A model generated the notes under the pieces. The model saw only the letters and a program-made list of their open reading frames with translations. It did no database searches and was not told the origin of the DNA. DNA of 64,000 bases from Litoreibacter meonggei (lineage in GTDB: Bacteria; Pseudomonadota; Alphaproteobacteria; Rhodobacterales; Rhodobacteraceae), in contig NZ_RCCE01000003.1 of assembly GCF_003663885.1 (NCBI RefSeq), positions 483,501 to 547,500 on the forward strand. Direction: 5' to 3'. Shown here in pieces: positions 1-64,000 of this stretch. The first letter of the stretch is position 1. Each line of letters opens with the position of its first letter. Made by a program: the position numbers and the translations under genes.

Positions 1-1287
1 ACGCGCCACGTCGTGCCTTGCAGGAATGGAGCAGAAGGCCCGCGTATCATCGTTAAAACCAGCCGTGTTGTAGAAGCCGCAGGTCTCAGTCGTGGCCTCG
101 CGGAACCGTTTGATCCCCTCAAAGCTGTCAAAGAACCACCAAGGCGGGCCCAGTTTCAATGACGGGTACGCACCTGCAAGCGGGGCAAGTTCGCGTCCGT
201 AAACCGTTTCGTCCAAGGTAAACAGCAGCACGGTTAAATCCGGTTCCATCCCAACGGCATCCAGCAAGGGCTTTAACCCGCCGACATAGTCGGTCCGTGT
301 GGGGATATCGAACCCCATGTCCCGGCCATGTGTCTTGAAGACCTGCTGCGAGTGGTTGCGGCCAGACCCCGCGTGGATTTGAATAGTTAGCCCGTCTTCA
401 AGGCTCATCTTCGCCATCTCCGTCAGCATCTGCCCGCGAAATGCGTCCGCCTCCTCAACCGTGCAGGTGCCAGCCAGCGCCTTCTGGAACAGCGCGTCTG
501 CATCTGACGCACTCAGGTTCTCAGTCCGCGCCGTTGGGTGGCCATGATCGCTCGCAGTCGCCCCGAAGCTCTTGAAAAACGCACGGCGTTTGCGGTGAGC
601 ATTTAGGTAGCCGATCCAAGTCGTAGCCTTCTCGCCGGTGGTTTCGCCGAAAGCTTCGATGTTCGCGGCAAACCCCTCAAAGTCGGGATCAACCACAGCA
701 TCAGGGCGATAGGTCGTGATCACGCGACCAGACCAGCCGCTTTCTTTGATCGTCTTGTGCGACTTTAAGTCATCAAGCGCTCCCTCGGTGGTGGCTAAAC
801 ACTCGATCCCGAAAGCGTCAAACAGGGCTCGCGGGCGAAACGCATCTTGCGACAACTTATCGTCGATATGATCGTAGTATTGATCCGCCGTATCCGCACT
901 CAACGGCATATCCAATCCGAAAACGTGCTCGAACGAATGGTTCAGCCACATGGAAGACGGCGTTCCGCGAAAAAGATGGAAGTTTTGTGCAAACAGCCGC
1001 CAAATCTTGCGCGGATCGGTCTCGGTTGCGCCGCCATCAATGCGCGAAATACCCAAATCCGTCAACGGCACACCTTGGCTCACCAACATGCGAAACACGT
1101 AGTGATCGGGAATGACCAACAGCTCAGCCGGATTTGGAAAACGCGCGTTCTGAGCAAACCAACTTGGGTCGCAATGCCCGTGCGGACTAAGGATCGGCAG
1201 GGCTTCGACGCTCTCAAACAAGCTACGTGCGGTGCTGCGCAGCTTGGGATCAGAGGAGAAAAGTCGATCAGGGTCGGTCAAAGGCAT
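1..1287 (-). CDS. uxaC: uronate isomerase, 3' end cut by window edge
   Basis: Minus-strand frame open from an ATG at 1287 to base 1 (429 codons visible, no stop), so the last few dozen residues lie outside the window. The translation begins MPLTDPDRLFSSDP and carries the early SPHGHCDP metal-binding segment, the SMWLNHSFEHVFG stretch, and IQIHAGSGRNHSQ, all typical of the UxaC/glucuronate isomerase family of amidohydrolase-fold enzymes. The family converts D-glucuronate or D-galacturonate to fructuronate or tagaturonate, the first cytoplasmic step of hexuronate breakdown. No other hexuronate gene is visible here. The next feature upstream is tRNA-Lys about 140 bases away. Confidence 0.93.
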   Translation of the reverse strand, partial: MPLTDPDRLFSSDPKLRSTARSLFESVEALPILSPHGHCDPSWFAQNARFPNPAELLVIPDHYVFRMLVSQGVPLTDLGISRIDGGATETDPRKIWRLFAQNFHLFRGTPSSMWLNHSFEHVFGLDMPLSADTADQYYDHIDDKLSQDAFRPRALFDAFGIECLATTEGALDDLKSHKTIKESGWSGRVITTYRPDAVVDPDFEGFAANIEAFGETTGEKATTWIGYLNAHRKRRAFFKSFGATASDHGHPTARTENLSASDADALFQKALAGTCTVEEADAFRGQMLTEMAKMSLEDGLTIQIHAGSGRNHSQQVFKTHGRDMGFDIPTRTDYVGGLKPLLDAVGMEPDLTVLLFTLDETVYGRELAPLAGAYPSLKLGPPWWFFDSFEGIKRFREATTETCGFYNTAGFNDDTRAFCSIPARHDVAR

Positions 1288-1426
1288 CGCGTTTCCAACT
1301 CATTTCGAGAGGCCGTTCCGCAAACTGATATTCTAATATGCCAGCATGTCAAATCAACGCGCTCAAAGAAAACAAACGTGCCACAAAAGATTGAGACACG
1401 TTTCATTTCAATAGAAATGGAGAAAG

Positions 1427-1502
1427 TGGTGAGCCCTGATGGGTTCGAACCATCGACCTACTGATTAAAAGTCAGTTGCTCTACCAACTGAGCTAAGGGC
1501 CC
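1427..1502 (-). tRNA. tRNA-Lys (anticodon UUU)
   Basis: The reverse complement folds as a complete 76-nt tRNA with encoded CCA. The acceptor stem GGGCCCT pairs with AGGGCTC (one G-U), the D-loop contains AGCTCAGTTGGTAGAGC, the anticodon arm CTGACTTTTAATCAG has TTT as anticodon, and the T-arm contains GGTTCGAACC. It stands between uxaC and dapF. A + strand open frame runs across it but is spurious. I saw no integrase or duplicated tRNA 3' end nearby that would suggest use as an attachment site. Confidence 0.97.
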
Positions 1503-1609
1503 ACTGAGGGTGCTATCTAGAAAGGTCGCCCCATGGGGTCAACCCCCAAATCCACGTGAATCTGCGCCACGTCTTCCATTGTGTCCAAGCGAAGGTTATA
1601 TCGCGCGTC

Positions 1610-2446
1610 ATGCAACATGCAGATGCCCCCCTCGGCCTGCCCTTCATGAAAATGCACGGGCTGGGCAACGACTTCGTGGTTATTGACCAACGGGGCAACG
1701 ATACGCGTGTGTCGGCGGCCCTCGCCCGCGCGCTTGGCGACCGGCATCGCGGGGTGGGATTCGACCAACTTGCGGTGCTGGGTGACGTTGCAGACGCGGA
1801 TATCGGCCTGACTTTTTTCAACTCTGACGGCTCCACCGCGGGTGCATGTGGCAACGCAACACGCTGTGTCGCGCGATTCGAGATGGCGCGGCGGGGAATC
1901 ACGTCCCTCACCCTCAAAACCGAACGTGGGCTTTTGCAGGCCGAGGATGCCGGAGGCGGCTTGACGCGCGTCAACATGGGCGCGCCGCTGCTGGACTGGG
2001 CGGACATCCCGCTCGCGCGCGAAATGGACACCTTGGAACTGCCAATTGATGGCAAGCCCACTGCCACAGGCATGGGCAACCCGCACTGCACCTTCTTCGT
2101 TGACGATGCCGAGGCGATTGATCTCACCAGCTTCGGTTCTGCGCATGAGCATCACGAGCTCTTCCCCCAGCGCACCAATGTACAGGTGGCGCATCTGGTC
2201 GATAAAAACCACCTGCGCATGCGGGTCTGGGAGCGCGGTGTCGGCGTGACGCTGGCCTCCGGCTCGTCCTCATGCGCGACTGCCGTGGCCGCCGCCCGCC
2301 GCGGGCTCACCGATCGCCAAGTGCGCATCGACCTCGATGGCGGGCGCATCGACATCAACTGGCGCGACGACGGCGTCTGGATGACCGGCCCCACGGCGCA
2401 TGTTTTCTCCGGCCACCTAACGCCCGAATTTATAGCCGCGCTATGA
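1610..2446 (+). CDS. dapF: diaminopimelate epimerase
   Basis: Cytoplasmic enzyme interconverting LL- and meso-diaminopimelate for lysine and peptidoglycan synthesis. With the start at ATG 1610 the protein has 278 residues, the usual family length; an in-frame ATG at 1556 would add an unconserved 18-residue tail. The N-terminal [14 protein letters not shown] signature is clear. The two catalytic cysteines are Cys80 in GACGNATRC and Cys222 in [10 protein letters not shown]. The segment ERGVGVT lacks the glutamate of the gammaproteobacterial ERGAGET motif; to my knowledge that is normal for alphaproteobacteria. Its TGA overlaps the ATG of mtaB in an ATGA junction, so the two are probably translationally coupled. 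Confidence 0.96.
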
Positions 2447-3675
2447 AACCGCCGATTTTCTCCACCCACGGCTGCCGCCTCAACGCCTATGAGACCGAGG
2501 CCATGCGCGACCTGACCCAAGGCCAAGATAACTTGGTCGTGGTGAACACCTGCGCGGTGACGGCCGAGGCCGTGCGCAAAGCCCGCCAAGACATCCGAAA
2601 GCTTCGCCGCGAGAACCCGAATGCCCGCCTCGTGGTCACCGGCTGCGCCGCGCAAACCGAGCCGGAAACATTCTCTAATATGGCCGAAGTCGACAATATC
2701 ATCGGCAATACCGAGAAGATGAACCGCGCCACCTGGGGCTTCCTGCCCGACACTGAAAAGGTGCAGGTAGACGATATCATGAGCGTCGAGGAAACCGCCG
2801 GCCACCTGATCGACGGCTTCGGCACCCGTGCGCGGGCCTATGTGCAGGTGCAAAACGGCTGCGACCACCGCTGCACCTTCTGCATCATCCCTTACGGACG
2901 CGGCAATTCCCGATCCGTTCCGGCTGGCGTGGTGGTCGACCAAATCAAACGCTTGGTCGACAAGGGCTACAACGAAGTGGTGCTCACCGGCGTCGACCTC
3001 ACCTCTTGGGGCGCCGACCTTCCTGCCACACCACAGCTGGGCGATCTGGCGCTGCGCATCCTCAAACTGGTGCCGGACCTGCCGCGCCTGCGCATCTCGT
3101 CCATCGACAGCATCGAGGTGGACGAGGCCCTGATGCAAGCCATCGCGACAGAGCCGCGCCTGATGCCCCACCTGCATCTCAGCCTGCAAGCTGGCGACGA
3201 CATGATCTTGAAGCGCATGAAGCGCCGCCACCTGCGCGATGATGCGATCCGCTTCTGCGAGGACGCCCGCAAGCTGCGCCCCGACATGACCTATGGCGCG
3301 GACATAATCGCGGGCTTCCCGACCGAAACGGACGCCATGTTCGAAAACTCGTTGAAGCTGGTCAAGGACTGTGACCTGACATGGCTGCACGTCTTCCCCT
3401 ACTCCGCCCGTCAGGGAACGCCCGCCGCTAAAATGCCCGCCGTCAACGGCAAGGACATAAAGGCCCGCGCAGCCCGTTTGCGTGCCGCCGGCGAGGCGCA
3501 GGTACAAAAACACCTCGCCTCCCGCGTCGGCCACACCCACAACATCCTCATGGAAAACCCGCGCATGGGCCGGACCGAGCAATTCACCGAAACGCTGTTC
3601 GAGACCGACCAGCTCGTAGGCCAGATCATCCCCGCCCGCATCATCGGGACCAAAGGCACCCAGTTGCGCGCATGA
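2443..3675 (+). CDS. mtaB: tRNA t6A37 methylthiotransferase
   Basis: Radical-SAM enzyme of the MiaB/RimO/MtaB family that converts t6A37 to ms2t6A37 in ANN-decoding tRNAs. The 410-residue product has the N-terminal MTTase cluster cysteines at 11, 37 and 68, and the radical-SAM CxxxCxxC motif at Cys140, Cys144, Cys147 ([17 protein letters not shown]). Start chosen at ATG 2443 because [10 protein letters not shown] must be near the N terminus; upstream in-frame codons only shadow dapF. It overlaps dapF by 4 bases at its start and the next gene by 4 bases at its end (ATGA both times). MtaB is preferred over MiaB by the short C terminus and the GCRLN motif. Confidence 0.93.
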
Positions 3676-4337
3676 GTCTTCATCTTGGCGAAAATATTCC
3701 CGCCGGAGGCATCCCCGTTCTCTACAGTTTCCGCCGTTGCCCCTATGCGATGCGGGCGCGCCTTGCGATTCATGCAGCAGGTCTTCAGTTAGAGCACCGC
3801 GAGATTTTATTACGAGACAAAGCCCCTGAGTTCCTGGATGCCTCCCCGAAAGGAACTGTTCCAGTTGTCGTCGCACCTAGTGGGGTGATCGAGGAGAGTC
3901 TTGATATCATGCTTTGGGCACTGACTCAGAACGATCCCGAAAATTGGCTGCAAAACCGCAACGACAGCCTAGACCTGATTGCGCAGAATGACGGCCCGTT
4001 CAAGACTGCATTGGATCGATACAAATACGCGAACCGGCACGACAACGATCCTGAAACATGGCGTGCCCTCGGATCCGGCACTTTAGAAAATTATGACTCT
4101 ATCCTTGCTCAAAATGCCTATCTTCTGGGCAACCAGCCTCGCCTCGCAGACATGGCAATCTTCCCCTTCGTGCGCCAGTTCGCCAACACCGACCGCGCGT
4201 GGTTCGACGCTCAACCTTGGCCGCATCTGCTCCGGTGGCTAAACGGTCACCTGACCTCCCCAAGATTCACGGCGATCATGATGAAATATCCCAAATGGCA
4301 GGCGGGTGATCCGCCAACCCTTGCGCCCTCGGCCTAA
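3672..4337 (+). CDS. glutathione S-transferase family protein
   Basis: A 221-residue soluble protein with a thioredoxin-like N-terminal half (VLYSFRRCPYAMRARLAI, then GTVPVVV with the cis-proline, then the EES segment that binds the glutathione gamma-glutamyl group) and a helical C-terminal domain (LADMAIFPFVRQF). The CPYAMR motif near residue 24 resembles GSTs with a cysteine-type active site. The substrate cannot be told from sequence. Coupled to mtaB by an ATGA overlap and followed after 19 bases by a PaiB-like flavoprotein. Confidence 0.85.
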   Translation: MSLHLGENIPAGGIPVLYSFRRCPYAMRARLAIHAAGLQLEHREILLRDKAPEFLDASPKGTVPVVVAPSGVIEESLDIMLWALTQNDPENWLQNRNDSLDLIAQNDGPFKTALDRYKYANRHDNDPETWRALGSGTLENYDSILAQNAYLLGNQPRLADMAIFPFVRQFANTDRAWFDAQPWPHLLRWLNGHLTSPRFTAIMMKYPKWQAGDPPTLAPSA

Positions 4338-4356
4338 CCCCGCCAAGGATAGCACC

Positions 4357-4989
4357 ATGCATCCGAACCCCGCCTTCCGTCAGGACCCCAACAGCCGCAA
4401 CATCGGCTTCGCCCGCGAACGCGGTTTCGGCACCTTGGCGATCAACGGAGATGACGGCCCTCTGACTGCGCACATCCCGTGCTTGCTGTCGCAGGACGGC
4501 AAACAGGCAGAGCTGCACCTTGTCCGCTCGAATCCCATCGCGCGGGCCTGCAAGGGCCCCACGAAAGCTGTGATCACCGTCACCGGCCCCGACAGCTACA
4601 TCTCACCAGACTGGTATGGTGTCGCGGATCAGGTGCCTACATGGAACTACGTTGCGGTTCGGATCAGCGGAACGCTCAGCCCCTTGCCGCAAGACAACCT
4701 ACACGCGTTGCTAGACCGCCTTTCCGCGCATTTTGAAGACCCTTTGCTTCCTAAAACGCCATGGACCTCCGCTAAGATGTCGGATGGTGTCATGGACCGC
4801 ATGATGCGCCAAATTCAACCCTTCCAATTTGACGTGACCCAGATCGACGGCACTTGGAAGCTGGGCCAGAACAAACCTGATGATGTCCGCGTCAAAGCCG
4901 CCGATCATGTTGCGGGACACGGCATCGGGCAAGACACGCAAACCCTCTCTGCGCTTATGCACGGGGCCAAACCGGAGAAACCACAATGA
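4357..4989 (+). CDS. FMN-binding negative transcriptional regulator (PaiB-like)
   Basis: 210-residue protein of the PaiB family (split-barrel FMN-binding fold). The start MHPNPAFRQD and the following GFGTLAI...LTAHIPCLL are the characteristic opening of the family. ATG 4357 is preferred over 4306 because an AAGGATAG ribosome site precedes it and the extra residues overlap the previous gene. PaiB was named as a negative regulator in Bacillus, but many homologues are probably flavoenzymes or heme-related proteins, so a regulatory role here is only inferred from the name. Overlaps the next GST gene by 4 bases. Confidence 0.88.
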   Translation: MHPNPAFRQDPNSRNIGFARERGFGTLAINGDDGPLTAHIPCLLSQDGKQAELHLVRSNPIARACKGPTKAVITVTGPDSYISPDWYGVADQVPTWNYVAVRISGTLSPLPQDNLHALLDRLSAHFEDPLLPKTPWTSAKMSDGVMDRMMRQIQPFQFDVTQIDGTWKLGQNKPDDVRVKAADHVAGHGIGQDTQTLSALMHGAKPEKPQ

Positions 4990-5600
4990 AGCTCTTTTCA
5001 AGCCCGACATCCCCCTATGTGCGCAAGGTTCTCGTCCTATTGCGCGAGACCGACCAGTTGAATGACGTGGAGATGGTCCCCGCGGGCGGCACCCCGCTCG
5101 ATCCCGGCACAATGCCACGTGACTTGAACCCGTTGGGCAAGATCCCGGCGCTTGCCCTTGATAACGGACAGCCGATCTATGATAGCCGCGTCATCTGCCG
5201 CTTTTTCGATGATCGCGCCAAGGCTGGCATGTATGGCTCTGGCGACGCGACATGGCAACTCCAAACGCTTGAAGCCACCGCCGACGGCATCCTCGATGCG
5301 GCAATTTTGATGGTCTACGAAGCCCGCGTGCGCCCAGAAGACAAGCAATTCGAAGGCTGGACGGAAGGTCAATGGCGTAAGATCAACACCGCGCTAGATG
5401 CGTTGGAGGCGGCTTGGATGGACACCCTCACTACCGACAGCCTGACCATCGGCCAGATCGCGATTGGCTGCGCGTTGCCGTATCTCGATCTGCGCCACGC
5501 CGACCGAAACTGGCGCGAGGGCCGTCCGAACCTTGCCGCGTGGGAGGCCGAGTTCGCCAAGCGCGACAGCATGACCGCCACCGTGCCGCCCGCCGGCTGA
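4986..5600 (+). CDS. glutathione S-transferase
   Basis: 204 residues with the GST N-terminal domain MKLFSSPTSPYVRKVLV (serine-type opening SPTSPYVRK), the cis-proline loop GKIPALAL and the DSRVICRFFDD glutathione-binding segment, then an all-helical C-terminal domain. It is distinct from the GST two genes upstream, which has a CPYAMR active site. Starts inside the stop of the PaiB-like gene (ATGA). Substrate unknown. Confidence 0.9.
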   Translation: MKLFSSPTSPYVRKVLVLLRETDQLNDVEMVPAGGTPLDPGTMPRDLNPLGKIPALALDNGQPIYDSRVICRFFDDRAKAGMYGSGDATWQLQTLEATADGILDAAILMVYEARVRPEDKQFEGWTEGQWRKINTALDALEAAWMDTLTTDSLTIGQIAIGCALPYLDLRHADRNWREGRPNLAAWEAEFAKRDSMTATVPPAG

Positions 5601-5603
5601 CAT

Positions 5604-6044
5604 ATGGCGCAGATCACCCGCACGGATGACATCACCACCTGCCTTCAGATCAGGCGGGTGGTGTTTATCGACGGCCAGAACGTGCCGGAGCCCGAGGAGA
5701 TCGACGGCGACGACCCCAACTGCATCCAGTACCTTGCTACCGCGAAGGGCGCGCCCGCAGCGACGGCGCGGGTTAAACCGCTTGGTAAAAAGGCAAAAAT
5801 CCAGCGCGTCGCAGTTCTGGGCACTCATCGCGGAACCGGCCTGGGGGCGGAACTGATGCGGTTCATCCTGACTGACCTGCGCGCAGATTTCGACGAGGCG
5901 GTCTTGGGATCACAACTCCATGCCATAGGTTTCTACGAAAAGCTGGGGTTTGAGGTGTTCGGGCCAGAGTTTGACGACGCGGGCATTCCACATCGCCATA
6001 TGCTTTTGAAGCTAGAAGAAAAGTCCTCTTGGCGGGGGAAGTGA
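5604..6044 (+). CDS. GNAT family N-acetyltransferase (ElaA-like)
   Basis: 146 residues. The acetyl-CoA pyrophosphate loop is seen as VLGTHRGTGLGAELM (the RGxGxG signature) and the C-terminal FYEKLGFEVFGPEFDDAGIPHRHMLLKL closely follows the ElaA-type pattern. The early QIRRVVFIDGQNVPEPEEIDG is also typical of that subgroup. Starts 3 bases after the stop of the GST gene and is the last gene of the + strand run that begins with dapF. Substrate unknown. About 200 bases without a recognisable gene follow, before the 3' end of hppD. Confidence 0.88.
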   Translation: MAQITRTDDITTCLQIRRVVFIDGQNVPEPEEIDGDDPNCIQYLATAKGAPAATARVKPLGKKAKIQRVAVLGTHRGTGLGAELMRFILTDLRADFDEAVLGSQLHAIGFYEKLGFEVFGPEFDDAGIPHRHMLLKLEEKSSWRGK

Positions 6045-6245
6045 CTGTTCACCGCCCCCCAACAGCCGCATTCCACGTGCCGTCCCTAGTTTAAACAGTG
6101 GCAGAAATTTTGCTTTCGCCACGCGTACCGATCAAAATCGACAAAATTTGCGATGGCCTGAATTCAGCGTCTGACCACTCGCTAGTTTGAAATTTGCTGA
6201 TACCAGATCGGTGCGTTGCATGCCTTGGTGTCAACGCAGTCGCAT

Positions 6246-7331
6246 CTACAATGCGCCTCGTGCAATTTGATCTGCTTCTATACTCTCGAACAGAGCCTTG
6301 AAGTTCCCCTCTCCGAAACCGTCATCGCCTTTGCGCTGTATGAACTCAAAGAAGATCGGACCAATCACGGTTTTTGAGAAAATCTGCAGTAAGATGCGGG
6401 TTTCGCCCCCGTCAACCACGCCTTCGCCGTCGATAAGAATCCCGTGTTTCTGCATCCGGTCCAGCGGCTCTTGATGATCGACCACGCGCGATTGGCTGAG
6501 TTCGTAATAGGCGGCTGGCGGCGCGGGCATGAACTTCAGGCCGTTTTCGGCAATTTTGTCGGTCGCATCATAGATATCGTGAGCGCCAACGGCGACATGT
6601 TGTATGCCCTCGCCATTGTATCGCTTGAGATATTCGACAATCTGACCTTTCTCGCCGCGATCTTCGTTGATCGGAATGCGGATACGTCCACAAGGAGAGG
6701 TCAGTGCGCGGCTATAAAGGCCAGAGTGTTTGCCTTGAATGTCAAAAAAGCGGATTTCTTTGAAGTTGAACAGTGCCTCATAGAACTTGAACCAGACATC
6801 CATGTTGCCCTTGTGCACATTGTGGGTCAGGTGGTCGATATAGTGGAATCCGACGCCCATCGGATGCGTCTTCGCTACCCAATTGAACTCTGCGTTATAG
6901 GGGTTTGCCTCGTAATATTGGTCGATGAAATAGATCAGCGAGCCGCCAATGCCTACGATGGCAGGCACGTCCATGGTTTTGTCGTCGCCGGTGTAAGGCG
7001 TCGCACCGTTGGACACCGCATGATCGAATGCTTGCTGCGCATCGACAACGCGCCAGGCCATGGAAGGGGCGCAAGGGCCGTGCTCTTCGACAAACGCGCG
7101 GGCATGACTTCCGGGCTCGTTGTTCAGCACATAGGTGATATCGCCCTGCTGCCAGAGCTGAATGTCTTTAGTTTTGTGTGTTGCAGTATGGATGTAGCCC
7201 ATTTTCTCAAACAGCTCGCGCAGTTTTTCTGGCTCTGGGTGGGCAAACTCCACAAACTCAAATCCATCTGTCCCAGCGGGATTTTCAGCAGTGATGGTCG
7301 CTTTTGGTGCATCATGTGGAAACGGGCCCAT
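6246..7331 (-). CDS. hppD: 4-hydroxyphenylpyruvate dioxygenase
   Basis: Non-heme Fe(II) enzyme turning 4-hydroxyphenylpyruvate into homogentisate, the committed step of tyrosine breakdown. The 361-residue protein has the expected two vicinal-oxygen-chelate halves; the metal ligands appear as His167 (IDHLTHNV), His245 (GIQHVAVG) and Glu329 (FFEFIQRKG). The start at 7331 is preceded by AAGGA. It is divergent from an Lrp-family gene and lies about 9 kb from hmgA-maiA-fahA, which consume its product. No copy of the GTTNCANNTGNAAC box of the hmgA promoter was seen upstream, so control is probably through the Lrp-type neighbour. Confidence 0.96.
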   Translation of the reverse strand: MGPFPHDAPKATITAENPAGTDGFEFVEFAHPEPEKLRELFEKMGYIHTATHKTKDIQLWQQGDITYVLNNEPGSHARAFVEEHGPCAPSMAWRVVDAQQAFDHAVSNGATPYTGDDKTMDVPAIVGIGGSLIYFIDQYYEANPYNAEFNWVAKTHPMGVGFHYIDHLTHNVHKGNMDVWFKFYEALFNFKEIRFFDIQGKHSGLYSRALTSPCGRIRIPINEDRGEKGQIVEYLKRYNGEGIQHVAVGAHDIYDATDKIAENGLKFMPAPPAAYYELSQSRVVDHQEPLDRMQKHGILIDGEGVVDGGETRILLQIFSKTVIGPIFFEFIQRKGDDGFGEGNFKALFESIEADQIARGAL

Positions 7332-7434
7332 GGGTCAATCCTTGTTGTTGGTGGAATGTGACAGGCATACCGCAAGCCCAAAGCGTTGAGTGCGTATAAT
7401 TCGCGGAATTTTGGCAGTTATTTGCGTTCAGTTT

Positions 7435-7456
7435 GCATGATTCCATAGTTTCATGC
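7435..7456. repeat. short inverted repeat between hppD and lrp-type gene
   Basis: GCATGA and TCATGC separated by 10 bases. It lies between the divergent hppD and Lrp-family genes and covers an alternative upstream ATG (7453) of the regulator, which is one reason to place the regulator's start at 7468. It could be an Lrp-type operator, but the arms are only 6 bases long. Confidence 0.35.
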
Positions 7457-7467
7457 ACGATACGAGC

Positions 7468-7935
7468 ATGACCAGACTCGACTCAATTGATATCCGTCTT
7501 CTCGAACTTCTTCAGCGCGATGCGCAAACCACCGCGCAGACGCTGTCGGAGGTGCTGCATTTGTCGCCCTCGCAGGTAGGGCGCCGTCGGCAGCGGTTGG
7601 AGATGGAAGGCTACATTATCGGCACAGCCTGCAAGGCCAGCGCCAAGCGGCTGGGACTGACGGTGCAGGCCTTTGTTCAAATTCAGACCGTCGCACATGC
7701 GGCAGAAACCCATTCAGCCATCGAACAGCTGATCGGGTCACAACCCGAAATTACGGCCGCCTGGACCCTGACCGGAGATGCGGATTATCTGCTACGGGTT
7801 TATTGCGCCGACCTTTCGGCGCTCAATCACCTGATCCAAAATGTGCTTTTGCCGCATCCATCCATCGGGCGAGTGCAAAGCCAGGTCGTGATGGATCAGT
7901 TGAAAACGGATGCACCTCTGCCGGTGTTTGGCTGA
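7468..7935 (+). CDS. Lrp/AsnC family transcriptional regulator
   Basis: 155 residues from ATG 7468 (MTRLDSIDIRLLELLQRDAQ): an N-terminal winged helix-turn-helix (TLSEVLHLSPSQVGRRRQRLE) and a C-terminal RAM/AsnC ligand-binding domain (AAWTLTGDADYLLRVYCADL). Family members sense amino acids or related metabolites as oligomers. Being divergent from hppD, it most likely controls tyrosine/phenylalanine breakdown, as Lrp-type regulators do next to hppD in many proteobacteria; this is inference. An in-frame ATG at 7453 is possible but sits in the inverted repeat. Its 3' end is 9 bases from that of dctM, with no clear terminator between. Confidence 0.92.
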   Translation: MTRLDSIDIRLLELLQRDAQTTAQTLSEVLHLSPSQVGRRRQRLEMEGYIIGTACKASAKRLGLTVQAFVQIQTVAHAAETHSAIEQLIGSQPEITAAWTLTGDADYLLRVYCADLSALNHLIQNVLLPHPSIGRVQSQVVMDQLKTDAPLPVFG

Positions 7936-7944
7936 TGCCCGCGG

Positions 7945-9261
7945 CTACATCGCCGTTACAAGCCACAGCGACAACCAAGGTACCGCGATCAGCAGAGCGA
8001 GCCGCGCGATATCGGCCAGCCAGAACGGCAGTACACCGCGGAAGATCGTGCCCAATGAGACGTCTTTCAACACTGACTTCAGGACAAATACATTCATGCC
8101 CACGGGCGGAGTGATCAGGCTGATTTCGGTTACCACCACAACGACAATGGCAAACCAGATCAAGGCATACTCCGGGTCTTGCAACAATTCGTTGGTAAAG
8201 GGCAGTTCGTACATCAGCGGATAGAACACAGGCACGGTCAGCAGCACCATCGACAAGCTTTCGAGCACGCAGCCCAGCACCATGTAGATGACCACGATCA
8301 TCAGGATCACCGCCCAGACGGGCATTTCCAAATCCAACACCAGTGATGCCAGCCCATCGGGCAATCCGGCGAAGTTCACGAAGTTTGAAAAGAGCTCTGC
8401 GCCTATGATCACGGCAAAGATCATCGCTGTTGCCCGAACGCTGTCAAACGTGGCGGTCATGAAGTCCCTGAAGCTCATGGTGCGCAAGCCAACAGCGATC
8501 AACACGGCAGCCCCGGCGCCGGTCCCCGCCGCTTCGGTCGGGGTGAAAAAGCCACCATAGATTCCCACCATGATGAAGGTGAAAAGGCCAAGTACACAGA
8601 ACACACCTATCAAGTCAGAGGTATCCATGGGCTCATTCTCGGTGACGTCCGGTGCCAGTTCCGGCTTGAGCCAAACGGTGATCTTGACCGCCATCAGATA
8701 GAGCAAAACCCCCAAAATGCCGGGGATGATGCCTGCGATAAAGAGTTTCGAGATATTGGTTTCGGTCAGCAGCCCGTAGATGATCAGGATTACCGACGGT
8801 GGGATCAGGATGCCCAGCGTGCCGCCCGCCGCGATGGACCCTGTCGCCAGCCGGTCATCATAGCCAAATTTGCGCATGGACGGCATGGCGACCTTTGACA
8901 TGGTTGCGGCCGTTGCCAGAGATGAGCCGCAAACAGCGGAAAACCCGCCGCAGGAAAACACCGATGCCATGGCCAACCCGCCGCGAGTACGCCCGAACAG
9001 CCGGTCTGCCGCCGCAAACAACCCGTGTGCAACGCCGGACGCTGCCAACACATTGCCCATGAAGATGAACAAGGGAATGACCGACAGGCTATAGGACAGC
9101 GCGGAATCGAAAGCGATTTGCCCTGTCATTGCCCACGCCGGCTGCCAGCCACGCAGAAGGGCGAAACCGATGCCCCCGACAGCGGCCATGGCAAAAGCAA
9201 TCGGCACGCGCAGCAGGATCAACCCAAGCAGAACGGCAAAACCTATCAACGATTCCAACAT
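7945..9261 (-). CDS. dctM: TRAP transporter large permease (DctM type)
   Basis: 438-residue, very hydrophobic inner-membrane protein with about a dozen membrane segments, opening MLESLIGFAVLLGLILLRVPIAFA, and with the family stretches GGTLGILIPPSVILIIYG and EISLITPPVGMNVFVLKSV. It is the Na+/H+-coupled translocation subunit of a tripartite ATP-independent periplasmic transporter. Third gene of dctPQM, 18 bases after dctQ. The substrate is not readable from this subunit; promoter evidence points to an aromatic acid. Confidence 0.95.
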   Translation of the reverse strand: MLESLIGFAVLLGLILLRVPIAFAMAAVGGIGFALLRGWQPAWAMTGQIAFDSALSYSLSVIPLFIFMGNVLAASGVAHGLFAAADRLFGRTRGGLAMASVFSCGGFSAVCGSSLATAATMSKVAMPSMRKFGYDDRLATGSIAAGGTLGILIPPSVILIIYGLLTETNISKLFIAGIIPGILGVLLYLMAVKITVWLKPELAPDVTENEPMDTSDLIGVFCVLGLFTFIMVGIYGGFFTPTEAAGTGAGAAVLIAVGLRTMSFRDFMTATFDSVRATAMIFAVIIGAELFSNFVNFAGLPDGLASLVLDLEMPVWAVILMIVVIYMVLGCVLESLSMVLLTVPVFYPLMYELPFTNELLQDPEYALIWFAIVVVVVTEISLITPPVGMNVFVLKSVLKDVSLGTIFRGVLPFWLADIARLALLIAVPWLSLWLVTAM

Positions 9262-9279
9262 GGCAGGGTCCTAAGCGAC

Positions 9280-9798
9280 TTATCGGTTGCGAGGGGGGTG
9301 GATGCCGCGCAGGAACGCGATACAGGCGCTGACCATACACGAGAATGCGGCGAGAAAGCCAAATGGTGCCAACGGGATAGACAGCGCGTTGGTAACGGCA
9401 CCATCTTCAAAGCTCGACGCGGCATGTGACGCCAATCGCCACGCCAGTGTCGCCAAAAGAGCCGCCGAAAAAAGCCCGGCGAAGGCTGAGAGCAGTTTTT
9501 GAAACTTGTCGCTCAGACCCACGTTCAGAAGGTCCACTTCAATATGCTCGCGACGTTCCGTGGTCAGTGGCAGCGCGGTGAAAACCAGCGCTGCCAGCAT
9601 GATTTCAGTGACTTCGAACGCGCCGCTAAGCGGGGCCGAAAAGAAATAGCGGCCAACCACATCCACGCAGGTCACCAGAATGAGGCAGAAGAGCAACAGC
9701 CCCGCCGCGACACCAAGTGAGTTTTGCATGATCAGGCCGATGTCCAGGCTGTTCTGGCCAAGGACATCGTCCGTTTTCTGTGGATCAGGCTGCGCCAT
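9280..9798 (-). CDS. dctQ: TRAP transporter small permease (DctQ type)
   Basis: 172 residues with four predicted membrane helices (first near LGVAAGLLLFCLILVTCVD) and the DctQ pattern VDVVGRYFFSAPLSGAFEVTEIML followed by TTERREHIEVDLL. This subunit bridges the periplasmic binding protein and DctM. Lies 3 bases downstream of dctP and 18 bases upstream of dctM, so one transcript is likely. Confidence 0.94.
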   Translation of the reverse strand: MAQPDPQKTDDVLGQNSLDIGLIMQNSLGVAAGLLLFCLILVTCVDVVGRYFFSAPLSGAFEVTEIMLAALVFTALPLTTERREHIEVDLLNVGLSDKFQKLLSAFAGLFSAALLATLAWRLASHAASSFEDGAVTNALSIPLAPFGFLAAFSCMVSACIAFLRGIHPPRNR

Positions 9799-9801
9799 GG
9801 A

Positions 9802-10839
9802 TCAGAACGACACGCCGGATGCTTTACGCATCGCAGTCAGGGCTGCGACACCGTCAAAGCCGTCTTCTGCGATCGCGTCGGACCAAGTTTTTTCGTGCAC
9901 GGCAGCAGCATCTTTGATCGTGTTCAAAAGCGCATCGGGAGCTTCGGAAACTTCGATGCCAGCTTCCGCGATCTTAGCAATGGCAGCTTCATCTGCAGCG
10001 TTCCAGGCTTCGCCAATCCGTTCGGCAAAGGCCGCGCCGGAAATAGCTTCGATTGCGGCACGGTCATCTTCGGAAATTCCGTTCCACGCTCCCTCGTTCA
10101 TCACGAGGAACCAGGTGGTATTGTAGAGCCCGCCTGGCACCTTGGTGGTGTGTTTTAGGTCATCGGTCAGCTTGAACGCGGTGAGGGCTTCGTAGGTAAA
10201 GGTCACCCCATCAATCACCCCGCGCGAGAGCTTTTCGAAGACTTCACCGGAGGACATGAACAGAGTCTCAGCGCCCAAATCCGACATCAGGTCCGCGATA
10301 TAGCCGCCGGGAACGCGAATTTTCAGACCGTCCAGATCGTCAGATGTTGTGATCTCGCGGACGTTGTTGTGCAGCACGCCGGGGCCGTGGACAAAGAGAC
10401 CAAGCAGTTTGACGCCTTCGTGTTCCGCTTGGGCATCCAATTGGCCGGTATACACTTCCCAGAAGGCTTTCGATCCGCTGACAGCATCATCCCCGATGAA
10501 GGAAAACTGGCCAATGCGCGAACGCTCAAACCGGTCGTCCTTGGTAAAGGAATGCAAACCGTAGGTGATGTCGGCAATTCCATCTGCTGCCATGTCGTAA
10601 TGTGCGGGTGGCGCACCCAACGGCTTGGCCAGAACACGCACCTTCACGCGGCCTTCGGTGACATCTTCAATCTCTTTGGCCCAAGGCTTGATCGCGTTCA
10701 CCACAATCGGGTGGCGTGGCGGTAGCCAGCTGGACAGCGCCAGTGTGGTTTCGGCAAACGCCGCGGTGGATGTCAAAAGGCTGGCACTCAGAAGTGCCCC
10801 TGCCATTAGTTTTCCAAAGGTGGGTGTAAGTTTGGTCAT
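9802..10839 (-). CDS. dctP: TRAP transporter substrate-binding protein (DctP type)
   Basis: 345-residue periplasmic binding protein with a Sec signal peptide ending AFAE near residue 29. The family core includes VREITTSDDLDGLKIRVPGG, with the arginine that normally salt-bridges the substrate carboxylate, and the STLE-equivalent stretch VFEKLSRGVIDGVT. It defines which carboxylate the dctPQM system takes up. Its promoter carries the same 37-base double-box element as that of the homogentisate operon, so the ligand is probably an aromatic carboxylate such as a hydroxyphenylacetate, homogentisate or phenylpyruvate-type acid (inference). Divergent from a MarR gene. Confidence 0.94.
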   Translation of the reverse strand: MTKLTPTFGKLMAGALLSASLLTSTAAFAETTLALSSWLPPRHPIVVNAIKPWAKEIEDVTEGRVKVRVLAKPLGAPPAHYDMAADGIADITYGLHSFTKDDRFERSRIGQFSFIGDDAVSGSKAFWEVYTGQLDAQAEHEGVKLLGLFVHGPGVLHNNVREITTSDDLDGLKIRVPGGYIADLMSDLGAETLFMSSGEVFEKLSRGVIDGVTFTYEALTAFKLTDDLKHTTKVPGGLYNTTWFLVMNEGAWNGISEDDRAAIEAISGAAFAERIGEAWNAADEAAIAKIAEAGIEVSEAPDALLNTIKDAAAVHEKTWSDAIAEDGFDGVAALTAMRKASGVSF

Positions 10840-10974
10840 TGTTTTCGTTCCTCCCAGTAACGTCGTTTATTTGTCGATCGGCATCACCCGTTTGTGTTGC
10901 CAATTTAGCAGCGCCACTCCGTTCATCAGGCCTCTTGTCCCCCTGAGCGCTTGGGCGTTGATTCATCTCCCGTT

Positions 10975-11027
10975 CATAATCGTTTCATTTGCAACGAAGT
11001 CAACTATTTTATTGCACATGCAACGAA
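10975..11027 (-). promoter_or_regulatory. dctP promoter with two MarR-type boxes, shared with hmgA promoter
   Basis: On the minus strand a TTGACT -35 (10998-11003) and ATTATG -10 (10975-10980) are 17 bases apart. Box A, GTTTCATTTGCAAC (10982-10995), fills the spacer; box B, ATTGCACATGCAAC (11011-11024), lies just upstream of the -35, with centres 29 bases apart. Positions 10991-11027 match hmgA positions 18132-18168 at 33 of 37 bases. The same region is 41 bases upstream of the divergent marR start at 11068, so autoregulation is likely. Repression by a MarR protein is inferred. Confidence 0.72.
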
Positions 11028-11067
11028 ATTGCGGTCTTGTTCGACGCGAACCGCAAAGCTTGGACGT

Positions 11068-11508
11068 ATGAAAAGCAACCTGCCCGACTTTGATCTTGAT
11101 CGATATCTGCCTTACCGGTTGACCGTAATCGCGGCTCAACTGAGTGCGCGGTTATCCAAGCAATATAAGACCCAATTTGGCATATCTATTGCCGAATGGC
11201 GTATCCTGCTGAACCTCGGCTATTCAGGCAGCGGATCTGTGAGGGATATCGAAAAGCGGGTCAGTCTGGAGAAATCAAAGGTGAGCCGCGGCGTGTCGCG
11301 GCTTGAGGCCAAGGGATATTTAACGAAATCAGTAGATGACAAGGATCGACGTCTTCTGAAATTGGCGCTTACAGAAACCGGTGTCGCATTGCTTGGTGAA
11401 CTCATCCCTATTGCCACGGCCTATCAGGAACAGCTGGACGAGATATTGGGAGAAAAAACCCAATCCTTGCAATCAGCACTAGATCGTCTGGCTGAAAGCC
11501 CCGACTGA
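11068..11508 (+). CDS. MarR family transcriptional regulator
   Basis: 146 residues from ATG 11068 (MKSNLPDFDLDRYLPYRLTV). Winged helix-turn-helix with SVRDIEKRVSLEKSKVSRGVSRLEAKGYL as the recognition region and DDKDRRLLKLALTETG as the wing, both typical of MarR. The longer frame from 10951 is rejected because it would cover the operator element. MarR dimers usually repress nearby genes until a phenolic or aromatic effector binds. Divergent from dctPQM and tail-to-tail, 10 bases apart, with a second MarR gene. Either protein may read the GTTNCANNTGNAAC boxes. Confidence 0.92.
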   Translation: MKSNLPDFDLDRYLPYRLTVIAAQLSARLSKQYKTQFGISIAEWRILLNLGYSGSGSVRDIEKRVSLEKSKVSRGVSRLEAKGYLTKSVDDKDRRLLKLALTETGVALLGELIPIATAYQEQLDEILGEKTQSLQSALDRLAESPD

Positions 11509-11518
11509 GTTCTTCCTA

Positions 11519-11953
11519 TTACGACTGGTTATTCGCCACAGCACGGGCCAACGCCTCAATACCCTGAACCAGTGCGGCCCGGTCTTCCTCACTCAGCTTT
11601 GCTAGAACGACATTGGCCTGTGCATCTACCTGTGGAAAAACCTCGGCAAAAAGCGCCTGACCGGTTTGGGTGCAGGCATACACACGCAGCCGTTTGTCCA
11701 CTTGTGAAATCTCTCGGGTGATCAGGTTCTTGTCTTCGAGGCGTTTCGAGGCGCGGCTGATCTGTACCTTGTCCAAAGTGGTCCGCTGCGCAAGCTCATG
11801 CGAACTCAGTTGCTGCGCTTCGGCCAGAAGCAGTAGTAACCGCCATTCTTCTCGCGACAAACCATATTTGCGGCCATAGACCTCAACCAGCTTTTGTGAA
11901 AACGCTTCTGCGGCCAAAGCGAGCCGATAGGGAAAATAGGTCTCAAGTTGCAT
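11519..11953 (-). CDS. MarR family transcriptional regulator (candidate homogentisate repressor)
   Basis: 144 residues opening MQLETYFPYRLALAAEAFSQ. The HTH is SSHELAQRTTLDKVQISRASKRLEDKNL, followed by the wing VDKRLRVYACTQTG. It is the last gene of the minus-strand homogentisate operon but is separated from DUF2783 by 64 bases containing its own box GTTACAAGTGAAAC, so it may be transcribed both with the operon and from an autoregulated promoter. It shares the Y-(L/F)-PYRL opening with the convergent MarR gene, suggesting related regulators of one pathway. A ribosome site AAGGAAGG precedes the ATG. Confidence 0.92.
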   Translation of the reverse strand: MQLETYFPYRLALAAEAFSQKLVEVYGRKYGLSREEWRLLLLLAEAQQLSSHELAQRTTLDKVQISRASKRLEDKNLITREISQVDKRLRVYACTQTGQALFAEVFPQVDAQANVVLAKLSEEDRAALVQGIEALARAVANNQS

Positions 11954-11982
11954 GTGCCTTCCTTACGCGATCGGCAAAGCTC

Positions 11983-11996
11983 GTTACAAGTGAAAC
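11983..11996. promoter_or_regulatory. single MarR-type box upstream of the operon's marR gene
   Basis: GTTACAAGTGAAAC fits the consensus (R)TTNCANNTGNAAC derived from the hmgA and dctP promoters. It lies 29 bases before the marR start codon, in the 64-base gap after DUF2783. Only one box is present and it matches less closely than the others; autoregulation is inferred. Confidence 0.5.
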
Positions 11997-12017
11997 CAAT
12001 GCTGCACAGCTTTCACA

Positions 12018-12206
12018 CTACTTGGCTTTGGCGGCAGCAAAGGCCTGTCGCAAAACCTCCCGGTCTCCGATGTGATTGGCAAGGATCAGGATTAATCGCG
12101 CATTCAGCGCATCACTTTGCGCCTTATCAAGGTCCTGATGCGCCCCAAGCAATTCATCATAGAACCCATCGGCGTCCGGAATGTTGGGATTGGTGTTCAA
12201 ATCCAT
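12018..12206 (-). CDS. DUF2783 small protein, possible coupling subunit of the adjacent monooxygenase
   Basis: 62 residues, opening MDLNTNPNIPDADGFYDELL and continuing HQDLDKAQSDALNARLILILANHIGD. This matches the DUF2783 family, small soluble proteins usually found next to FAD-dependent aromatic hydroxylases. AAAGGAG overlaps the monooxygenase stop and the gene starts 3 bases after it, so the two are almost certainly co-translated. In Pseudomonas putida U the 3-hydroxyphenylacetate 6-hydroxylase is, as I recall, a large flavoprotein (MhaA) plus a small coupling protein (MhaB) of about this size; a comparable role is proposed here by context, not shown. Confidence 0.85.
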   Translation of the reverse strand: MDLNTNPNIPDADGFYDELLGAHQDLDKAQSDALNARLILILANHIGDREVLRQAFAAAKAK

Positions 12207-12209
12207 AGC

Positions 12210-13835
12210 TTAGCTCCTTTTCGCAACGGCTGTCCTAAGGGCGGACCGCACATCGCTTGCATTCGCCCGCGTCCAGCGCGCCGCAACATGCTGATCCGGG
12301 CGGATCAGGTAGATGGCGCACTCGGCGGTCCCCAGATACCGTTCTTTCAAAGCGCCGGTTGGGTCATCGGCTGAAGTGTCCAAGCGCAGCTTCTGTAATT
12401 CGATCCCATCTACCTCGGTTAGTTCCGGCAGCTGGGTATTGATGGCAAGTAACGTGAAGTGCCCCGGCAATTGATCCAGCAAAAACCCATCTGAGAGGGG
12501 CGCATCGACGCACGGCGCGCCCACGCGGGTACAGCTCGGGCCATCCAAGCCATCTGCGCCGTTCAGGGACAGGCCATCATACGCGCATGGCACTGAAAGT
12601 CTGCCGGAGTTCACCAAAGGTCGTGCAAAATCATGATGCCGCGCAAGATCCAGCACAGCATTTCGGAAGATCTTGCTGATCTCACTTTTGGGGGTCAGAA
12701 AATCGGTGGCGCGGGTGGAATTCAGAATGTTCTCGTCCGCACCATGAACGCGTTCTTCTGAGTAGGTATCAAGCAGGGTGTCGTGGGCTAGCCCCTTGAT
12801 CACCAGATCCAGCTTCCATGCCAGATTGTCGACGTCCTGAATACCTGAATTCGCCCCGCGCGCACCAAAGGGGGAAACCTGATGCGCGGCGTCTCCGGCA
12901 AAAAGAACACGTCCGTGTCGGAACTCTTTCATGCGGCGACACTGGAAGGTGTAGATCGACGTCCACTCCAGCTCATACTCAGCGTCATCGCCCAGCATCG
13001 CATCGACGCGTTCGCGGATTTTCACCGGATCAAGTTCCGCTTCGCGGTCGATATCCCAGCCCAGCTGAAAATCGATCCGCCAGATGTCGTCGGGCTGTTT
13101 GTGGAGCAAAGCCGACTGGCCGCTGTTTTTGAAGGGTGGTTCAAACCAGAACCACCGCTCGGTCGGGAAATCTGCCGTCATGCGTACATCGGCAATCAGG
13201 AAATTATCCTCAAACACCCGGCCATCAAAGCTTAGCCCCATCATCTCGCGCACAGGCGAGCGTGCGCCGTCGCAGGCGATCAGCCAGTCGGCTTCGACCT
13301 GATAGGGGCCGTCAGGGGTATCCACATCCAGACACACATGATCGTCGTGCCGGGTCAGTCCAGTGACAACATTGCGCCCCCTGATTTCAATCGGCGCACC
13401 ATTGGCCTGAGCGCGACGCACAGCGTCTACCAGGAATTTCTCAAAGTAAGGTTGCTGTAGGTTGATAAAGGCGGGGTTCTTGTGGCCCTCTTCTGGCAAC
13501 AGGTTGAACTCGAATACCTTATCCGGACCGTGAAACACCTTGCCGACATTCCAGATCACACCCTTGTCGACCATCGCCTGACCTGCGCCAAGCCTGTCGG
13601 CAATCTCTAGCGTACGCTTGGCGAAGCAAATCGCACGACTTCCCAGCCCAACGCCATCATGGTCGTCCAGCACCAGAACCGGCGTACCCTTCAGGCCCAA
13701 ATCTAGGGCCGTTGCCATGCCAATCGGCCCACCACCGACAACCACAACGGGATGTCGGTGCGGCGGCAGATCTTGTGACGCGACCTTTGCGTAGGGATAA
13801 AGCTCAAAAGCAAGTTGATATGTTGCGCCAACCAT
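12210..13835 (-). CDS. FAD-dependent aromatic monooxygenase
   Basis: 541 residues from ATG 13835 (MVGATYQLAFELYPYAK), preceded by GGAGG; the longer open frame to 14024 overlaps the next gene and is rejected. The N-terminal dinucleotide fold is VVVGGGPIGMATALDLG (about residues 31-47), and RVLFAGDAAHQVSPFGARG supplies the GD motif contacting FAD and NAD(P)H. This is the group-A flavin hydroxylase architecture (PHBH/MhpA-like) with a C-terminal thioredoxin-like extension. Within the homogentisate operon and paired with DUF2783, it probably hydroxylates a phenolic acid to homogentisate, 3-hydroxyphenylacetate being the leading candidate. MhpA-like activity on 3-hydroxyphenylpropionate is less likely, since no meta-cleavage genes are present. 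Confidence 0.9.
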   Translation of the reverse strand: MVGATYQLAFELYPYAKVASQDLPPHRHPVVVVGGGPIGMATALDLGLKGTPVLVLDDHDGVGLGSRAICFAKRTLEIADRLGAGQAMVDKGVIWNVGKVFHGPDKVFEFNLLPEEGHKNPAFINLQQPYFEKFLVDAVRRAQANGAPIEIRGRNVVTGLTRHDDHVCLDVDTPDGPYQVEADWLIACDGARSPVREMMGLSFDGRVFEDNFLIADVRMTADFPTERWFWFEPPFKNSGQSALLHKQPDDIWRIDFQLGWDIDREAELDPVKIRERVDAMLGDDAEYELEWTSIYTFQCRRMKEFRHGRVLFAGDAAHQVSPFGARGANSGIQDVDNLAWKLDLVIKGLAHDTLLDTYSEERVHGADENILNSTRATDFLTPKSEISKIFRNAVLDLARHHDFARPLVNSGRLSVPCAYDGLSLNGADGLDGPSCTRVGAPCVDAPLSDGFLLDQLPGHFTLLAINTQLPELTEVDGIELQKLRLDTSADDPTGALKERYLGTAECAIYLIRPDQHVAARWTRANASDVRSALRTAVAKRS

Positions 13836-13857
13836 AGCGGCCTCCTGTGCGGTGATG

Positions 13858-14808
13858 TCAGCCCTGCAATTGATCCCACATTTCCAGATCACGCTTGTCG
13901 GTCCAGATGCGGGGGGTGTCGATGCCGCGAGCCTCGTCATAGGCGCGGGCAACGTTGAAGGGCAGGCAATGTTCGTAAATGGCGTAATCCGCGAATTTGG
14001 GATCGCAGGACGCACGAACAGCATCCCAGGCGTCCTTCAAAGAACCGCCTTTGGCTGCAACTTTTGCGGCGGGGCGATAGGTGCTTTGCACAAAATCATG
14101 GGTGCTTTGGATGGCTTTGTTTACCATGTCCTGCCCAATCAGTGCGCCACCCCGACCGGGTGCGATCGCATCCACTTCGTAAGCCTTGATCGCATCAAGC
14201 GTATCGCCCCAGTCCGCAAAATGCCCGTCGCCGCAGTAACACGCCGAGTGGTATTCAACGATGTCGCCGGTGAACATTACGTTCTGATCTGGCACATGGA
14301 TCACCGCGTCACCCGCCGTGTGGGCGCGCCCCAGATGTTTGATATCAACCCGACGATTGCCCAGATAGACCGTCATGCTGTCACTAAATGTTGTGGTGGG
14401 CCAGGTCAGACCGGGGATGCTTTCATGCCCCTCAAAAAGGCGCGGAAAGCGTTGAAACTCGCTGTCCCAGTCTTCCTGTCCGCGTTCCACAACCATGGCG
14501 CGGGCCGTGTCGGACATGATGATCTGATCGGCACCAAAGGCCGAAGCGCCTAGCACGCGCACGGCGTGATAGTGGGTCAGCACCACATGGCTGATCGGCT
14601 TGTCGGTGACCTCGCGCACTTTCTCGACGACCTTGTTCGCCAGTCGTGGCGTGGCCTGAGCCTCGACAATCATCACGCTGTCATCGCCGATGATCACACC
14701 TGAATTGGGATCGCCCTCAGCAGTGAAGGCGTAAAGCCCTTCACCGATCTCATCGAAGGTGATTTTCTTTTCCGTCATGTCGCCCTGCGACGCGAATGCC
14801 TTTGCCAT
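13858..14808 (-). CDS. metallo-beta-lactamase fold hydrolase with altered metal motif
   Basis: 316 residues, cytoplasmic by lack of a signal peptide. The MBL fold is visible: SGVIIGDDSVMIVEAQATP, the first metal motif as THYHAVRVLGASAF (residues 78-91), GRAHTAGDAVIHVPD (His163, Asp167) and MFTGDIVE (Asp182). The usual HxHxDH reads His79-Tyr-His81-Ala-Val-Arg84, so the second-site Asp-His pair is missing. Possible roles are a thioesterase or lactonase clearing a pathway side product. Sits between fahA (11 bases) and the monooxygenase (22 bases) in the homogentisate operon. A second in-frame ATG at residue 11 is an alternative start. Confidence 0.88.
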   Translation of the reverse strand: MAKAFASQGDMTEKKITFDEIGEGLYAFTAEGDPNSGVIIGDDSVMIVEAQATPRLANKVVEKVREVTDKPISHVVLTHYHAVRVLGASAFGADQIIMSDTARAMVVERGQEDWDSEFQRFPRLFEGHESIPGLTWPTTTFSDSMTVYLGNRRVDIKHLGRAHTAGDAVIHVPDQNVMFTGDIVEYHSACYCGDGHFADWGDTLDAIKAYEVDAIAPGRGGALIGQDMVNKAIQSTHDFVQSTYRPAAKVAAKGGSLKDAWDAVRASCDPKFADYAIYEHCLPFNVARAYDEARGIDTPRIWTDKRDLEMWDQLQG

Positions 14809-14819
14809 GTCAGGTCTCC

Positions 14820-16073
14820 TTAGCGTTTGTAGGGGTTTTCGAGGGCGGGCAGGATTTTGCCTGTGCAGTCACCAAATCCAATGGTGAATCCTTCGCCATG
14901 CGCCGCGGCCGTCAGGGTCAACGTATCGCCGTCCTCAATGAAGCTGCGGGTCTCGCCGGTCTCCAGCTCAAGCGGTTGTTTTCCGCCCCAGCTCAACTCC
15001 AGCAACGATCCCCGGTTTTGTTTTTTAGGTCCCGAGATCGTGCCCGATCCCAGCAGATCGCCCACCCGCATCGCGCAGCCTGATGTGGTGTGATGCGCCA
15101 ATTGTTGTGCGGCGGAATAATACATCTCGTTGTAGTTGGTGCGCGCGATGGTGTCGGCCGCTTTGCCCTCAGGGGTCAGCGTGACGGACAGGTCAATGTC
15201 ATAAAGCATCGGGCCCGCGTCTTTCAGATGATCGAGCAGTTCAACCTCGCGCGCGGGCGTATCGCACCGGAAGGGTGCCAGCGCCGCGGCGGTCACGATC
15301 CAAGGGCTAATTGAGGTCGCCGTTGCCTTGGCCTGAAACGGACCAAGGGGTTGATATTCCCACGCCTGAATGTCGCGCGCGGACCAGTCGTTCAGCAGCA
15401 CATATCCGAAGATGTTTTCATCCGCCTCTTGCACCGTAATCGGCCCGTCGCTGGCGGTGCCGACAATAGCGCCCATTTCCAGTTCGATGTCGAACCGGGC
15501 CGAGGGCGCAAAGCGCGGTGCATCGTCATTCGGGCCTTTCAATTGACCCCAAGGCCGCCGAACATCCGTGCCGGAAACCACAACGCTGGAAGCACGGCCA
15601 TTATATCCGATGGGGATATGCAGCCAGTTGGGCGGCAGAGCATTTTCCGCGCCACGAAACATGGTTCCCACATTGGTGGCATGGTGGCGGCCGGCGTAAA
15701 AATCGGTGTACTCGCTGACGGTGATTGGCATGTGCAAGCTGGCGTCTTCTTGGGCCGTCAGAAGCGGCTCTGCCTGTTCGCGGTCGGTGCTTCCCTCGGC
15801 CAAAATTTCCATCAGGCGCTGCCGCAGCTTGGCCCAATCCGCCTTGCCTAGTGCCATGAAGGTATTCCAGGACGACGCTTTGAAAGCCCCTCCGAATGCA
15901 ATCAGCCCTTTGGCTTCAAGCGCCTGAACATCAAGAATGTAATCGCCAATGGCCACGCCGCAGCGTGGATCGCTGTCAGCGGTTGAGAACACGCCATACG
16001 GCAGGTTGTTCAGCGGAAACTGGGTTTCAGCGGTGTTCGCGCTCTCCACCCAGGAACGGAGCAATTTGGTCAT
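14820..16073 (-). CDS. fahA: fumarylacetoacetase
   Basis: 417-residue enzyme hydrolysing 4-fumarylacetoacetate to fumarate and acetoacetate, the last step of homogentisate breakdown. Characteristic stretches are LPYGVFSTADSDPRCGVAIGD near the N terminus, SEYTDFYAGRHHATNVGTMF with the catalytic histidine region, FDIELEMGAIVG with the metal-binding acidic residues, and LLNDWSARDIQAWEYQPLGPF. Length is normal for the family. Its ATG lies within the stop region of maiA (ATGA overlap). Confidence 0.97.
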   Translation of the reverse strand: MTKLLRSWVESANTAETQFPLNNLPYGVFSTADSDPRCGVAIGDYILDVQALEAKGLIAFGGAFKASSWNTFMALGKADWAKLRQRLMEILAEGSTDREQAEPLLTAQEDASLHMPITVSEYTDFYAGRHHATNVGTMFRGAENALPPNWLHIPIGYNGRASSVVVSGTDVRRPWGQLKGPNDDAPRFAPSARFDIELEMGAIVGTASDGPITVQEADENIFGYVLLNDWSARDIQAWEYQPLGPFQAKATATSISPWIVTAAALAPFRCDTPAREVELLDHLKDAGPMLYDIDLSVTLTPEGKAADTIARTNYNEMYYSAAQQLAHHTTSGCAMRVGDLLGSGTISGPKKQNRGSLLELSWGGKQPLELETGETRSFIEDGDTLTLTAAAHGEGFTIGFGDCTGKILPALENPYKR

Positions 16074-16711
16074 GAGATCACTTTCGCATCAGGTTGTTGG
16101 TCGGGATGAGCCGCTGCGATTTCGGGAAGGGCAAGGCATGCCTCCTCTACCCCGCGCAGCTTCGGATAGTGGGTCAGGTCCAGCCCCCAGCGACGGGCAT
16201 TGTAAAGCTGTGCAATGATGCAAAGATCAGCAATGTCCGGAACGGCGCCAAAGACAAATGGCGTGTTTTCCTCAAGCTGCGCCTCTAGCGCTTCGAACCC
16301 CAAACGCATCCAGTGACACATCCAGTCTGTTAGCTGGTCTTGTGTGGCCCCGAAACGCGTCTTCAACTCACCGAGCACGCGCAGATTGTTCACAGGATGG
16401 ATGTCCAACGCCACGGTATGTGCGGCCGCCAGCACCCTTGCGCGCTGCAGCGGATCAAAGGGGATCAGCTGAGGCTCAGGCCATGTGGCGTCGAGATAGT
16501 CGAGGATGGCCAATGATTGCGTCAACGTGGTGCCGTCCTCCAGCACCAATGTAGGCACGCCTGCGCCGGGGTTCAGCGTTAGATAATCCTCTTTGCGCTG
16601 AACTCCGGCCACTAGGTCAACCGGTACGATCTCATAGCTCAGCCTCTTGAGGTTCAGCGCGGCGCGGACTCGGTAGGACGTACTGGATCGCCAGTAGGAA
16701 TAGAGTTTCAT
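16070..16711 (-). CDS. maiA: maleylacetoacetate isomerase (GST zeta class)
   Basis: 213 residues. Glutathione-dependent cis-trans isomerisation of maleylacetoacetate to fumarylacetoacetate. The zeta-class active-site motif [11 protein letters not shown] is at residues 10-20, followed by [10 protein letters not shown] and the [11 protein letters not shown] glutathione-binding segment. Start chosen at ATG 16711 ([10 protein letters not shown]), which overlaps the hmgA stop as ATGA; the longer frame shadows hmgA. It overlaps fahA the same way, so hmgA-maiA-fahA is a tightly coupled unit. Confidence 0.95.
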
Positions 16712-18069
16712 TTCTTGCCCGGAGTGCCGTCGAACTTCTTCTCCAGACTTTCCCAGCAATCAATATAGTCGTCTTGTAAGGGCGCTTGCTTGCCTGCAAA
16801 TTCTGTCAGTTGCTGCGGAAAGCGCGTCTCGATCATGAACGACATCGTGTTGTCCAGCTTCTCGGGACCCAGATCGGCATTTGACGCCCCCTCGAACGCT
16901 TCCATATCAGGGCCGTGCGGCAGCATCATGTTATGCAGGCTGATCCCACCGGGAACAAATCCCTGAGGTTTGGCATCATATTGGCCATAAATATTGCCCA
17001 TCAGCTCGGACATGATGTTCTTGTGATACCAAGGCGGGCGGAAGGTATCCTCCATCACCATCCAGCGCTCGCGGAAAAGCGCAAAGTCGATATTTGCGGT
17101 ACCGGGCTGGCCCGACGGGGCTGTCAGAACGGTGAAGATCGACGGATCAGGGTGGTCAAACAGGATCGCGCCAACAGGGCAATAGGTGCGCAGGTCGTAT
17201 TTTACCGGCGCGTAGTTGCCGTGCCAGGCCACCACATCCAGCGGCGATTGTTTGATCTTGGTTTCATGGAATTGACCGCACCATTTGATAGTGATGGTTG
17301 AGGGAACCTCGCGGTCTTCAAAGGCCGCCACGGGCGTTTTGAAATCACGCGGGTTGGCCATGCAATTGGCCCCGATCGGGCCCCGGCCCGGCAGTTCAAA
17401 CTTCTGCCCGTAATTTTCGCAGACAAAACCGCGGCAGGGGCCTTCCAGCACCTCAACCCGGTACACCAGCCCGCGCGGAATGATGGCGATCTCCTTGGGC
17501 TCAAGATCGATGATCCCCAGCTCGGTACAAAAGCGCAACCGCCCTTCTTGGGGGATAATCAGCAATTCGCTATCAGCCGAGAAAAAATAGCTGTCGACCA
17601 TGCTTTGCGTCACCAGGTAGACGTGGTTTGCCATGCCTACCTGTGTGTTCACATCGCCCGCCGTGGTCATCGTTCGCATACCGGTCAGCCAAGTCTGATC
17701 TTGATCGGAATGTGGCAAGGGATCCCAGCGATATTGACCAAGGCTGGTGACGTCCTCGACCACGTTGGGTGCGGACTTCCAGTGCGGCAGATCGATTTTC
17801 TCGTACCGGTGCGAATGCTTAACCGACGGGCGGATACGGTAACACCATGTGCGTTCATTCTGATGGCTTGGTGCAGTGAAAGCGGTTCCACTCAACTGCT
17901 CACCATAAAGACCGTAATTGCATTTCTGCGGGCTGTTCATGCCCCGCGGCAATGCACCCGGGAGTGCTTCGGTTTCAAAATCGTTGCCAAAACCGGGCAT
18001 GTAACCAGGCGTAACTCCAATATTATCAGGGGCCGTAACCATTTCATTTTGCGCGTTTGATGTATTCAT
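16708..18069 (-). CDS. hmgA: homogentisate 1,2-dioxygenase
   Basis: 453-residue Fe(II) ring-cleavage enzyme turning homogentisate into maleylacetoacetate. The opening [21 protein letters not shown] and the iron-ligand region [18 protein letters not shown], followed by [11 protein letters not shown], are diagnostic. The start at 18069 ([10 protein letters not shown]) is preceded by AAGGAAGG; the longer frame to 18252 runs through the promoter boxes and is rejected. First gene of the operon hmgA-maiA-fahA-MBL-monooxygenase-DUF2783-marR. Expression is probably repressed by a MarR protein through two boxes around its promoter. Confidence 0.97.
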
Positions 18070-18114
18070 TTGGCAACCTTCCTTGGTGGTCTGATTCAAT
18101 TTGGTGTTGCCTTC

Positions 18115-18168
18115 TTTATTTCGTTGCAATTGCAACAATGTCAAGAATTTTATTGCACATGCAACGAA
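18115..18168 (-). promoter_or_regulatory. hmgA operon promoter with two MarR-type boxes
   Basis: On the minus strand TTGACA (18139-18144) is followed after 17-18 bases by an A/T-rich -10 (AAATAA or AATAAA, 18115-18121). Box A, the perfect palindrome GTTGCAATTGCAAC (18123-18136), sits between -35 and -10. Box B, ATTGCACATGCAAC (18152-18165), lies upstream of -35. The centres are 29 bases apart, as in the dctP promoter, and 33 of 37 bases (18132-18168) are the same. A repressor bound to box A would block RNA polymerase. The -10 is weak by consensus. Confidence 0.75.
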
Positions 18169-18385
18169 CCTGGCCAGTCTAGAGCGCTTAGACTTGTCGT
18201 CGCGAAACAGCATCCCGACATCGAAATCGCTGCTTCGAGTACTCTCGGGCATATTCTGACAGAGTCATATGTTACAGAAGCGAACAGAGCTTTCATCACG
18301 CAGGAAAAGCGCAGTTGCGGTCGTTAATGGAAGATGCGGTATTCAACGCTTGGGCTTGTTCCGGTCATTCACTGCGATTTGCGCC
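18169..18385. other. intergenic stretch without recognisable gene
   Basis: The gap between the hmgA start (18069) and the lysE stop (18404) is 334 bases. Apart from the promoter boxes and the hairpin at 18386-18416, nothing is recognised in it: no RNA fold, repeat or convincing small reading frame. An open minus-strand extension of hmgA crosses part of it but shows no family similarity. Confidence 0.5.
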
Positions 18386-18416
18386 AAGGTCGGCTATGCG
18401 GGACTAAGCCGACCTT
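18386..18416. repeat. stem-loop over the 3' end of the LysE gene
   Basis: AAGGTCGGCT (18386-18395) and AGCCGACCTT (18407-18416) form a perfect 10-bp stem with an 11-base loop that includes the lysE stop codon. No T-tract follows on the minus strand, so it is either a non-canonical terminator or a 3'-end stabilising hairpin. Confidence 0.5.
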
Positions 18417-19030
18417 GTTGCGCGTGCCGTAAACACACCTGCAACGAACAAACAGCTCGCGCCGATGCGGTTCAGTATCCTCATGGCTGCGGGTCTCTGA
18501 AATTGTGTCCTCATTCCATTGGCGAAGTAGAGCCAGAAAAGACTGTTCAGCGTTGCAACGAACAAGAAAGTTGCGATGAGGATCGCAAATTGCTGAAAAA
18601 TCGGACCTGACGGGCTGACGAACTGGGGCACGAACGCGACATAGAAAGCAGGGCCTTTCGGATTTAAAACGCTGATAAGCAGAGACTGCCAGAATAGGTT
18701 TTTCAAAGGCTTCGCGTCGGACACTCTGCCAACCGATATGCTTTCAACAGGAGCCGTCCAAAGAGAGTATGCCAGCCATATCAGATAGATCGCGCCTGCC
18801 AGCTTAAGAAGCGTGAAAAGAAAGGCTGACGTTGCCAAAACTGCTCCTGCGCCCAATAGAGACAGCGACATTGCGATAAACGCTCCAAGGACGACACCTG
18901 GAATTGTCGCGAGGCCTGACCGTTTTCCGTCGCGGATCGCATAGTTCACTGTCAGCACGATGTTTGGGCCGGGAATGAGGACAACAATCGCGCTTGCTAC
19001 GGCAAAGGCCAACCAAGTTTCGTATGTCAT
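18404..19030 (-). CDS. LysE/RhtB family amino-acid exporter
   Basis: 208-residue inner-membrane protein with about six helices. The opening AFAVASAIVVLIPGPNIVLTVNYAIRDGKRSGL contains the family signature PGPN followed by the G-(K/R)-RSGL loop; a second family stretch is SLLISVLNPKGPAFYVAFVPQFV. Members export amino acids such as lysine, homoserine or threonine; the substrate is not predictable. It stands alone, with about 220 bases without a recognisable gene before it. Confidence 0.92.
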   Translation of the reverse strand: MTYETWLAFAVASAIVVLIPGPNIVLTVNYAIRDGKRSGLATIPGVVLGAFIAMSLSLLGAGAVLATSAFLFTLLKLAGAIYLIWLAYSLWTAPVESISVGRVSDAKPLKNLFWQSLLISVLNPKGPAFYVAFVPQFVSPSGPIFQQFAILIATFLFVATLNSLFWLYFANGMRTQFQRPAAMRILNRIGASCLFVAGVFTARATRSA

Positions 19031-19251
19031 TTGTCACTCCCACGCTACATACTGCTGACGCTGATAAGACTGGAAAGCCGAGCAGATTGAAAGCTCAATT
19101 CTGCGTCCGCAGCATTAGGAAAAAAGGGCTCTAAGCGGACATCTGAGCGTTTTCCTCAAACATCAGGGCCTTCCTAGAATGGCTGCAATGCGTACGAAGC
19201 GGAATTTATAGGCGGGAAGGCGAAGCCAGTGCCAAGTACATCTCGGTGCTG

Positions 19252-20040
19252 TCATCCACCTGTAAAGCGAGGCTGCCGTTTTTCGAGAAATGCACTGATG
19301 CCTTCATTGGCATCTTCACTTTCTAGTGCAAGTGCGAATTGATCATGATCCGCATGGCTCGCAACACCTGCCAACGCATTGGCATAAGCATTGATATCTT
19401 GTTTGCACATTCGCACAGCAACCGGGGGCATAGAAGCTGCTCGGGTCGCCAGGTCCATTGCCGCATCCAGTGTGGAACCGTCCGCAACCACGTCATCCGC
19501 CAATCCCCAATCCAGTGCGCGGTCTGCCCTTATCTTTTCCGCAAGAATTATGATGCGCTTGGCGCGTGCCGGTCCAACGAGATTTGTGATACGGGGAACA
19601 GATCCCCATGACATATTCAAGCCGCGTTCAACCTCTGGCACATAAAGGCCAGCACTCTCACCTATGACGCGCAAGTCGGTGGCAACCGATAGGGCGACAC
19701 CACCACCAACGCACCACCCCTCGACGGCAGATATAGTGAGAGGCTGTAAGTCTTCCCAAGCCTGACACATACGTTTGCCGACCATCGCAGCTTGCCGGCG
19801 TTCGGCTAATCCAGCACCTTGCAATTTGCTCGTTTCTGCATCACTTAAATCAAAACCCATCGAGAAATTATCTGGCCGACCAGCTAGGACAATTGCAGAA
19901 GTTTCAAAGTCGTCTTCGAACCCACGCGCCGCTTCGGTAAGTTCTCGCATCAGATCATATGACAGCGGGTTAGCCGTCTTGCCGCAATCAAAAGAGACAA
20001 CGGCGATCCGGCCATGTTGTTCAATTTTTACGTACTTCAT
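19252..20040 (-). CDS. enoyl-CoA hydratase/isomerase family protein
   Basis: 262 residues from ATG 20040 (MKYVKIEQHGRIAVVSFD); the longer frame from 20166 adds a non-crotonase tail. The crotonase fold is seen in NPLSYDLMRELTEA, the oxyanion loop FSMGFDLS and SAVEGWCVGGGVALSVATDLRV. The position of the second catalytic glutamate reads VPEVERGLNMSWGSVPRI, suggesting a hydratase-like enzyme, but the substrate is unknown. It stands alone between lysE and trmL. Confidence 0.88.
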   Translation of the reverse strand: MKYVKIEQHGRIAVVSFDCGKTANPLSYDLMRELTEAARGFEDDFETSAIVLAGRPDNFSMGFDLSDAETSKLQGAGLAERRQAAMVGKRMCQAWEDLQPLTISAVEGWCVGGGVALSVATDLRVIGESAGLYVPEVERGLNMSWGSVPRITNLVGPARAKRIIILAEKIRADRALDWGLADDVVADGSTLDAAMDLATRAASMPPVAVRMCKQDINAYANALAGVASHADHDQFALALESEDANEGISAFLEKRQPRFTGG

Positions 20041-20234
20041 ATGACGTCCGCTTCCGGTTTTGCGAGAGCGTGAAGCAAGCGGCGGATCGTGTCTAGAATG
20101 TTCTATTACCGCATCATCAAGGATCGGTCCCCGACATGCTTCGTGGCAGGAGGAAAAGCCACCCATTCAAAGCGAAGGGGGCGTCATGTGATATAGGGTT
20201 GGCGGCAGTGTCAGAGCATGAGTTGGAACCGAAT

Positions 20235-20687
20235 TCACCCACGCAGTTGCCGATGCGCCTCCGCTATGGCAATTCCGGCCGAAATCGCCACGTTCAGGCT
20301 CCGCCCTCCGCCGGGCATGGCGATCTTTACGCGGCCCTCGGCGGCGTCATGCACATGATCCGGCACGCCTGCACTTTCGCGCCCGACCAAAAGGCAGTCA
20401 CCGCGCTGAAACTCGAAATCCCACAAATCCGTCGCCCCTTTGGTCGTCAACAACACCAGTCGCCCCACCTTTTCGGCCTCGAAGGTCTCCCAGCTGTCAT
20501 GGTGGTGCACCTCGGCGTGCTCTGCGTAATCTAAGGCCCGTGTTCGCAGCAATTTCAGCGAAAACGGGAAACCGCAGGGCTCGATCACATGCAGCGGGGC
20601 GTCAAAGCACACGCCCAAACGCACCAAAGACCCCAAATTGGGGGCCAAATCCGGCTCAAACGCGGCAATTTGGACAAAGTGCGACAA
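20235..20687 (-). CDS. trmL: tRNA (cytidine/uridine-34-2'-O)-methyltransferase
   Basis: 150-residue SPOUT methyltransferase that methylates the wobble ribose of certain leucine tRNAs. The opening [19 protein letters not shown], then [11 protein letters not shown], and the knotted SAM site [16 protein letters not shown] followed by [25 protein letters not shown] follow the TrmL/YibK pattern. The start appears to be TTG at 20687, with GGGAAG close upstream. Divergent from petA. Confidence 0.9.
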
Positions 20688-20823
20688 ATGGCTTCCCTTA
20701 CAGTACGTTCTTGGGTGGACGTGGAGGCACCTTAGAATATATCTAGCCTCGATATCCTGCGCCCTCGGTGCGGATTCTTCAATTTACCGGCCGCACAAGC
20801 GGTCCGACAAGGGAGAAGTTCTC

Positions 20824-21387
20824 GTGTCCCACGCAGACGACCACAGCGGCGCTACCCGTCGCGACTTTCTGTACTACGCAACAGCGGGTGCAGGCGCAGT
20901 GACCACAGGGGCCGCCGTTTGGCCTTTGGTCAACCAAATGAACCCCTCCGCTGACGTGCAGGCTCTGGCCTCCATCGACGTTGACGTGTCTGGCATCGAG
21001 CCCGGCACCCAACTGACCGTCAAGTGGCTCGGTAAGCCGGTGTTTATCCGCCGCCGGACTGCAGACGAAATCGAAGCGGCCCGCGCAGTTGCGCTGTCTG
21101 ATTTGCCAGACACTGGCGCAGAGAATCGCAACCTTGGACCGGAAGCCGATGCCGAGGACCAAAACCGCACGCTCGACGAAGACGGCGAATGGCTGGTGAT
21201 GATCGGCGTTTGTACACACCTTGGCTGTGTGCCGCTGGGCGACGCAGGCGACTTTGGCGGCTGGTTCTGTCCTTGCCACGGTTCGCACTACGACACTGCA
21301 GGCCGTATCCGCAAAGGCCCTGCCCCGCTAAACATGCTAATTCCTGTGGCTCAATTCACGTCTGACGACGTGCTGAAACTCGGTTAA
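20824..21387 (+). CDS. petA: ubiquinol-cytochrome c reductase Rieske iron-sulfur subunit
   Basis: 187 residues starting at GTG 20824 (after GGGAGAAG), opening [24 protein letters not shown]. The twin arginine at residues 12-13 and the following hydrophobic stretch give the Tat-exported membrane anchor. The [2Fe-2S] ligands are Cys130-His132 (CTHLGC) and Cys149-His152 (CPCHGSHYD), with Cys135 and Cys151 as the disulfide. The insertion between anchor and cluster (about residues 78-120) is typical of alphaproteobacterial Rieske proteins. First gene of petABC. The longer frame from 20638 enters trmL and is rejected. Confidence 0.96.
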
Positions 21388-21400
21388 GGGAGAAACAATT

Positions 21401-22744
21401 ATGGCTGGTATCCCACACGACCATTATGAGCCCAAATCCGGCGGCGAGAAGTGGCTCCACTCTCGGCTGCCGATTGTTGGTCTGGCTTACGACACACTGA
21501 TGATCCCCACTCCGAAGAACCTGAACTGGATGTGGATCTGGGGCATCGTTCTGGCATTCTGCCTCGTTTTGCAAATCGTCACCGGCATCGTGCTGGCTAT
21601 GCATTACACGCCGCATGTCGATCTGGCCTTTGCGTCTGTCGAGCATATCACGCGTAACGTCAACGGCGGCTACATGCTCCGTTACCTGCACGCCAACGGC
21701 GCGTCGCTGTTCTTTGTGGCCGTTTACGCCCACATCTTCCGCGGCCTGTACTACGGCTCCTATAAGGCCCCGCGTGAAATCACGTGGATTATCGGCATGA
21801 TCATCTACCTTGCCATGATGGGCACCGCCTTTATGGGCTACGTGCTGCCATGGGGTCAGATGTCCTTCTGGGGCGCTACTGTGATCACCGGCCTGTTTGG
21901 CGCTATCCCGGGTATCGGCGAGATGCTGCAAACGTGGCTGCTGGGCGGACCTGCTGTGGACAACGCCACGCTCAACCGCTTCTTCTCGCTGCACTACCTT
22001 CTGCCCTTCGTGATCGCCGGCCTCGTCGCCGTGCACATCTGGGCGTTCCACACCACGGGCAACAGCAACCCCACCGGTGTCGAGGTGCGTCGCACATCGA
22101 AAGAAGACGCGGCGAAAGATACCGTTCCGTTCTGGCCTTACTTCGTCATGAAGGACCTGTTCGCGCTTGGCGTCATCATGATCGTCTTCTGGGCGGTTGT
22201 CGGCTTCATGCCAAACTTCCTTGGTCACCCTGACAACTACATCGAGGCAAACGCGCTCGCCACTCCTGCGCACATCGTGCCTGAATGGTACTTCTTGCCC
22301 TTCTACGCAATTCTGCGGGCCTTCACCGCCGACGTTTGGGCCGTGCAGCTGGTGTCCTTCCTGACGGCTGGCATCGTTGACGCGAAGTTCTTCGGTGTGG
22401 CTGCCATGTTCGGCTCCATCGCCGTGATGGCTCTGGCGCCATGGTTGGACACGTCATCGGTACGCTCCGGTCGTTACCGCCCGATGTTCAAATGGTGGTT
22501 CGCCCTGCTCGTATTGGACTTCTTCGTCCTGATGTGGGTCGGTGCCATGCCAACTGACGAGCCTTTCGCCACCATCTCGCTGATCGCGTCGGCTTACTGG
22601 TTTGCCTACTTCTTGGTGATCCTGCCGCTTTTGGGTGTCATCGAGAAACCGCTGGCCCGTCCCGCGACGATCGAGGAAGACTTCGATTCGCATTACCCCG
22701 CCAAAGACAAGGGCTCCGACACTGTCGCAGCTCCTGCAGAGTAA
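21401..22744 (+). CDS. petB: ubiquinol-cytochrome c reductase cytochrome b
   Basis: 447-residue inner-membrane diheme subunit that carries the quinol-oxidising and quinone-reducing sites. Recognisable parts are [35 protein letters not shown] with one heme histidine, [24 protein letters not shown] at the Qo site, the second histidine region ([20 protein letters not shown]) and the conserved PEWY motif ([16 protein letters not shown]). The length matches the Rhodobacter enzyme. It lies 13 bases after petA and 13 before petC. Confidence 0.98.
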
Positions 22745-22757
22745 GAGGAAGATACCA

Positions 22758-23564
22758 ATGCTCAAGAAACTCTCTCTCGCAACCGTCTCGGCAGTGGCTC
22801 TGGCCTCCGGCGCATTTGCCGCCGGCGACGCGGGTCACACCCACGATGTGGATTTCTCGTATGAGGGGCCGTTTGGCACCTATGATCAAAACCAGCTGCA
22901 ACGCGGCCTGAAGATCTACACGGAGGTTTGTTCCTCCTGTCACGGTCTGAAGTTCGTACCACTGCGCACGCTGGCAGACGAAGGCGGCCCCGCGCTGCCC
23001 GAAGATCAGATGAAAGCCTATGCTACGGCGTTCCCGATTAACGACGAGCTGTCAAACCCTCAACTCTTCGACAAAGACCTCGAAGAGTACCGCACGCTGA
23101 AGCCTACGGATAACTTCCCGGCGCTGTACTCTGCCAATGCACCTGACTTGTCCCTGATGGCCAAGGCACGCGCTGGCTTCCACGGCCCATTGGGCTCTGG
23201 GATCAACCAGTTGATGAAGGGCATCGGCGGCGCTGAATACATCGCGTCCTTGATGACCGGCTACACTGGCGAAGAAAAGGAAGAAGCTGGCACCACGTTC
23301 TACGAAAACACCGCCTTCCCGGGTGGCTGGATTTCCATGGCGCCGCCATTGTACGGCGAAGACGTCGACTTCGCTGACGGTCACTCCAACGAGTTGCACC
23401 ACGAGGCAGAAGACGTCGCAGCCTTCCTGCGCTGGACGGCAGAGCCACATCAAGACGCCCGCAAGCGCACAGGCTTCGTCGCCGTGTTCTTCTTGGTCAT
23501 CCTGACAGTGCTGCTCTACCTGACCAACAAGCGCATCTGGGCACCGATCAAGCGCAAAGACTAA
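22758..23564 (+). CDS. petC: cytochrome c1
   Basis: 268 residues from ATG 22758 with a Sec signal peptide ([20 protein letters not shown]) cut around residue 22. Covalent heme at Cys58-Cys61-His62 ([15 protein letters not shown]); the methionine ligand is within [14 protein letters not shown]-terminal helix ([18 protein letters not shown]) anchors it in the membrane. It passes electrons from the Rieske protein to soluble cytochrome c. Last gene of the operon, followed by a strong terminator. Confidence 0.97.
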
Positions 23565-23586
23565 GCGCTTTCGCCAATAGTTTCGA

Positions 23587-23615
23587 AAGGCGCGTCCCTC
23601 GGGGCGCGCCTTTTT
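23587..23615 (+). terminator. Rho-independent terminator of petABC
   Basis: AAGGCGCG (23587-23594) pairs with CGCGCCTT (23605-23612), the stem extending inward through one G-U and C-G pairs, followed by a run of T at 23611-23615. It lies 22 bases after the petC stop. Confidence 0.9.
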
Positions 23616-23705
23616 CTATGCGCGGCGCGAAAGGTATTGTGAACCAACAGCAGCGGCACCATCTTCACTACAAGCGACCCCTGCCACGACAACCGGAGCA
23701 AGCCG

Positions 23706-24155
23706 ATGAAACTTCTACTGACCGCAATCCTGTGCTGCCTACCATTCACGCTCGCCGCTGAAGAAGTGGGCCGTGTCGGGGTCGACTGGGTCGGCAACGA
23801 CATCATCATCGAAGCCATTCCCGATCCGGACGTCGAGGGCGTGACCTGTCACATCGCCTATTTCGACCGCAGCCTGATCGACCGCCTGTCCAACGGCAAC
23901 TGGTTCGAGGACCCGTCCAACGCCTCCATCGACTGCCGCCAGACGGGGCCAATCACCATAGGCGACATTGACCGGTCCGACGACGGCGAAACCGTGTTTC
24001 GCGAAGGACGGTCAGTGATCTTCAAGTCCCTGCGCCTGTCGCGCATCTATGATGAAGAAAATCAGGTTCTTATCTATCTGGCACATGGCAACGAGCTAAC
24101 CCAAGGCTCTGCAAAGATGTCGATCTCTACCGTGCCGCTCTATCAAGCCCAGTAA
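23706..24155 (+). CDS. creA: CreA family exported protein
   Basis: 149 residues with a signal peptide (MKLLLTAILCCLPFTLAAEE). The mature part follows CreA: VGRVGVDWVGNDIIIEAIPDPDVEGVTCHIAYFD, the paired cysteines at the CHI and IDCRQTG segments, and RSVIFKSLRLSRIYDEE. The family is periplasmic and has no known biochemical function; the name comes from the enterobacterial creABCD locus, whose regulators are absent here. Ends 1 base before the end of the convergent thiQ. Confidence 0.88.
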   Translation: MKLLLTAILCCLPFTLAAEEVGRVGVDWVGNDIIIEAIPDPDVEGVTCHIAYFDRSLIDRLSNGNWFEDPSNASIDCRQTGPITIGDIDRSDDGETVFREGRSVIFKSLRLSRIYDEENQVLIYLAHGNELTQGSAKMSISTVPLYQAQ

Positions 24156-24156
24156 T

Positions 24157-24852
24157 TCAGCCCCCGAGATAGGCCCGCAACACATCCGGCGGCGCGTCCA
24201 GAAAAGGGCCGGTCGGCACCGGCGCATGGGCGATCCCATCGGCCACCAGAATAGTACTTCCATTCAACTGCCGCGCATCCTTGGGGTCGTGGGTCACCAT
24301 CAGGACCGTCAACCCGCGCTCCTCAGCGATTTCCACCATCAGGGCCAGCATCTCGACCCGCAGCGCAGGCCCGAGCGCTGCAAAAGGCTCGTCCAATACC
24401 ATCACGGGCTTGTCGCGCAACAGCACCCGCGCTAGCGCCACGCGGCTTTGCTGTCCGCCGGACAGGGCCGCAGCCTTGCGCGCCTCGAAACCGCTAAGTC
24501 CCACTCGCGCCAAAGCCTCCGCCACGCGGGTGTGTTCTTGCGCCGCCAGTTTCAGGCTAGGTTTCACCCCAAGCCCCACATTCTGCGCCACTGTCAGATG
24601 CGGAAACAGGTTGCTGTCCTGAAACACCATCGCCAGTGGCCGGCCGGCGGGCGCGGCTCTCGAGATGTCGACGCCCTGCCAGAAAATGCGCCCGCTGGTG
24701 ATGGGCACGAACCCCGCCAGCGCTGATAACAACGTCGACTTACCCGCTCCCGACGGCCCGATCACGGACACCATCGCGCCCGCCTCAACGGGGAAATCCG
24801 CGCTCAGCGAGAAGTCCCCCTGCACGATCTCCACCTTGTCAAACGTCAGCAT
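24157..24852 (-). CDS. thiQ: thiamine ABC transporter ATP-binding protein
   Basis: 231 residues with Walker A GPSGAGKST, the Q-loop region MVFQDSNLFPHLTV, the ABC signature LSGGQQSRVALARVLL, Walker B VMVLDEPFAALGP and the H-loop VLMVTHD. It drives uptake of thiamine or its phosphates. It overlaps thiP by 14 bases. Third gene of thiBPQ under a TPP riboswitch; the gene name rests on that order and on the riboswitch. Confidence 0.94.
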   Translation of the reverse strand: MLTFDKVEIVQGDFSLSADFPVEAGAMVSVIGPSGAGKSTLLSALAGFVPITSGRIFWQGVDISRAAPAGRPLAMVFQDSNLFPHLTVAQNVGLGVKPSLKLAAQEHTRVAEALARVGLSGFEARKAAALSGGQQSRVALARVLLRDKPVMVLDEPFAALGPALRVEMLALMVEIAEERGLTVLMVTHDPKDARQLNGSTILVADGIAHAPVPTGPFLDAPPDVLRAYLGG

Positions 24853-26386
24853 CTACGCGGCCTCCTCGGTCGAACAGCCAGAACAGGGTCAGACTCAGCA
24901 CCAGCAAAACAAGCGCTGCGGCAAATGCCTCCTGCATCCGGTATGCGGTCATCAGGTTATACAATGCCAACGGCAAGGTCGCGCGGCTGGGGTCTGCGAA
25001 CAAGGTGATGACCCCCAGATCCCCCATCGACAACGCCGCTGCTAGTCCCGCGCCAAAGCCCAAAGGGCGGCGCAGGCGAGGCAGCAACACTATCTTCAGC
25101 CGCGCCCACCCCGACAGCCCCAGAGAGGCTGCCAGCCGCCCATAATCCGCCTCGACCTGACGCAGCGCCGGGGACAAAGCCCGCAAGGTAAACGGCAAAC
25201 TCATCGCTGCGTTCACCACTATTGTGACTGGCAAGGCCAGCAAAACAGGGTCTATCCAGCGGTAAGTCAGGATGAACAGCCCCGTGCCGATCACCAAAGG
25301 CGACGCCGCAACGGACAGATACCCGACAATCTCATAACCTCGCCCCCACCTTAACGATAGCAACGCCAGCGCAAGGGCCAAAACAACCGTCAAGGCGGCA
25401 GAGGTCACCGCGACCCACACCGACCGCCACGCAGCGCCCAAGATGCTCAGCGACAGGTCAGGCAGTCCCGGCAGCCCCTTCGCTACAATCATCATCAAAG
25501 GCGTGATCAAGAACAACGCCACAACGGCAATCGCAAAGCCGTCCAAAACCTTGGACCCATCGTTGCGCGGCACGACACGGTCCAGCCCCGCGCCCTGCCC
25601 CGAAGGAACGGAAACCGTCAGCGACACCAATGCCAGCACCGCGCAGATGGCGAACTGCACCAATCCCAGCAGCGCAGCTTTCCCAAGGTCAAAATCGAAG
25701 CGGAATGCTTGGTAAATCGCCAACTCAATCGTCGTCGCTTTCGGACCGCCCCCCAAGGCCAACGCCACCGCAAAACTCGTGGTACAGATCAGGAAAATCA
25801 CCATGACGACGCCGGGCAAAACTTCTCGCAGCATCGGGCGTTCCAGATGCCTTGCGATGTCACGTGAGGTGAAGCCAAGCGACTGTGCCAACCGGAACCG
25901 CTCCGCCGGAATGGACAGCCAGCCCTGCAGGATCAGCCGCGTTGCCAGAGGCAGGTTAAAAAACACATGCGCGAGGATGACACCATGCCATCCATAGATC
26001 GAAACAGGCTCTAACTCTGCCCAAACCAGTACATCTGAGACGATTCCACTACGCCCGTAGACTGCCAGCAAGCCCAACACGGCGACGATCACGGGCAAGA
26101 TAAACGGCGCGCCCAGAATGGTCAGCAGCGCCCCCCGCCCCCAGAATTGCCGCCGCGCCAACGCGCGGGCAACGGGGATCGCGCAAACCGCGCTCAGCAG
26201 GGCAGACACTGCCGCCTGCCAAAGCGTGAACCGCACCGCGGACCAGTCGGAACGCGACAATGCCGACACCTCTTCCGCCCGCCACGCAACCGCGCCGAGC
26301 GTTCCAAGTGTCAGCACCAAAAGCAGGGCGACCACCGCCGCCCCGCCAAAGGTGGACAGGCTTATTGGCTGAACGCGCTCAGCCAT
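24839..26386 (-). CDS. thiP: thiamine ABC transporter permease
   Basis: 515 residues forming a fused double permease: two homologous BPD-type halves with about twelve membrane helices. The EAA loops appear near AERFRLAQSLGFTSRDIARHL in the first half and VEADYGRLAASLGLSGWARLK in the second. This fused architecture is typical of ThiP. It overlaps thiB by 25 bases and thiQ by 14. Confidence 0.94.
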   Translation of the reverse strand: MAERVQPISLSTFGGAAVVALLLVLTLGTLGAVAWRAEEVSALSRSDWSAVRFTLWQAAVSALLSAVCAIPVARALARRQFWGRGALLTILGAPFILPVIVAVLGLLAVYGRSGIVSDVLVWAELEPVSIYGWHGVILAHVFFNLPLATRLILQGWLSIPAERFRLAQSLGFTSRDIARHLERPMLREVLPGVVMVIFLICTTSFAVALALGGGPKATTIELAIYQAFRFDFDLGKAALLGLVQFAICAVLALVSLTVSVPSGQGAGLDRVVPRNDGSKVLDGFAIAVVALFLITPLMMIVAKGLPGLPDLSLSILGAAWRSVWVAVTSAALTVVLALALALLSLRWGRGYEIVGYLSVAASPLVIGTGLFILTYRWIDPVLLALPVTIVVNAAMSLPFTLRALSPALRQVEADYGRLAASLGLSGWARLKIVLLPRLRRPLGFGAGLAAALSMGDLGVITLFADPSRATLPLALYNLMTAYRMQEAFAAALVLLVLSLTLFWLFDRGGRVDADV

Positions 26387-27345
26387 TCTTCCAGCGCCGC
26401 ATCGCGCAACCCTGCTGCTTCATCTTCCGAATAGAACAGCGCCTGCGCAGGCATATCCAACTTCTTGAACCCGTCCGGCAGCTTGTCCGCGTCCAGTTTC
26501 GCGGGGAAGGACCAATTGGCGGTCGGAATCATCGACTGAAACGTCTCCGACAACACGAAATCCATGAACGCCTGCGCCAGTTCCGGCTGCTTAGAGCCTT
26601 TCACCTGCGCCGCCAACTCCGTCATGAAGTAGTGGCCTTCGTCGAAAATCGCCGCCCGCTTGGTTTCATCCTCTTCCGCGATGATGTGGTAGGCGGGGGA
26701 CGTCGTGTAGCTCAGCACCATGTCCGCCTCGCCATCGGTGAACATGCCATAGCTTTCCGACCAGCCTTTGGTCACGGTCAAAGTCTTGCGCGCCAGCTTG
26801 TTGAACGCCTCCTGACTGTCGTCGCCATAAACCGATTTCACCCACAGCATCAAAGCCAAGCCAGAGATCGAGCTGCGCGGGTCCTGCAACACCACCTTGG
26901 TGTCCTCATCCGCCAAAAAAGCATCAAACGTGGTCGGCGCATCAGCCATTTTCTCGGTGTTGTAGATGAACGCAGTATGCCCCCAGTTGAACGGCAAGAA
27001 CACGTCATCCGTCCACTCGATCGGCAGCGTCAGGTCGCTGGTATCCTGCTCGTGGGGCAGGAATAGACCCGTTTCGCGGGCCTTCTTGGTGACATCGGTA
27101 TTCAACCCGATCACCACATCCGCCTTGGTTCTCTCGCCTTCCAAAAGCAAGCGTGGCAGCACGTCACCCGCCACGTATTTCACGTCGCAAGCACACGTCT
27201 CTTCAAACGCCGCTTCAATCTTCGGGCCGGGGCCCCATTCGCTGGTAAAGTAGTCAGGCGCATAGATCGTCAGCACGGGCTTATCGTCGGCAAATGCCGA
27301 AGTAGCCAGAGCAATCAGTCCTACGCTCAGAAGGGTCTTTTTCAT
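26362..27345 (-). CDS. thiB: thiamine-binding periplasmic protein
   Basis: 327 residues from ATG 27345, with a signal peptide ending AFAD (MKKTLLSVGLIALATSAFAD). Family stretches include LTIYAPDYFTSEWGPGP, VIGLNTDVTKKARETGLF, PFNWGHTAFIYNTEKM and DPRSSISGLALMLWVKSVYG, all matching TbpA/ThiB. The longer frame to 27393 begins inside the riboswitch region and is rejected. GGAGG sits 7 bases before the ATG. Captures thiamine, TMP or TPP for ThiPQ. Confidence 0.95.
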   Translation of the reverse strand: MKKTLLSVGLIALATSAFADDKPVLTIYAPDYFTSEWGPGPKIEAAFEETCACDVKYVAGDVLPRLLLEGERTKADVVIGLNTDVTKKARETGLFLPHEQDTSDLTLPIEWTDDVFLPFNWGHTAFIYNTEKMADAPTTFDAFLADEDTKVVLQDPRSSISGLALMLWVKSVYGDDSQEAFNKLARKTLTVTKGWSESYGMFTDGEADMVLSYTTSPAYHIIAEEDETKRAAIFDEGHYFMTELAAQVKGSKQPELAQAFMDFVLSETFQSMIPTANWSFPAKLDADKLPDGFKKLDMPAQALFYSEDEAAGLRDAALEEWLSAFSQ

Positions 27346-27392
27346 CTCATTCCTCCAAAACGACGGACGGAGTGGGGAGTGAGAGCATCTCA

Positions 27393-27475
27393 AACCTTCC
27401 CTCCGCCGGTCTTAACCGGTTCAGGTTCAACGGGTCAGCTTGCGCTATCTCAGCCAATGAAGGCCCCCCGAGGTA
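27393..27475 (-). promoter_or_regulatory. TPP riboswitch (THI element) upstream of thiBPQ
   Basis: The minus strand shows the aptamer landmarks in order: ACCT and GGGGGGCC of the 5' side, GGCTGAGATAGC (CUGAGA core), CTGACCCGTTGAACCTGA (ACCCGUUGAACCUGA core), an AACCGGTTAAGACCGG hairpin and GGCGGAGGGAAGGT closing P1. The thiB start is about 50 bases downstream. TCTCACTCC (27376-27384) can pair imperfectly with GGAG and TGAGA around the ribosome site at 27347-27356, so translational control is likely; this pairing is my inference. Confidence 0.95.
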
Positions 27476-27572
27476 TCGTGATATCTAAGCCCCAACCCGC
27501 GCATCGGCAAGGCGAAAGGTCTTGAGGGGGGCGTTGTGCCTCGCTAGACCTCTGACAAAAGGGAGACGCCCC

Positions 27573-28667
27573 ATGTCGATGAACAGCTTTGGCCATCTTT
27601 TCCGCGTGACCACTTGGGGCGAAAGCCACGGGCCGGCGCTTGGCGCGACCGTCGACGGCTGCCCTCCGGGTGTGCCTTTGACGGCCGAGATGATTCAAGT
27701 TTGGCTCGACAAGCGCAAACCCGGTCAAAACAAATACACCACCCAGCGCCGCGAGGCCGATGAGGTGCGTATCCTGTCTGGCGTGTTTGAGGGCGTCACC
27801 ACCGGAACACCGATCCAGTTAATGATCGAAAACACCGACCAACGCTCCAAAGATTACGGCGATATCGTCGAGAAATTCCGTCCCGGCCATGCCGACATTA
27901 CCTATTGGACCAAATACGGCATCCGCGACTATCGCGGCGGCGGGCGCTCCTCTGCCCGCGAAACTGCGGCCCGCGTTGCAGCTGGTGGCGTTGCACGTGA
28001 GGCGATCAAAATGCTGGCGCCTGATCTGAAGATCACCGGCTTCATGGTTCAGATGGGCGAGCATAAAGCCGACAACCGTGACATGGACCAGATCGACCAG
28101 AACCCGTTCTGGGTTCCTGACGCCGAGGCCGCTAAGACGTGGGCCGACTATCTGGACGGCCTGCGCAAGTCCGGCAGTTCCGTCGGCGCTATGATCGAAG
28201 TCATCGCCCAAAACGCCCCTGCGGGGCTAGGCGCACCCGTTTATGCCAAGTTAGACACTGATTTGTCCGCCGCCATGATGTCGATCAACGCGGTCAAAGG
28301 CGTCGAAATCGGCGCAGGAATGCAAGCCGCCATGCTCACCGGAGAGGCCAACGCGGACGAGATCAGCATGGGGCCGGACGGCCCCGTCTACAGCTCCAAC
28401 CACGCAGGCGGCATCTTGGGCGGCATCTCCACTGGCCAAGACATTGTCGTGCGCTTCGCCGTGAAGCCCACAAGCTCGATCCTCACCACCCGCAAGACCA
28501 TCACCAAATCCGGCGAGAACACCGAGATTATCACCAAAGGCCGCCACGACCCCTGCGTCGGCATCCGCGCCGTTCCCGTGGGCGAGGCCATGATGGCCTG
28601 CGTGATCCTTGACCACATGCTGCTACACCGTGGGCAAATCGGCTCTAACCAAGGAAAAATCGGCTAG
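27573..28667 (+). CDS. aroC: chorismate synthase
   Basis: 364 residues from ATG 27573 ([20 protein letters not shown]), with GGGAG upstream. It converts EPSP to chorismate with reduced FMN as cofactor, the last step of the shikimate pathway. Family signatures seen: [53 protein letters not shown] and [10 protein letters not shown]. Full length. It overlaps the 3' end of the opposite-strand transporter gene by 4 bases. Confidence 0.97.
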
Positions 28668-29533
28668 ATTATCTTCTGCTTCGCCAGTTGCACCGCAAGA
28701 ATGCCACCGGCGATGATGAGCACGCCGATCAGGTCGACCCGTCCGATACTCTCGCCTAGCAGAACCGCCGCGATCCCAACCCCGAATACTGGGTTGAGGA
28801 AGTGGAAGGTCGATGCTTTCACCGCCCCCACACGGCCCACCAGCATAAACCAGACCCATGTCGCCAACAAACCGGGTACCAGCGTGGTGTAAACGAATGC
28901 CACGATCCAAGTCGGACTCAAGGTTACGTCCCATGTCTCCAACGGCACAGCGACGGCAAATAGGCAGGCCGAGCCCACCAGCATTTGCAACCCGACAATC
29001 ATCAAAACGTTTCCGCCCGAGGCCGCACCCTTCACCGACAAGGTCGCAAAGGTCAGCGCCATGGCCCCGACCAAGCAGAACACCACGCCCAAAACATCGA
29101 CGCCGCCACTGATCCGGCTGCCCATAATCAGCACAACGCCCGCGATCCCCGCAACCAATCCGATCATGCCCATCAGCGGAACACGATCCTTGAACACCAG
29201 CCATCCTACCAATGCCACCAACAGCGGCATGGTCGAGGCAATAATCGCCGCCAGCGAGGCTTCGATCCATTGCATGGCGACGAAATTTAGACCCAGATAC
29301 AGCGCATTTTGGCAAATCCCGAAGATCCACGTCGCCCGCCACTGCGCACGGCTCAGGCTCCACGTTTGCCCCAACGCCTTGGCGATCAATATCCCCAACA
29401 GCCCGGACAGCAAAAACCGCAAACTCAGCGAATAAAGCGGCGGCGCGTCGGCGACGATAATCCGCGCCGAGGTGAAGGCGCTGGACCACATCAGCGCGAA
29501 GGCCAGCCCCATAAAAATCGCTTTGATATCCAC
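28664..29533 (-). CDS. EamA/DMT family transporter
   Basis: 289 residues with about ten membrane helices arranged as two EamA repeats, opening (GTG start at 29533) [38 protein letters not shown]. The second repeat runs from about [21 protein letters not shown] to [21 protein letters not shown]. Members export amino acids, nucleosides or drugs; the substrate is unknown. Single gene, convergent with aroC. Confidence 0.92.
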
Positions 29534-29578
29534 GCCGAAATCCTTGCCCGTTTCGCGGCACTGTCACGCGAATAGGCG

Positions 29579-29610
29579 CAAAAGAAAAGGGCCGCCCGAA
29601 GGCGACCCTT
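29579..29610 (-). terminator. Rho-independent terminator of the HU gene
   Basis: On the minus strand AAGGGTCGCC, a TTCG tetraloop and GGCGGCCCTT form a 10-bp stem with one G-U pair, followed by TTTTC. It lies 23 bases after the HU stop. Confidence 0.92.
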
Positions 29611-29633
29611 AAATCTGTAAACGTATCTGGCGC

Positions 29634-29924
29634 TTAGCCGTTTACGCTATCTTTCAGAGCTTTCGCGATGGTCATTTTGACCACTTTGTCAGCGTCTTTA
29701 GAAATCTGCTCACCAGTGGCGGGGTTGCGAACCATACGTGCCGGACGTTCGCGGCAGTAGATTTTGCCAACGCCGGGCAGGGTCACTGCGCCGCCGCCAG
29801 ATACTTCGCGGGTGATGATTGCGATCAGACCGTCCAAGGAAGCAGCTGCGCCCTTCTTGTCGGTGCCTGCTTCTTCAGCCAATGCTGCGACCAATTGTGT
29901 CTTGGTCATAGGTTTCGTTGCCAT
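29634..29924 (-). CDS. hup: HU family DNA-binding protein
   Basis: 96 residues. The HU/IHF fold is seen in MTKTQLVAALAEEAGTDKKGA, GGAVTLPGVGKIYCRERPARMVRNPATGEQI (beta arms with the R-NP-TGE signature) and KVVKMTIAKALKDSV. The arm is slightly altered (YCRERPAR rather than KVKERAAR), which resembles the HU version common in roseobacters. Nucleoid protein that bends DNA non-specifically. Own terminator downstream and roughly 130 bases of noncoding DNA upstream of adjoining amn. Confidence 0.94.
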   Translation of the reverse strand: MATKPMTKTQLVAALAEEAGTDKKGAAASLDGLIAIITREVSGGGAVTLPGVGKIYCRERPARMVRNPATGEQISKDADKVVKMTIAKALKDSVNG

Positions 29925-30056
29925 GAGCTCTGCTCCCTCTCTATTACCCCACCTTTGGGGTGTTATCGCGAGAACCTAACTGAATATTGCGGGGCCGCAC
30001 AACAATTAGTGTGCGAAAACCCCTTCTTTTTCGTGTTTTTTGCAGTTTCCCTAGGG

Positions 30057-31541
30057 TTAAAGGAAGGCAGTTTCGGCAAAACTGCGCAATTTCCGCGAAT
30101 GGAGGCGCTCCAACGGCATTTCCCGCAGATGCTCCATCGCCCGAATTCCGATCAACAAATGCCGTGAAACCTGCGTTTTATAGAAGTCTGACGCCATTCC
30201 GGGCAGCTTCAATTCCCCATGCAGCGGCTTGTCGGACACACATAGCAACGTCCCGTATGGCACACGGAACCGGAACCCGTTCGCGGCAATCGTCGCGCTC
30301 TCCATATCCAGCGCAATCGCGCGGGATTGGCTTAGCCGTTGCACCGGTCCGGACTGGTCGCGCAACTCCCAGTTGCGGTTATCAATCGTCGCAACCGTTC
30401 CCGTCCGCATGATCCGCTTCAAATCGAATCCCTCGAACTGCGTGACCTCGGCCACGCTCTTCTCCAACGCAATCTGAATCTCCGCCAGCGCCGGAATTGG
30501 CACCCAAACAGGCAGGTCATCGTCCAGCACGTGATCCTCGCGCAAGTAAGCATGTGCCAGCACGAAATCACCCAGACTTTGGGAGTTCCGCAAGCCCGCA
30601 CAATGCCCCACCATCAGCCACGCATGAGGCCGCAAAACCGCGATGTGGTCCGTCGCTGTTTTGGCATTAGACGGCCCGACCCCGATATTCACCAAAGTAA
30701 TGCCAGAGCCATGCTTGCGCTTCAGGTGATAGGTCGGCATCTGCGGCGTTTTCTCGTTTGTGGGAATAACTCCCTCCGCGTCCGTCAGCACATGGTTCCC
30801 CGTGCTCACGAACGCCGTGTACCCGCTGTCGGGGTCGGCCAGCATCTGCCGCGCGTAGGCTTCGAACTCCTCAACGTAGAACTGGTAGTTCGTGAACAAA
30901 ACGTGGTTCTGGAAATGCTCCGCCGCCGTCGCCGTATAATGCGACAAGCGCGCCAGTGAATAGTCGATGCGCTGCGCCGTAAAGGGTGCCAGCGGCGCGG
31001 GAACATCCGCCATCTCTTTGAGCGTACCATTCACGATGTCATCATTCGTCGTCGCCAAATCCGGCACGTCGAACACATCACGCAAAGTGAAGTCCATCGC
31101 CCCGTCTTGCGGCACCGTCAGGTCGGTCGCGTTCGCCACGGCGAAGTGCATCGGCATCGGGGTCGTAGACACGCCGATCTCGACTGATATCCCGTGATTA
31201 TCGACCAACAGCTGAATCTGCTGCTCCAAATAGTATTGAAACAGGTCGGGCCGCGTGACCGTCGTCGAATAGGTCCCGGGCTGGGCCACGTGACCAAAGC
31301 TCAGGCGGCTGTCGATCTTCGCAAAACTCTGCGTGGTGATTCTGATCTCCGGATAAAAAGCGCGATAGCGTTCGGCGGGCGGATTGCCCTCAAGGCTGTC
31401 GCGAAACCGTTCGATCAGGAAAGACGTGGCGACTTCGTAAATCTCGCACAGGCGCTGCACCGCTGCTTTTGGATTGCTGAAAAGCTCCGCAGCCGGCGTG
31501 TCAGGGGTGCGGATAGGTAAATTGGCATCAATGCCGTTCAT
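30057..31541 (-). CDS. amn: AMP nucleosidase
   Basis: 494 residues. Hydrolyses AMP to adenine and ribose 5-phosphate. The N-terminal AMP-nucleosidase-specific domain (about residues 1-190, RFRDSLEGNPPAERYRAFYPEIRITTQ) is followed by a nucleoside phosphorylase-like catalytic domain (VNIGVGPSNAKTATDHIAVLRPHAWLMVGHCAGLRNSQ, then ALDMESATIAANGFRFRVPYGTLLCVSDKPLHGE). Overlaps the adenine deaminase gene by an ATGA junction, so the adenine it makes can be passed to the neighbouring enzyme. Confidence 0.96.
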   Translation of the reverse strand: MNGIDANLPIRTPDTPAAELFSNPKAAVQRLCEIYEVATSFLIERFRDSLEGNPPAERYRAFYPEIRITTQSFAKIDSRLSFGHVAQPGTYSTTVTRPDLFQYYLEQQIQLLVDNHGISVEIGVSTTPMPMHFAVANATDLTVPQDGAMDFTLRDVFDVPDLATTNDDIVNGTLKEMADVPAPLAPFTAQRIDYSLARLSHYTATAAEHFQNHVLFTNYQFYVEEFEAYARQMLADPDSGYTAFVSTGNHVLTDAEGVIPTNEKTPQMPTYHLKRKHGSGITLVNIGVGPSNAKTATDHIAVLRPHAWLMVGHCAGLRNSQSLGDFVLAHAYLREDHVLDDDLPVWVPIPALAEIQIALEKSVAEVTQFEGFDLKRIMRTGTVATIDNRNWELRDQSGPVQRLSQSRAIALDMESATIAANGFRFRVPYGTLLCVSDKPLHGELKLPGMASDFYKTQVSRHLLIGIRAMEHLREMPLERLHSRKLRSFAETAFL

Positions 31542-33340
31542 TGAGTTTCCTCTATCAATTCTGTCAGTTCAAATTTGGTCACGTCCACCAGCCCCAGATC
31601 GGATATCCGAAGCGATGGAATGACCACGAGCGCCAGCAGCGAGTGCTGCATATACGCGTTGTTCAATGTGCAGCCGCAGGCCTGCATGGCCGCGACCATC
31701 TGGTCAGCCTTGGCGGCAACTTCCTTGGCGGGCCGATCGGACATAAGTCCCGCAATCGGCAATTCGACCAATGCCAGTTCTTCGCCACCTTTCCAAACGG
31801 TGACCCCGCCGCCAACCTCAGCCAAGCGGTTCGCCGCCAGTGCCATCTGCGCACGGTCGGTGCCGACCACGATCATGTGGTGGCTGTCATGCGCCACGGT
31901 CGAGGCCATCGCCATGTTGCCTTCATACCCGAACCCCTCCACCAGTGCATTAACCACGTCGCCGGTGCCTCTGTGGCGTTCCACCAGAGCGATTTGGCAA
32001 ACAGCACCTTCCGGCTCCAACAGACCCTGTTTCACTGCAATCGTGCGTTTTAGTGCTTCCGTGGGTGCTTGATTCTCGACCACACCAATCACCTTGGCCG
32101 TAACCGTCTCCACCCCGTCAGGTGCCTTAATCTCGAAATCAGCTCCGCTCAACTCACGCCCCAAATGCACCGTCTGCCGCGCATCCTCCGGCCAGTCCAG
32201 ATGCGGGCAGGTCACGGTAATCTCACCCGCCTCCGCCACGATACGCCCCTGTGCAATCACCCGCTCAATCGGCAGGTCTCGCAGATCAGACGTCACGATC
32301 AAGTCCGCTCGCCGCCCCGGCGCGATGGAGCCCAACTCTCTTTCCAACCCGAAATGGGTCGCGGTGTTGATCGTCGCCATCTGCAACGCCACCAGCGGAT
32401 CACAACCACATTCAATCGCATGACGCACCACGCGGTTCATATGGCCGTCATTCACCAAGGTGCCAGAATGGCAATCATCCGTGCACAGGATGAAATTCCG
32501 CGAATCCAGCCCCTTTTCCGTCACAGCCGTGATCTGCGTCTCCACGTCATACCAAGCCGAGCCCAGCCGCATCATCGACCGCATCCCCTGCCGCACCCGC
32601 GCAATCGCATCCGCCTCGCAGGTGCCTTCGTGGTCATCCGCAGGTCCGCCAGCGGCATAAGCATGAAAGTCAGGCCCCAAATCAGGCGAGGCATAATGCC
32701 CACCCACGGTTTTCCCCGCGTTCTGGGTCGCCGCAATCTCTGCCAACATCTGCTGACTGCCATTCACTACCCCGGGGAAATTCATCATCTCCCCCAGCCC
32801 GATAATACCGGGCCATGTCATAGCCTCGGCCACGTCATCAGGGCCAATCTCATACCCCGTCGTCTCCAACCCAGGGGCGGACGGCGCGCAGCTTGGCATC
32901 TGCGTATAGATCGAAATCGGCTGGATTAGAGCCTCGTCATGCATCAGCTTCACGCCCCGAAGCCCCAACACATTGGCAATCTCGTGCGGGTCGGTGAACA
33001 TCGTCGTCGTGCCATGGGGGATCACCGCGCTGGCAAATTCTGCGGGGGTCAGCATGCCCGATTCAATATGCATGTGCCCGTCGCACAGCCCCGGAATCAG
33101 GTAACGCCCGCCCAGCTCGATCACATCGGTATCCGGCCCGACGCAATGCCCAGCGTCCGGCCCAACATAGGCAAACCGCCCGGCACTGATGGCAACTTGC
33201 CAGCCGTCCAGCACCTCTCGCGTATGTACATTAACGACTTTTCCGCCACGCAGAACCGTGTCCGCAGGCGCACGACCAGCCGCAACGGCAACCAAGGTTG
33301 CAGCGCTGTCGGCCCATGATTTGAGGGGTTGGTGTTCCAT
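31538..33340 (-). CDS. ade: adenine deaminase
   Basis: 600 residues from ATG 33340 (MEHQPLKSW), close to the usual family length; an ATG at 33394 would add 18 residues and cannot be excluded, since neither has a strong ribosome site. Amidohydrolase metal site GLCDGHMHIESG, then TDPHEIANVLG and ILCTDDCHSGTLVNDGHMNR are the Ade signatures. Deaminates adenine to hypoxanthine with ammonia release. Co-translated with amn, forming an AMP to adenine to hypoxanthine salvage route. Confidence 0.94.
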   Translation of the reverse strand: MEHQPLKSWADSAATLVAVAAGRAPADTVLRGGKVVNVHTREVLDGWQVAISAGRFAYVGPDAGHCVGPDTDVIELGGRYLIPGLCDGHMHIESGMLTPAEFASAVIPHGTTTMFTDPHEIANVLGLRGVKLMHDEALIQPISIYTQMPSCAPSAPGLETTGYEIGPDDVAEAMTWPGIIGLGEMMNFPGVVNGSQQMLAEIAATQNAGKTVGGHYASPDLGPDFHAYAAGGPADDHEGTCEADAIARVRQGMRSMMRLGSAWYDVETQITAVTEKGLDSRNFILCTDDCHSGTLVNDGHMNRVVRHAIECGCDPLVALQMATINTATHFGLERELGSIAPGRRADLIVTSDLRDLPIERVIAQGRIVAEAGEITVTCPHLDWPEDARQTVHLGRELSGADFEIKAPDGVETVTAKVIGVVENQAPTEALKRTIAVKQGLLEPEGAVCQIALVERHRGTGDVVNALVEGFGYEGNMAMASTVAHDSHHMIVVGTDRAQMALAANRLAEVGGGVTVWKGGEELALVELPIAGLMSDRPAKEVAAKADQMVAAMQACGCTLNNAYMQHSLLALVVIPSLRISDLGLVDVTKFELTELIEETQ

Positions 33341-33440
33341 GTTCCAATTGTCCAGACTTTGAACGCGGGTGCAAGTCGCAAAATCGCTAGTCATATCGCG
33401 CCCAAAATGCCTTACTTGCCCAAAGTGAAAGGGGCATGAC

Positions 33441-34190
33441 ATGGACGGAACACACGCAAACATCGAACACTGGGCGGAGCGGGTCGACCTAGCCGCCGCC
33501 TTCCGCTGGACCGCGCGGCTGAATATGCACGAGGGCGTGTCCAACCACTTCTCCTTCGCGATCAATGACGATGGCACCAAGTTTCTGATGAACCCCAATC
33601 AGGTGCATTTCTCGCGGATCAAGGCCTCCGACATGCTGGTGATCGACGCCAACGATCCCGACACGCTAAAAGGCCCTAATGCGCCTGATCCCACGGCTTG
33701 GGGCCTGCATGGCGGTCTGCACCGCCACTGCCCGCACGCCCGTTGCGCGATGCATATCCATTCCATCCACGCCACGGTTCTTGCCTGTCTGGAGGACAAA
33801 GTCCTCCCCCCGCTCGACCAAAACGCAGCGATGTTCTACGACCGTCAGGTGGTCGACGACAGTTACGGCGGACTCGCCTTCGAGGAGGAGGGCGAGCGTT
33901 GCGCCCAACTGTTCATCGACCCGAAAAAAAAGGTCATGATCATGGGCAATCACGGCATCATGGTTATCGGCGACACCGTGGCCGACACCTTCAACCGAAT
34001 GTATTTCTTCGAGCGCGCCTGCGAGGTCTACATCCGCGCGCTGCAAACAGGCCGCCCCCTGTCGATCCTGCCCGACGACATCGCCGCCAAAACCGCCGAT
34101 GAAATCGAAAACTACCCCGAACAGGACATCCGCCACTTGGCCGAACTCAAGGCCATTCTCGACACTGAACAACCGGATTACGCAACCTGA
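33441..34190 (+). CDS. class II aldolase/adducin family protein
   Basis: 249 residues. The class II aldolase fold shows as VDLAAAFRWTARLNMHEGVSNHFS, then the zinc-binding AMHIHSIHAT and the later MGNHGIMVIG, which supply the usual three histidines. The family includes fuculose-phosphate aldolase, ribulose-phosphate epimerase and decarboxylating or dehydratase-like members; the reaction here is unknown. First of four tightly packed genes with an acyl-CoA dehydrogenase, an NDP-forming CoA ligase and a crotonase, so it probably acts on an intermediate of that CoA pathway. Stop and next ATG overlap by one base. Confidence 0.88.
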   Translation: MDGTHANIEHWAERVDLAAAFRWTARLNMHEGVSNHFSFAINDDGTKFLMNPNQVHFSRIKASDMLVIDANDPDTLKGPNAPDPTAWGLHGGLHRHCPHARCAMHIHSIHATVLACLEDKVLPPLDQNAAMFYDRQVVDDSYGGLAFEEEGERCAQLFIDPKKKVMIMGNHGIMVIGDTVADTFNRMYFFERACEVYIRALQTGRPLSILPDDIAAKTADEIENYPEQDIRHLAELKAILDTEQPDYAT

Positions 34191-35350
34191 TGCAATATGG
34201 CCTGAATGAAGAGCAGGAGATGATCGTCTCCACCGTCCGCAGCTTCGTGGAAAAGGAAATCTACCCGCATGAAGAATTGGTGGAGCGTACCGGTGAGGTG
34301 CCGCACGAAATCGCGCAAGACATCAAGAATAAGACCCTAAACCTGGGCTTTTATGCCTGCAACTTCCCCGAAAGTGTCGGCTGCGCAGGTCTCAGCCACC
34401 TCGATTTTGCGCTGGTGGAACGTGAGTTGGGCCGTGGCTCCATGGCGCTCAACCACTTCTTTGGCCGTCCGCAGAACATCCTCATGGCCTGCGAAGGCGA
34501 CCAAAAGGAACGCTACCTCATGCCCGCCGTTCGCGGTGAACGGATGGACGCGCTTGCCATGACAGAACCAGGTGCCGGCTCCGACATTCGCGGCATGAAA
34601 TGCGCCGCCGTCCGCAATGGCGGCGATTGGGTGGTGAACGGGACCAAGCATTTTATCTCCGGCGCGGATCACGCTGACTTCTTCATCGTCTTCATCGCCA
34701 CCGGCGAAGATGACACGCCAAAAGGCCCTAAAAAGCGGATTACGGCCTTTCTTGTCGATCGCGGCACCCCCGGTTTCACCATCCGCGACGGCTACAAATC
34801 CGTGTCCCATCGCGGCTACAAGAACATGATCCTCGATTTCGACGACTGCCGGCTGCCCGACGCACAGGTTCTGGGGCAGGTCGATGGCGGTTTCGAGGTG
34901 ATGAACACATGGCTCTACGCCACCCGCATCACCGTCGCCACCATGTCCGTCGGCCGCGCCCGCCGCGTGTTCGACTACGCGCTAAGCTACGCCGCCGAGC
35001 GGGAGCAATTCGGCCAGCCAATTGGCAAATTCCAAGGCGTCAGTTTCCAGCTTGCCGACATGATCACCGAGATTGATGGTGCCGACCTGCTCACCCTCGC
35101 CGCCGCCGACCTGCTCGACAAAGGCCTTCCGTCGAACCGCGAAATCGCCTCTGCCAAGCTTTACGCCTCCGAAATGCTGGGCCGCGTCACCGATGCCGCG
35201 ATCCAAATTCACGGCGGCATGGGCCTGATGGATGACTTCCCGCTGGAACGTTTCTGGCGCGACGCAAGGGTGGAACGCATCTGGGACGGCACGTCCGAGA
35301 TCCAGCGCCACATCATCAGCCGCGAATTGCTGAGGGCGCTCGGTGCCTGA
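34190..35350 (+). CDS. acyl-CoA dehydrogenase
   Basis: 386 residues, FAD enzyme making an alpha-beta double bond in an acyl-CoA. Signatures seen: LAMTEPGAGSDIRGMKCAAV (FAD-binding), VNGTKHFISGADHADFFIVF, AAEREQFGQPIGKFQGVSFQLADM and the C-terminal IQIHGGMGLMDDFPLERFWRDARVERIWDGTSEIQ, with the catalytic glutamate expected near the end as in short/medium-chain enzymes. The GGMGLMDDFPLER segment resembles crotonobetainyl-CoA reductase-type enzymes as well as ordinary beta-oxidation enzymes. Overlaps the CoA ligase gene by 8 bases. Confidence 0.92.
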   Translation: MQYGLNEEQEMIVSTVRSFVEKEIYPHEELVERTGEVPHEIAQDIKNKTLNLGFYACNFPESVGCAGLSHLDFALVERELGRGSMALNHFFGRPQNILMACEGDQKERYLMPAVRGERMDALAMTEPGAGSDIRGMKCAAVRNGGDWVVNGTKHFISGADHADFFIVFIATGEDDTPKGPKKRITAFLVDRGTPGFTIRDGYKSVSHRGYKNMILDFDDCRLPDAQVLGQVDGGFEVMNTWLYATRITVATMSVGRARRVFDYALSYAAEREQFGQPIGKFQGVSFQLADMITEIDGADLLTLAAADLLDKGLPSNREIASAKLYASEMLGRVTDAAIQIHGGMGLMDDFPLERFWRDARVERIWDGTSEIQRHIISRELLRALGA

Positions 35351-37364
35351 CCTCTTTCGCCTCCTGAACCCGAAATCCCTCGCCGTTATCGGCGGCGGCG
35401 CGTGGGGCGAAGCCGTGCTGACTCAAGCGAAGAAGTTCGGCTATCAAGGTACGCTCTACGCCGTGCATCCGGTGAAGACGGAATTCGCTGGAATCAGAGC
35501 CTATCCAAGCGTAATTCACCTCCCTGAAGTCCCAGACGCCGCCTTCGTCGGCATCAACCGCGAAGCGACGATCGGCGCTGTCGAACGCATGCGAAAGCTC
35601 AACGCAGGCGGCGCGGTCTGCTTCGCCTCCGGCTATGCCGAAGCCAGCGGCGAGGACATTTCCGGCACCGACGCGCAGGCAAGATTGTTGAAGGCGGCAG
35701 GCGATATGCCGATCCTTGGCCCCAACTGCTACGGCTTCATCAACGCGCTGGACGGTGTCGCCGTCTGGCCCGACCAGCACGGCTGCAAGCGTGTTGAATC
35801 AGGTGTTGCGATCCTCACCCAGTCCTCCAACATCTCGATCAACATGACGATGCAGACCCGCGGCCTGCCCATCGGCTACATGATCACCGCCGGAAATCAG
35901 GCGCAAACCACCCAAGCCGATATCGCTTTAGCCTTGCTCGATGACCCCCGCGTCACCGCCATCGGCCTTCATATCGAAGGCTTCGGCGACCTGACCCGTT
36001 GGGAGGCCCTCGCCGCCAAAGCGCACGCCAAATCCGTCCCCCTCGTCGCGCTCAAGGTCGGCATTTCCACCCACGCGCAAGCCGCCACGATCAGCCACAC
36101 CGCGTCCCTTGCCGGCGGCGACACCGCCGCGCAGGCGTTCCTTGACCGGCTCGGCATCCTGCGCTCCCCCGACCTGCCCAGCTTCCTTGAAACGCTGAAA
36201 CTGCTGCATGTCGCAGGGCCGCTCGCTTCTAACCGGATATCCTCCATCAGCTGTTCCGGTGGCGAGGCATCGCTGGTCGCCGACATGACCCACCGCCACG
36301 ATCTCACCTTCCCAGAGCTCACAATAGAGCAGAAACAGAGCCTATTTGAAGCTCTCGGCCCCAAAGTCGCGCTGGCCAATCCGCTCGACTATCACACCTA
36401 TATCTGGCGCGACGAGGACGCGATGACCGCTGCGTGGTCCACCATGGCCGCGCCGCATATCGCGCTGACGCTCGTGGTGCTCGACTACCCCCGCGACGAC
36501 ATCTGCGACGCCAGCGATTGGGCCTGCGCCACCAACGCGGCGTTACGGATGCGCAAGGCAACCGGCCAGCCCGTCGCTGTTGTAGCCACCCTCCCCGAGC
36601 TGATGCCCGAACCTGTCGCCGCGCAGCTTATGGAGGGCGGCGTGATTCCCTTCGCCGGACTGGCCGAGGCCCTGAACGCCGTCGAAGCCGCATCACGCCC
36701 GCGAAACACACCTTCCGCCGACCCCGTGCTCAAACGCCCGCTGGCTGAAAACACCAAAACACTGTCCGAATTCGACGCCAAAACCGCCCTCGCCGCTTTC
36801 GACCTGTCGGTCCCCAAAGCGATCCAAACCAACCACAGCGCCATAGGTCTCGACGCGCTGACCTTCCCCGTTGTGGTCAAGGCCGAGGGCATGGCGCATA
36901 AGTCCGATGTCGGCGGCGTGATCCTTGACTGCAATTCCCGCGCCGAGGTCCGCGACGCGATGGACAGCATGACCAATGCCACGTCGTTCCATGTCGAGGA
37001 AATGTGCGACGCAGGCGCGGAGCTTCTGGTCGGCGTCACGCAAGACCCCGCCCATGGCTACCTGCTGACCATCGGCGCGGGCGGCATCCTGACGGAACTC
37101 CTGAACGACACCCAGTCCGTGCTGATCCCCAGCACGCCGGAAGACATAAAACAGGCCCTAACCCGCCTGAAAATGTATCCTTTGCTCACCGGCTATCGCG
37201 GTGCCGCGCCCTGTAATCTGGACGCCATCACCGACGCCATCCTCGCCGTTCAATCCTATGTCGTCGCCCAAAACGGTGCGGTGGCCGAGGTCGAGGTTAA
37301 CCCCCTCATCTGCAGCCCCGAAAGCGCCGTCGCGGCAGACGCACTCATCCGGAGGACCCCATGA
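35343..37364 (+). CDS. NDP-forming acyl-CoA synthetase (ACD family, fused subunits)
   Basis: 673 residues from a GTG at 35343. The N-terminal half holds CoA-binding and succinyl-CoA-ligase-like domains (LLNPKSLAVIGGGAWGEAVL, GPNCYGFINALDGVAVWP, and ISHTASLAGGDTAAQAFL, which likely contains the phosphorylated histidine). The C-terminal third is an ATP-grasp domain (FPVVVKAEGMAHKSDVGGVILD, LTIGAGGILTELL, VEVNPLICSPES). It would make an acyl-CoA from a free acid, or the reverse. It starts inside the end of the dehydrogenase gene and its stop overlaps the crotonase ATG. Confidence 0.9.
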   Translation: MPDLFRLLNPKSLAVIGGGAWGEAVLTQAKKFGYQGTLYAVHPVKTEFAGIRAYPSVIHLPEVPDAAFVGINREATIGAVERMRKLNAGGAVCFASGYAEASGEDISGTDAQARLLKAAGDMPILGPNCYGFINALDGVAVWPDQHGCKRVESGVAILTQSSNISINMTMQTRGLPIGYMITAGNQAQTTQADIALALLDDPRVTAIGLHIEGFGDLTRWEALAAKAHAKSVPLVALKVGISTHAQAATISHTASLAGGDTAAQAFLDRLGILRSPDLPSFLETLKLLHVAGPLASNRISSISCSGGEASLVADMTHRHDLTFPELTIEQKQSLFEALGPKVALANPLDYHTYIWRDEDAMTAAWSTMAAPHIALTLVVLDYPRDDICDASDWACATNAALRMRKATGQPVAVVATLPELMPEPVAAQLMEGGVIPFAGLAEALNAVEAASRPRNTPSADPVLKRPLAENTKTLSEFDAKTALAAFDLSVPKAIQTNHSAIGLDALTFPVVVKAEGMAHKSDVGGVILDCNSRAEVRDAMDSMTNATSFHVEEMCDAGAELLVGVTQDPAHGYLLTIGAGGILTELLNDTQSVLIPSTPEDIKQALTRLKMYPLLTGYRGAAPCNLDAITDAILAVQSYVVAQNGAVAEVEVNPLICSPESAVAADALIRRTP

Positions 37365-38143
37365 CAAACCCCATCAAAACCCGCCGCGAAGGCACCATTC
37401 TGGAGGTCACGCTCGACCGTCCCAAGGCCAACGCGATCGACCTCGCGACCTCCCGCATCATGGGCGACGTCTTCGCGGATTTCCGTGACGACCCCGACCT
37501 GCGAGTGGCGATCATCACCGGCGCGGGTGACAAGTTTTTCTGCCCCGGCTGGGATCTGAAAGCCGCCGCTGATGGCGATGCGGTCGATGACGACTACGGC
37601 GTCGGCGGCTTCGGCGGATTGCAGGAGTTGCCCAACCTCTACAAACCGGTCATCGCCGCCGTGAACGGCATCGCCTGCGGCGGCGGGCTGGAACTGGCGC
37701 TGTCCGCCGACATCATCCTTGCCGCCGACCACGCCACCTTCGCTCTGCCCGAAATTCGCTCCGGCACCGTCGCCGACGCGGCCTCCGTCAAGCTGCCGAA
37801 ACGCATCCCCTATCACATCGCCATGGAATTGCTGTTCACCGGCCGCTGGTTCGACGCCGAGGAGGCGCGCGGCTGGGGCATCGTTAACCACATCCACCCC
37901 GCCGATAAGTTGATGGAGGAAGCGTGGGACATGGCCCGCCTGCTCGCCTCCGGCCCGCCGTTGGTCTACGCCGCGATCAAGGAAATCGTGCGTGAGGCCG
38001 AGGACGAGAAGTTTCAGGATACGATGGACCAGATCACCGGCAGCAAGTTCGAGTCGGTAAAACGGCTTTATTCCAGCGAAGACCAGCTTGAAGGCGCAAA
38101 AGCCTTCGCCGAAAAACGCGATCCCGTCTGGAAAGGCCGCTAG
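37361..38143 (+). CDS. enoyl-CoA hydratase (carnitinyl-CoA dehydratase-like)
   Basis: 260-residue crotonase: LEVTLDRPKANAIDLATSRIMG, the oxyanion loop KFFCPGWDLKAAADGD, IAAVNGIACGGGLELALSADIILAA and LPEIRSGTVADAASVKLPKRIP. The PKANAID opening and CPGWDLK loop are those usually annotated as carnitinyl-CoA dehydratase (CaiD), although annotation of this family is loose. Last gene of the aldolase-dehydrogenase-ligase operon; hydrates the unsaturated acyl-CoA made by the dehydrogenase. Its stop shares bases with the stop of convergent serB. Confidence 0.9.
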   Translation: MTNPIKTRREGTILEVTLDRPKANAIDLATSRIMGDVFADFRDDPDLRVAIITGAGDKFFCPGWDLKAAADGDAVDDDYGVGGFGGLQELPNLYKPVIAAVNGIACGGGLELALSADIILAADHATFALPEIRSGTVADAASVKLPKRIPYHIAMELLFTGRWFDAEEARGWGIVNHIHPADKLMEEAWDMARLLASGPPLVYAAIKEIVREAEDEKFQDTMDQITGSKFESVKRLYSSEDQLEGAKAFAEKRDPVWKGR

Positions 38144-39012
38144 GCGAAGTCGCTCACTGCATAGCCTTGCAGGAACAAGAGCGCAGTCAGATCACCGTGG
38201 TTCACCCGTATCTTCGCCTGTGCTTGCACTGTCGGTTTCGCGTGCAGCGCCACGCCCGCTCCCGCCCGCTGCAACATGCCCAGATCATTCGCGCCATCCC
38301 CGACCGCCAAAACGTCAGCCTCTGAAATCCCCAGCCGCGCCGTTATCTCCTCCAGCGCCTGCACCTTCGCCTCGCGTCCCAAAATCGGCATCGCCACCTG
38401 TCCAGTCAGCTTGCCGCCATCCTCCAGCAACGTATTCGCGCGGTTCTCGTCAAAGCCCAGCGCCGCCGCGACGGACGCCGTGAATGCCGTGAACCCGCCC
38501 GACACCAGCGCCGCATAGCCGCCATTGGCCTTCATCGTCGAGACCAGCGCTTTGCCGCCGGGCATATAGGTGATCCGGTTCGCCAAAACAGTCTCTATTA
38601 CACCGGAATCAAGCCCTTTCAGCAGCCCCACACGCTCTTTCAGCGCAGCCTCGAAATCCAGCTCCCCATTCATCGCGCGGGCAGTAATATCCGCCACACG
38701 CGCACCCACGCCAGCTTCATCCGCCAACTCGTCAATGCACTCCTGCTGGATCATCGTGCTGTCCATATCGGCCAGCAGCATCTTCTTGCGCCGCCCCTCC
38801 ATCGGCTGGATCACCAGATCCACCCCCAGCGCCTGACATTCTTCCCAGACCTGATCGAAATTCGCCGGCACGCTCGCCAAAGCAAACTCCGCCGCCACAT
38901 CCGGCATTAACCAGATCACATCCCCGCCGCCCCATGCGTTGCGCAAATTAACCGGCAAAGCCGCGTCCAGTTTCGGCGCGGAGGGGTCACATAAAAGGGT
39001 CGCTACGAACAT
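38140..39012 (-). CDS. serB: phosphoserine phosphatase
   Basis: 290 residues, last step of serine synthesis. N-terminal ACT-like regulatory region of about 75 residues, then a HAD domain with catalytic Asp82 and Asp84 (LLADMDSTMI), the second motif VSGGFTAFT and the third AVGDGANDLGMLQRAGAGVA. Length and layout match alphaproteobacterial SerB. Divergent from serC-serA, so the three genes of the phosphorylated serine pathway are together. Confidence 0.96.
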   Translation of the reverse strand: MFVATLLCDPSAPKLDAALPVNLRNAWGGGDVIWLMPDVAAEFALASVPANFDQVWEECQALGVDLVIQPMEGRRKKMLLADMDSTMIQQECIDELADEAGVGARVADITARAMNGELDFEAALKERVGLLKGLDSGVIETVLANRITYMPGGKALVSTMKANGGYAALVSGGFTAFTASVAAALGFDENRANTLLEDGGKLTGQVAMPILGREAKVQALEEITARLGISEADVLAVGDGANDLGMLQRAGAGVALHAKPTVQAQAKIRVNHGDLTALLFLQGYAVSDFA

Positions 39013-39094
39013 CGTGAAGTTTCCTATCGTGGAGAAGCATGTCGCAAATAATCACTCAAGCGGCGCTATAGCGACGTTTTCTCTATTGTGAAAG

Positions 39095-39168
39095 CCCGCG
39101 CCCTTCCGTAGTGACGCCAGTGGGACACCTCTCCCCAACGAGAGGCAATTATCTGTAAGGGTAGATAT
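39095..39168 (+). ncRNA. candidate serC leader RNA
   Basis: The DNA upstream of serC has a clear hairpin CCTCTC-CCCAAC-GAGAGG (39128-39145) followed by CAATTATC and a short purine ribosome site before the ATG at 39170. A cis-regulatory serC RNA motif has been described upstream of serC-serA in alphaproteobacteria, and this hairpin, its spacing to the start and its position agree with what I recall of it. I could not confirm the second hairpin of the motif; boundaries are approximate. Confidence 0.6.
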
Positions 39169-39169
39169 T

Positions 39170-40309
39170 ATGACTATGAAAGCTCCGGCTACCAAGCCGA
39201 CGAATCCGCGTTTTTCTTCCGGCCCCTGTGCCAAACCCCCCACATTCACGCTCGATAAGCTGGCCGACGCCCCTCTGGGCCGCTCGCACCGTGCTGCTGT
39301 CGGCAAAGCCAAGCTGCTTGCCGCGATCGAAACCACGCGCGAGGTGCTGGGCATCCCCGCCGACTACAAGATCGGCATCGTGCCTGCGTCTGATACCGGC
39401 GCGTTTGAAATGGCCATGTGGAACCTCTTGGGCGAACGCCCCGTAGAGATGCTCGCGTGGGAGAGCTTCGGTTCCGGCTGGGTCACAGACGTGGTCAAGC
39501 AGCTCAAGATCGACGCGCAGGTGACGACCGCCGATTACGGCGAGATTGTCGACTTCTCGCAGGTCAACTTCGACAATGACGTTTGCTTCACTTGGAACGG
39601 GACCACCTCCGGCGTGCGCGTCCCGTCGAAAGACGTGATCCCGACCGACCGCGCGGGCTTAACCCTGTGCGATGCGACCTCCGCCGCTTTCGCGATGGAC
39701 CTTCCTTGGGACCGCTTGGACGTCACCACCTTCAGCTGGCAGAAAGTTCTGGGCGGCGAAGGCGGCCACGGCGTCCTCATCCTGTCCCCCCGCGCCGTGG
39801 AACGGCTGGAAAGCTACACCCCCGCATGGCCCCTGCCCAAAATCTTCCGCCTGACCAAAGGCGGCAAGCTGATCGACGGCATCTTCACGGGTGCCACCAT
39901 CAACACGCCGTCGATGCTGTGTGTCGAGGATTACCTCTTCGCGCTCGACTGGGCGAAATCCGTGGGCGGCCTCAAAGGCCTCATCGCCCGCGCCGATGCG
40001 AACACGGCCGCGATCACCGATTTCGTCTCGGCGCATGACTGGATCGACTTCCTCGCCACAGACCCCGCGACCCGCTCCAACACCTCCGTCTGTCTGAAGT
40101 TCACCGACGACCGCATCACCGACGGTGCCGCATTCGCCAAAGCCATCGCCAAGCGGCTGGAGGCGGAAAACGTCGCCCTCGACGTTGGCGCCTACCGCGA
40201 CGCCCCTCCGGGTCTGCGCATCTGGTGCGGGGCCACGGTCGAGACGTCCGACATCGAAGCCATGCTCCCGTGGCTCGCCTACGCCTTCGAGCAAGAGATC
40301 AAGTCGTAA
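39170..40309 (+). CDS. serC: phosphoserine transaminase
   Basis: 379 residues. PLP enzyme making phosphoserine from 3-phosphohydroxypyruvate. The opening [13 protein letters not shown] and the PLP-lysine region [22 protein letters not shown] fit the alphaproteobacterial SerC subgroup, which is longer than E. coli SerC. A second ATG two codons downstream (39176) is an alternative start. Followed after 72 bases by serA; the 5' leader carries the candidate serC RNA. Confidence 0.95.
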
Positions 40310-40381
40310 ACCCATTTCGTGCCATACGCTTTGCCGACGCAAAGCCGACGTAATTCATACCGCAAAAACAAGGAGCCCATC

Positions 40382-41977
40382 ATGGCCCCCAAAGTACTCG
40401 TATCCGACAAACTGTCCGAGACCGCCGTCCAGATTTTCCGCGACCGCGGCATCGATGTGGACTTCATGCCAGAGCTTGGCAAGGACAAGGAAAAGCTGCT
40501 GTCGATCATCGACCAATATGACGGCCTCGCCATCCGGTCCGCGTCTAAGGCGACCGAGAAACTGATCGCTGCAGCAACGAACCTCAAGGTCATCGGTCGC
40601 GCCGGCATTGGTGTAGACAATGTCGACATTCCCGCCGCGTCGAAGAAGGGGATCATCGTGATGAACACCCCATTCGGCAACATGATCACCACCGCCGAAC
40701 ACGCCATCGCGATGATGTTCGCCGTGGCCCGTCAGATCCCCGAGGCGTCGGCATCGACCCACGCAGGCAAGTGGGAAAAATCCAAGTTCATGGGGGTTGA
40801 ACTGACAGGCAAAACCCTTGGCGTCATCGGCGCGGGCAACATCGGCGGCATCGTCTGCGAACGCGGCGTTGGCCTTAAAATGAAGGTGATTGCGTATGAT
40901 CCGTTCCTGTCGGAAGAACGCGCGGAGAAACTGAACGTGACCAAAGTGGAGCTGGACGAATTGTTCGCCCGCTCCGATTTCATCACGCTGCATGTGCCTG
41001 CCACCGACAAAACCCGCGGCATGATCTCCGAGGAAAACATCGCCAAGATGAAGGACGGCGTGCGTATCGTGAACTGCGCCCGTGGCGGTCTGGTGGACGA
41101 GGCCGCACTGGCCAACGCGCTCAAATCCGGCAAGGTCGCCGGCGCCGCCTTCGACGTGTTCGAGGTCGAGCCCGCCACCGACAGCCCGCTGTTCAACCTG
41201 CCCAACGTCGTCGTCACTCCGCACCTCGGTGCGGCCACCACGGAGGCACAAGAGAACGTAGCCCTACAAGTGGCCGAGCAAATGTCAGACTACCTGCTGA
41301 CGGGCGCAGTTTCCAACGCGCTGAATATGCCCTCCGTCACCGCGGAAGAGGCTAAGGTCATGGGACCATGGGTAAAATTGTCCGAACATCTTGGAGCGTT
41401 CATCGGCCAGATGACCGACGAGGCGATGAAGGAAATCCAGATCACCTATAACGGCAACGTGTCCCATATGAATCTGGAGGCGCTGAATTGCGCTGCCGTG
41501 GCTGGCATCATGAAGGCCACCAATCCGGATGTGAATATGGTGTCGGCGCAGGTTATCGCCAAGGAACGTGGCGTCAAAATCTCGACCACGACGCAGGACA
41601 AATCCGGCGTGTTTGACGGCTATGTCAAGCTAACCGTGGTCACCGACACCCGCGAGCGGTCGATTGCTGGCACGGTGTTCTCCGACGGCAAACCGCGCTT
41701 CATCCAGATCAAAGGCATCAACATCGACGCCGAGATCGGCGAACACATGGTCTACACCACCAACAAGGATATGCCGGGGATTATCGGCACTTTGGGCCAA
41801 ACCATGGGCGAGAACGGCGTGAATATCGCGAACTTTACCCTTGGCCGCGAATCTGCCGGTAACGGTGCGATTGCGCTACTGTACGTGGACGGCGCGGTGC
41901 CTGCGCCGATCCTTCAAAAGCTGACGGATACCGGCCTGTTTAACCAAGTAAAAGCGCTGCGTTTCGACGTGGCATAA
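40382..41977 (+). CDS. serA: D-3-phosphoglycerate dehydrogenase
   Basis: 531 residues from ATG 40382 (MAPKVLVSDKLSETAVQIF), after AAGGAG. First step of serine synthesis. NAD-binding site GVIGAGNIGGIVCERGVGLKM, catalytic region VNCARGGLVDEAALANALK and VTPHLGAATTEAQENVALQ, then an intervening domain and a C-terminal ACT domain (NKDMPGIIGTLGQTMGENGVNIANFTLGR). This long form is the type with allosteric substrate-binding and ACT domains. Followed by a strong terminator. Confidence 0.97.
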   Translation: MAPKVLVSDKLSETAVQIFRDRGIDVDFMPELGKDKEKLLSIIDQYDGLAIRSASKATEKLIAAATNLKVIGRAGIGVDNVDIPAASKKGIIVMNTPFGNMITTAEHAIAMMFAVARQIPEASASTHAGKWEKSKFMGVELTGKTLGVIGAGNIGGIVCERGVGLKMKVIAYDPFLSEERAEKLNVTKVELDELFARSDFITLHVPATDKTRGMISEENIAKMKDGVRIVNCARGGLVDEAALANALKSGKVAGAAFDVFEVEPATDSPLFNLPNVVVTPHLGAATTEAQENVALQVAEQMSDYLLTGAVSNALNMPSVTAEEAKVMGPWVKLSEHLGAFIGQMTDEAMKEIQITYNGNVSHMNLEALNCAAVAGIMKATNPDVNMVSAQVIAKERGVKISTTTQDKSGVFDGYVKLTVVTDTRERSIAGTVFSDGKPRFIQIKGINIDAEIGEHMVYTTNKDMPGIIGTLGQTMGENGVNIANFTLGRESAGNGAIALLYVDGAVPAPILQKLTDTGLFNQVKALRFDVA

Positions 41978-41999
41978 GCAACACCGGACACGCGAACCC

Positions 42000-42034
42000 A
42001 ACGCCGCTACCCTTCACGGGTCGCGGCGTTTTCC
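42000..42034 (+). terminator. terminator after serC-serA
   Basis: AACGCCGC (42000-42007) pairs with GCGGCGTT (42023-42030), the inner ACCC/GGGT continuing the stem, followed by TT. The convergent membrane-protein gene ends 10 bases further on, so the hairpin may serve both strands. Confidence 0.8.
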
Positions 42035-42043
42035 GTTAGCGAT

Positions 42044-43612
42044 CTAGTCTTTGCGGATCACACCCGTAATTGCGGCGGCGCCCAGCGCAGTTACGATCCA
42101 GCCGATAGATTTGGCGAACCAGCGAACCCACCACGCAATTTTGCCCAAAGGCGAGCGTGACGTGGAGGGTGCCCATGCGCTTTCCTGCCCAAAATTCACC
42201 AGTGGCACCACCACGTCCGCCGCATAGGCAAAGGCGTTGAAGGTCTCCCAATCCTGACCACCTTGCCCCGGAGACGACCAGAAGACCGCCGGATTATCAG
42301 GATGGGTTCGCGTGGCATCCACCCAATCCTTCGATACCAGAATTGGGGCCGCATTTGGTGTCATGTCACCCGCGCGCCATGTGCTTTCAAAGAAGAACCC
42401 AAGCGCAACAGTGAGAACGATCGCGATAACCACTGCCCGTCCGGGCCGATAACCATACCCGATAGACCAGCGCAGGAAATCATCTGCAAATCGTGATACG
42501 CCCCGCCGCGCTGTCGATACATTTCGCTGCGCCATCAGTTTGCGGTTCTCGGCCCTGAGCAGGCGTTCTTTGCGCATCAAGACCGAGCGCGCATCATTGC
42601 GATGTCCAAGCGATTGTAGAACCGATGCCAGTTGCTCGTAGGGTTGCGAAGTAAACGGCATGTCCGCTGGTTTTCGCGCTAACCAGTCAAGGCGGGCGGC
42701 AATGTTCGTTTCCGCGTGGCGGGAAAAATCACCGTAGCGAAACCCATCAAGCCGCACCGGATATGCGGCACCCGGCCCGACTGGTTCATCACGGAAACGG
42801 GCGACCTCGGCCCCCGCGAAGTTCACGATCCCGCGTGCGATATGATTGTCGGCGAGATACAAAATCCCACTGATTTTTGCCCGCGCAAGACTAAGCGCCA
42901 TATCGCGGCCATGCTCCTCGGTCGGGTCAAAAACCGGTGCGATAGCAATAGGATCTTGGGGCAAGCTGATGGAGGTATTCGTCAGGAAAAAATCATGGTC
43001 CACCCGCGCCGAGGAGAAGAACAAAAGCCCAGTTGTATGAAGCTCTGTAACGCTCTCGGAATAGGGGTAATTGCCTAGAAAAACAGATCCCTCCACACGC
43101 AAGGACGGGGCGAAAATAGCGTCTTGTCTAGGGCTCTCGATCGTTGCGTCGCAAATTTGGAGGTCGCCGCTTATCCGCGCGCCCGCCATGGAAATCTCAC
43201 CCGTGACCCGCGTGCCTGCCCTAATATATACAGAGCCGGAAAAAGATGTGTTGTCTGCCGACAGGCCGGTCAGGCTACAACCCGACAGGTGCAATCCGCG
43301 TAGCCGGGCATTTACGAGATTGACCGGCGTGCTCAAGTGGCAATGGGACAGCGAGATGTCGCGCTCGCAATCACACCCCTGCAGGTCGAGTGCGCCGCTG
43401 ATCCAAGCTCCACGCAGGCGAATGCCCTTGTCGTGAAGGGCATCGAACCGCAGCAACAGGTGACGTATCAATTCACCGCGGATCGCTCGATCCGGATCAT
43501 CAGTTTTAGGCAACTCGCCGTCACCAACACTGGTGCGCTCCGGGTCGGCGGCGTCATCTATAAGTTTCTGTTCGGCTAGGGAAAACGGGGCAAAGGCGTC
43601 AAGTGAATTCAT
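42044..43612 (-). CDS. membrane protein with beta-helix-like N-terminal region
   Basis: 522 residues, family not recognised by name. Residues about 60-270 consist of short strand-turn repeats (GAWISGALDLQGCDCERDIS, GTRVTGEISMAGARISGDLQ, ARAKISGILYLADNHIARG) resembling a pentapeptide-like or right-handed beta-helix fold. A helical region follows (YEQLASVLQSLGHRNDARSVLMRKERL). The C terminus has two membrane helices (RAVVIAIVLTVALGFFFES and SIGWIVTALGAAAITGVIR) separated by a loop with DVVVPLVNFGQESAW. The layout suggests a cytoplasmic scaffold or sensor attached to the inner membrane; function unknown. Convergent with serA. Confidence 0.75.
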   Translation of the reverse strand: MNSLDAFAPFSLAEQKLIDDAADPERTSVGDGELPKTDDPDRAIRGELIRHLLLRFDALHDKGIRLRGAWISGALDLQGCDCERDISLSHCHLSTPVNLVNARLRGLHLSGCSLTGLSADNTSFSGSVYIRAGTRVTGEISMAGARISGDLQICDATIESPRQDAIFAPSLRVEGSVFLGNYPYSESVTELHTTGLLFFSSARVDHDFFLTNTSISLPQDPIAIAPVFDPTEEHGRDMALSLARAKISGILYLADNHIARGIVNFAGAEVARFRDEPVGPGAAYPVRLDGFRYGDFSRHAETNIAARLDWLARKPADMPFTSQPYEQLASVLQSLGHRNDARSVLMRKERLLRAENRKLMAQRNVSTARRGVSRFADDFLRWSIGYGYRPGRAVVIAIVLTVALGFFFESTWRAGDMTPNAAPILVSKDWVDATRTHPDNPAVFWSSPGQGGQDWETFNAFAYAADVVVPLVNFGQESAWAPSTSRSPLGKIAWWVRWFAKSIGWIVTALGAAAITGVIRKD

Positions 43613-43751
43613 GCCGGAACCGTGGCACGGGGCGCGCGATCAGGCAAGATACAGACACCCGAAAGCCGGTGGGGCAAAAAAGACTCAGACAGACCGCACG
43701 GCGCTTGGGCAGGGTTTACACTGCGCCGCCCTGTGTGGTCCCGTCCAAGCC

Positions 43752-44312
43752 ATGAACAAGCGCTTTCTTCCCTATTGGGTCACCTTCGGGATCCTCGTCG
43801 CCACCGCCGCAATCCTACTGTGGATGGGCCGCGTTCCCATGTGCAAATGCGGCTATATCAAACTGCTGCATCTGGAGACCATGAGTTCCGAAAACTCCCA
43901 ACACATCATGGATTGGTACACTCCGTCCCATGTCCTGCACGGCTTTATCTTTTACTTGATATTGTGGCTCTTTGCGCGGCGCGTGGACATAGGTTGGCGC
44001 TTGGCTATCGCGACCCTGATCGAGGCAGCGTGGGAAGTGCTCGAGAACACCGACGCCGTAATCAACCGCTACCGCGAGGTGACTATTGCACTGGACTACT
44101 ATGGCGACAGCGTTCTGAACTCTGTCTGCGATATCTTGGCCATGTGGTTCGGTTTCTGGTTGGCAAAGCGTGTGCCGGTCTGGGTCAGCGTCGCAATCGT
44201 CATCATCGCCGAAGTCGCCGTCATGGCGGCCATTCGAGACGGATTGGCGTTGAACATTATCATGCTGCTGTATCCGCTCGACGCGATACGCGAGTGGCAG
44301 GCAGCAGGCTAG
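43752..44312 (+). CDS. DUF2585 family membrane protein
   Basis: 186 residues from ATG 43752 (MNKRFLPYWVTFGILVATAAIL). The family signature is ILLWMGRVPMCKCGYIKLLHLE, then SSENSQHIMDWYTPSHVLHGFIFY and EAAWEVLENTDAVINRYREVTIALDYYGDSVLNS. About five membrane helices. Typical of alphaproteobacteria (UPF0314/DUF2585) and of unknown function; the conserved histidine, cysteine and acidic residues near the membrane face hint at metal binding, which is a guess. Divergent from the beta-helix membrane protein. Confidence 0.88.
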   Translation: MNKRFLPYWVTFGILVATAAILLWMGRVPMCKCGYIKLLHLETMSSENSQHIMDWYTPSHVLHGFIFYLILWLFARRVDIGWRLAIATLIEAAWEVLENTDAVINRYREVTIALDYYGDSVLNSVCDILAMWFGFWLAKRVPVWVSVAIVIIAEVAVMAAIRDGLALNIIMLLYPLDAIREWQAAG

Positions 44313-44455
44313 GCAGAAACAATCGCCCTACCATTCAGCAGGTCAAACTCCAAAAACGCCGCAGCTTTCCGCGCGTTGTCGCGGTCAGGCCTGTTTTGCT
44401 TGCATTCCAAGCCTGCGGCGACCAACTGTAGCGTAACCCAGCGAGAGTTACCCCT

Positions 44456-45271
44456 ATGAACCTGCTACGCTCATTTTTCAAAGGCAAAACGGCTCCGAAA
44501 GACGTTCAAACGAGTGATATTGACCGGTCTCGACCAAACCCTACGACCCCATATTTTGTAGTTGGCGATTTGCACGGTACACTCGATCTGCTGGAGCATA
44601 TTCTTGAGCAAATTGACCATGTCATCGGCACACTAGAGCTGCGTGACCCCAAGCTGGTCTTTGTGGGTGACTATATCGACAGAGGTCAATCTAGCGCAGC
44701 TGTACTGACACGTTTGCACGAGCTCAACAAAGAATTCCCAGAGAACGTCACCTGCATATTAGGCAATCATGAGCAGATGATGCTCGACTTTCTCGACGCG
44801 CCAGAGGCCCGCCACGCGAGGTGGTTCCGAAACGGGGCAACAGAGACCCTCGCCAGCTTTGGCATTCTGATCCCCTTCGAGACAGAATGGGCTACGACTG
44901 CAAATTCCATCGCCGAAGAGCTTCGCTCGCAACTGGGTGACGAAATGGAAGACTGGCTGCGGAACTTGCCAGCCTCCGTCAGTTCCGGAAACCTGATGAT
45001 CACCCATGCGGGCGTCGATCCTGGCCGTGCCATCAACGACCAATCGTCACGCGTCTTGCTGTGGGGGCATCCCGAATTTCTGACCCGTGGTCGCACTGAC
45101 GGACAATGGGTCGCCCATGGACACACGATAATGGAGCGCGCGGTTTGCGAGGACGGTCGTATCTCGGTTGATACCGGAGGTTACGCAACCGGTTGCCTGA
45201 CCGCTGCGGTGGTGCTCCCTGACGGCACGGTGGAGTTCCTGCAGACAACGCAACCCCGACAAACCGGATAA
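44456..45271 (+). CDS. serine/threonine protein phosphatase-like metallophosphoesterase
   Basis: 271 residues. The calcineurin-type metal motifs are GDLHGTLDLLEHIL, GDYIDRGQSSAAVL, LGNHEQMMLDFLD, a histidine in ITHAGVDPG and VAHGHTIMERAV, the order found in bacterial PPP-type phosphatases. A GDxxG-type N-terminal segment of about 30 residues is variable. Substrate is unknown: phosphoprotein or diadenosine tetraphosphate hydrolysis are both possible. Stands alone. Confidence 0.9.
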   Translation: MNLLRSFFKGKTAPKDVQTSDIDRSRPNPTTPYFVVGDLHGTLDLLEHILEQIDHVIGTLELRDPKLVFVGDYIDRGQSSAAVLTRLHELNKEFPENVTCILGNHEQMMLDFLDAPEARHARWFRNGATETLASFGILIPFETEWATTANSIAEELRSQLGDEMEDWLRNLPASVSSGNLMITHAGVDPGRAINDQSSRVLLWGHPEFLTRGRTDGQWVAHGHTIMERAVCEDGRISVDTGGYATGCLTAAVVLPDGTVEFLQTTQPRQTG

Positions 45272-45366
45272 GCCTGTCGCCTCATTCATAGAATAAGACG
45301 CAAGGTCACTTCTTCTAGTGTGCTGAACTGCGTTAAACTTCATGCGACTCAAACGGAGGACCCATA

Positions 45367-46542
45367 ATGTCTGAAATCATGATCCTGAGCGGCGCACGCA
45401 CCGCCATCGGCACCTTTGGCGGCGCATTGGCCGCGACCCCGCCCATTGATCTGGGCGCTGCCGTCTCCAAGGCAGTGATGGAGCGGGCGGGCGTCGACCC
45501 GTCCCAAATCGGGCATGTCGCCTTTGGCCATGTCATCAACACCGAACCGCGCGACATGTACCTGTCCCGCGCCGCCGCGATGCAGGCCGGTATCCCCGAC
45601 ACCGTGCCCGCGATGAATGTGAACCGTCTTTGCGGTTCCGGCGTGCAGGCGATTATCTCGGTTATCCAGTCGCTGATGCTGGGCGACGCAGAGTTCGGCC
45701 TTGCTGGTGGCGCGGAAAACATGAGCCGTTCCCCCTACATCATGCCGGATGCGCGTTGGGGGCAGAAAATGGGCGACGCCAAATCCCAGGACATGATGCT
45801 GGGCGCATTGAATTGCCCCTTCGGCACCGGCCATATGGGCATCACCGCCGAGAACGTCGCGGCGGAGCATAACATCTCCCGCGAGGCGCAAGACGCCTTC
45901 GCGTTGGAAAGCCAGACCCGCGCCGCCCGTGCGATTGAGGCGGGGTATTTCAAAGACCAAATCGTGCCCGTAGAGGTCCGCGTGAAGCGTGACATGGTGC
46001 CGTTTGATACCGACGAACATCCGAAAGCGACGTCGCTTGAGGTGTTGTCAGGGCTGCGCACGGTGTTCCAAAAAGACGGCACCGTGACGGCTGGCAACGC
46101 ATCGGGCATCAATGACGGCGCGGGCGCGGTCGTGCTGGCAACGGAAGCTGCGGCGAAGCAATCCGGCCTGCCGCCACGCGCGCGCATCATCGGCTACGCC
46201 CACGCCGGTGTGCGCCCGGAAGTCATGGGGATTGGTCCGGTTCCTGCCGTGCAAAACCTGCTGAAACGCACCGGCCTGAAGGCGAGCGATTTCGACGTGA
46301 TCGAATCCAACGAGGCCTTCGCCGCGCAGGCGTTGGCAGTGTCTCAGGAGTTAGGCCTCGACCCAGAGAAGGTGAACCCCAATGGCGGCGCGATTGCCTT
46401 GGGGCATCCCGTTGGCGCCACCGGCGCGATCATCACCGTCAAGGCCCTGCACGAGTTGGAGCGGACCGGCGGCTCCAAGGCGCTGATTACCATGTGTATC
46501 GGCGGCGGTCAGGGCATCGCTCTGGCGATTGAACGGGTCTAG
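45367..46542 (+). CDS. acetyl-CoA C-acyltransferase (thiolase)
   Basis: 391 residues. Active-site Cys89 is in NRLCGSGVQAI, the GHPVGATGA histidine and the CIGGGQGIA cysteine near the C terminus complete the set. The family makes acetoacetyl-CoA or cleaves 3-ketoacyl-CoA in beta-oxidation or polyhydroxyalkanoate synthesis. A start with GGAGGACCC upstream is well supported. No phaB or beta-oxidation partner is adjacent, so the physiological direction cannot be inferred. Confidence 0.94.
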   Translation: MSEIMILSGARTAIGTFGGALAATPPIDLGAAVSKAVMERAGVDPSQIGHVAFGHVINTEPRDMYLSRAAAMQAGIPDTVPAMNVNRLCGSGVQAIISVIQSLMLGDAEFGLAGGAENMSRSPYIMPDARWGQKMGDAKSQDMMLGALNCPFGTGHMGITAENVAAEHNISREAQDAFALESQTRAARAIEAGYFKDQIVPVEVRVKRDMVPFDTDEHPKATSLEVLSGLRTVFQKDGTVTAGNASGINDGAGAVVLATEAAAKQSGLPPRARIIGYAHAGVRPEVMGIGPVPAVQNLLKRTGLKASDFDVIESNEAFAAQALAVSQELGLDPEKVNPNGGAIALGHPVGATGAIITVKALHELERTGGSKALITMCIGGGQGIALAIERV

Positions 46543-48570
46543 CTACTCCGCAAAAACTGTGGTGCCCGTGGCGCGGCCGCGGGCATCTATCACCCGCACC
46601 TGTACGTAGCCCCGCCCCGACGGGACAAGCTGCGCTTGGCGGTCCCAGCTGTTTGTCAATACAGGCGTGCCATTCTGCATCCAAGTAAACGGCGCAACGC
46701 CGTCCCGTATCTGCACAGTCAGCGCGCCGCCGCGCAGCGCTACGCGTGCGCCATCAGGCGGAAACGCGACCTTGGGGTGGTCTTGCGCAACGCCGCGCTG
46801 CTCGACCCGGCTGATGAACCGTTGCAAAGGTTGCGGCAGTTCCGCATTGCCCGACAGAAGCGCATCGCGCGGCGGCGCGGGCAACGGGTCACTGTCCGGT
46901 TTTATCTTGTCGAAGGCTTGGAACATCAGCGGCGCAGCAAGCTCGCCGCCGAACGCCCCCGGCACCGGTGTGCCATCCGCCCGCCCCATCCAGACACCGA
47001 CGACATGCCGCCCGTCATAGCCAATTGCCCACGCGTCGCGGTGCCCGTAGGAGGTCCCTGTCTTGAACGCAACGTCCTTGCGCCCCGCCATGGCGGGGCG
47101 TGGAACGCCTTTGAGGATGTCGCCGATATACCAACTGGCACGCTTGCTCAGCACCGGCGGCAACGGGGCGATGGCCCCTTGGGTCGCCGCGAGGGTCTTG
47201 GCCCTATCCGGCTGGGCGATCACCGCGTAAAGCTGCACCAGCTCGCTCAGGCTCAGCCCCAACCCGCCCAGCGCTATTGCCAGCCCCGCCTGATCACCCG
47301 CCAATTGCGGCGACGCCCCAGCCTGACGCAGCTTGGCGATCAGGTTCGCGGGGCCAAGCCGGTCCAGTATGCTCACAACCGGCAGGTTCAGCGAGGCCTG
47401 CAGTGCCTGCCGCACTCGAATGTCGCCACGGAAAACGCCGTCGAAGTTCTGCGGCGCATAAGCGCCGAACTGCATCGGGCGGTCCGACACCAGCGTTTCA
47501 GGGTGGATCAGACCCTGATCAAATCCCATGCCGTAGATCAGCGGCTTCAACGTCGATCCGGGCGAGCGGCGCGCCTGCGTCATATCAATGAAACCACCAC
47601 GCCGGTCATTCGCGTAACTGGCCGAGCCGACCGACGCGATAATCTCGCCCGTTTGGTGGTCTGCCACCATCATCGCCACTGACAGATGTCGGCCCGCCGT
47701 GGCAACTGCATTGGCAGCCATCCGCTCCAGTTTTCGTTGGATGCCGACATCCAGCGTGGTGCGCACAAGTTGCCCGCCGTTTGTGTTGCGAATGCGGTCC
47801 GTCAGATGCGGGGCAAGTGCTGCGAACTCGTGGCGCTTTGCCCGTAGCGCCTGTCCGCTCCTGTCCTCTGGTGTCAGGGCACCAGCGCCCACAAGACGCT
47901 CAATGACGTGCTTTCTGGCCCGTAATGCACGTTCCGGAAAGCGGTCGGGCCTGCGGCTTTCGGGTGATTGCGGCAAGGCGATCAGCATGGCGGCCTGCGT
48001 CGGCGTCAGCCGCCGCGGTTCTTTGCGATAATAGGCCAATGTCGCCGCCCGCAATCCTTCGAGATTGCCGCCATAGGGTGCGCGTACCAGATAGAGCGAC
48101 AGGATTTGCTCCTTGCTCAACCTCCGTTCCAGCGCCAGCGCCAGCCGGATCTGGCGCAGTTTGCCGGGCCACGAGCCTGTGCCGCTCTCCTCCAGCAGAC
48201 GTGCGACCTGCATCGTCAGGGTCGACCCGCCCGAAACGATACGCCCGTTCCACACCCCTTGCGCGGCGGCTCGCAGCATCGCGACAGGGTCAACACCCGC
48301 GTGGTCATAGAACCGTTTGTCCTCGTAGCGGATCAACAGGCACAAAAACTCGGGGTCGACCTCAGCGACAGATGCCGCGAGCCGCCACCGATCGTCCGAG
48401 GTTTGAAACGCGCGTAGCAAATGGCCGCGCCGGTCCAGAACCTCCACGCCTGTCTCAATCGCCAACACCGGTATTTCCGTCCGGTCTATCCAATGGTCAA
48501 ATCGGTCGCGCCCGAAGGCGGCAGCCCACAACGCAACCGCCAGTAGACCAAATGTTCGGGACAGTCGCAC
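46543..48570 (-). CDS. pbpC: penicillin-binding protein 1C
   Basis: 675 residues from a GTG at 48570. N-terminal membrane anchor (TFGLLAVALWAAAFG), a glycosyltransferase domain (YEDKRFYDHAGVDPVAMLRA, SGGSTLTMQVARLLEE), a transpeptidase domain with SPGSTLKPLIYG (SxxK) and AFKTGTSYGHRDAWAIGYDG (KTG), and the C-terminal BiPBP_C domain that marks PBP1C (ending APFTWMQNGTPVLTN...). Overlaps the alpha-2-macroglobulin stop by one base, the well-known pbpC-yfhM pairing. Confidence 0.96.
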   Translation of the reverse strand: MRLSRTFGLLAVALWAAAFGRDRFDHWIDRTEIPVLAIETGVEVLDRRGHLLRAFQTSDDRWRLAASVAEVDPEFLCLLIRYEDKRFYDHAGVDPVAMLRAAAQGVWNGRIVSGGSTLTMQVARLLEESGTGSWPGKLRQIRLALALERRLSKEQILSLYLVRAPYGGNLEGLRAATLAYYRKEPRRLTPTQAAMLIALPQSPESRRPDRFPERALRARKHVIERLVGAGALTPEDRSGQALRAKRHEFAALAPHLTDRIRNTNGGQLVRTTLDVGIQRKLERMAANAVATAGRHLSVAMMVADHQTGEIIASVGSASYANDRRGGFIDMTQARRSPGSTLKPLIYGMGFDQGLIHPETLVSDRPMQFGAYAPQNFDGVFRGDIRVRQALQASLNLPVVSILDRLGPANLIAKLRQAGASPQLAGDQAGLAIALGGLGLSLSELVQLYAVIAQPDRAKTLAATQGAIAPLPPVLSKRASWYIGDILKGVPRPAMAGRKDVAFKTGTSYGHRDAWAIGYDGRHVVGVWMGRADGTPVPGAFGGELAAPLMFQAFDKIKPDSDPLPAPPRDALLSGNAELPQPLQRFISRVEQRGVAQDHPKVAFPPDGARVALRGGALTVQIRDGVAPFTWMQNGTPVLTNSWDRQAQLVPSGRGYVQVRVIDARGRATGTTVFAE

Positions 48571-51500
48571 TACCGCACGACCTGCACGCGACCCTCATCG
48601 GTGCGGGCGCGGTAGAACGGGCGGTACATATCCTCCACGCTCGCCGCAGGGTGGTGATACTCGCCCGGAGCCACGGCGCGTAGAATATAGGCTAGCTGAA
48701 ATTCCTTCGTCCCGTAGTGGTCGACGGCGGCAAGAAACCGGTCATCTCTAAATTCCGAGTTGCGCACATTGGCCTCGGTATTGAGCCACGGTAGTGATTT
48801 GACGTCACCACTGCGAAGCAAGTTCGGATTGTCGATCTCGAAGCCTGCGGGTAACGGGTCGCTTACCATCAACCGCGCTTCGCCTTTGGCAAGGGGCGTG
48901 ACCGTCAGAACCGCAACCAATCGCGTGCCTGACGCGACACGGCTTGCGTCAACAGGATTGCCATCCAGATCATAATAGTCGCGTGCGATGCGGTAACCGT
49001 TACCACCGGCAGCAACGGGATCATCCGAGACGCCGATTGCGGTCAGGGTTACGGTCGTGTCTTCCCCAGACGTGTTGGTGATCCGAACAGGGTCTTGGGT
49101 GTCTTCATCCAACACCTTCACCAAGGGGCCATCGACGACCTCGCCATTCAGCGACAGGCCTGTGCCTTGGCGGTCGATCAGCGCGTTTGCCGCCAGCAAT
49201 GTCCACACGGATTCCTGCGTGGAGCGCCCGACGACATCGCCGATGGACGGAGCGATCCGCGCACCTATCTTGGCCACGTCCAACACGCTAGAACCGGATT
49301 CGACCGCCAGCGTCAGCACCGCCGCCGCATCCCGCAAGTCGGTGCCGTAATCGTCACGCCAGACCTGTTGGTTTCCTTTTTCCTTGTCCAGCAACTCGGC
49401 CGCCCTGCGGAACATCGCATCTGCGCGCGTTGGATCGCCGTAAGATGCCAGAGCAGCGCCCAATTGTGCCGCCGCCAGTGCGGTCGCGAAGTCGTCAGCC
49501 TTGGTGTCCGCGTAATAGCGCAGATCCCCGATGGACGCCGCCCCTTCGCGGGCCAGCACCAACAATGCGTAGGCCAGACCCTCTCCGCCGTTCTCGAAGT
49601 CTGGGGCGCTGTTGACCTCGTTGCGCAGGTTGTCGAGCGCCTGACGGAACGCAACTTGCGGCACGTCATGGCCTTGCGCCCGTGCCCTGCTCAGGAAGTC
49701 GGTGACATAGGCATCCAGCCACAGATCGCCCCGATCAGGCCGCCATAACCCAAACGCCCCGTTGGAGGCCTGATTGGTCAGCACCAGCGATATGGACTGG
49801 CTGATGCGCTCGGCAATGCCGTCGCGGTCTTCCAGTCCCATCGCACGCGCAACCTGATCCAAATAGAGCAGCGGCAAGGCCTTGGACGTCACCTGCTCGG
49901 TGCAGCCGTAGGGATATTTGTCGAGCGCATTGAGCAGCCCCGGCACGTCAAACCGCGCCAACGGCCCTGCGGCCAGCGTCACCGAGCCGGAGCCGGGCGC
50001 GAAGCCGGCAAAAGCGTTTCCATCCAGCGTGAAGGTTCCGCCAGCAGCCAAGGCGAACTGGCTGCGTCGCTGGGTAAGGGGGTCGTTGCGACGCAGTTCG
50101 ATCTGGTGCGTTTGTGTCAGCGTTCGGCCATTTGGCAGCGTCAGGGCAATGTCCATGGTCACCGCGTCGGTGCCTTGCGCCGTGAAGGGCACGGAGAGCC
50201 TCGCCGTTTCTTTCTCGCCAAGAGTGACGGAGGCTGGTGGCTCATCCGCAAGCCGCGCGCCTGACGCGCTGACGGACAACGGCATCTCACCGGTCGGCCC
50301 GTCCGCATGCACGATTTCAAGCAATAGTTGGCTGGTGTCGCCGGGGGCCAGAAAACGTGGCAGGGTGGCCGAGACCACGACCGGATCGCGGACCAGCACC
50401 TCGGCATTGGCCTCGCCAACCCCGTCTTTCGACCAGACCACCGCCATCAGGCGAACAGAGCCGTTGAATGCCGGCAGGTCGAAAACCGTCTCAACATTTC
50501 CGTTCTCATCTACCTTGAGAGGCCCACTGACATAGGCGACCAGCTCTTCCGTAGGTGGTGGAGATTTCGCCCGAAGCTGCGCACTTGCATCGCCACCGGA
50601 GCGGACAGCGCCCAAGGCACCGGCTGTCCCGTCGATCAGGCGGCCATAAACGTCGCGGATAGCGACGCCCAACTTACGCTGGCCGAAATAGTGCTCCGAC
50701 GCATCGGGCGGCGTGAAGCCCGTGAGGTTCAGAATGCCCTGATCCACGGCAGCGATCATGGCGAAGGTTTCGCCGTCAGCATTGTCGACCTTAAGGCGCG
50801 CCGTAAGCGGGCCTCGCGGGGCGGCCTCGGCGTCAGTTTCAAAACGAGCCGCCAGTTTGGCGTTTTCAGGGTCTATCGCCGCATGCGAAAGACCCAACGC
50901 CCGCGCGGGGTTTTGACCTGCCACCGCGCCCATCGGGCGCAGCACGGAGGCGGCGACATAGGCACCGCTGCCCCACTCGTCCGTGACCAGCAGCGTAATC
51001 AGGTTTTCGCCTTCAGACACGTCGACCGCCTTCATGTCGATCAAACGGTTCGACATGACGGTGACCAAAGCGGTGCCCGCATAGCGCGTCACGATGCGAA
51101 GGGTCGCCGTGTCGCCCGACTTGTAGAATTCCTTGTCGAGCGAAGCATCCAGCAGGTCGGGTGTTTGAGCCGCATCGGCGCTGGCATACCAACCAGCGTC
51201 GAAACTCATGGAGGAGGCCACATACGGCCCGTCTATGCGTTCGATCTTTACCTCGTACTCGCCCCACTGCACCGGTGCGCCGATCCGCAATGGGGTATCC
51301 GCCTTCACGGTCGCCTCCCCCGACGCCACGCGACTGCGGGTCGTGATCGGGTCCCAATACCAATTGCCGTAGTTGGAGTACCACTGGTACTCGGTCCGGA
51401 CGCGATTGATCGTCCAGCGCACCTGCATGTCCTGCCGCGTCAGGTCTTGACCAAGGGCCACGACACTGAACTCCGCCTCGCTGTTTTCAGGAAGAACACC

Positions 51501-54002
51501 ATCGAAATCGGGCTTGATCCCAATCAGCGGCTTATCAATCAGAAGCGGCCGTTTGATGCGGCGCTCGATCGGCCGGTTGGAGCCTTCCCGCACGCGAACG
51601 ACAACCTCGGCCTCCAGCGGCTGCATCACCTCATCCAGTTCGGGAATATCCAGTAACGCGGTCGCGGTCCCGCTGGAATCTGTGCGAACGGCGGAGACAA
51701 ACCCGCTACGAAGCGGGCGGAAGGGCGTGTCATGCCTCCCGAAGCGGTAGTCCTTGAACCCGTCCAGCGATTTGGATGCGCGGAGGATCATGTCACCCTC
51801 CACCGCAAGATCTGCACCCGGCGCACCAAAAAGATACCGCGCCTCAATGCCAAGCTCAGGGGGGATTCCACCCGCAATCATAGGGCCATCTGGCAAGGTT
51901 AGGGTCGCGTCGATACGTTCTGGAAGGAAATCCTCAACCAGCAGGTTTTGCGTCGACAGCGCGGGTGCGTCAGGGTCTGCAAAAATCGAAAGACTCCACG
52001 TGCCGCGCGGCACCTCTGGCCCAAGCGGCATCCTGAACATACGCCCACCCGCACCAGCATCCTGCTCGGTTATGCGCGAATACTCTACGCCATCGGGGCG
52101 ATTTAGAACGGCCGTAAGTGACAGGTCTTTGATTGCTTTAGCGGTTCCATCACGGGCCAAGGCCAGCGCGTTGATTACTTCGCCCGCTCGGTAGGCGCCG
52201 CGTTCGGTGGTCACAAAGAGATCAACGGGTTTGGCAGGCGAACGCCCTTCGACGCCACGGTCCGAAAGGTCAAATTCCGGGTCGCGCAACGACAGGAAAG
52301 CAAAGTCGTCATCCTTCTGAACGGTCAGCAAACCCGGAGCGGTTGCGCCAGTGCCGCGGATCAGGCCCGCATCAAAGCGGGCGTAGCCTTCGGCATCAGT
52401 TTCGACGGTGTCCAACACCTCGTTGGCGCGGGAGATCAGCGAGACCGAAACCCCCTCCTTAGCCGCGACGTCGGACAGGCCGCGCACGAACACATGCATG
52501 CCATCGACGCCCTCTAGGCTGGTCAACCCCAGATCACTAATCACAAACCACTGGGTTGCAGGTGAGGCTTCGTCGGATGACTTTCCTGCGACAGATGCTT
52601 GCAGGGCGTACACCCCCGGTTGCATCTTCCCCACTATATCGGACACGGGCAATCGGGTCGTGACGTCGCGGTTCAACTCCGTTTGGACGTCACCGATACC
52701 TTTCCACACTTCTACACCCATGGACGCGCGGAACTCCCGCTCGCCGTAATAGCTAAGCGGTCGGGCGAAGAAGTCGTTCTGCATAGTGCGCAGGATGTTT
52801 CTGTCCGACACCTTGTAGAGCGTCAGGTCCAGCTTGTCGGTATTCACCGCGACCACGGGCAACGCCGCATCACCGCTGCTGGGCAGAATGTAGGATCGTC
52901 CGGGAAAGCGGACGGACGGGGCGCGGTCACGCACATATTGCGTGATCTCGATTGGCTTTTGCAGAACTTCACCGGATGCCGCAGGCAAGCCTTGGCGCAA
53001 TGTGAAGCGATAACGGTCACCGTGGTTGAGCCCGCCCAGACAAAGCTGACGGTCCTGCGCCTCGATACTGAGCCCTTCGATCTGCGACTTCACGAAGGGC
53101 GCATAGTCTGTGGTCTTGGACAGAGACTCCGAAAAGGCCACACAGATCCGCGGCTCTGCGGAATTGTTTTCCACGTCCGTGTCGGCCACGTTGAAACCAA
53201 ACAAGCCTATGACCCGGTCCAGCGCCTTTTCAGTATCGTCTCTGGGTTGCAAGGATTGCGCCAACCGCAAGGGCGCAATGGCATCGCGACCCCTGCCGTT
53301 TTGCTCGAACGCATCCGCCAACAGGCTCAGCGCATTGACCGACATGGCAGGGTTGGGCGCGCGCAAATAGGCGTTTAACGCGGCGGTCAAATAGCGCCGA
53401 TTGAACTCCCGCCGCTTACTCCCATCCTTCTTGGCAGCCGAGGCCGCGTCGCGGGCAAACTGGTCCCACAAGTCAGAACGATCCTCTATGGTAAGACCTG
53501 CCCCGACAAACCGCATCGCCACATCCGGCTTACCTTCGCTTCGGGATTTATTCGCGGCGTCGATAAACTGCTGGAGCGAGAAGGCATTGGCCGCGTAGCG
53601 GCTGGTCATGGAGGACGCTTGCGCATAGGCCGCGTTCAAATCCCGCTCAGTCAGGAAAGACGCCCGCCCTCGCTGCGTCTCGGCCAGACGCAACTCCGCC
53701 GCAGATGCATTGGTCACCTTGACTGACAAAGCGCCTTCAAACGGTTCACTATTCGTGATGTCCGACTTCGGGAAGCACGCGCTCGATTTCGTATTGAACG
53801 TAAACGCCTTGCAGGACGGATCGGTTAGACACGCGCGCGTGCAGGCGTCGAAGCTGGTATCGAAAATGTTGGTCAGGTCACTGCCGTAGAAATCCACGTT
53901 GCGCAACAGGGTCATGCGGCGGTCCGGGATCAAATCATCCGCAACTGCCATTGATGTTGTCGCGGCGGCCAACAAGCCTACCAAGAGAGTGCGGAACGCC
54001 AT
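48570..54002 (-). CDS. alpha-2-macroglobulin with PAN/Apple domain
   Basis: 1810 residues from ATG 54002. A Sec signal peptide (MAFRTLLVGLLAAATTSMAVA) without lipobox is followed by a PAN/Apple-like domain at about residues 25-90 (LLRNVDFYGSDLTNIFDTSF, CTRACLTDPSCKAFTFN). Macroglobulin domains, a bait region and the thioester motif YGCTEQ follow, with Cys1367 and Gln1370, so the trap should be able to bind proteases covalently. It is thought to guard the periplasm together with PBP1C, as for E. coli ECAM (yfhM). The missing lipobox suggests a soluble rather than membrane-tethered protein. The 13 extra codons to 54041 are unconserved. Confidence 0.93.
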   Translation of the reverse strand: MAFRTLLVGLLAAATTSMAVADDLIPDRRMTLLRNVDFYGSDLTNIFDTSFDACTRACLTDPSCKAFTFNTKSSACFPKSDITNSEPFEGALSVKVTNASAAELRLAETQRGRASFLTERDLNAAYAQASSMTSRYAANAFSLQQFIDAANKSRSEGKPDVAMRFVGAGLTIEDRSDLWDQFARDAASAAKKDGSKRREFNRRYLTAALNAYLRAPNPAMSVNALSLLADAFEQNGRGRDAIAPLRLAQSLQPRDDTEKALDRVIGLFGFNVADTDVENNSAEPRICVAFSESLSKTTDYAPFVKSQIEGLSIEAQDRQLCLGGLNHGDRYRFTLRQGLPAASGEVLQKPIEITQYVRDRAPSVRFPGRSYILPSSGDAALPVVAVNTDKLDLTLYKVSDRNILRTMQNDFFARPLSYYGEREFRASMGVEVWKGIGDVQTELNRDVTTRLPVSDIVGKMQPGVYALQASVAGKSSDEASPATQWFVISDLGLTSLEGVDGMHVFVRGLSDVAAKEGVSVSLISRANEVLDTVETDAEGYARFDAGLIRGTGATAPGLLTVQKDDDFAFLSLRDPEFDLSDRGVEGRSPAKPVDLFVTTERGAYRAGEVINALALARDGTAKAIKDLSLTAVLNRPDGVEYSRITEQDAGAGGRMFRMPLGPEVPRGTWSLSIFADPDAPALSTQNLLVEDFLPERIDATLTLPDGPMIAGGIPPELGIEARYLFGAPGADLAVEGDMILRASKSLDGFKDYRFGRHDTPFRPLRSGFVSAVRTDSSGTATALLDIPELDEVMQPLEAEVVVRVREGSNRPIERRIKRPLLIDKPLIGIKPDFDGVLPENSEAEFSVVALGQDLTRQDMQVRWTINRVRTEYQWYSNYGNWYWDPITTRSRVASGEATVKADTPLRIGAPVQWGEYEVKIERIDGPYVASSMSFDAGWYASADAAQTPDLLDASLDKEFYKSGDTATLRIVTRYAGTALVTVMSNRLIDMKAVDVSEGENLITLLVTDEWGSGAYVAASVLRPMGAVAGQNPARALGLSHAAIDPENAKLAARFETDAEAAPRGPLTARLKVDNADGETFAMIAAVDQGILNLTGFTPPDASEHYFGQRKLGVAIRDVYGRLIDGTAGALGAVRSGGDASAQLRAKSPPPTEELVAYVSGPLKVDENGNVETVFDLPAFNGSVRLMAVVWSKDGVGEANAEVLVRDPVVVSATLPRFLAPGDTSQLLLEIVHADGPTGEMPLSVSASGARLADEPPASVTLGEKETARLSVPFTAQGTDAVTMDIALTLPNGRTLTQTHQIELRRNDPLTQRRSQFALAAGGTFTLDGNAFAGFAPGSGSVTLAAGPLARFDVPGLLNALDKYPYGCTEQVTSKALPLLYLDQVARAMGLEDRDGIAERISQSISLVLTNQASNGAFGLWRPDRGDLWLDAYVTDFLSRARAQGHDVPQVAFRQALDNLRNEVNSAPDFENGGEGLAYALLVLAREGAASIGDLRYYADTKADDFATALAAAQLGAALASYGDPTRADAMFRRAAELLDKEKGNQQVWRDDYGTDLRDAAAVLTLAVESGSSVLDVAKIGARIAPSIGDVVGRSTQESVWTLLAANALIDRQGTGLSLNGEVVDGPLVKVLDEDTQDPVRITNTSGEDTTVTLTAIGVSDDPVAAGGNGYRIARDYYDLDGNPVDASRVASGTRLVAVLTVTPLAKGEARLMVSDPLPAGFEIDNPNLLRSGDVKSLPWLNTEANVRNSEFRDDRFLAAVDHYGTKEFQLAYILRAVAPGEYHHPAASVEDMYRPFYRARTDEGRVQVVR

Positions 54003-54133
54003 ATCAACCTCGTAGTTCAAAACGCACCCCAAGGGTGGCACGACCGGACCGAGTCGGGCAACCCGATCGCGTTAAGTCGGCTTTCACCAAGTTTCGACAA
54101 ATCTGTACGCAAAAGCGGGCAGACGATTCGAGA

Positions 54134-56275
54134 ATGATGGAACACTCACTGACAAATCAGGACCTCATGCAGGAACGGCGCGCCCGGCTGGCTGCCGAAC
54201 GGCTGCTGGAGCAAAAACAGACCGAGCTTACTGCCGCCAATCGCAAGCTCTCTGCCCATGCGTTGGATCTGTCGGGTCAAATTGTCGACCAACGGCGGGT
54301 GGTGGAGGAGCTTGAGGGGCAGAACACCCGCGTCGCCAACGACCTGATGGCCGCCAATCACAAGGTGGTCGCCGTCGAGCGGCTTCTTTGGGACGCTATC
54401 GACACCATCAGAGACGGCTTTGCCTTGTTCGATGCCAATCTGAACCTGATCGCAGCCAATCCGCCCTATCTGGCCGCCTTTGAGGGCGCCGGCGACATTG
54501 GACCAGGATCCGGCTTTGGGGACATTCTTGATCTTTGTATCGACGAAGGTATCGTCGATTTGCGCGGGCAGAGTTCCGAAGACTGGCTCGACATGATGCT
54601 GGACCGATGGACCGTAACGGAGATCCAGCCGATCACGTTGCGTTTCTGGAATGGTGTTTACGTCAAAATGATGGACCGGCGCACCTCGGATGGCGGCGTC
54701 GTCTCAATGGTGCTCAACATCACCGAAAACATACTACGCGAGGACGAGTTGCGCGACGCGCGTGACAAGGCCCAAGCCGCTGACCGTGCGAAATCCGCAT
54801 TCCTTGCAAAGATGAGCCACGAGTTGCGCACGCCGATGAACGGCGTCGTTGGCATGGCAGATTTGCTGCTTGAGAATGGGTTGGATGACGAAAGCACGCT
54901 CTACGCGCAAACGATCCGCAACTCGGGCGAAGCGTTGCTGGAAATTATCAATGACGTATTGGATTTCTCGAAAATCGAAGCGGAGCGAATCCTACTAAAG
55001 CCCGCACCATTCGACCTAGAGCGCCTAGTGCAGGATGTTGGCTTGATTGTGGGTCCGACTGTGCAGCAAAAGGGCCTCGATTTCCAGATAGACTACGACC
55101 AATTCTTACCCGCCGAGTTTGTCGGTGATCAGGGCCGTATCCGTCAAATCCTCACCAATCTTGTTGGCAACGCAGTGAAATTCACTGACAAGGGCCACGT
55201 GATGGTGCGTGTTGTCGGGATCGTCGATGACAAGACCAACATATGCCAAACTCACTTCACCATTGAAGACAGTGGCCTAGGGGTCGAGGCATCGATGGTC
55301 GATCACATATTTGGAGAATTCAATCAGATTGAGGATGACGCAAATCGCAAGTTTGAGGGCACCGGGCTTGGGCTCGCCATCACCCGAAAGCTCGTTGAGC
55401 AAATGGGCGGTGAAGTCTGGATCAGCAGCGTAAAGGGCGAAGGTGCCTGTTTTGGCTTCCAGATAAATCTACCACTGGTAACGCCAGCAGACGTCAGCCC
55501 GAATGCGGTTCCAAGCGAGATCAGAACTGCCGTCGTCGTTGAGTCAAACGCGATGGACTTGGATATTCTCACAAGACAGTTGGAGTTGCTGGGTGTTCCG
55601 ATCACAGTGCTGCCCAACGCCGCTGCCGTACCGGCGGACATAGCTCCTGATGTGATATTCGTGGGCCATCACCTCGAATGCAGCGATGGACCGTCAACTA
55701 TTGAAACCATGGGGCGGGCTTTCCCTGACACCCCAATCGTAGCCATGATGTCCGCTGTCGATCCGGCTCCGGAGCCGGATGGCGTGCTGACACTTCGTAA
55801 ACCCTTTCGCCGCGAGGATCTATTTGCCTGCTTGTCCGAGGTCGAGCGGGCACCTGCTGTTGTCAAAGCCAAACGCCAGTTGCGGATCCTTGCAGCAGAG
55901 GACAACAAAACCAACCAGCTGGTGTTTCGCAAAATGCTAAAAGCTGTGGCAGCTGACTTGACGATGGCGATAAACGGCGTCGAAGCGGTAGATGCTTTTG
56001 AGCAGGGTGAGTTCGACCTGATCTTCATGGACATCTCGATGCCCGAAATGGACGGGATGGAGGCCAGCCGGGCCATCCGCCAGATAGAGAAGGATCGAGA
56101 CGCAAACCCGATCCCGATCATCGCGATGACCGCGCATGCCATGGAAGGCGACGAGGAGCGGATCAAAGAGGCCGGGCTAAGTCACTACCTGACCAAGCCT
56201 CTCAAGAAGGACAAAATCCATGCCTTGATCCAGGAGCTGTCGCCGGCTGATACCGACCCGCTCAAAGCTGAATGA
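54134..56275 (+). CDS. hybrid sensor histidine kinase
   Basis: 713 residues from ATG 54134; a longer frame overlaps the alpha-2-macroglobulin 5' end and is rejected. Coiled coil (about residues 12-75), a PAS domain (86-200; LLWDAIDTIRDGFALFD), HisKA with His229 in AKMSHELRTPMNG, a HATPase domain (QILTNLVGNAVKF; EGTGLGLAITRKLVEQMGG), a degenerate receiver (464-575) and a true receiver with Asp633 (FMDISMPEMDG). No membrane helix is seen, so sensing is cytoplasmic. No response regulator gene is adjacent. Divergent from alpha-2-macroglobulin. Confidence 0.92.
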   Translation: MMEHSLTNQDLMQERRARLAAERLLEQKQTELTAANRKLSAHALDLSGQIVDQRRVVEELEGQNTRVANDLMAANHKVVAVERLLWDAIDTIRDGFALFDANLNLIAANPPYLAAFEGAGDIGPGSGFGDILDLCIDEGIVDLRGQSSEDWLDMMLDRWTVTEIQPITLRFWNGVYVKMMDRRTSDGGVVSMVLNITENILREDELRDARDKAQAADRAKSAFLAKMSHELRTPMNGVVGMADLLLENGLDDESTLYAQTIRNSGEALLEIINDVLDFSKIEAERILLKPAPFDLERLVQDVGLIVGPTVQQKGLDFQIDYDQFLPAEFVGDQGRIRQILTNLVGNAVKFTDKGHVMVRVVGIVDDKTNICQTHFTIEDSGLGVEASMVDHIFGEFNQIEDDANRKFEGTGLGLAITRKLVEQMGGEVWISSVKGEGACFGFQINLPLVTPADVSPNAVPSEIRTAVVVESNAMDLDILTRQLELLGVPITVLPNAAAVPADIAPDVIFVGHHLECSDGPSTIETMGRAFPDTPIVAMMSAVDPAPEPDGVLTLRKPFRREDLFACLSEVERAPAVVKAKRQLRILAAEDNKTNQLVFRKMLKAVAADLTMAINGVEAVDAFEQGEFDLIFMDISMPEMDGMEASRAIRQIEKDRDANPIPIIAMTAHAMEGDEERIKEAGLSHYLTKPLKKDKIHALIQELSPADTDPLKAE

Positions 56276-57260
56276 AGTCAGGGCTTAGCCGGATGCGGCC
56301 TGCGTGCAGCCCGCTTCTGCTCAAAATCGGACCATACATGCGTTTTCTTGCCATGGGATGGTTTTCATCAAGTACCCCATACTTCACCAAGAGCCCTGCA
56401 ATCGCAGCCTCTGCCGCTCGGGTGCCACCGTCGACAATCTTTAGCGCCATGCCCAGACCCTGTTCGGGCAGAATGGCGGTAAAGACCGCCTCGGCGCCCG
56501 TCTTGATCGCGACCTTGCCATCCATGGCCCGCATCAACTCTGTGCACGCGCGGCCTTCACCTGCGACGAGTTCAGGATGCGCACGCATCGCATCTACCAG
56601 TCGAGTTGACGCCTGAGCGCGGGAATCCGAACCGGACGGCTTGGCCATCCGCGCCATTGCCCGCGCCAGCCCGGTCACCGAGGTAGAGAAATTTGGGGCG
56701 GAGCAACCGTCGATCCCATAAAATTCTGATCTTTCGCCTGTCATCTCTTCAAACGCAGCTTTGGCCGCCCGCTGAACCGGATGATCCACTTCGACATATT
56801 CCGATCCAGCACCCAAATGTTTGTTCAACGTCAGAAAGCCACCATGCTTGCCCGAGCAATTGTTGTGAATCTGGCATGGGTTCTTACCCGCCCGCACGAG
56901 CGCTTCATGCGCTTCCTTGTCGTCAGGTCGTTGGGGTCCGCAGCGAAAATCCGAAACGGAGAGGCCCAGGTCATTCAGCCAGACTTGCACCCGATCCGTG
57001 TGGATCGCCGCCCCTTGGTGCGATGCGCAGGACAACGCCAAATGCTCGGATGTCAGTCCAAAGGCATCAGCTGCGCCGCTCTCGATCAACGGCAAAGCCT
57101 GCAACATTTTGCATGAGGAGCGGGGGTAGATCACCTTTTCGTCATCACCCCACGCCTCGACCACGTTTCCGCTCGCGTCACAGACGACCGCATGGCCCAG
57201 ATGTTGTGATTCAAGCAGGTCGCCCCGCCAGATTTCGACCATAGGGATGGGTTGTGTCAT
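56262..57260 (-). CDS. L-asparaginase, Rhizobium ReAV-like type
   Basis: 332 residues. This is the class distinct from E. coli asparaginases (PF06089), known structurally from Rhizobium etli ReAV. The key residues fall at matching positions: Ser48 and Lys51 (SSCK), Ser80, the zinc-site Cys135 and Lys138 (NNCSGKHGG) and Cys186 (GIDGCSAPNFS). It hydrolyses asparagine to aspartate. Its end overlaps the end of the convergent kinase gene by 14 bases. Assigned from these residues; no signal peptide is present, so a cytoplasmic location. Confidence 0.93.
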   Translation of the reverse strand: MTQPIPMVEIWRGDLLESQHLGHAVVCDASGNVVEAWGDDEKVIYPRSSCKMLQALPLIESGAADAFGLTSEHLALSCASHQGAAIHTDRVQVWLNDLGLSVSDFRCGPQRPDDKEAHEALVRAGKNPCQIHNNCSGKHGGFLTLNKHLGAGSEYVEVDHPVQRAAKAAFEEMTGERSEFYGIDGCSAPNFSTSVTGLARAMARMAKPSGSDSRAQASTRLVDAMRAHPELVAGEGRACTELMRAMDGKVAIKTGAEAVFTAILPEQGLGMALKIVDGGTRAAEAAIAGLLVKYGVLDENHPMARKRMYGPILSRSGLHAGRIRLSPDFIQL

Positions 57261-57427
57261 AGACGCCTCCTTCTAAAGCGAAAATCCGCCAATTGGGCTT
57301 TCCCAACACATGCATTCTGGGCTATCGTTTGGCAATCGAGATAATAATATGTTGTGCTGAGATAAGTTGAATCCGTTAAGGATCGATCAGTGCACAAGAG
57401 GCAGAAACAGCTGGAGCTGTGAGATAC

Positions 57428-57958
57428 ATGAAAAAGATGCTGCAAGGCATGGCCGTAAGCACGGCCCTTATTCTGGCCATTGGCCCCCTTTCCGCTCAGG
57501 AACAATCTACAAATCGCGTGGCGTCCAAAACGGACTGGAGCGTGTTTGTCGAGGACAACCCGACCCAGTGCTGGATCGTATCCAGCCCAAAGGAAGTTGT
57601 GAACACCAAGGGTGGCCGCGTTGTGGCCGTGACCCGCGGCGACACGCTTATGTTCGTGAGCTACTGGCCCGGTGCCGGTAAACTGGGCGAAGTCTCCTTC
57701 ACTGGTGGCTACCCCTACCCCGATGGCGCGACCGTGAGTCTGAAGATCGGTGATGGCACATATGAGTTGTTCACCAGTGGTGAAACAGCTTGGGCCCCGA
57801 CGCCAGCTGATGACAACAAGATCATTTCTGCCATGAAGCGTGGCGCAGATGCGGTCGTCACCGGGGTGTCGAAACGCGGCACAACCACTAAGGATTCCTT
57901 CTCCCTGCTCGGCTTCACCGCCGCGCTCGAGGATGCCGCAAAGCGTTGCGGCGGGTAA
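57428..57958 (+). CDS. invasion associated locus B (IalB) family protein
   Basis: 176 residues from ATG 57428, with a signal peptide (MKKMLQGMAVSTALILAIGPLSAQ). The IalB pattern is clear: DWSVFVEDNPTQCWIVSSPKE, GTYELFTSGETAWAP, DNKIISAMKRGADAVVTG and TTKDSFSLLGFTAALEDAAKRC, with a paired-cysteine layout. Named for Bartonella invasion, but the family is widespread in free-living Rhizobiales and Rhodobacterales as a periplasmic protein of unknown role. An ATG 9 bases upstream is an alternative start. Confidence 0.9.
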   Translation: MKKMLQGMAVSTALILAIGPLSAQEQSTNRVASKTDWSVFVEDNPTQCWIVSSPKEVVNTKGGRVVAVTRGDTLMFVSYWPGAGKLGEVSFTGGYPYPDGATVSLKIGDGTYELFTSGETAWAPTPADDNKIISAMKRGADAVVTGVSKRGTTTKDSFSLLGFTAALEDAAKRCGG

Positions 57959-58055
57959 TTTAGTCAAATTTTTCAGGGTTAAGGGATCGGCTGCCAAGGT
58001 TCCTTAACTCCCTCCACACTAAGACCGGGACAACCCGGCCAACAGGCAGCATCTT

Positions 58056-58673
58056 ATGACCATCTCCTCGAACACCAGTTCCGTTAGGCTTCCCGCTGAG
58101 AAGACCGCAGTCGCTGTCCGACTCTCCCCCGCTGGGTTGAGCGTGGGAACACCTGTCATGGCCAGCACTGGGGAACGCTTTGTTGAAGATCTTAAATCCG
58201 GTGACAGGATTCTAACCAAAGACCTTGGAATGCAGACAATCAAATGTGTCGCGTTTCGGGATTTCGACCTTATCGCATCCCCTAAGGAATCGCCTATCCG
58301 CATACCCGCAGGCATGTTCGGGGGCGATCGCCCCAGCACCGACATTTTTCTTGCGCCAACGCAGCGTATCGCCTTGCGTCATCAGATGTTTGACGTCCTG
58401 TTTTCCGCGCGCGAAGTTCTGGTCTGCGCCAAGGATCTGTTAGGCATGGACGGCGTTCATCAGATCGAAGGTCTGCGCGGGGTGACATATGTCTCGCTCG
58501 GCTTCTTGCAAAGCCATCTGCTTTACTGTGGAAACTTGGCGGTTGACCTCGGACCTACCGGCCCGTCGTGCTCACGCCCCTCCTTATCTGCTGAAGAAGC
58601 ACGCCTTGCCTGCAGCCTTGTGCGACCCCAAGTACAGCAGGTTCACCAAGCCGCTGGTTTCCCTTTGCACTGA
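58056..58673 (+). CDS. Hint-domain protein (intein/Hedgehog-like, Hint_2)
   Basis: 205 residues. The Hint fold begins [33 protein letters not shown] and continues with [30 protein letters not shown], the block B histidine region, as in the Hint_2 proteins common in Rhodobacteraceae. The autoprocessing nucleophile cysteine expected at the start of the domain is not seen (LSVGT), as in many of these proteins, so self-splicing is doubtful. No attached secreted repeat domain. Function unknown. Confidence 0.82.
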
Positions 58674-58716
58674 TTTGGTGTATCCGGCGGTCTTTCTGCT
58701 CTCTCGTGAGGCTCCG

Positions 58717-59910
58717 ATGTCCGCAACTGCTCCGATCACCCAAGACCTAGTGACTATCCCCCGCAAACTGCCCGACGGCGAGCGGACCAACCTGATCGGT
58801 TTGACCCGTGATGGTTTGCGCGAGGCGTTGATCGCTGCCGGCACCCCTGAAAAGCAGGCAAAGATGCGGACTGGGCAGGTGTGGCAGTGGTTGTACCAAA
58901 AAGGTGTGCGTGATTTCGACAGCATGACCAACTTGTCGAAGGATTACCGCGCGCTGTTGGCTGAAAAGTTTGAAATCGCCCTGCCCGAAGTCGTGACCCG
59001 TCAGGTCAGCACCGATGGCACGCGCAAATATCTGGTACGCATCGCTGGCGGCCATGAGGTGGAGGTCGTCTACATCCCCGAGGAAGATCGCGGCACACTG
59101 TGCATTTCCAGCCAGGTTGGATGCACGCTGACATGCTCGTTCTGCCACACTGGCACGCAAAAACTGGTGCGCAATCTGACCGCGGGTGAAATTATCGGAC
59201 AAGTTATGCTGGCCCGCGACGATCTGGGCGAATGGCCAGAACCGGGCCACAACCCGAATGACGAGGCGCGGCGCAAGCTGTCCAATATCGTTCTGATGGG
59301 CATGGGTGAGCCTCTCTACAACTTCGAGAACGTGCGCGACGCCATGAAAATCGCGATGGATCCTGAGGGAATCAGCCTGTCACGCCGTCGAATTACACTA
59401 TCAACCTCGGGCGTCGTGCCCGAAATCGCAAGAACAGCCCAAGAGATCGGCTGCCTTCTGGCCGTGTCCTTCCACGGCACCACGGACGAGATCCGCGACA
59501 AGCTGGTCCCGATCAACAAGCGTTGGAATATTGAGGAATTGCTTGCATCGCTAAGGGCCTACCCAAAAGCGTCGAATAGCGAGCGGATTACCTTCGAATA
59601 TGTGATGCTTAAAGACGTGAACGACTCTGATGAAGACGCGCACAGGTTGGTCGAATTGATCAAAGGCATCCCCGCCAAGATCAACCTTATCCCGTTCAAC
59701 GAGTGGCCCGGTGCACCTTATGAGCGGTCTTCAAACAACCGCATCAGGGCGTTTTCCGAAATTGTCTATCAAGCCGGTTACGCCTCTCCCGTGCGCAAAC
59801 CGCGTGGGGAAGATATCATGGCAGCTTGCGGTCAACTCAAGTCCGCAACCGAGCGTGAACGCAAATCCCGTAAACAAATCGAAGCTGAAGCCGGGTTGGC
59901 AAACGAGTAA
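58717..59910 (+). CDS. rlmN: 23S rRNA/tRNA A2503/A37 C2 methyltransferase
   Basis: 397 residues from ATG 58717 ([21 protein letters not shown]); the upstream frame shadows the Hint gene. Radical-SAM cluster cysteines are Cys136, Cys140 and Cys143 ([14 protein letters not shown]), and the methyl-carrying cysteine is in the C-terminal DIMAACGQL. The N-terminal [11 protein letters not shown] and [22 protein letters not shown] are RlmN signatures. Methylates C2 of A2503 in 23S rRNA and A37 in some tRNAs. Confidence 0.96.
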
Positions 59911-59936
59911 TTAGCCGTTCCTTCCGAGCCCCCAAC

Positions 59937-59970
59937 GTAGAAAAGGCGCCCGATTGCTCGGACGCCCTTT
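59937..59970 (-). terminator. terminator between rlmN and the small exported protein
   Basis: AAAGGCGCCCGA (59942-59953) and TCGGACGCCCTTT (59958-59970) form a long stem with a TTGC loop and one bulge. On the minus strand the hairpin is followed by TTTTCT, so it mainly serves the small exported-protein gene, but it may also end rlmN transcripts. Confidence 0.78.
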
Positions 59971-59993
59971 CAAAAACTCGGTTTAGCGTGCGC

Positions 59994-60173
59994 TTAGGAA
60001 GAAGCAGCGGCAGCGGCCAGAACCAGGAACAGCAGTGGAATAAAAATGCCACCAGCAGAAGAAGAAGTTTCTTCTACGATTACAGGCTCTTCGATGATTG
60101 GGTCAGACAGACCACCAGCGAAAGCAGTAGAAGCGGCTGCAGTGAAAACTGCTGCAAGTACGATTTTTTTCAT
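59994..60173 (-). CDS. small exported membrane protein
   Basis: 59 residues from ATG 60173: an N-terminal signal peptide (MKKIVLAAVFTAAASTAFAG), an acidic linker (DPIIEEPVIVEETSSSAGG) and a C-terminal hydrophobic helix (FIPLLFLVLAAAAASS). A similar arrangement occurs repeatedly in roseobacter genomes as hypothetical proteins. It may be a tiny inner-membrane protein with its acidic loop in the periplasm. Codons upstream to 60191 add six residues without a better ribosome site. It has its own terminator. Function unknown. Confidence 0.78.
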   Translation of the reverse strand: MKKIVLAAVFTAAASTAFAGGLSDPIIEEPVIVEETSSSAGGIFIPLLFLVLAAAAASS

Positions 60174-60329
60174 CTCTATATATCCTTCCAAGATACGCCT
60201 GCTGGACCCAGACTATCCGGTCCATCCACAGACACCCAAGACAGTATCTCGTTACATCGTATAACCAAAAATGTTTGCTCAATACAATGGCACGACGCAT
60301 GAGGTCGATTTCAACCAGTCAGAATGTCG

Positions 60330-60932
60330 TCAAATTAGCAACACTTGTGTGCCGATCTTGGCATTGGCGAACACCTCCGCGATGTGCTCGTTGAACAGAC
60401 CAATGCACCCGTTTGACGAACGGCGCCCGATTTTGCGCGTGTCGTGCGTCCCATGGATCCGGTAATATGTCCAGCCAAGATACAAGGCATGCGTCCCGAG
60501 CGGATTGTCCGGTCCTGCCGGCACGAAGTCCGGCCATTCAGGGTTGCGCTTCTTCATTGCAGGTGTGGGACTCCAGGTTGGACCATCAACCTTACGGATG
60601 ATGCTGGTACGACCCCGGCGCGTTAGATCTTCGGACAACGGAACGGAGGACGGATATAGCCTATATCCACCGTCTTCGGTCCACATATGCAGGGCGCGGC
60701 TGTCGATATCGACAAGAATCGCGCCATTTCTCAGGTTGCTGAAATAGGGCTGCCACTGCAAAGAACGGAAGCTCGACATATTGCGGCGCACCACTTCAGT
60801 GACATCCCGCTCAACTTCGGTGGTGTCAGCAGTAACTTGCGACAGCGTCGGTGTCGCGAAGCCCGTCGCAGCGGCGCCGGCGGTTAGTAGGAAACTACGG
60901 CGGTTCAGGCCGGTGAAAGTCGTTTTGCTCAT
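60330..60932 (-). CDS. L,D-transpeptidase family protein (Tat-exported)
   Basis: 200 residues. A twin-arginine signal (LNRRSFLLTAGAAATG) is followed by a YkuD domain with GAILVDIDSRALHMWTEDGG, YYRIHGTHDTRKIGRRSSNGCIGL; catalytic His160 and Cys176 are in place (S-x-GC in the usual S/T-x-GC motif). Such enzymes form 3-3 crosslinks in peptidoglycan or tether proteins. A Tat signal is used in several alphaproteobacterial homologues. Divergent from the CAP lipoprotein. Confidence 0.92.
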   Translation of the reverse strand: MSKTTFTGLNRRSFLLTAGAAATGFATPTLSQVTADTTEVERDVTEVVRRNMSSFRSLQWQPYFSNLRNGAILVDIDSRALHMWTEDGGYRLYPSSVPLSEDLTRRGRTSIIRKVDGPTWSPTPAMKKRNPEWPDFVPAGPDNPLGTHALYLGWTYYRIHGTHDTRKIGRRSSNGCIGLFNEHIAEVFANAKIGTQVLLI

Positions 60933-61090
60933 GGAACATACCCCCCTTGAGTAGTCTTCGGTCCATTAATATGGCGAGAATGCCGCAATCACAAATCAAA
61001 CAATGATATGATCGGCCATTTTCCACCACCGTGTTTGAACAGCCGCACCGTTCAGTTTAAGGATTGGCAAAATTCTAAGGAATAATTGGT

Positions 61091-61600
61091 ATGGCAAGAC
61101 TGCTTCTCATTGTGATCTCCGCGTTCTTCGCGCTCTCGGCTTGTACACCGGTCGGTCCAACCATTGGTCCAGACGGGAAGCCGCTGCCTCGCGTGTATCG
61201 AATAAAAGCCAACGATACCGCTAAGATCCAGTTCCGCGTGCTGGATTCCGTCAACGCCTTGCGTGTTGCCGCTGGCAAGAACCCGGTAGAACTCGACAGC
61301 AAACTAACAGCCGCCGCCGCAACGCATTCACGTGATATGTCGGTGCAAAACCGCCCTTGGCACTTTGGCTCTGACGGCTCTTCCCCGCTAGATCGCGTCG
61401 CACGCACTGGGTATGAAGGTCAAATGATCGGCGAAAACATCTCCGAATCTTACGAAAACGAGTCAGAAACCGTCGCCGCATGGATGCAATTGCCCTCGAC
61501 GCGCGAGGTCATTTTGTCCCCACGGGCCCGCAAGCTGGGATTTTCGTGGTTTCAGGAGCCAAGCGGCAAAATTTGGTGGACCATGGTCACGGGCAGCTAA
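61091..61600 (+). CDS. CAP/SCP-domain lipoprotein
   Basis: 169 residues with a lipoprotein signal (LLIVISAFFALSAC, lipobox cysteine at 18). The CAP domain is seen in VLDSVNALRVAAGKNPVELDSKLTAAAATHSRDMSVQNRPWHFGSDGSSPLDRV and IGENISE, with ETVAAWMQLPSTREVILSPRARKLGFSW. These are secreted proteins of unknown molecular activity. AAGGAA is 9 bases upstream. Convergent with an L,D-transpeptidase gene, 10 bases apart. Confidence 0.9.
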   Translation: MARLLLIVISAFFALSACTPVGPTIGPDGKPLPRVYRIKANDTAKIQFRVLDSVNALRVAAGKNPVELDSKLTAAAATHSRDMSVQNRPWHFGSDGSSPLDRVARTGYEGQMIGENISESYENESETVAAWMQLPSTREVILSPRARKLGFSWFQEPSGKIWWTMVTGS

Positions 61601-61610
61601 AGCTGCCCGC

Positions 61611-62120
61611 TTACGGGAAGATGTCGATTACGGTCCCGTTCTTTACCATTGCATAAAGCAACCGCATCTCCTTGTTTCGGATAGCTATGCACCCTGCCGT
61701 CCAATCCGGCCCGCGCTTACCTTTTAAGTTGGGTTGACCGTGAATGAAGATGTCGCCGCCCGGTGATTTCCCGATCGACCGCGCATAGGCACGATCCCTT
61801 GCGTTCGGGTAAGATATTCCAAGAGACAGATAGAACGAGCTATTCGGGTTACGGCGATCAATGGTGTAGCGCCCCTCAGGTGTACGCCCGTCACCCTCAA
61901 CCTGTTTGTGGCCCCGCGCGCCGAATCCCAGATCAACTTCGTAGGTCTTAAGAAGTCGGTTTCCGTGGAAAACTCTCAGGATTCGTTGGGTCTTATGAAT
62001 CTCGAGCTTTGTGACCTCAGGTCCATTGTAGGTTGCGAACTTCGACGAACAGGCCGACAGAATCAGCAAAGAGGCCAGAAGCAGACCACGCAAAAGCACA
62101 AAGCGCATATGAGTTACCAT
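61611..62120 (-). CDS. L,D-transpeptidase family lipoprotein
   Basis: 169 residues with a lipobox (LLILSACSS, cysteine 24 counted from the ATG at 62120; an ATG at 62108 is also possible). The YkuD domain includes LEIHKTQRILRVFHGNRLLKTYEVDLG, GDGRTPEGRYTIDRRNPNSSFY and the active site IFIHGQPN (His127) with TAGCIAIRN (Cys144). Second transpeptidase of the locus and anchored rather than Tat-exported. Confidence 0.92.
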   Translation of the reverse strand: MVTHMRFVLLRGLLLASLLILSACSSKFATYNGPEVTKLEIHKTQRILRVFHGNRLLKTYEVDLGFGARGHKQVEGDGRTPEGRYTIDRRNPNSSFYLSLGISYPNARDRAYARSIGKSPGGDIFIHGQPNLKGKRGPDWTAGCIAIRNKEMRLLYAMVKNGTVIDIFP

Positions 62121-62179
62121 CCCGATTTTTGAGAACTATAACCAGAAATTTCCGTCGCAGGAATCCACTAAATTCACCG

Positions 62180-63049
62180 TCACACTGATGTGTTCTCAGC
62201 TGCCAGCAATGCCTCAAGTCCTATGCGATAATCCGGGTAGAGCAATTTCACCCCAAGCTCTTCCTTGATGCGATCATTACGAACGCGTTTGGACTCCGCG
62301 TAAAAGCTACGCGCCATGGGCGACATGTCTGCGGACGCGAAATCCACTGCCTCTGGCAAAGGCATATCAAGCAACCTAGCCGCGTAACCGATCACGTCTT
62401 GCGGTGGGGCTGCGTCGTCATCGCAAAGATTGTAAACCGCGCCGGGGTTGGGTTGTCTAATGGACGCTTCTAATACCTGCGCGATATCTTCAACATGGAT
62501 GCGGCTAAAGACCTGGCCTTCCTTGATAATCCGTCGCGCCGTTCCGTTTCGAACCTTTGAGAAGGGTCCACGCCCCGGTCCATAGATTCCCGCAAGACGG
62601 AAAATATGGAGCGGTAAATTCACCTCATCCGCAAGGTCCTGCCAAGCAGCCTCCGCCTCGACCCGCATTTTGCCGCGTTTCGTAGATGGCGAGAGCGGGG
62701 TGGCTTCATCAACCCAGCCACCATGATGATCACCGTAGACACCGGTGGTCGATAGGTAGCCCACCCATTCCAGATTTCCGGCGAATTTTGCAATCTGTGT
62801 CCGCAGTTCGTTCAGAACCGGATCACCGTCTTCGTTTGGCCCAGCGGATACCAGTAAATGCGTAGCTCTTGCCAAATGAGGTGCCATGTCTGCATCTGGC
62901 CAGATAACGGGCTGAACACCTTCCTGCTGCAAGGTTTCTGCTTTTTGTTTGGATCGCGTGGTGCCGGTAACTGTCCAACCCCGCGGCAACAACAAACGCG
63001 TTAACGCCTGCGCTGAATATCCGTGACCAAAGCTCAGAAGATGCGGCAT
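62180..63049 (-). CDS. NAD-dependent epimerase/dehydratase-like SDR protein
   Basis: 289 residues. The Rossmann start is an atypical LLSFGHGYSAQALTRLLLPRGW, with GYSA in place of GxxGxxG; catalytic-like YLSTTGVYGDHHGGWVDE retains the STTGVYGD pattern. Later LHIFRLAGIYGPGRGPFSKV and VFSRIHVEDIAQVLEASI fit extended SDR proteins of the YeeZ-like group. The reaction is unknown. The ATG overlaps the queG stop by one base, so the two genes form a unit. Confidence 0.85.
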   Translation of the reverse strand: MPHLLSFGHGYSAQALTRLLLPRGWTVTGTTRSKQKAETLQQEGVQPVIWPDADMAPHLARATHLLVSAGPNEDGDPVLNELRTQIAKFAGNLEWVGYLSTTGVYGDHHGGWVDEATPLSPSTKRGKMRVEAEAAWQDLADEVNLPLHIFRLAGIYGPGRGPFSKVRNGTARRIIKEGQVFSRIHVEDIAQVLEASIRQPNPGAVYNLCDDDAAPPQDVIGYAARLLDMPLPEAVDFASADMSPMARSFYAESKRVRNDRIKEELGVKLLYPDYRIGLEALLAAENTSV

Positions 63050-64000
63050 CAGGTTAACCTCTCAACGGCCCATCGCGCGGCATCTGCAATAGTAGGGTCG
63101 GGGTCGTTGGTATGTGCTCGTGCCGCTTCAATCAGCGCAGGTGTCGCAGAATTTCCGATGGCATAAAGCACATTCCGAATGAAGCGATCCCGCCCGATCC
63201 GCTTGATCGGCGAGCCAGAGAACTTTGCCCGAAACTCTACGTCATTCAACGCGACCAACTCCGCAAGGGCTGGTGCACGCAAATCGTCACGTGCAGCATA
63301 GCGAAGCTCTGTCGCGTTTTGGGCGAACTTGTTCCACGGGCAAACGGCGAGGCAGTCGTCACAGCCGTAGATGTGGTTGCCGAGTTTTCCGCGCAGGTCT
63401 TCGTCGATAGGGCCTTTGTGCTCAATCGTCAGGTAGGAAATGCAACGCCGCGCATCCAGCTGGAACGGAGCAGGGAACGCATCCGTCGGGCAGACGTCCA
63501 AGCAGGCGCGACAGGTCCCGCAATTTTCGGTTTGGGCGGTATCAGGGTCTAATTCAACGGTTGTGAAGATCGCCCCGAGGAAGAACCAATTGCCCAAATC
63601 GCGCGACAGAATATTCGTGTGCTTCCCTTGCCACCCAAGACCAGCGGCCTGTGCCAATGGTTTTTCCATAACCGGCGCAGTATCTACGAAAACTTTGATC
63701 TCAGCTCCCTCAGCCTGATCAATCAGCCAGCGGCCAACGCGCTTGAGGCGCTTTTTTACAATGTCATGATAGTCTCGGTTCTGCGCGTAGACCGAGATCA
63801 CCGCGCGGTCGCGAAGCTTCAGGGTTTCAAGCGGGTCGTGATCTGGTGAGTAAACCTCTGCCAGCATGATCACAGAGCGGGCCTCGGGCCAAAGAGCTTC
63901 AGGACTTCCGCGCCATGCCATGCGCTCTGCCATCCAGCCCATCTGGCCATGACGCCCTTCGTCGACATAGGTATTCAGGCGATTGGAAGCCTGCGGGATA
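63049..64000 (-). CDS. queG: epoxyqueuosine reductase, 5' end cut by window edge
   Basis: The minus-strand frame runs from 63049 and continues past 64000; the residues before the first ATG in the window, [20 protein letters not shown], show that the true start lies outside. The product reduces epoxyqueuosine to queuosine in tRNA. Two [4Fe-4S] ferredoxin motifs, [16 protein letters not shown] and [13 protein letters not shown], and the cobalamin-domain opening [14 protein letters not shown] are as expected. A C-terminal HEAT-like segment ([25 protein letters not shown]) is retained. Confidence 0.96.

Follow-up and report, generated by a model that had tools for sequence, protein, structure and literature searches.

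The operon headed by hmgA, for the breakdown of homogentisate, a product of tyrosine, and the neighbouring TRAP transporter genes dctPQM of Litoreibacter meonggei are each preceded by a double-box operator, and both operators are the predicted sites of MarR1, a MarR-family protein that probably represses hmgA, dctPQM and its own gene (we place the probability of this reading at about 0.83). As judged by comparison of sequences among relatives, the operator site tracks MarR1, and the double-box arrangement looks like an ordinary repressor circuit. The original prediction, a regulon signature with a local MarR protein in control, is supported by conservation in relatives.

Paired operators and the genes behind them

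Within the 64,000-nucleotide stretch of DNA analysed here (the window), the dctP operator consists of box A (GTTTCATTTGCAAC, 10982–10995) and box B (ATTGCACATGCAAC, 11011–11024), the latter being nearest to marR1. The hmgA operator, located by motif searches of the window and the genome, is formed by box A (GTTGCAATTGCAAC, 18123–18136) and a second copy of ATTGCACATGCAAC as box B (18152–18165). A recount returned the 33 of 37 identical bases originally reported between 10991–11027 and 18132–18168, and the match extends to 41 of 47 bases over 10981–11027 and 18122–18168. Within the window, the runner-up ungapped match of either 47-mer reaches 25/47 on the same strand and 32/47 on the opposite strand, the latter resulting from the palindromic boxes matching themselves. 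With up to one mismatch, TTGCANNTGCAAC has eight matches in the window, both strands counted, against a mean of 1.72 and a largest count of 5 in 100 shuffles.

The predicted geometry likewise holds, since the boxes lie 29 bp apart, start to start, at both dctP and hmgA, and a minus-strand −35-like hexamer is found between them, TTGACT at 10998–11003 for dctP and TTGACA at 18139–18144 for hmgA. The further claim that box A occupies the −35/−10 spacer leans on the family consensus more than on the window, because the window −10 elements match TATAAT poorly. In the hmgA-upstream consensus TTGACnTCgTTGCAnaTGCAACGAATA TTGAC is kept and the box fills the 17-bp −35/−10 spacer. TTGA directly precedes a box in 57 of 61 hmgA upstream regions when up to two box mismatches are allowed, and box A of the dctP operator is placed in the same way relative to TTGAC. 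The region of the dctP operator also doubles as the upstream region of the divergent marR1 (11068–11508, plus strand, ATG at 11068), a feature absent from the original prediction.

All genes of the homogentisate operon are encoded on the minus strand: hmgA for homogentisate 1,2-dioxygenase (16708–18069; TIGR01015, 640.4 bits, cut-off 510.75), maiA for maleylacetoacetate isomerase (16070–16714; TIGR01262, 255.9 bits, cut-off 171.05), fah for fumarylacetoacetase (14820–16073; TIGR01266, 520.5 bits, cut-off 375.3), a gene for a metallo-beta-lactamase-fold (MBL) protein that recurs in the operon of relatives (13858–14808; PF00753, 40.1 bits, cut-off 22.7), and an FAD-dependent hydroxylase gene. 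The open frame of the last spans 12210–14024 and matches NF006002 (765.5 bits) from residue 70, and its true start probably lies close to 13820, the point at which the family match sets in. The transporter genes are on the same strand and comprise dctP for the substrate-binding protein (9802–10839; PF03480, 113.2 bits, cut-off 23.4), dctQ for the small subunit (9280–9798), named by position and conserved order in relatives, and dctM for the large permease (7945–9261; TIGR00786, 279 bits, cut-off 268.45). Both a DctP-type binding protein and a DctM-type permease are thus present, as expected of a TRAP system.

Orthologues of this TRAP type are rare, being found in 15 of 295 genomes, and genes of the hmg cluster lie alongside in all 15, which strengthens the proposal that dctPQM may serve in aromatic-acid uptake. 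In 11 of the 15, dctP sits after hmg-cluster genes on the same strand. The check set with the original prediction, conservation of the boxes upstream of orthologous genes, gives a favourable result at hmgA, with a site within one mismatch in 60 of the 61 upstream regions, and a partly favourable one at dctP, where only 2 of the 15 orthologues have an operator site directly before the gene.

The exact dyad TTGCANNTGCAA occurs at nine places genome-wide, three of them being boxes of these operators and the other six lying within long open reading frames; given this count and these positions, the site of a global regulator was rejected. The joined motif TTNCANNTGNAACNANGTCAA, which combines the dyad with GTCAA, is found without mismatches at just two places in the 3.95-Mb genome, the dctP and hmgA operators, and with one mismatch nowhere in it. 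Two mismatches give nine matches genome-wide, and the reversed pattern with up to two mismatches gives five. A 21-base pattern with one mismatch has 24 matches in 17 genomes among 22 relatives, and its reverse has two. Six of the 24 matches (L195, L198, L205, L206, L208 and L211) were rejected as further regulon members, being noise-like and having no hmg or MarR genes of the query set nearby. Inclusion of hpd as a third regulon member was also rejected: in the window the pattern TT-N-CA-N2-TG-N-AA matches the four boxes and a degenerate site before marR2, and has no match between hpd and the Lrp-type gene.

Conservation of the dyad alongside MarR1

MarR1 has a winged-helix domain of the MarR type (PF12802, MarR_2, 50.4 bits against a cut-off of 27; PF01047, 41.8 against 24.6), and its closest solved structure by sequence is 2fa5 (E = 1.5e-20). 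The six Pfam families that it matches are MarR-type and other helix-turn-helix families, with no IclR domain among them, and the named NCBIfam MarR equivalogs all score below cut-off, the best being BilQ (40.8 bits against 125).

Among 9,216 spaced dyads, TTGCA-N2-TGCAA ranks highest upstream of marR1, occurring exactly in 60 of 80 loci. These loci are the best 80 of 455 relatives, were found by searching with aligned MarR1 orthologues and have common ancestry. Within one mismatch the dyad is present in 75 of the 80, while the best dyad lying clear of the box reaches 11 of 80, and 228 control segments contain no exact and two one-mismatch matches. Pairs of sites in these loci are spaced by 29 bp (25 pairs) or 30 bp (8 pairs) in 33 of 42 cases. 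The window MarR1 falls in a supported tree group of 19 rows, every one of which has an exact dyad upstream; the two tree labels of the window were assigned by hand. Five loci (L135, L155, L161, L167 and L173) have no site within one mismatch upstream of the MarR1 gene, although L155 and L161 carry an exact site at hmgA. In three genomes from other families of the class, with MarR1 relatives 44–45% identical, the exact dyad is found in none and a one-mismatch site in one.

The site also changes with the regulator. A genome of the same genus (G171), in which hmgA is 81% identical, lacks both a MarR1 orthologue (best E = 1.7e-8) and any operator site within two mismatches. At 16 hmgA loci adjoining another MarR clade, the exact TTGCA dyad is found in none and TAGTT-N8-AACTA in 10, the clustering of this label in the tree being descriptive, as its patterns were picked after viewing these same loci.

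Alternative regulators and modes of action

The closest competitor for the boxes is the paralogue MarR2 (11519–11953, minus strand), which shares 37% identity with MarR1 across 107 residues and, like MarR1, scores below cut-off for the named NCBIfam MarR equivalogs (best HpaR, 52.6 bits against 121.2). Occupation of the boxes and control of the switch by MarR2, or by both paralogues jointly, would fit the degenerate box TTTCACTTGTAA, which begins 42 bp ahead of the marR2 start codon in the window, and the exact dyad in 7 of 20 marR2 upstream regions, six of them with a second box. Those second boxes, however, lie 57–58 bp from the first and not 29, and the exact dyad is rarer before marR2 than before marR1 (60/80). 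Furthermore, when 18 MarR1-bearing genomes were searched for MarR2, it was found in three, one further genome (G222) gave a 37% match of ambiguous standing, and in the other 14 either the MarR1 gene itself was the only match or nothing was found at E = 1e-15; all 14 keep the exact dyad before hmgA. MarR1 is preferred because the site persists in these genomes and is replaced beside another MarR clade, and control by MarR2, alone or with MarR1, appears unlikely, though to judge by the dyads before the genes of its relatives MarR2 may cross-bind.

Some MarR proteins are activators, and MarR1 might bind the boxes in that capacity. We consider this distinctly improbable, since the box fills the −35/−10 spacer in 57 of the 61 hmgA upstream regions, a position in which a dimer on the DNA would be expected to obstruct the polymerase. 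Finally, the two window sites share an identical run of 22 bases, longer than a box, as would be expected if their likeness merely reflected a recent duplication of no regulatory meaning. Among 32 distinct double-box operators, however, each window operator matches one from another genome at 42/50 positions, just as it matches its window partner, so this comparison does not support recent duplication as the sole cause. The motif is moreover kept across relatives upstream of both marR1 and hmgA, and the explanation is hardly credible.

A proposed MarR1 switch and related systems

The operator sequence, its conservation, its position in the promoter and its tracking of MarR1 are observed, and we infer repression by MarR1 together with binding, cooperation of two dimers, autoregulation, an inducer and a transported substrate as follows. 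At the hmgA and dctP promoters a MarR1 dimer on box A would sit in the −35/−10 spacer, and another dimer, on the box B that lies 29 bp upstream on the far side of the −35 hexamer, would reinforce the block; at the marR1 end the box B dimer would additionally control marR1. Without inducer, the hmgA-maiA-fah-MBL-FAD hydroxylase operon, dctPQM and marR1 would all be kept down. A pathway compound, such as homogentisate itself, one of its precursors or a product of ring cleavage, would then bind MarR1 and release it from DNA, and uptake and breakdown would be switched on together. A bolder version, which we hold only tentatively and at somewhat less than even odds, is that dctPQM serves specifically for homogentisate, or for a hydroxyphenylacetate-type precursor that the FAD hydroxylase converts into it, that two MarR1 dimers spaced by 29 bp with the −35 element between them constitute a distinct two-dimer switch, and that regulator clade and palindrome have been exchanged together at hmgA in other genomes of the family.

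Several described systems share parts of this arrangement. HmgS (PMC5343134, 2016), a MarR-family protein of Alteromonadales and Pseudoalteromonadales, is predicted to regulate hmgAB, and MarR1 resembles it in its protein family and in having homogentisate genes as its predicted target by comparative genomics. The presence of a MarR protein with predicted sites before hmg genes is a functional likeness and not proof of membership. HmgS differs in belonging to Gammaproteobacteria, with three genomes and six sites tabled in that source, and is compared here by description; the passages of PMC5343134 considered here mention neither an alphaproteobacterial HmgS regulon nor a TRAP target. HmgR of Pseudomonas putida represses hmgABC with homogentisate as the anti-repressor (PMC5343134, PMC3053370) and is similar in being a divergent local repressor of a homogentisate operon, as proposed for MarR1, but it is of the IclR family whereas MarR1 is of the MarR family. 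In Rhodopseudomonas palustris the MarR regulator CouR and the TRAP transporter TarPQM occur in one aromatic-acid gene cluster, much as regulator and transporter cluster in the window, although CouR serves the p-coumarate pathway and responds to p-coumaroyl-CoA (PMC3610893). The open-literature matches listed and the passages considered here include no earlier description of a MarR clade and its operator being exchanged jointly.

The homogentisate pathway of the Rhodobacteraceae gains a candidate regulator with a candidate operator, and an uncharacterised TRAP type is linked to aromatic catabolism. That MarR clade and operator appear to have changed jointly next to one and the same gene would amount to a natural experiment in the choice of DNA sites by MarR proteins.

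The two window operators

The original prediction of a double-box operator common to the dctP and hmgA promoters is borne out, as the two stretches are identical at 33 of 37 positions, a match that extends to 41 of 47 (10981-11027 versus 18122-18168). Both operators contain two near-palindromes of the form TTGCA-N2-TGCAA (boxes A and B), 29 bp apart start to start. Between the boxes, on the same strand as the downstream gene, stands a TTGACT or TTGACA. The dctP operator is placed between dctP (minus strand) and the divergent MarR-family gene marR1 (11068-11508, plus strand; ATG at 11068), and the -10 elements are weak at both promoters. A recent duplication of the operators is not evident, since they are no closer to each other (42/50) than to those of other genomes (also 42/50).

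Within one mismatch, TTGCANNTGCAAC has eight matches in the window versus 1.72 expected (100 shuffles, largest 5). The exact dyad occurs at nine places in the whole 3.95-Mb genome, three of which are window operator boxes, while the remaining six lie within long open frames. A joined pattern of box A and the GTCAA of the -35 element, scanned genome-wide, matches without mismatch exactly twice, at the two window operators; nothing in the 3.95 Mb matches it with one mismatch, and nine matches appear with two, versus five for the reversed pattern.

Conservation at marR1 and hmgA

Relatives of MarR1 were searched across 295 genomes of the family, from which 40 neighbourhoods (8.9 to 16 kb) were extracted; a separate collection of 80 named loci, the best 80 of 455 MarR1 relatives, is biased to close ones, consists of loci related by descent and has some genomes in common with the first set. 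The usual layout is the hmgA operon, then the site, then marR1 divergent across it. Among 9,216 spaced 5-mer dyads counted over the 250 bp that precede marR1, TTGCA-N2-TGCAA ranks first with 60 of 80 loci, compared with 11 of 80 for the best dyad not overlapping a box, and within one mismatch it is found at 75 of 80; among 228 control segments from the same loci there are no exact and two one-mismatch dyads. The spacing of the 42 site pairs within one mismatch is 29 bp in 25 and 30 bp in eight. Five upstreams exceed one mismatch, L135 with two and L155, L161, L167 and L173 with four; L155 and L161 have an exact site instead at an hmgA that does not face marR1. Likewise, L071 and L073 of the 40 neighbourhoods keep the hmgA site though marR1 is kilobases distant. 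The exact dyad is also present at L141 (titled Rhizobium) and L144 (titled Cohaesibacter), and its limits therefore differ from those of one family. At a Thioclava locus (L162:8001-8990), two MarR1-type genes stand in tandem by hmgA, and the second is preceded by two one-mismatch boxes.

The 61 hmgA upstreams of the 80-locus set comprise 47 with the exact dyad, 13 with one mismatch and one with three. TTGA directly precedes the box in 57 of them (two mismatches allowed), with a weaker second box upstream, and as their consensus reads TTGACnTCgTTGCAnaTGCAACGAATA, the box fills the 17-bp -35/-10 spacer. From general knowledge of MarR proteins, such a position would suggest repression by occlusion.

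MarR1 and MarR2 as candidate regulators

Control by a local MarR protein, as originally proposed, is supported and can be sharpened to MarR1 by three lines, namely the absence of MarR2, the same-genus genome G171 and another MarR clade. The paralogue MarR2 (11519-11953, minus strand), 37% identical to MarR1, was searched at E 1e-15 in 18 MarR1-bearing genomes plus G171 and G210 as controls that lack a MarR1 orthologue, 20 in all. Three genomes (G257, G253 and G006) have a MarR2 orthologue at 57-67% identity, and G222 has a 37% match in addition to its MarR1 gene. For the remaining 14 MarR1-bearing genomes the sole match was the MarR1 gene or there was none, and neither control gave a match. 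All 14 genomes lacking a MarR2 orthologue keep the exact dyad ahead of hmgA, which argues against MarR2, although the exact dyad upstream of marR2 in 7 of 20 cases complicates a simple MarR1 picture. In G171, where hmgA is 81% identical and the best MarR1 match reaches only E 1.7e-8, the best dyad upstream of hmgA is three mismatches off.

Upstream of marR2 relatives, two boxes of this type have a spacing of 57-58 bp, roughly double the 29 bp seen at marR1 (L110:9558-9627, L114:9558-9627, L113, L115, L124 and L126, the last with no MarR2 match listed though the double boxes are present). A second FAD hydroxylase, ~55% identical to that of the window, lies across from these boxes in all but L115. 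Before marR2 in the window, a degenerate box reads TTTCACTTGTAA (11984-11995, marR2 strand), where some relatives have clearer ones.

Beside hmgA in 16 loci (L092, L241-L244, L246, L248, L249, L252-L256, L258-L260), the neighbouring MarR is below 41% identity (34-40% to MarR1 or MarR2). Upstream of hmgA these have no exact and two one-mismatch dyads, and 10 of the 16 have another palindrome, TAGTT-N8-AACTA, so that MarR clade and operator palindrome seem to have been exchanged together. In a midpoint-rooted MarR tree of 131 rows, with few columns and many unresolved forks, the 16 form a supported group, and window MarR1 belongs to another supported group, whose 19 rows (two identical) without exception have the exact dyad upstream. 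Relatives of MarR1 at 44-45% identity, L094, L095 and L097 from outside the family but within the class, have the exact dyad in 0/3 and a one-mismatch dyad in 1/3. A further 16 hmgA loci, drawn from 114 genomes of the class (one of the same family), have no exact dyad upstream and a one-mismatch dyad in one (L097); a MarR relative of 34-45% adjoins hmgA in four. A phylum-wide hmgA search gave matches in 131 of 397 genomes, with 30 loci taken and upstreams examined among those fetched. The site accordingly follows MarR1 and not hmgA as such. By sequence comparison, MarR1 is supported as the probable regulator of the sites.

The TRAP transporter and the homogentisate pathway

The products of hmgA, maiA and the fumarylacetoacetase gene (fah) all score above curated cut-offs, and the operon also encodes a PRK08132-type FAD hydroxylase and a metallo-beta-lactamase-fold (MBL) protein. 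Orthologues of dctP (E 1e-100 or better) are found in 15 of the 295 family genomes, the window counted. Each of the 15 stretches also contains hmg-cluster genes, in 14 cases two or more of hmgA, maiA, fah, MBL and FAD hydroxylase; in G280 the MBL gene (83%) is directly before dctP, a hydroxylase of the second kind (53%) is also present, and hmgA is elsewhere. The transporter genes dctPQM lie downstream of hmg-cluster genes on the same strand in 11 of 15 and ahead of hmgA in G010; the window, G257 and G163 have them beside a divergent MarR1-type gene. Conservation of the boxes, as predicted, holds upstream of hmgA (60/61 within one mismatch) but only in part at dctP, where, of the 15, the window and G257 alone have a site with at most one mismatch in the 400 bp before the gene, and G163 has a two-mismatch site only. 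Genomes that have this TRAP transporter thus link it to homogentisate genes as a rule, but an own operator at dctP is uncommon and coincides with a rearranged gene order.

In Pseudomonas and Burkholderia, 3-hydroxyphenylacetate is described as entering the homogentisate pathway via MhaAB (PMC3053370). By analogy, the FAD hydroxylase of the window may have a part like that of MhaAB, and dctPQM would import a 3-hydroxyphenylacetate-like compound. At 6246-7935, hpd and a divergent Lrp/AsnC-type gene have no MarR1 box between them, and the tyrosine entry step (hpd) appears to be under control separate from that of the homogentisate operon.

A predicted MarR control of hmg genes, HmgS, is described for a few Alteromonadales and Pseudoalteromonadales (PMC5343134). 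Among the literature matches listed, neither a MarR operator at hmgA nor a TRAP transporter in the homogentisate pathway was found for Rhodobacteraceae, and excerpts of Roseobacter-group genome papers mention homogentisate genes and not MarR. The MarR1 operator system is ordinary in kind and, among those matches, apparently undescribed in Rhodobacteraceae, and the proposal is directly testable.
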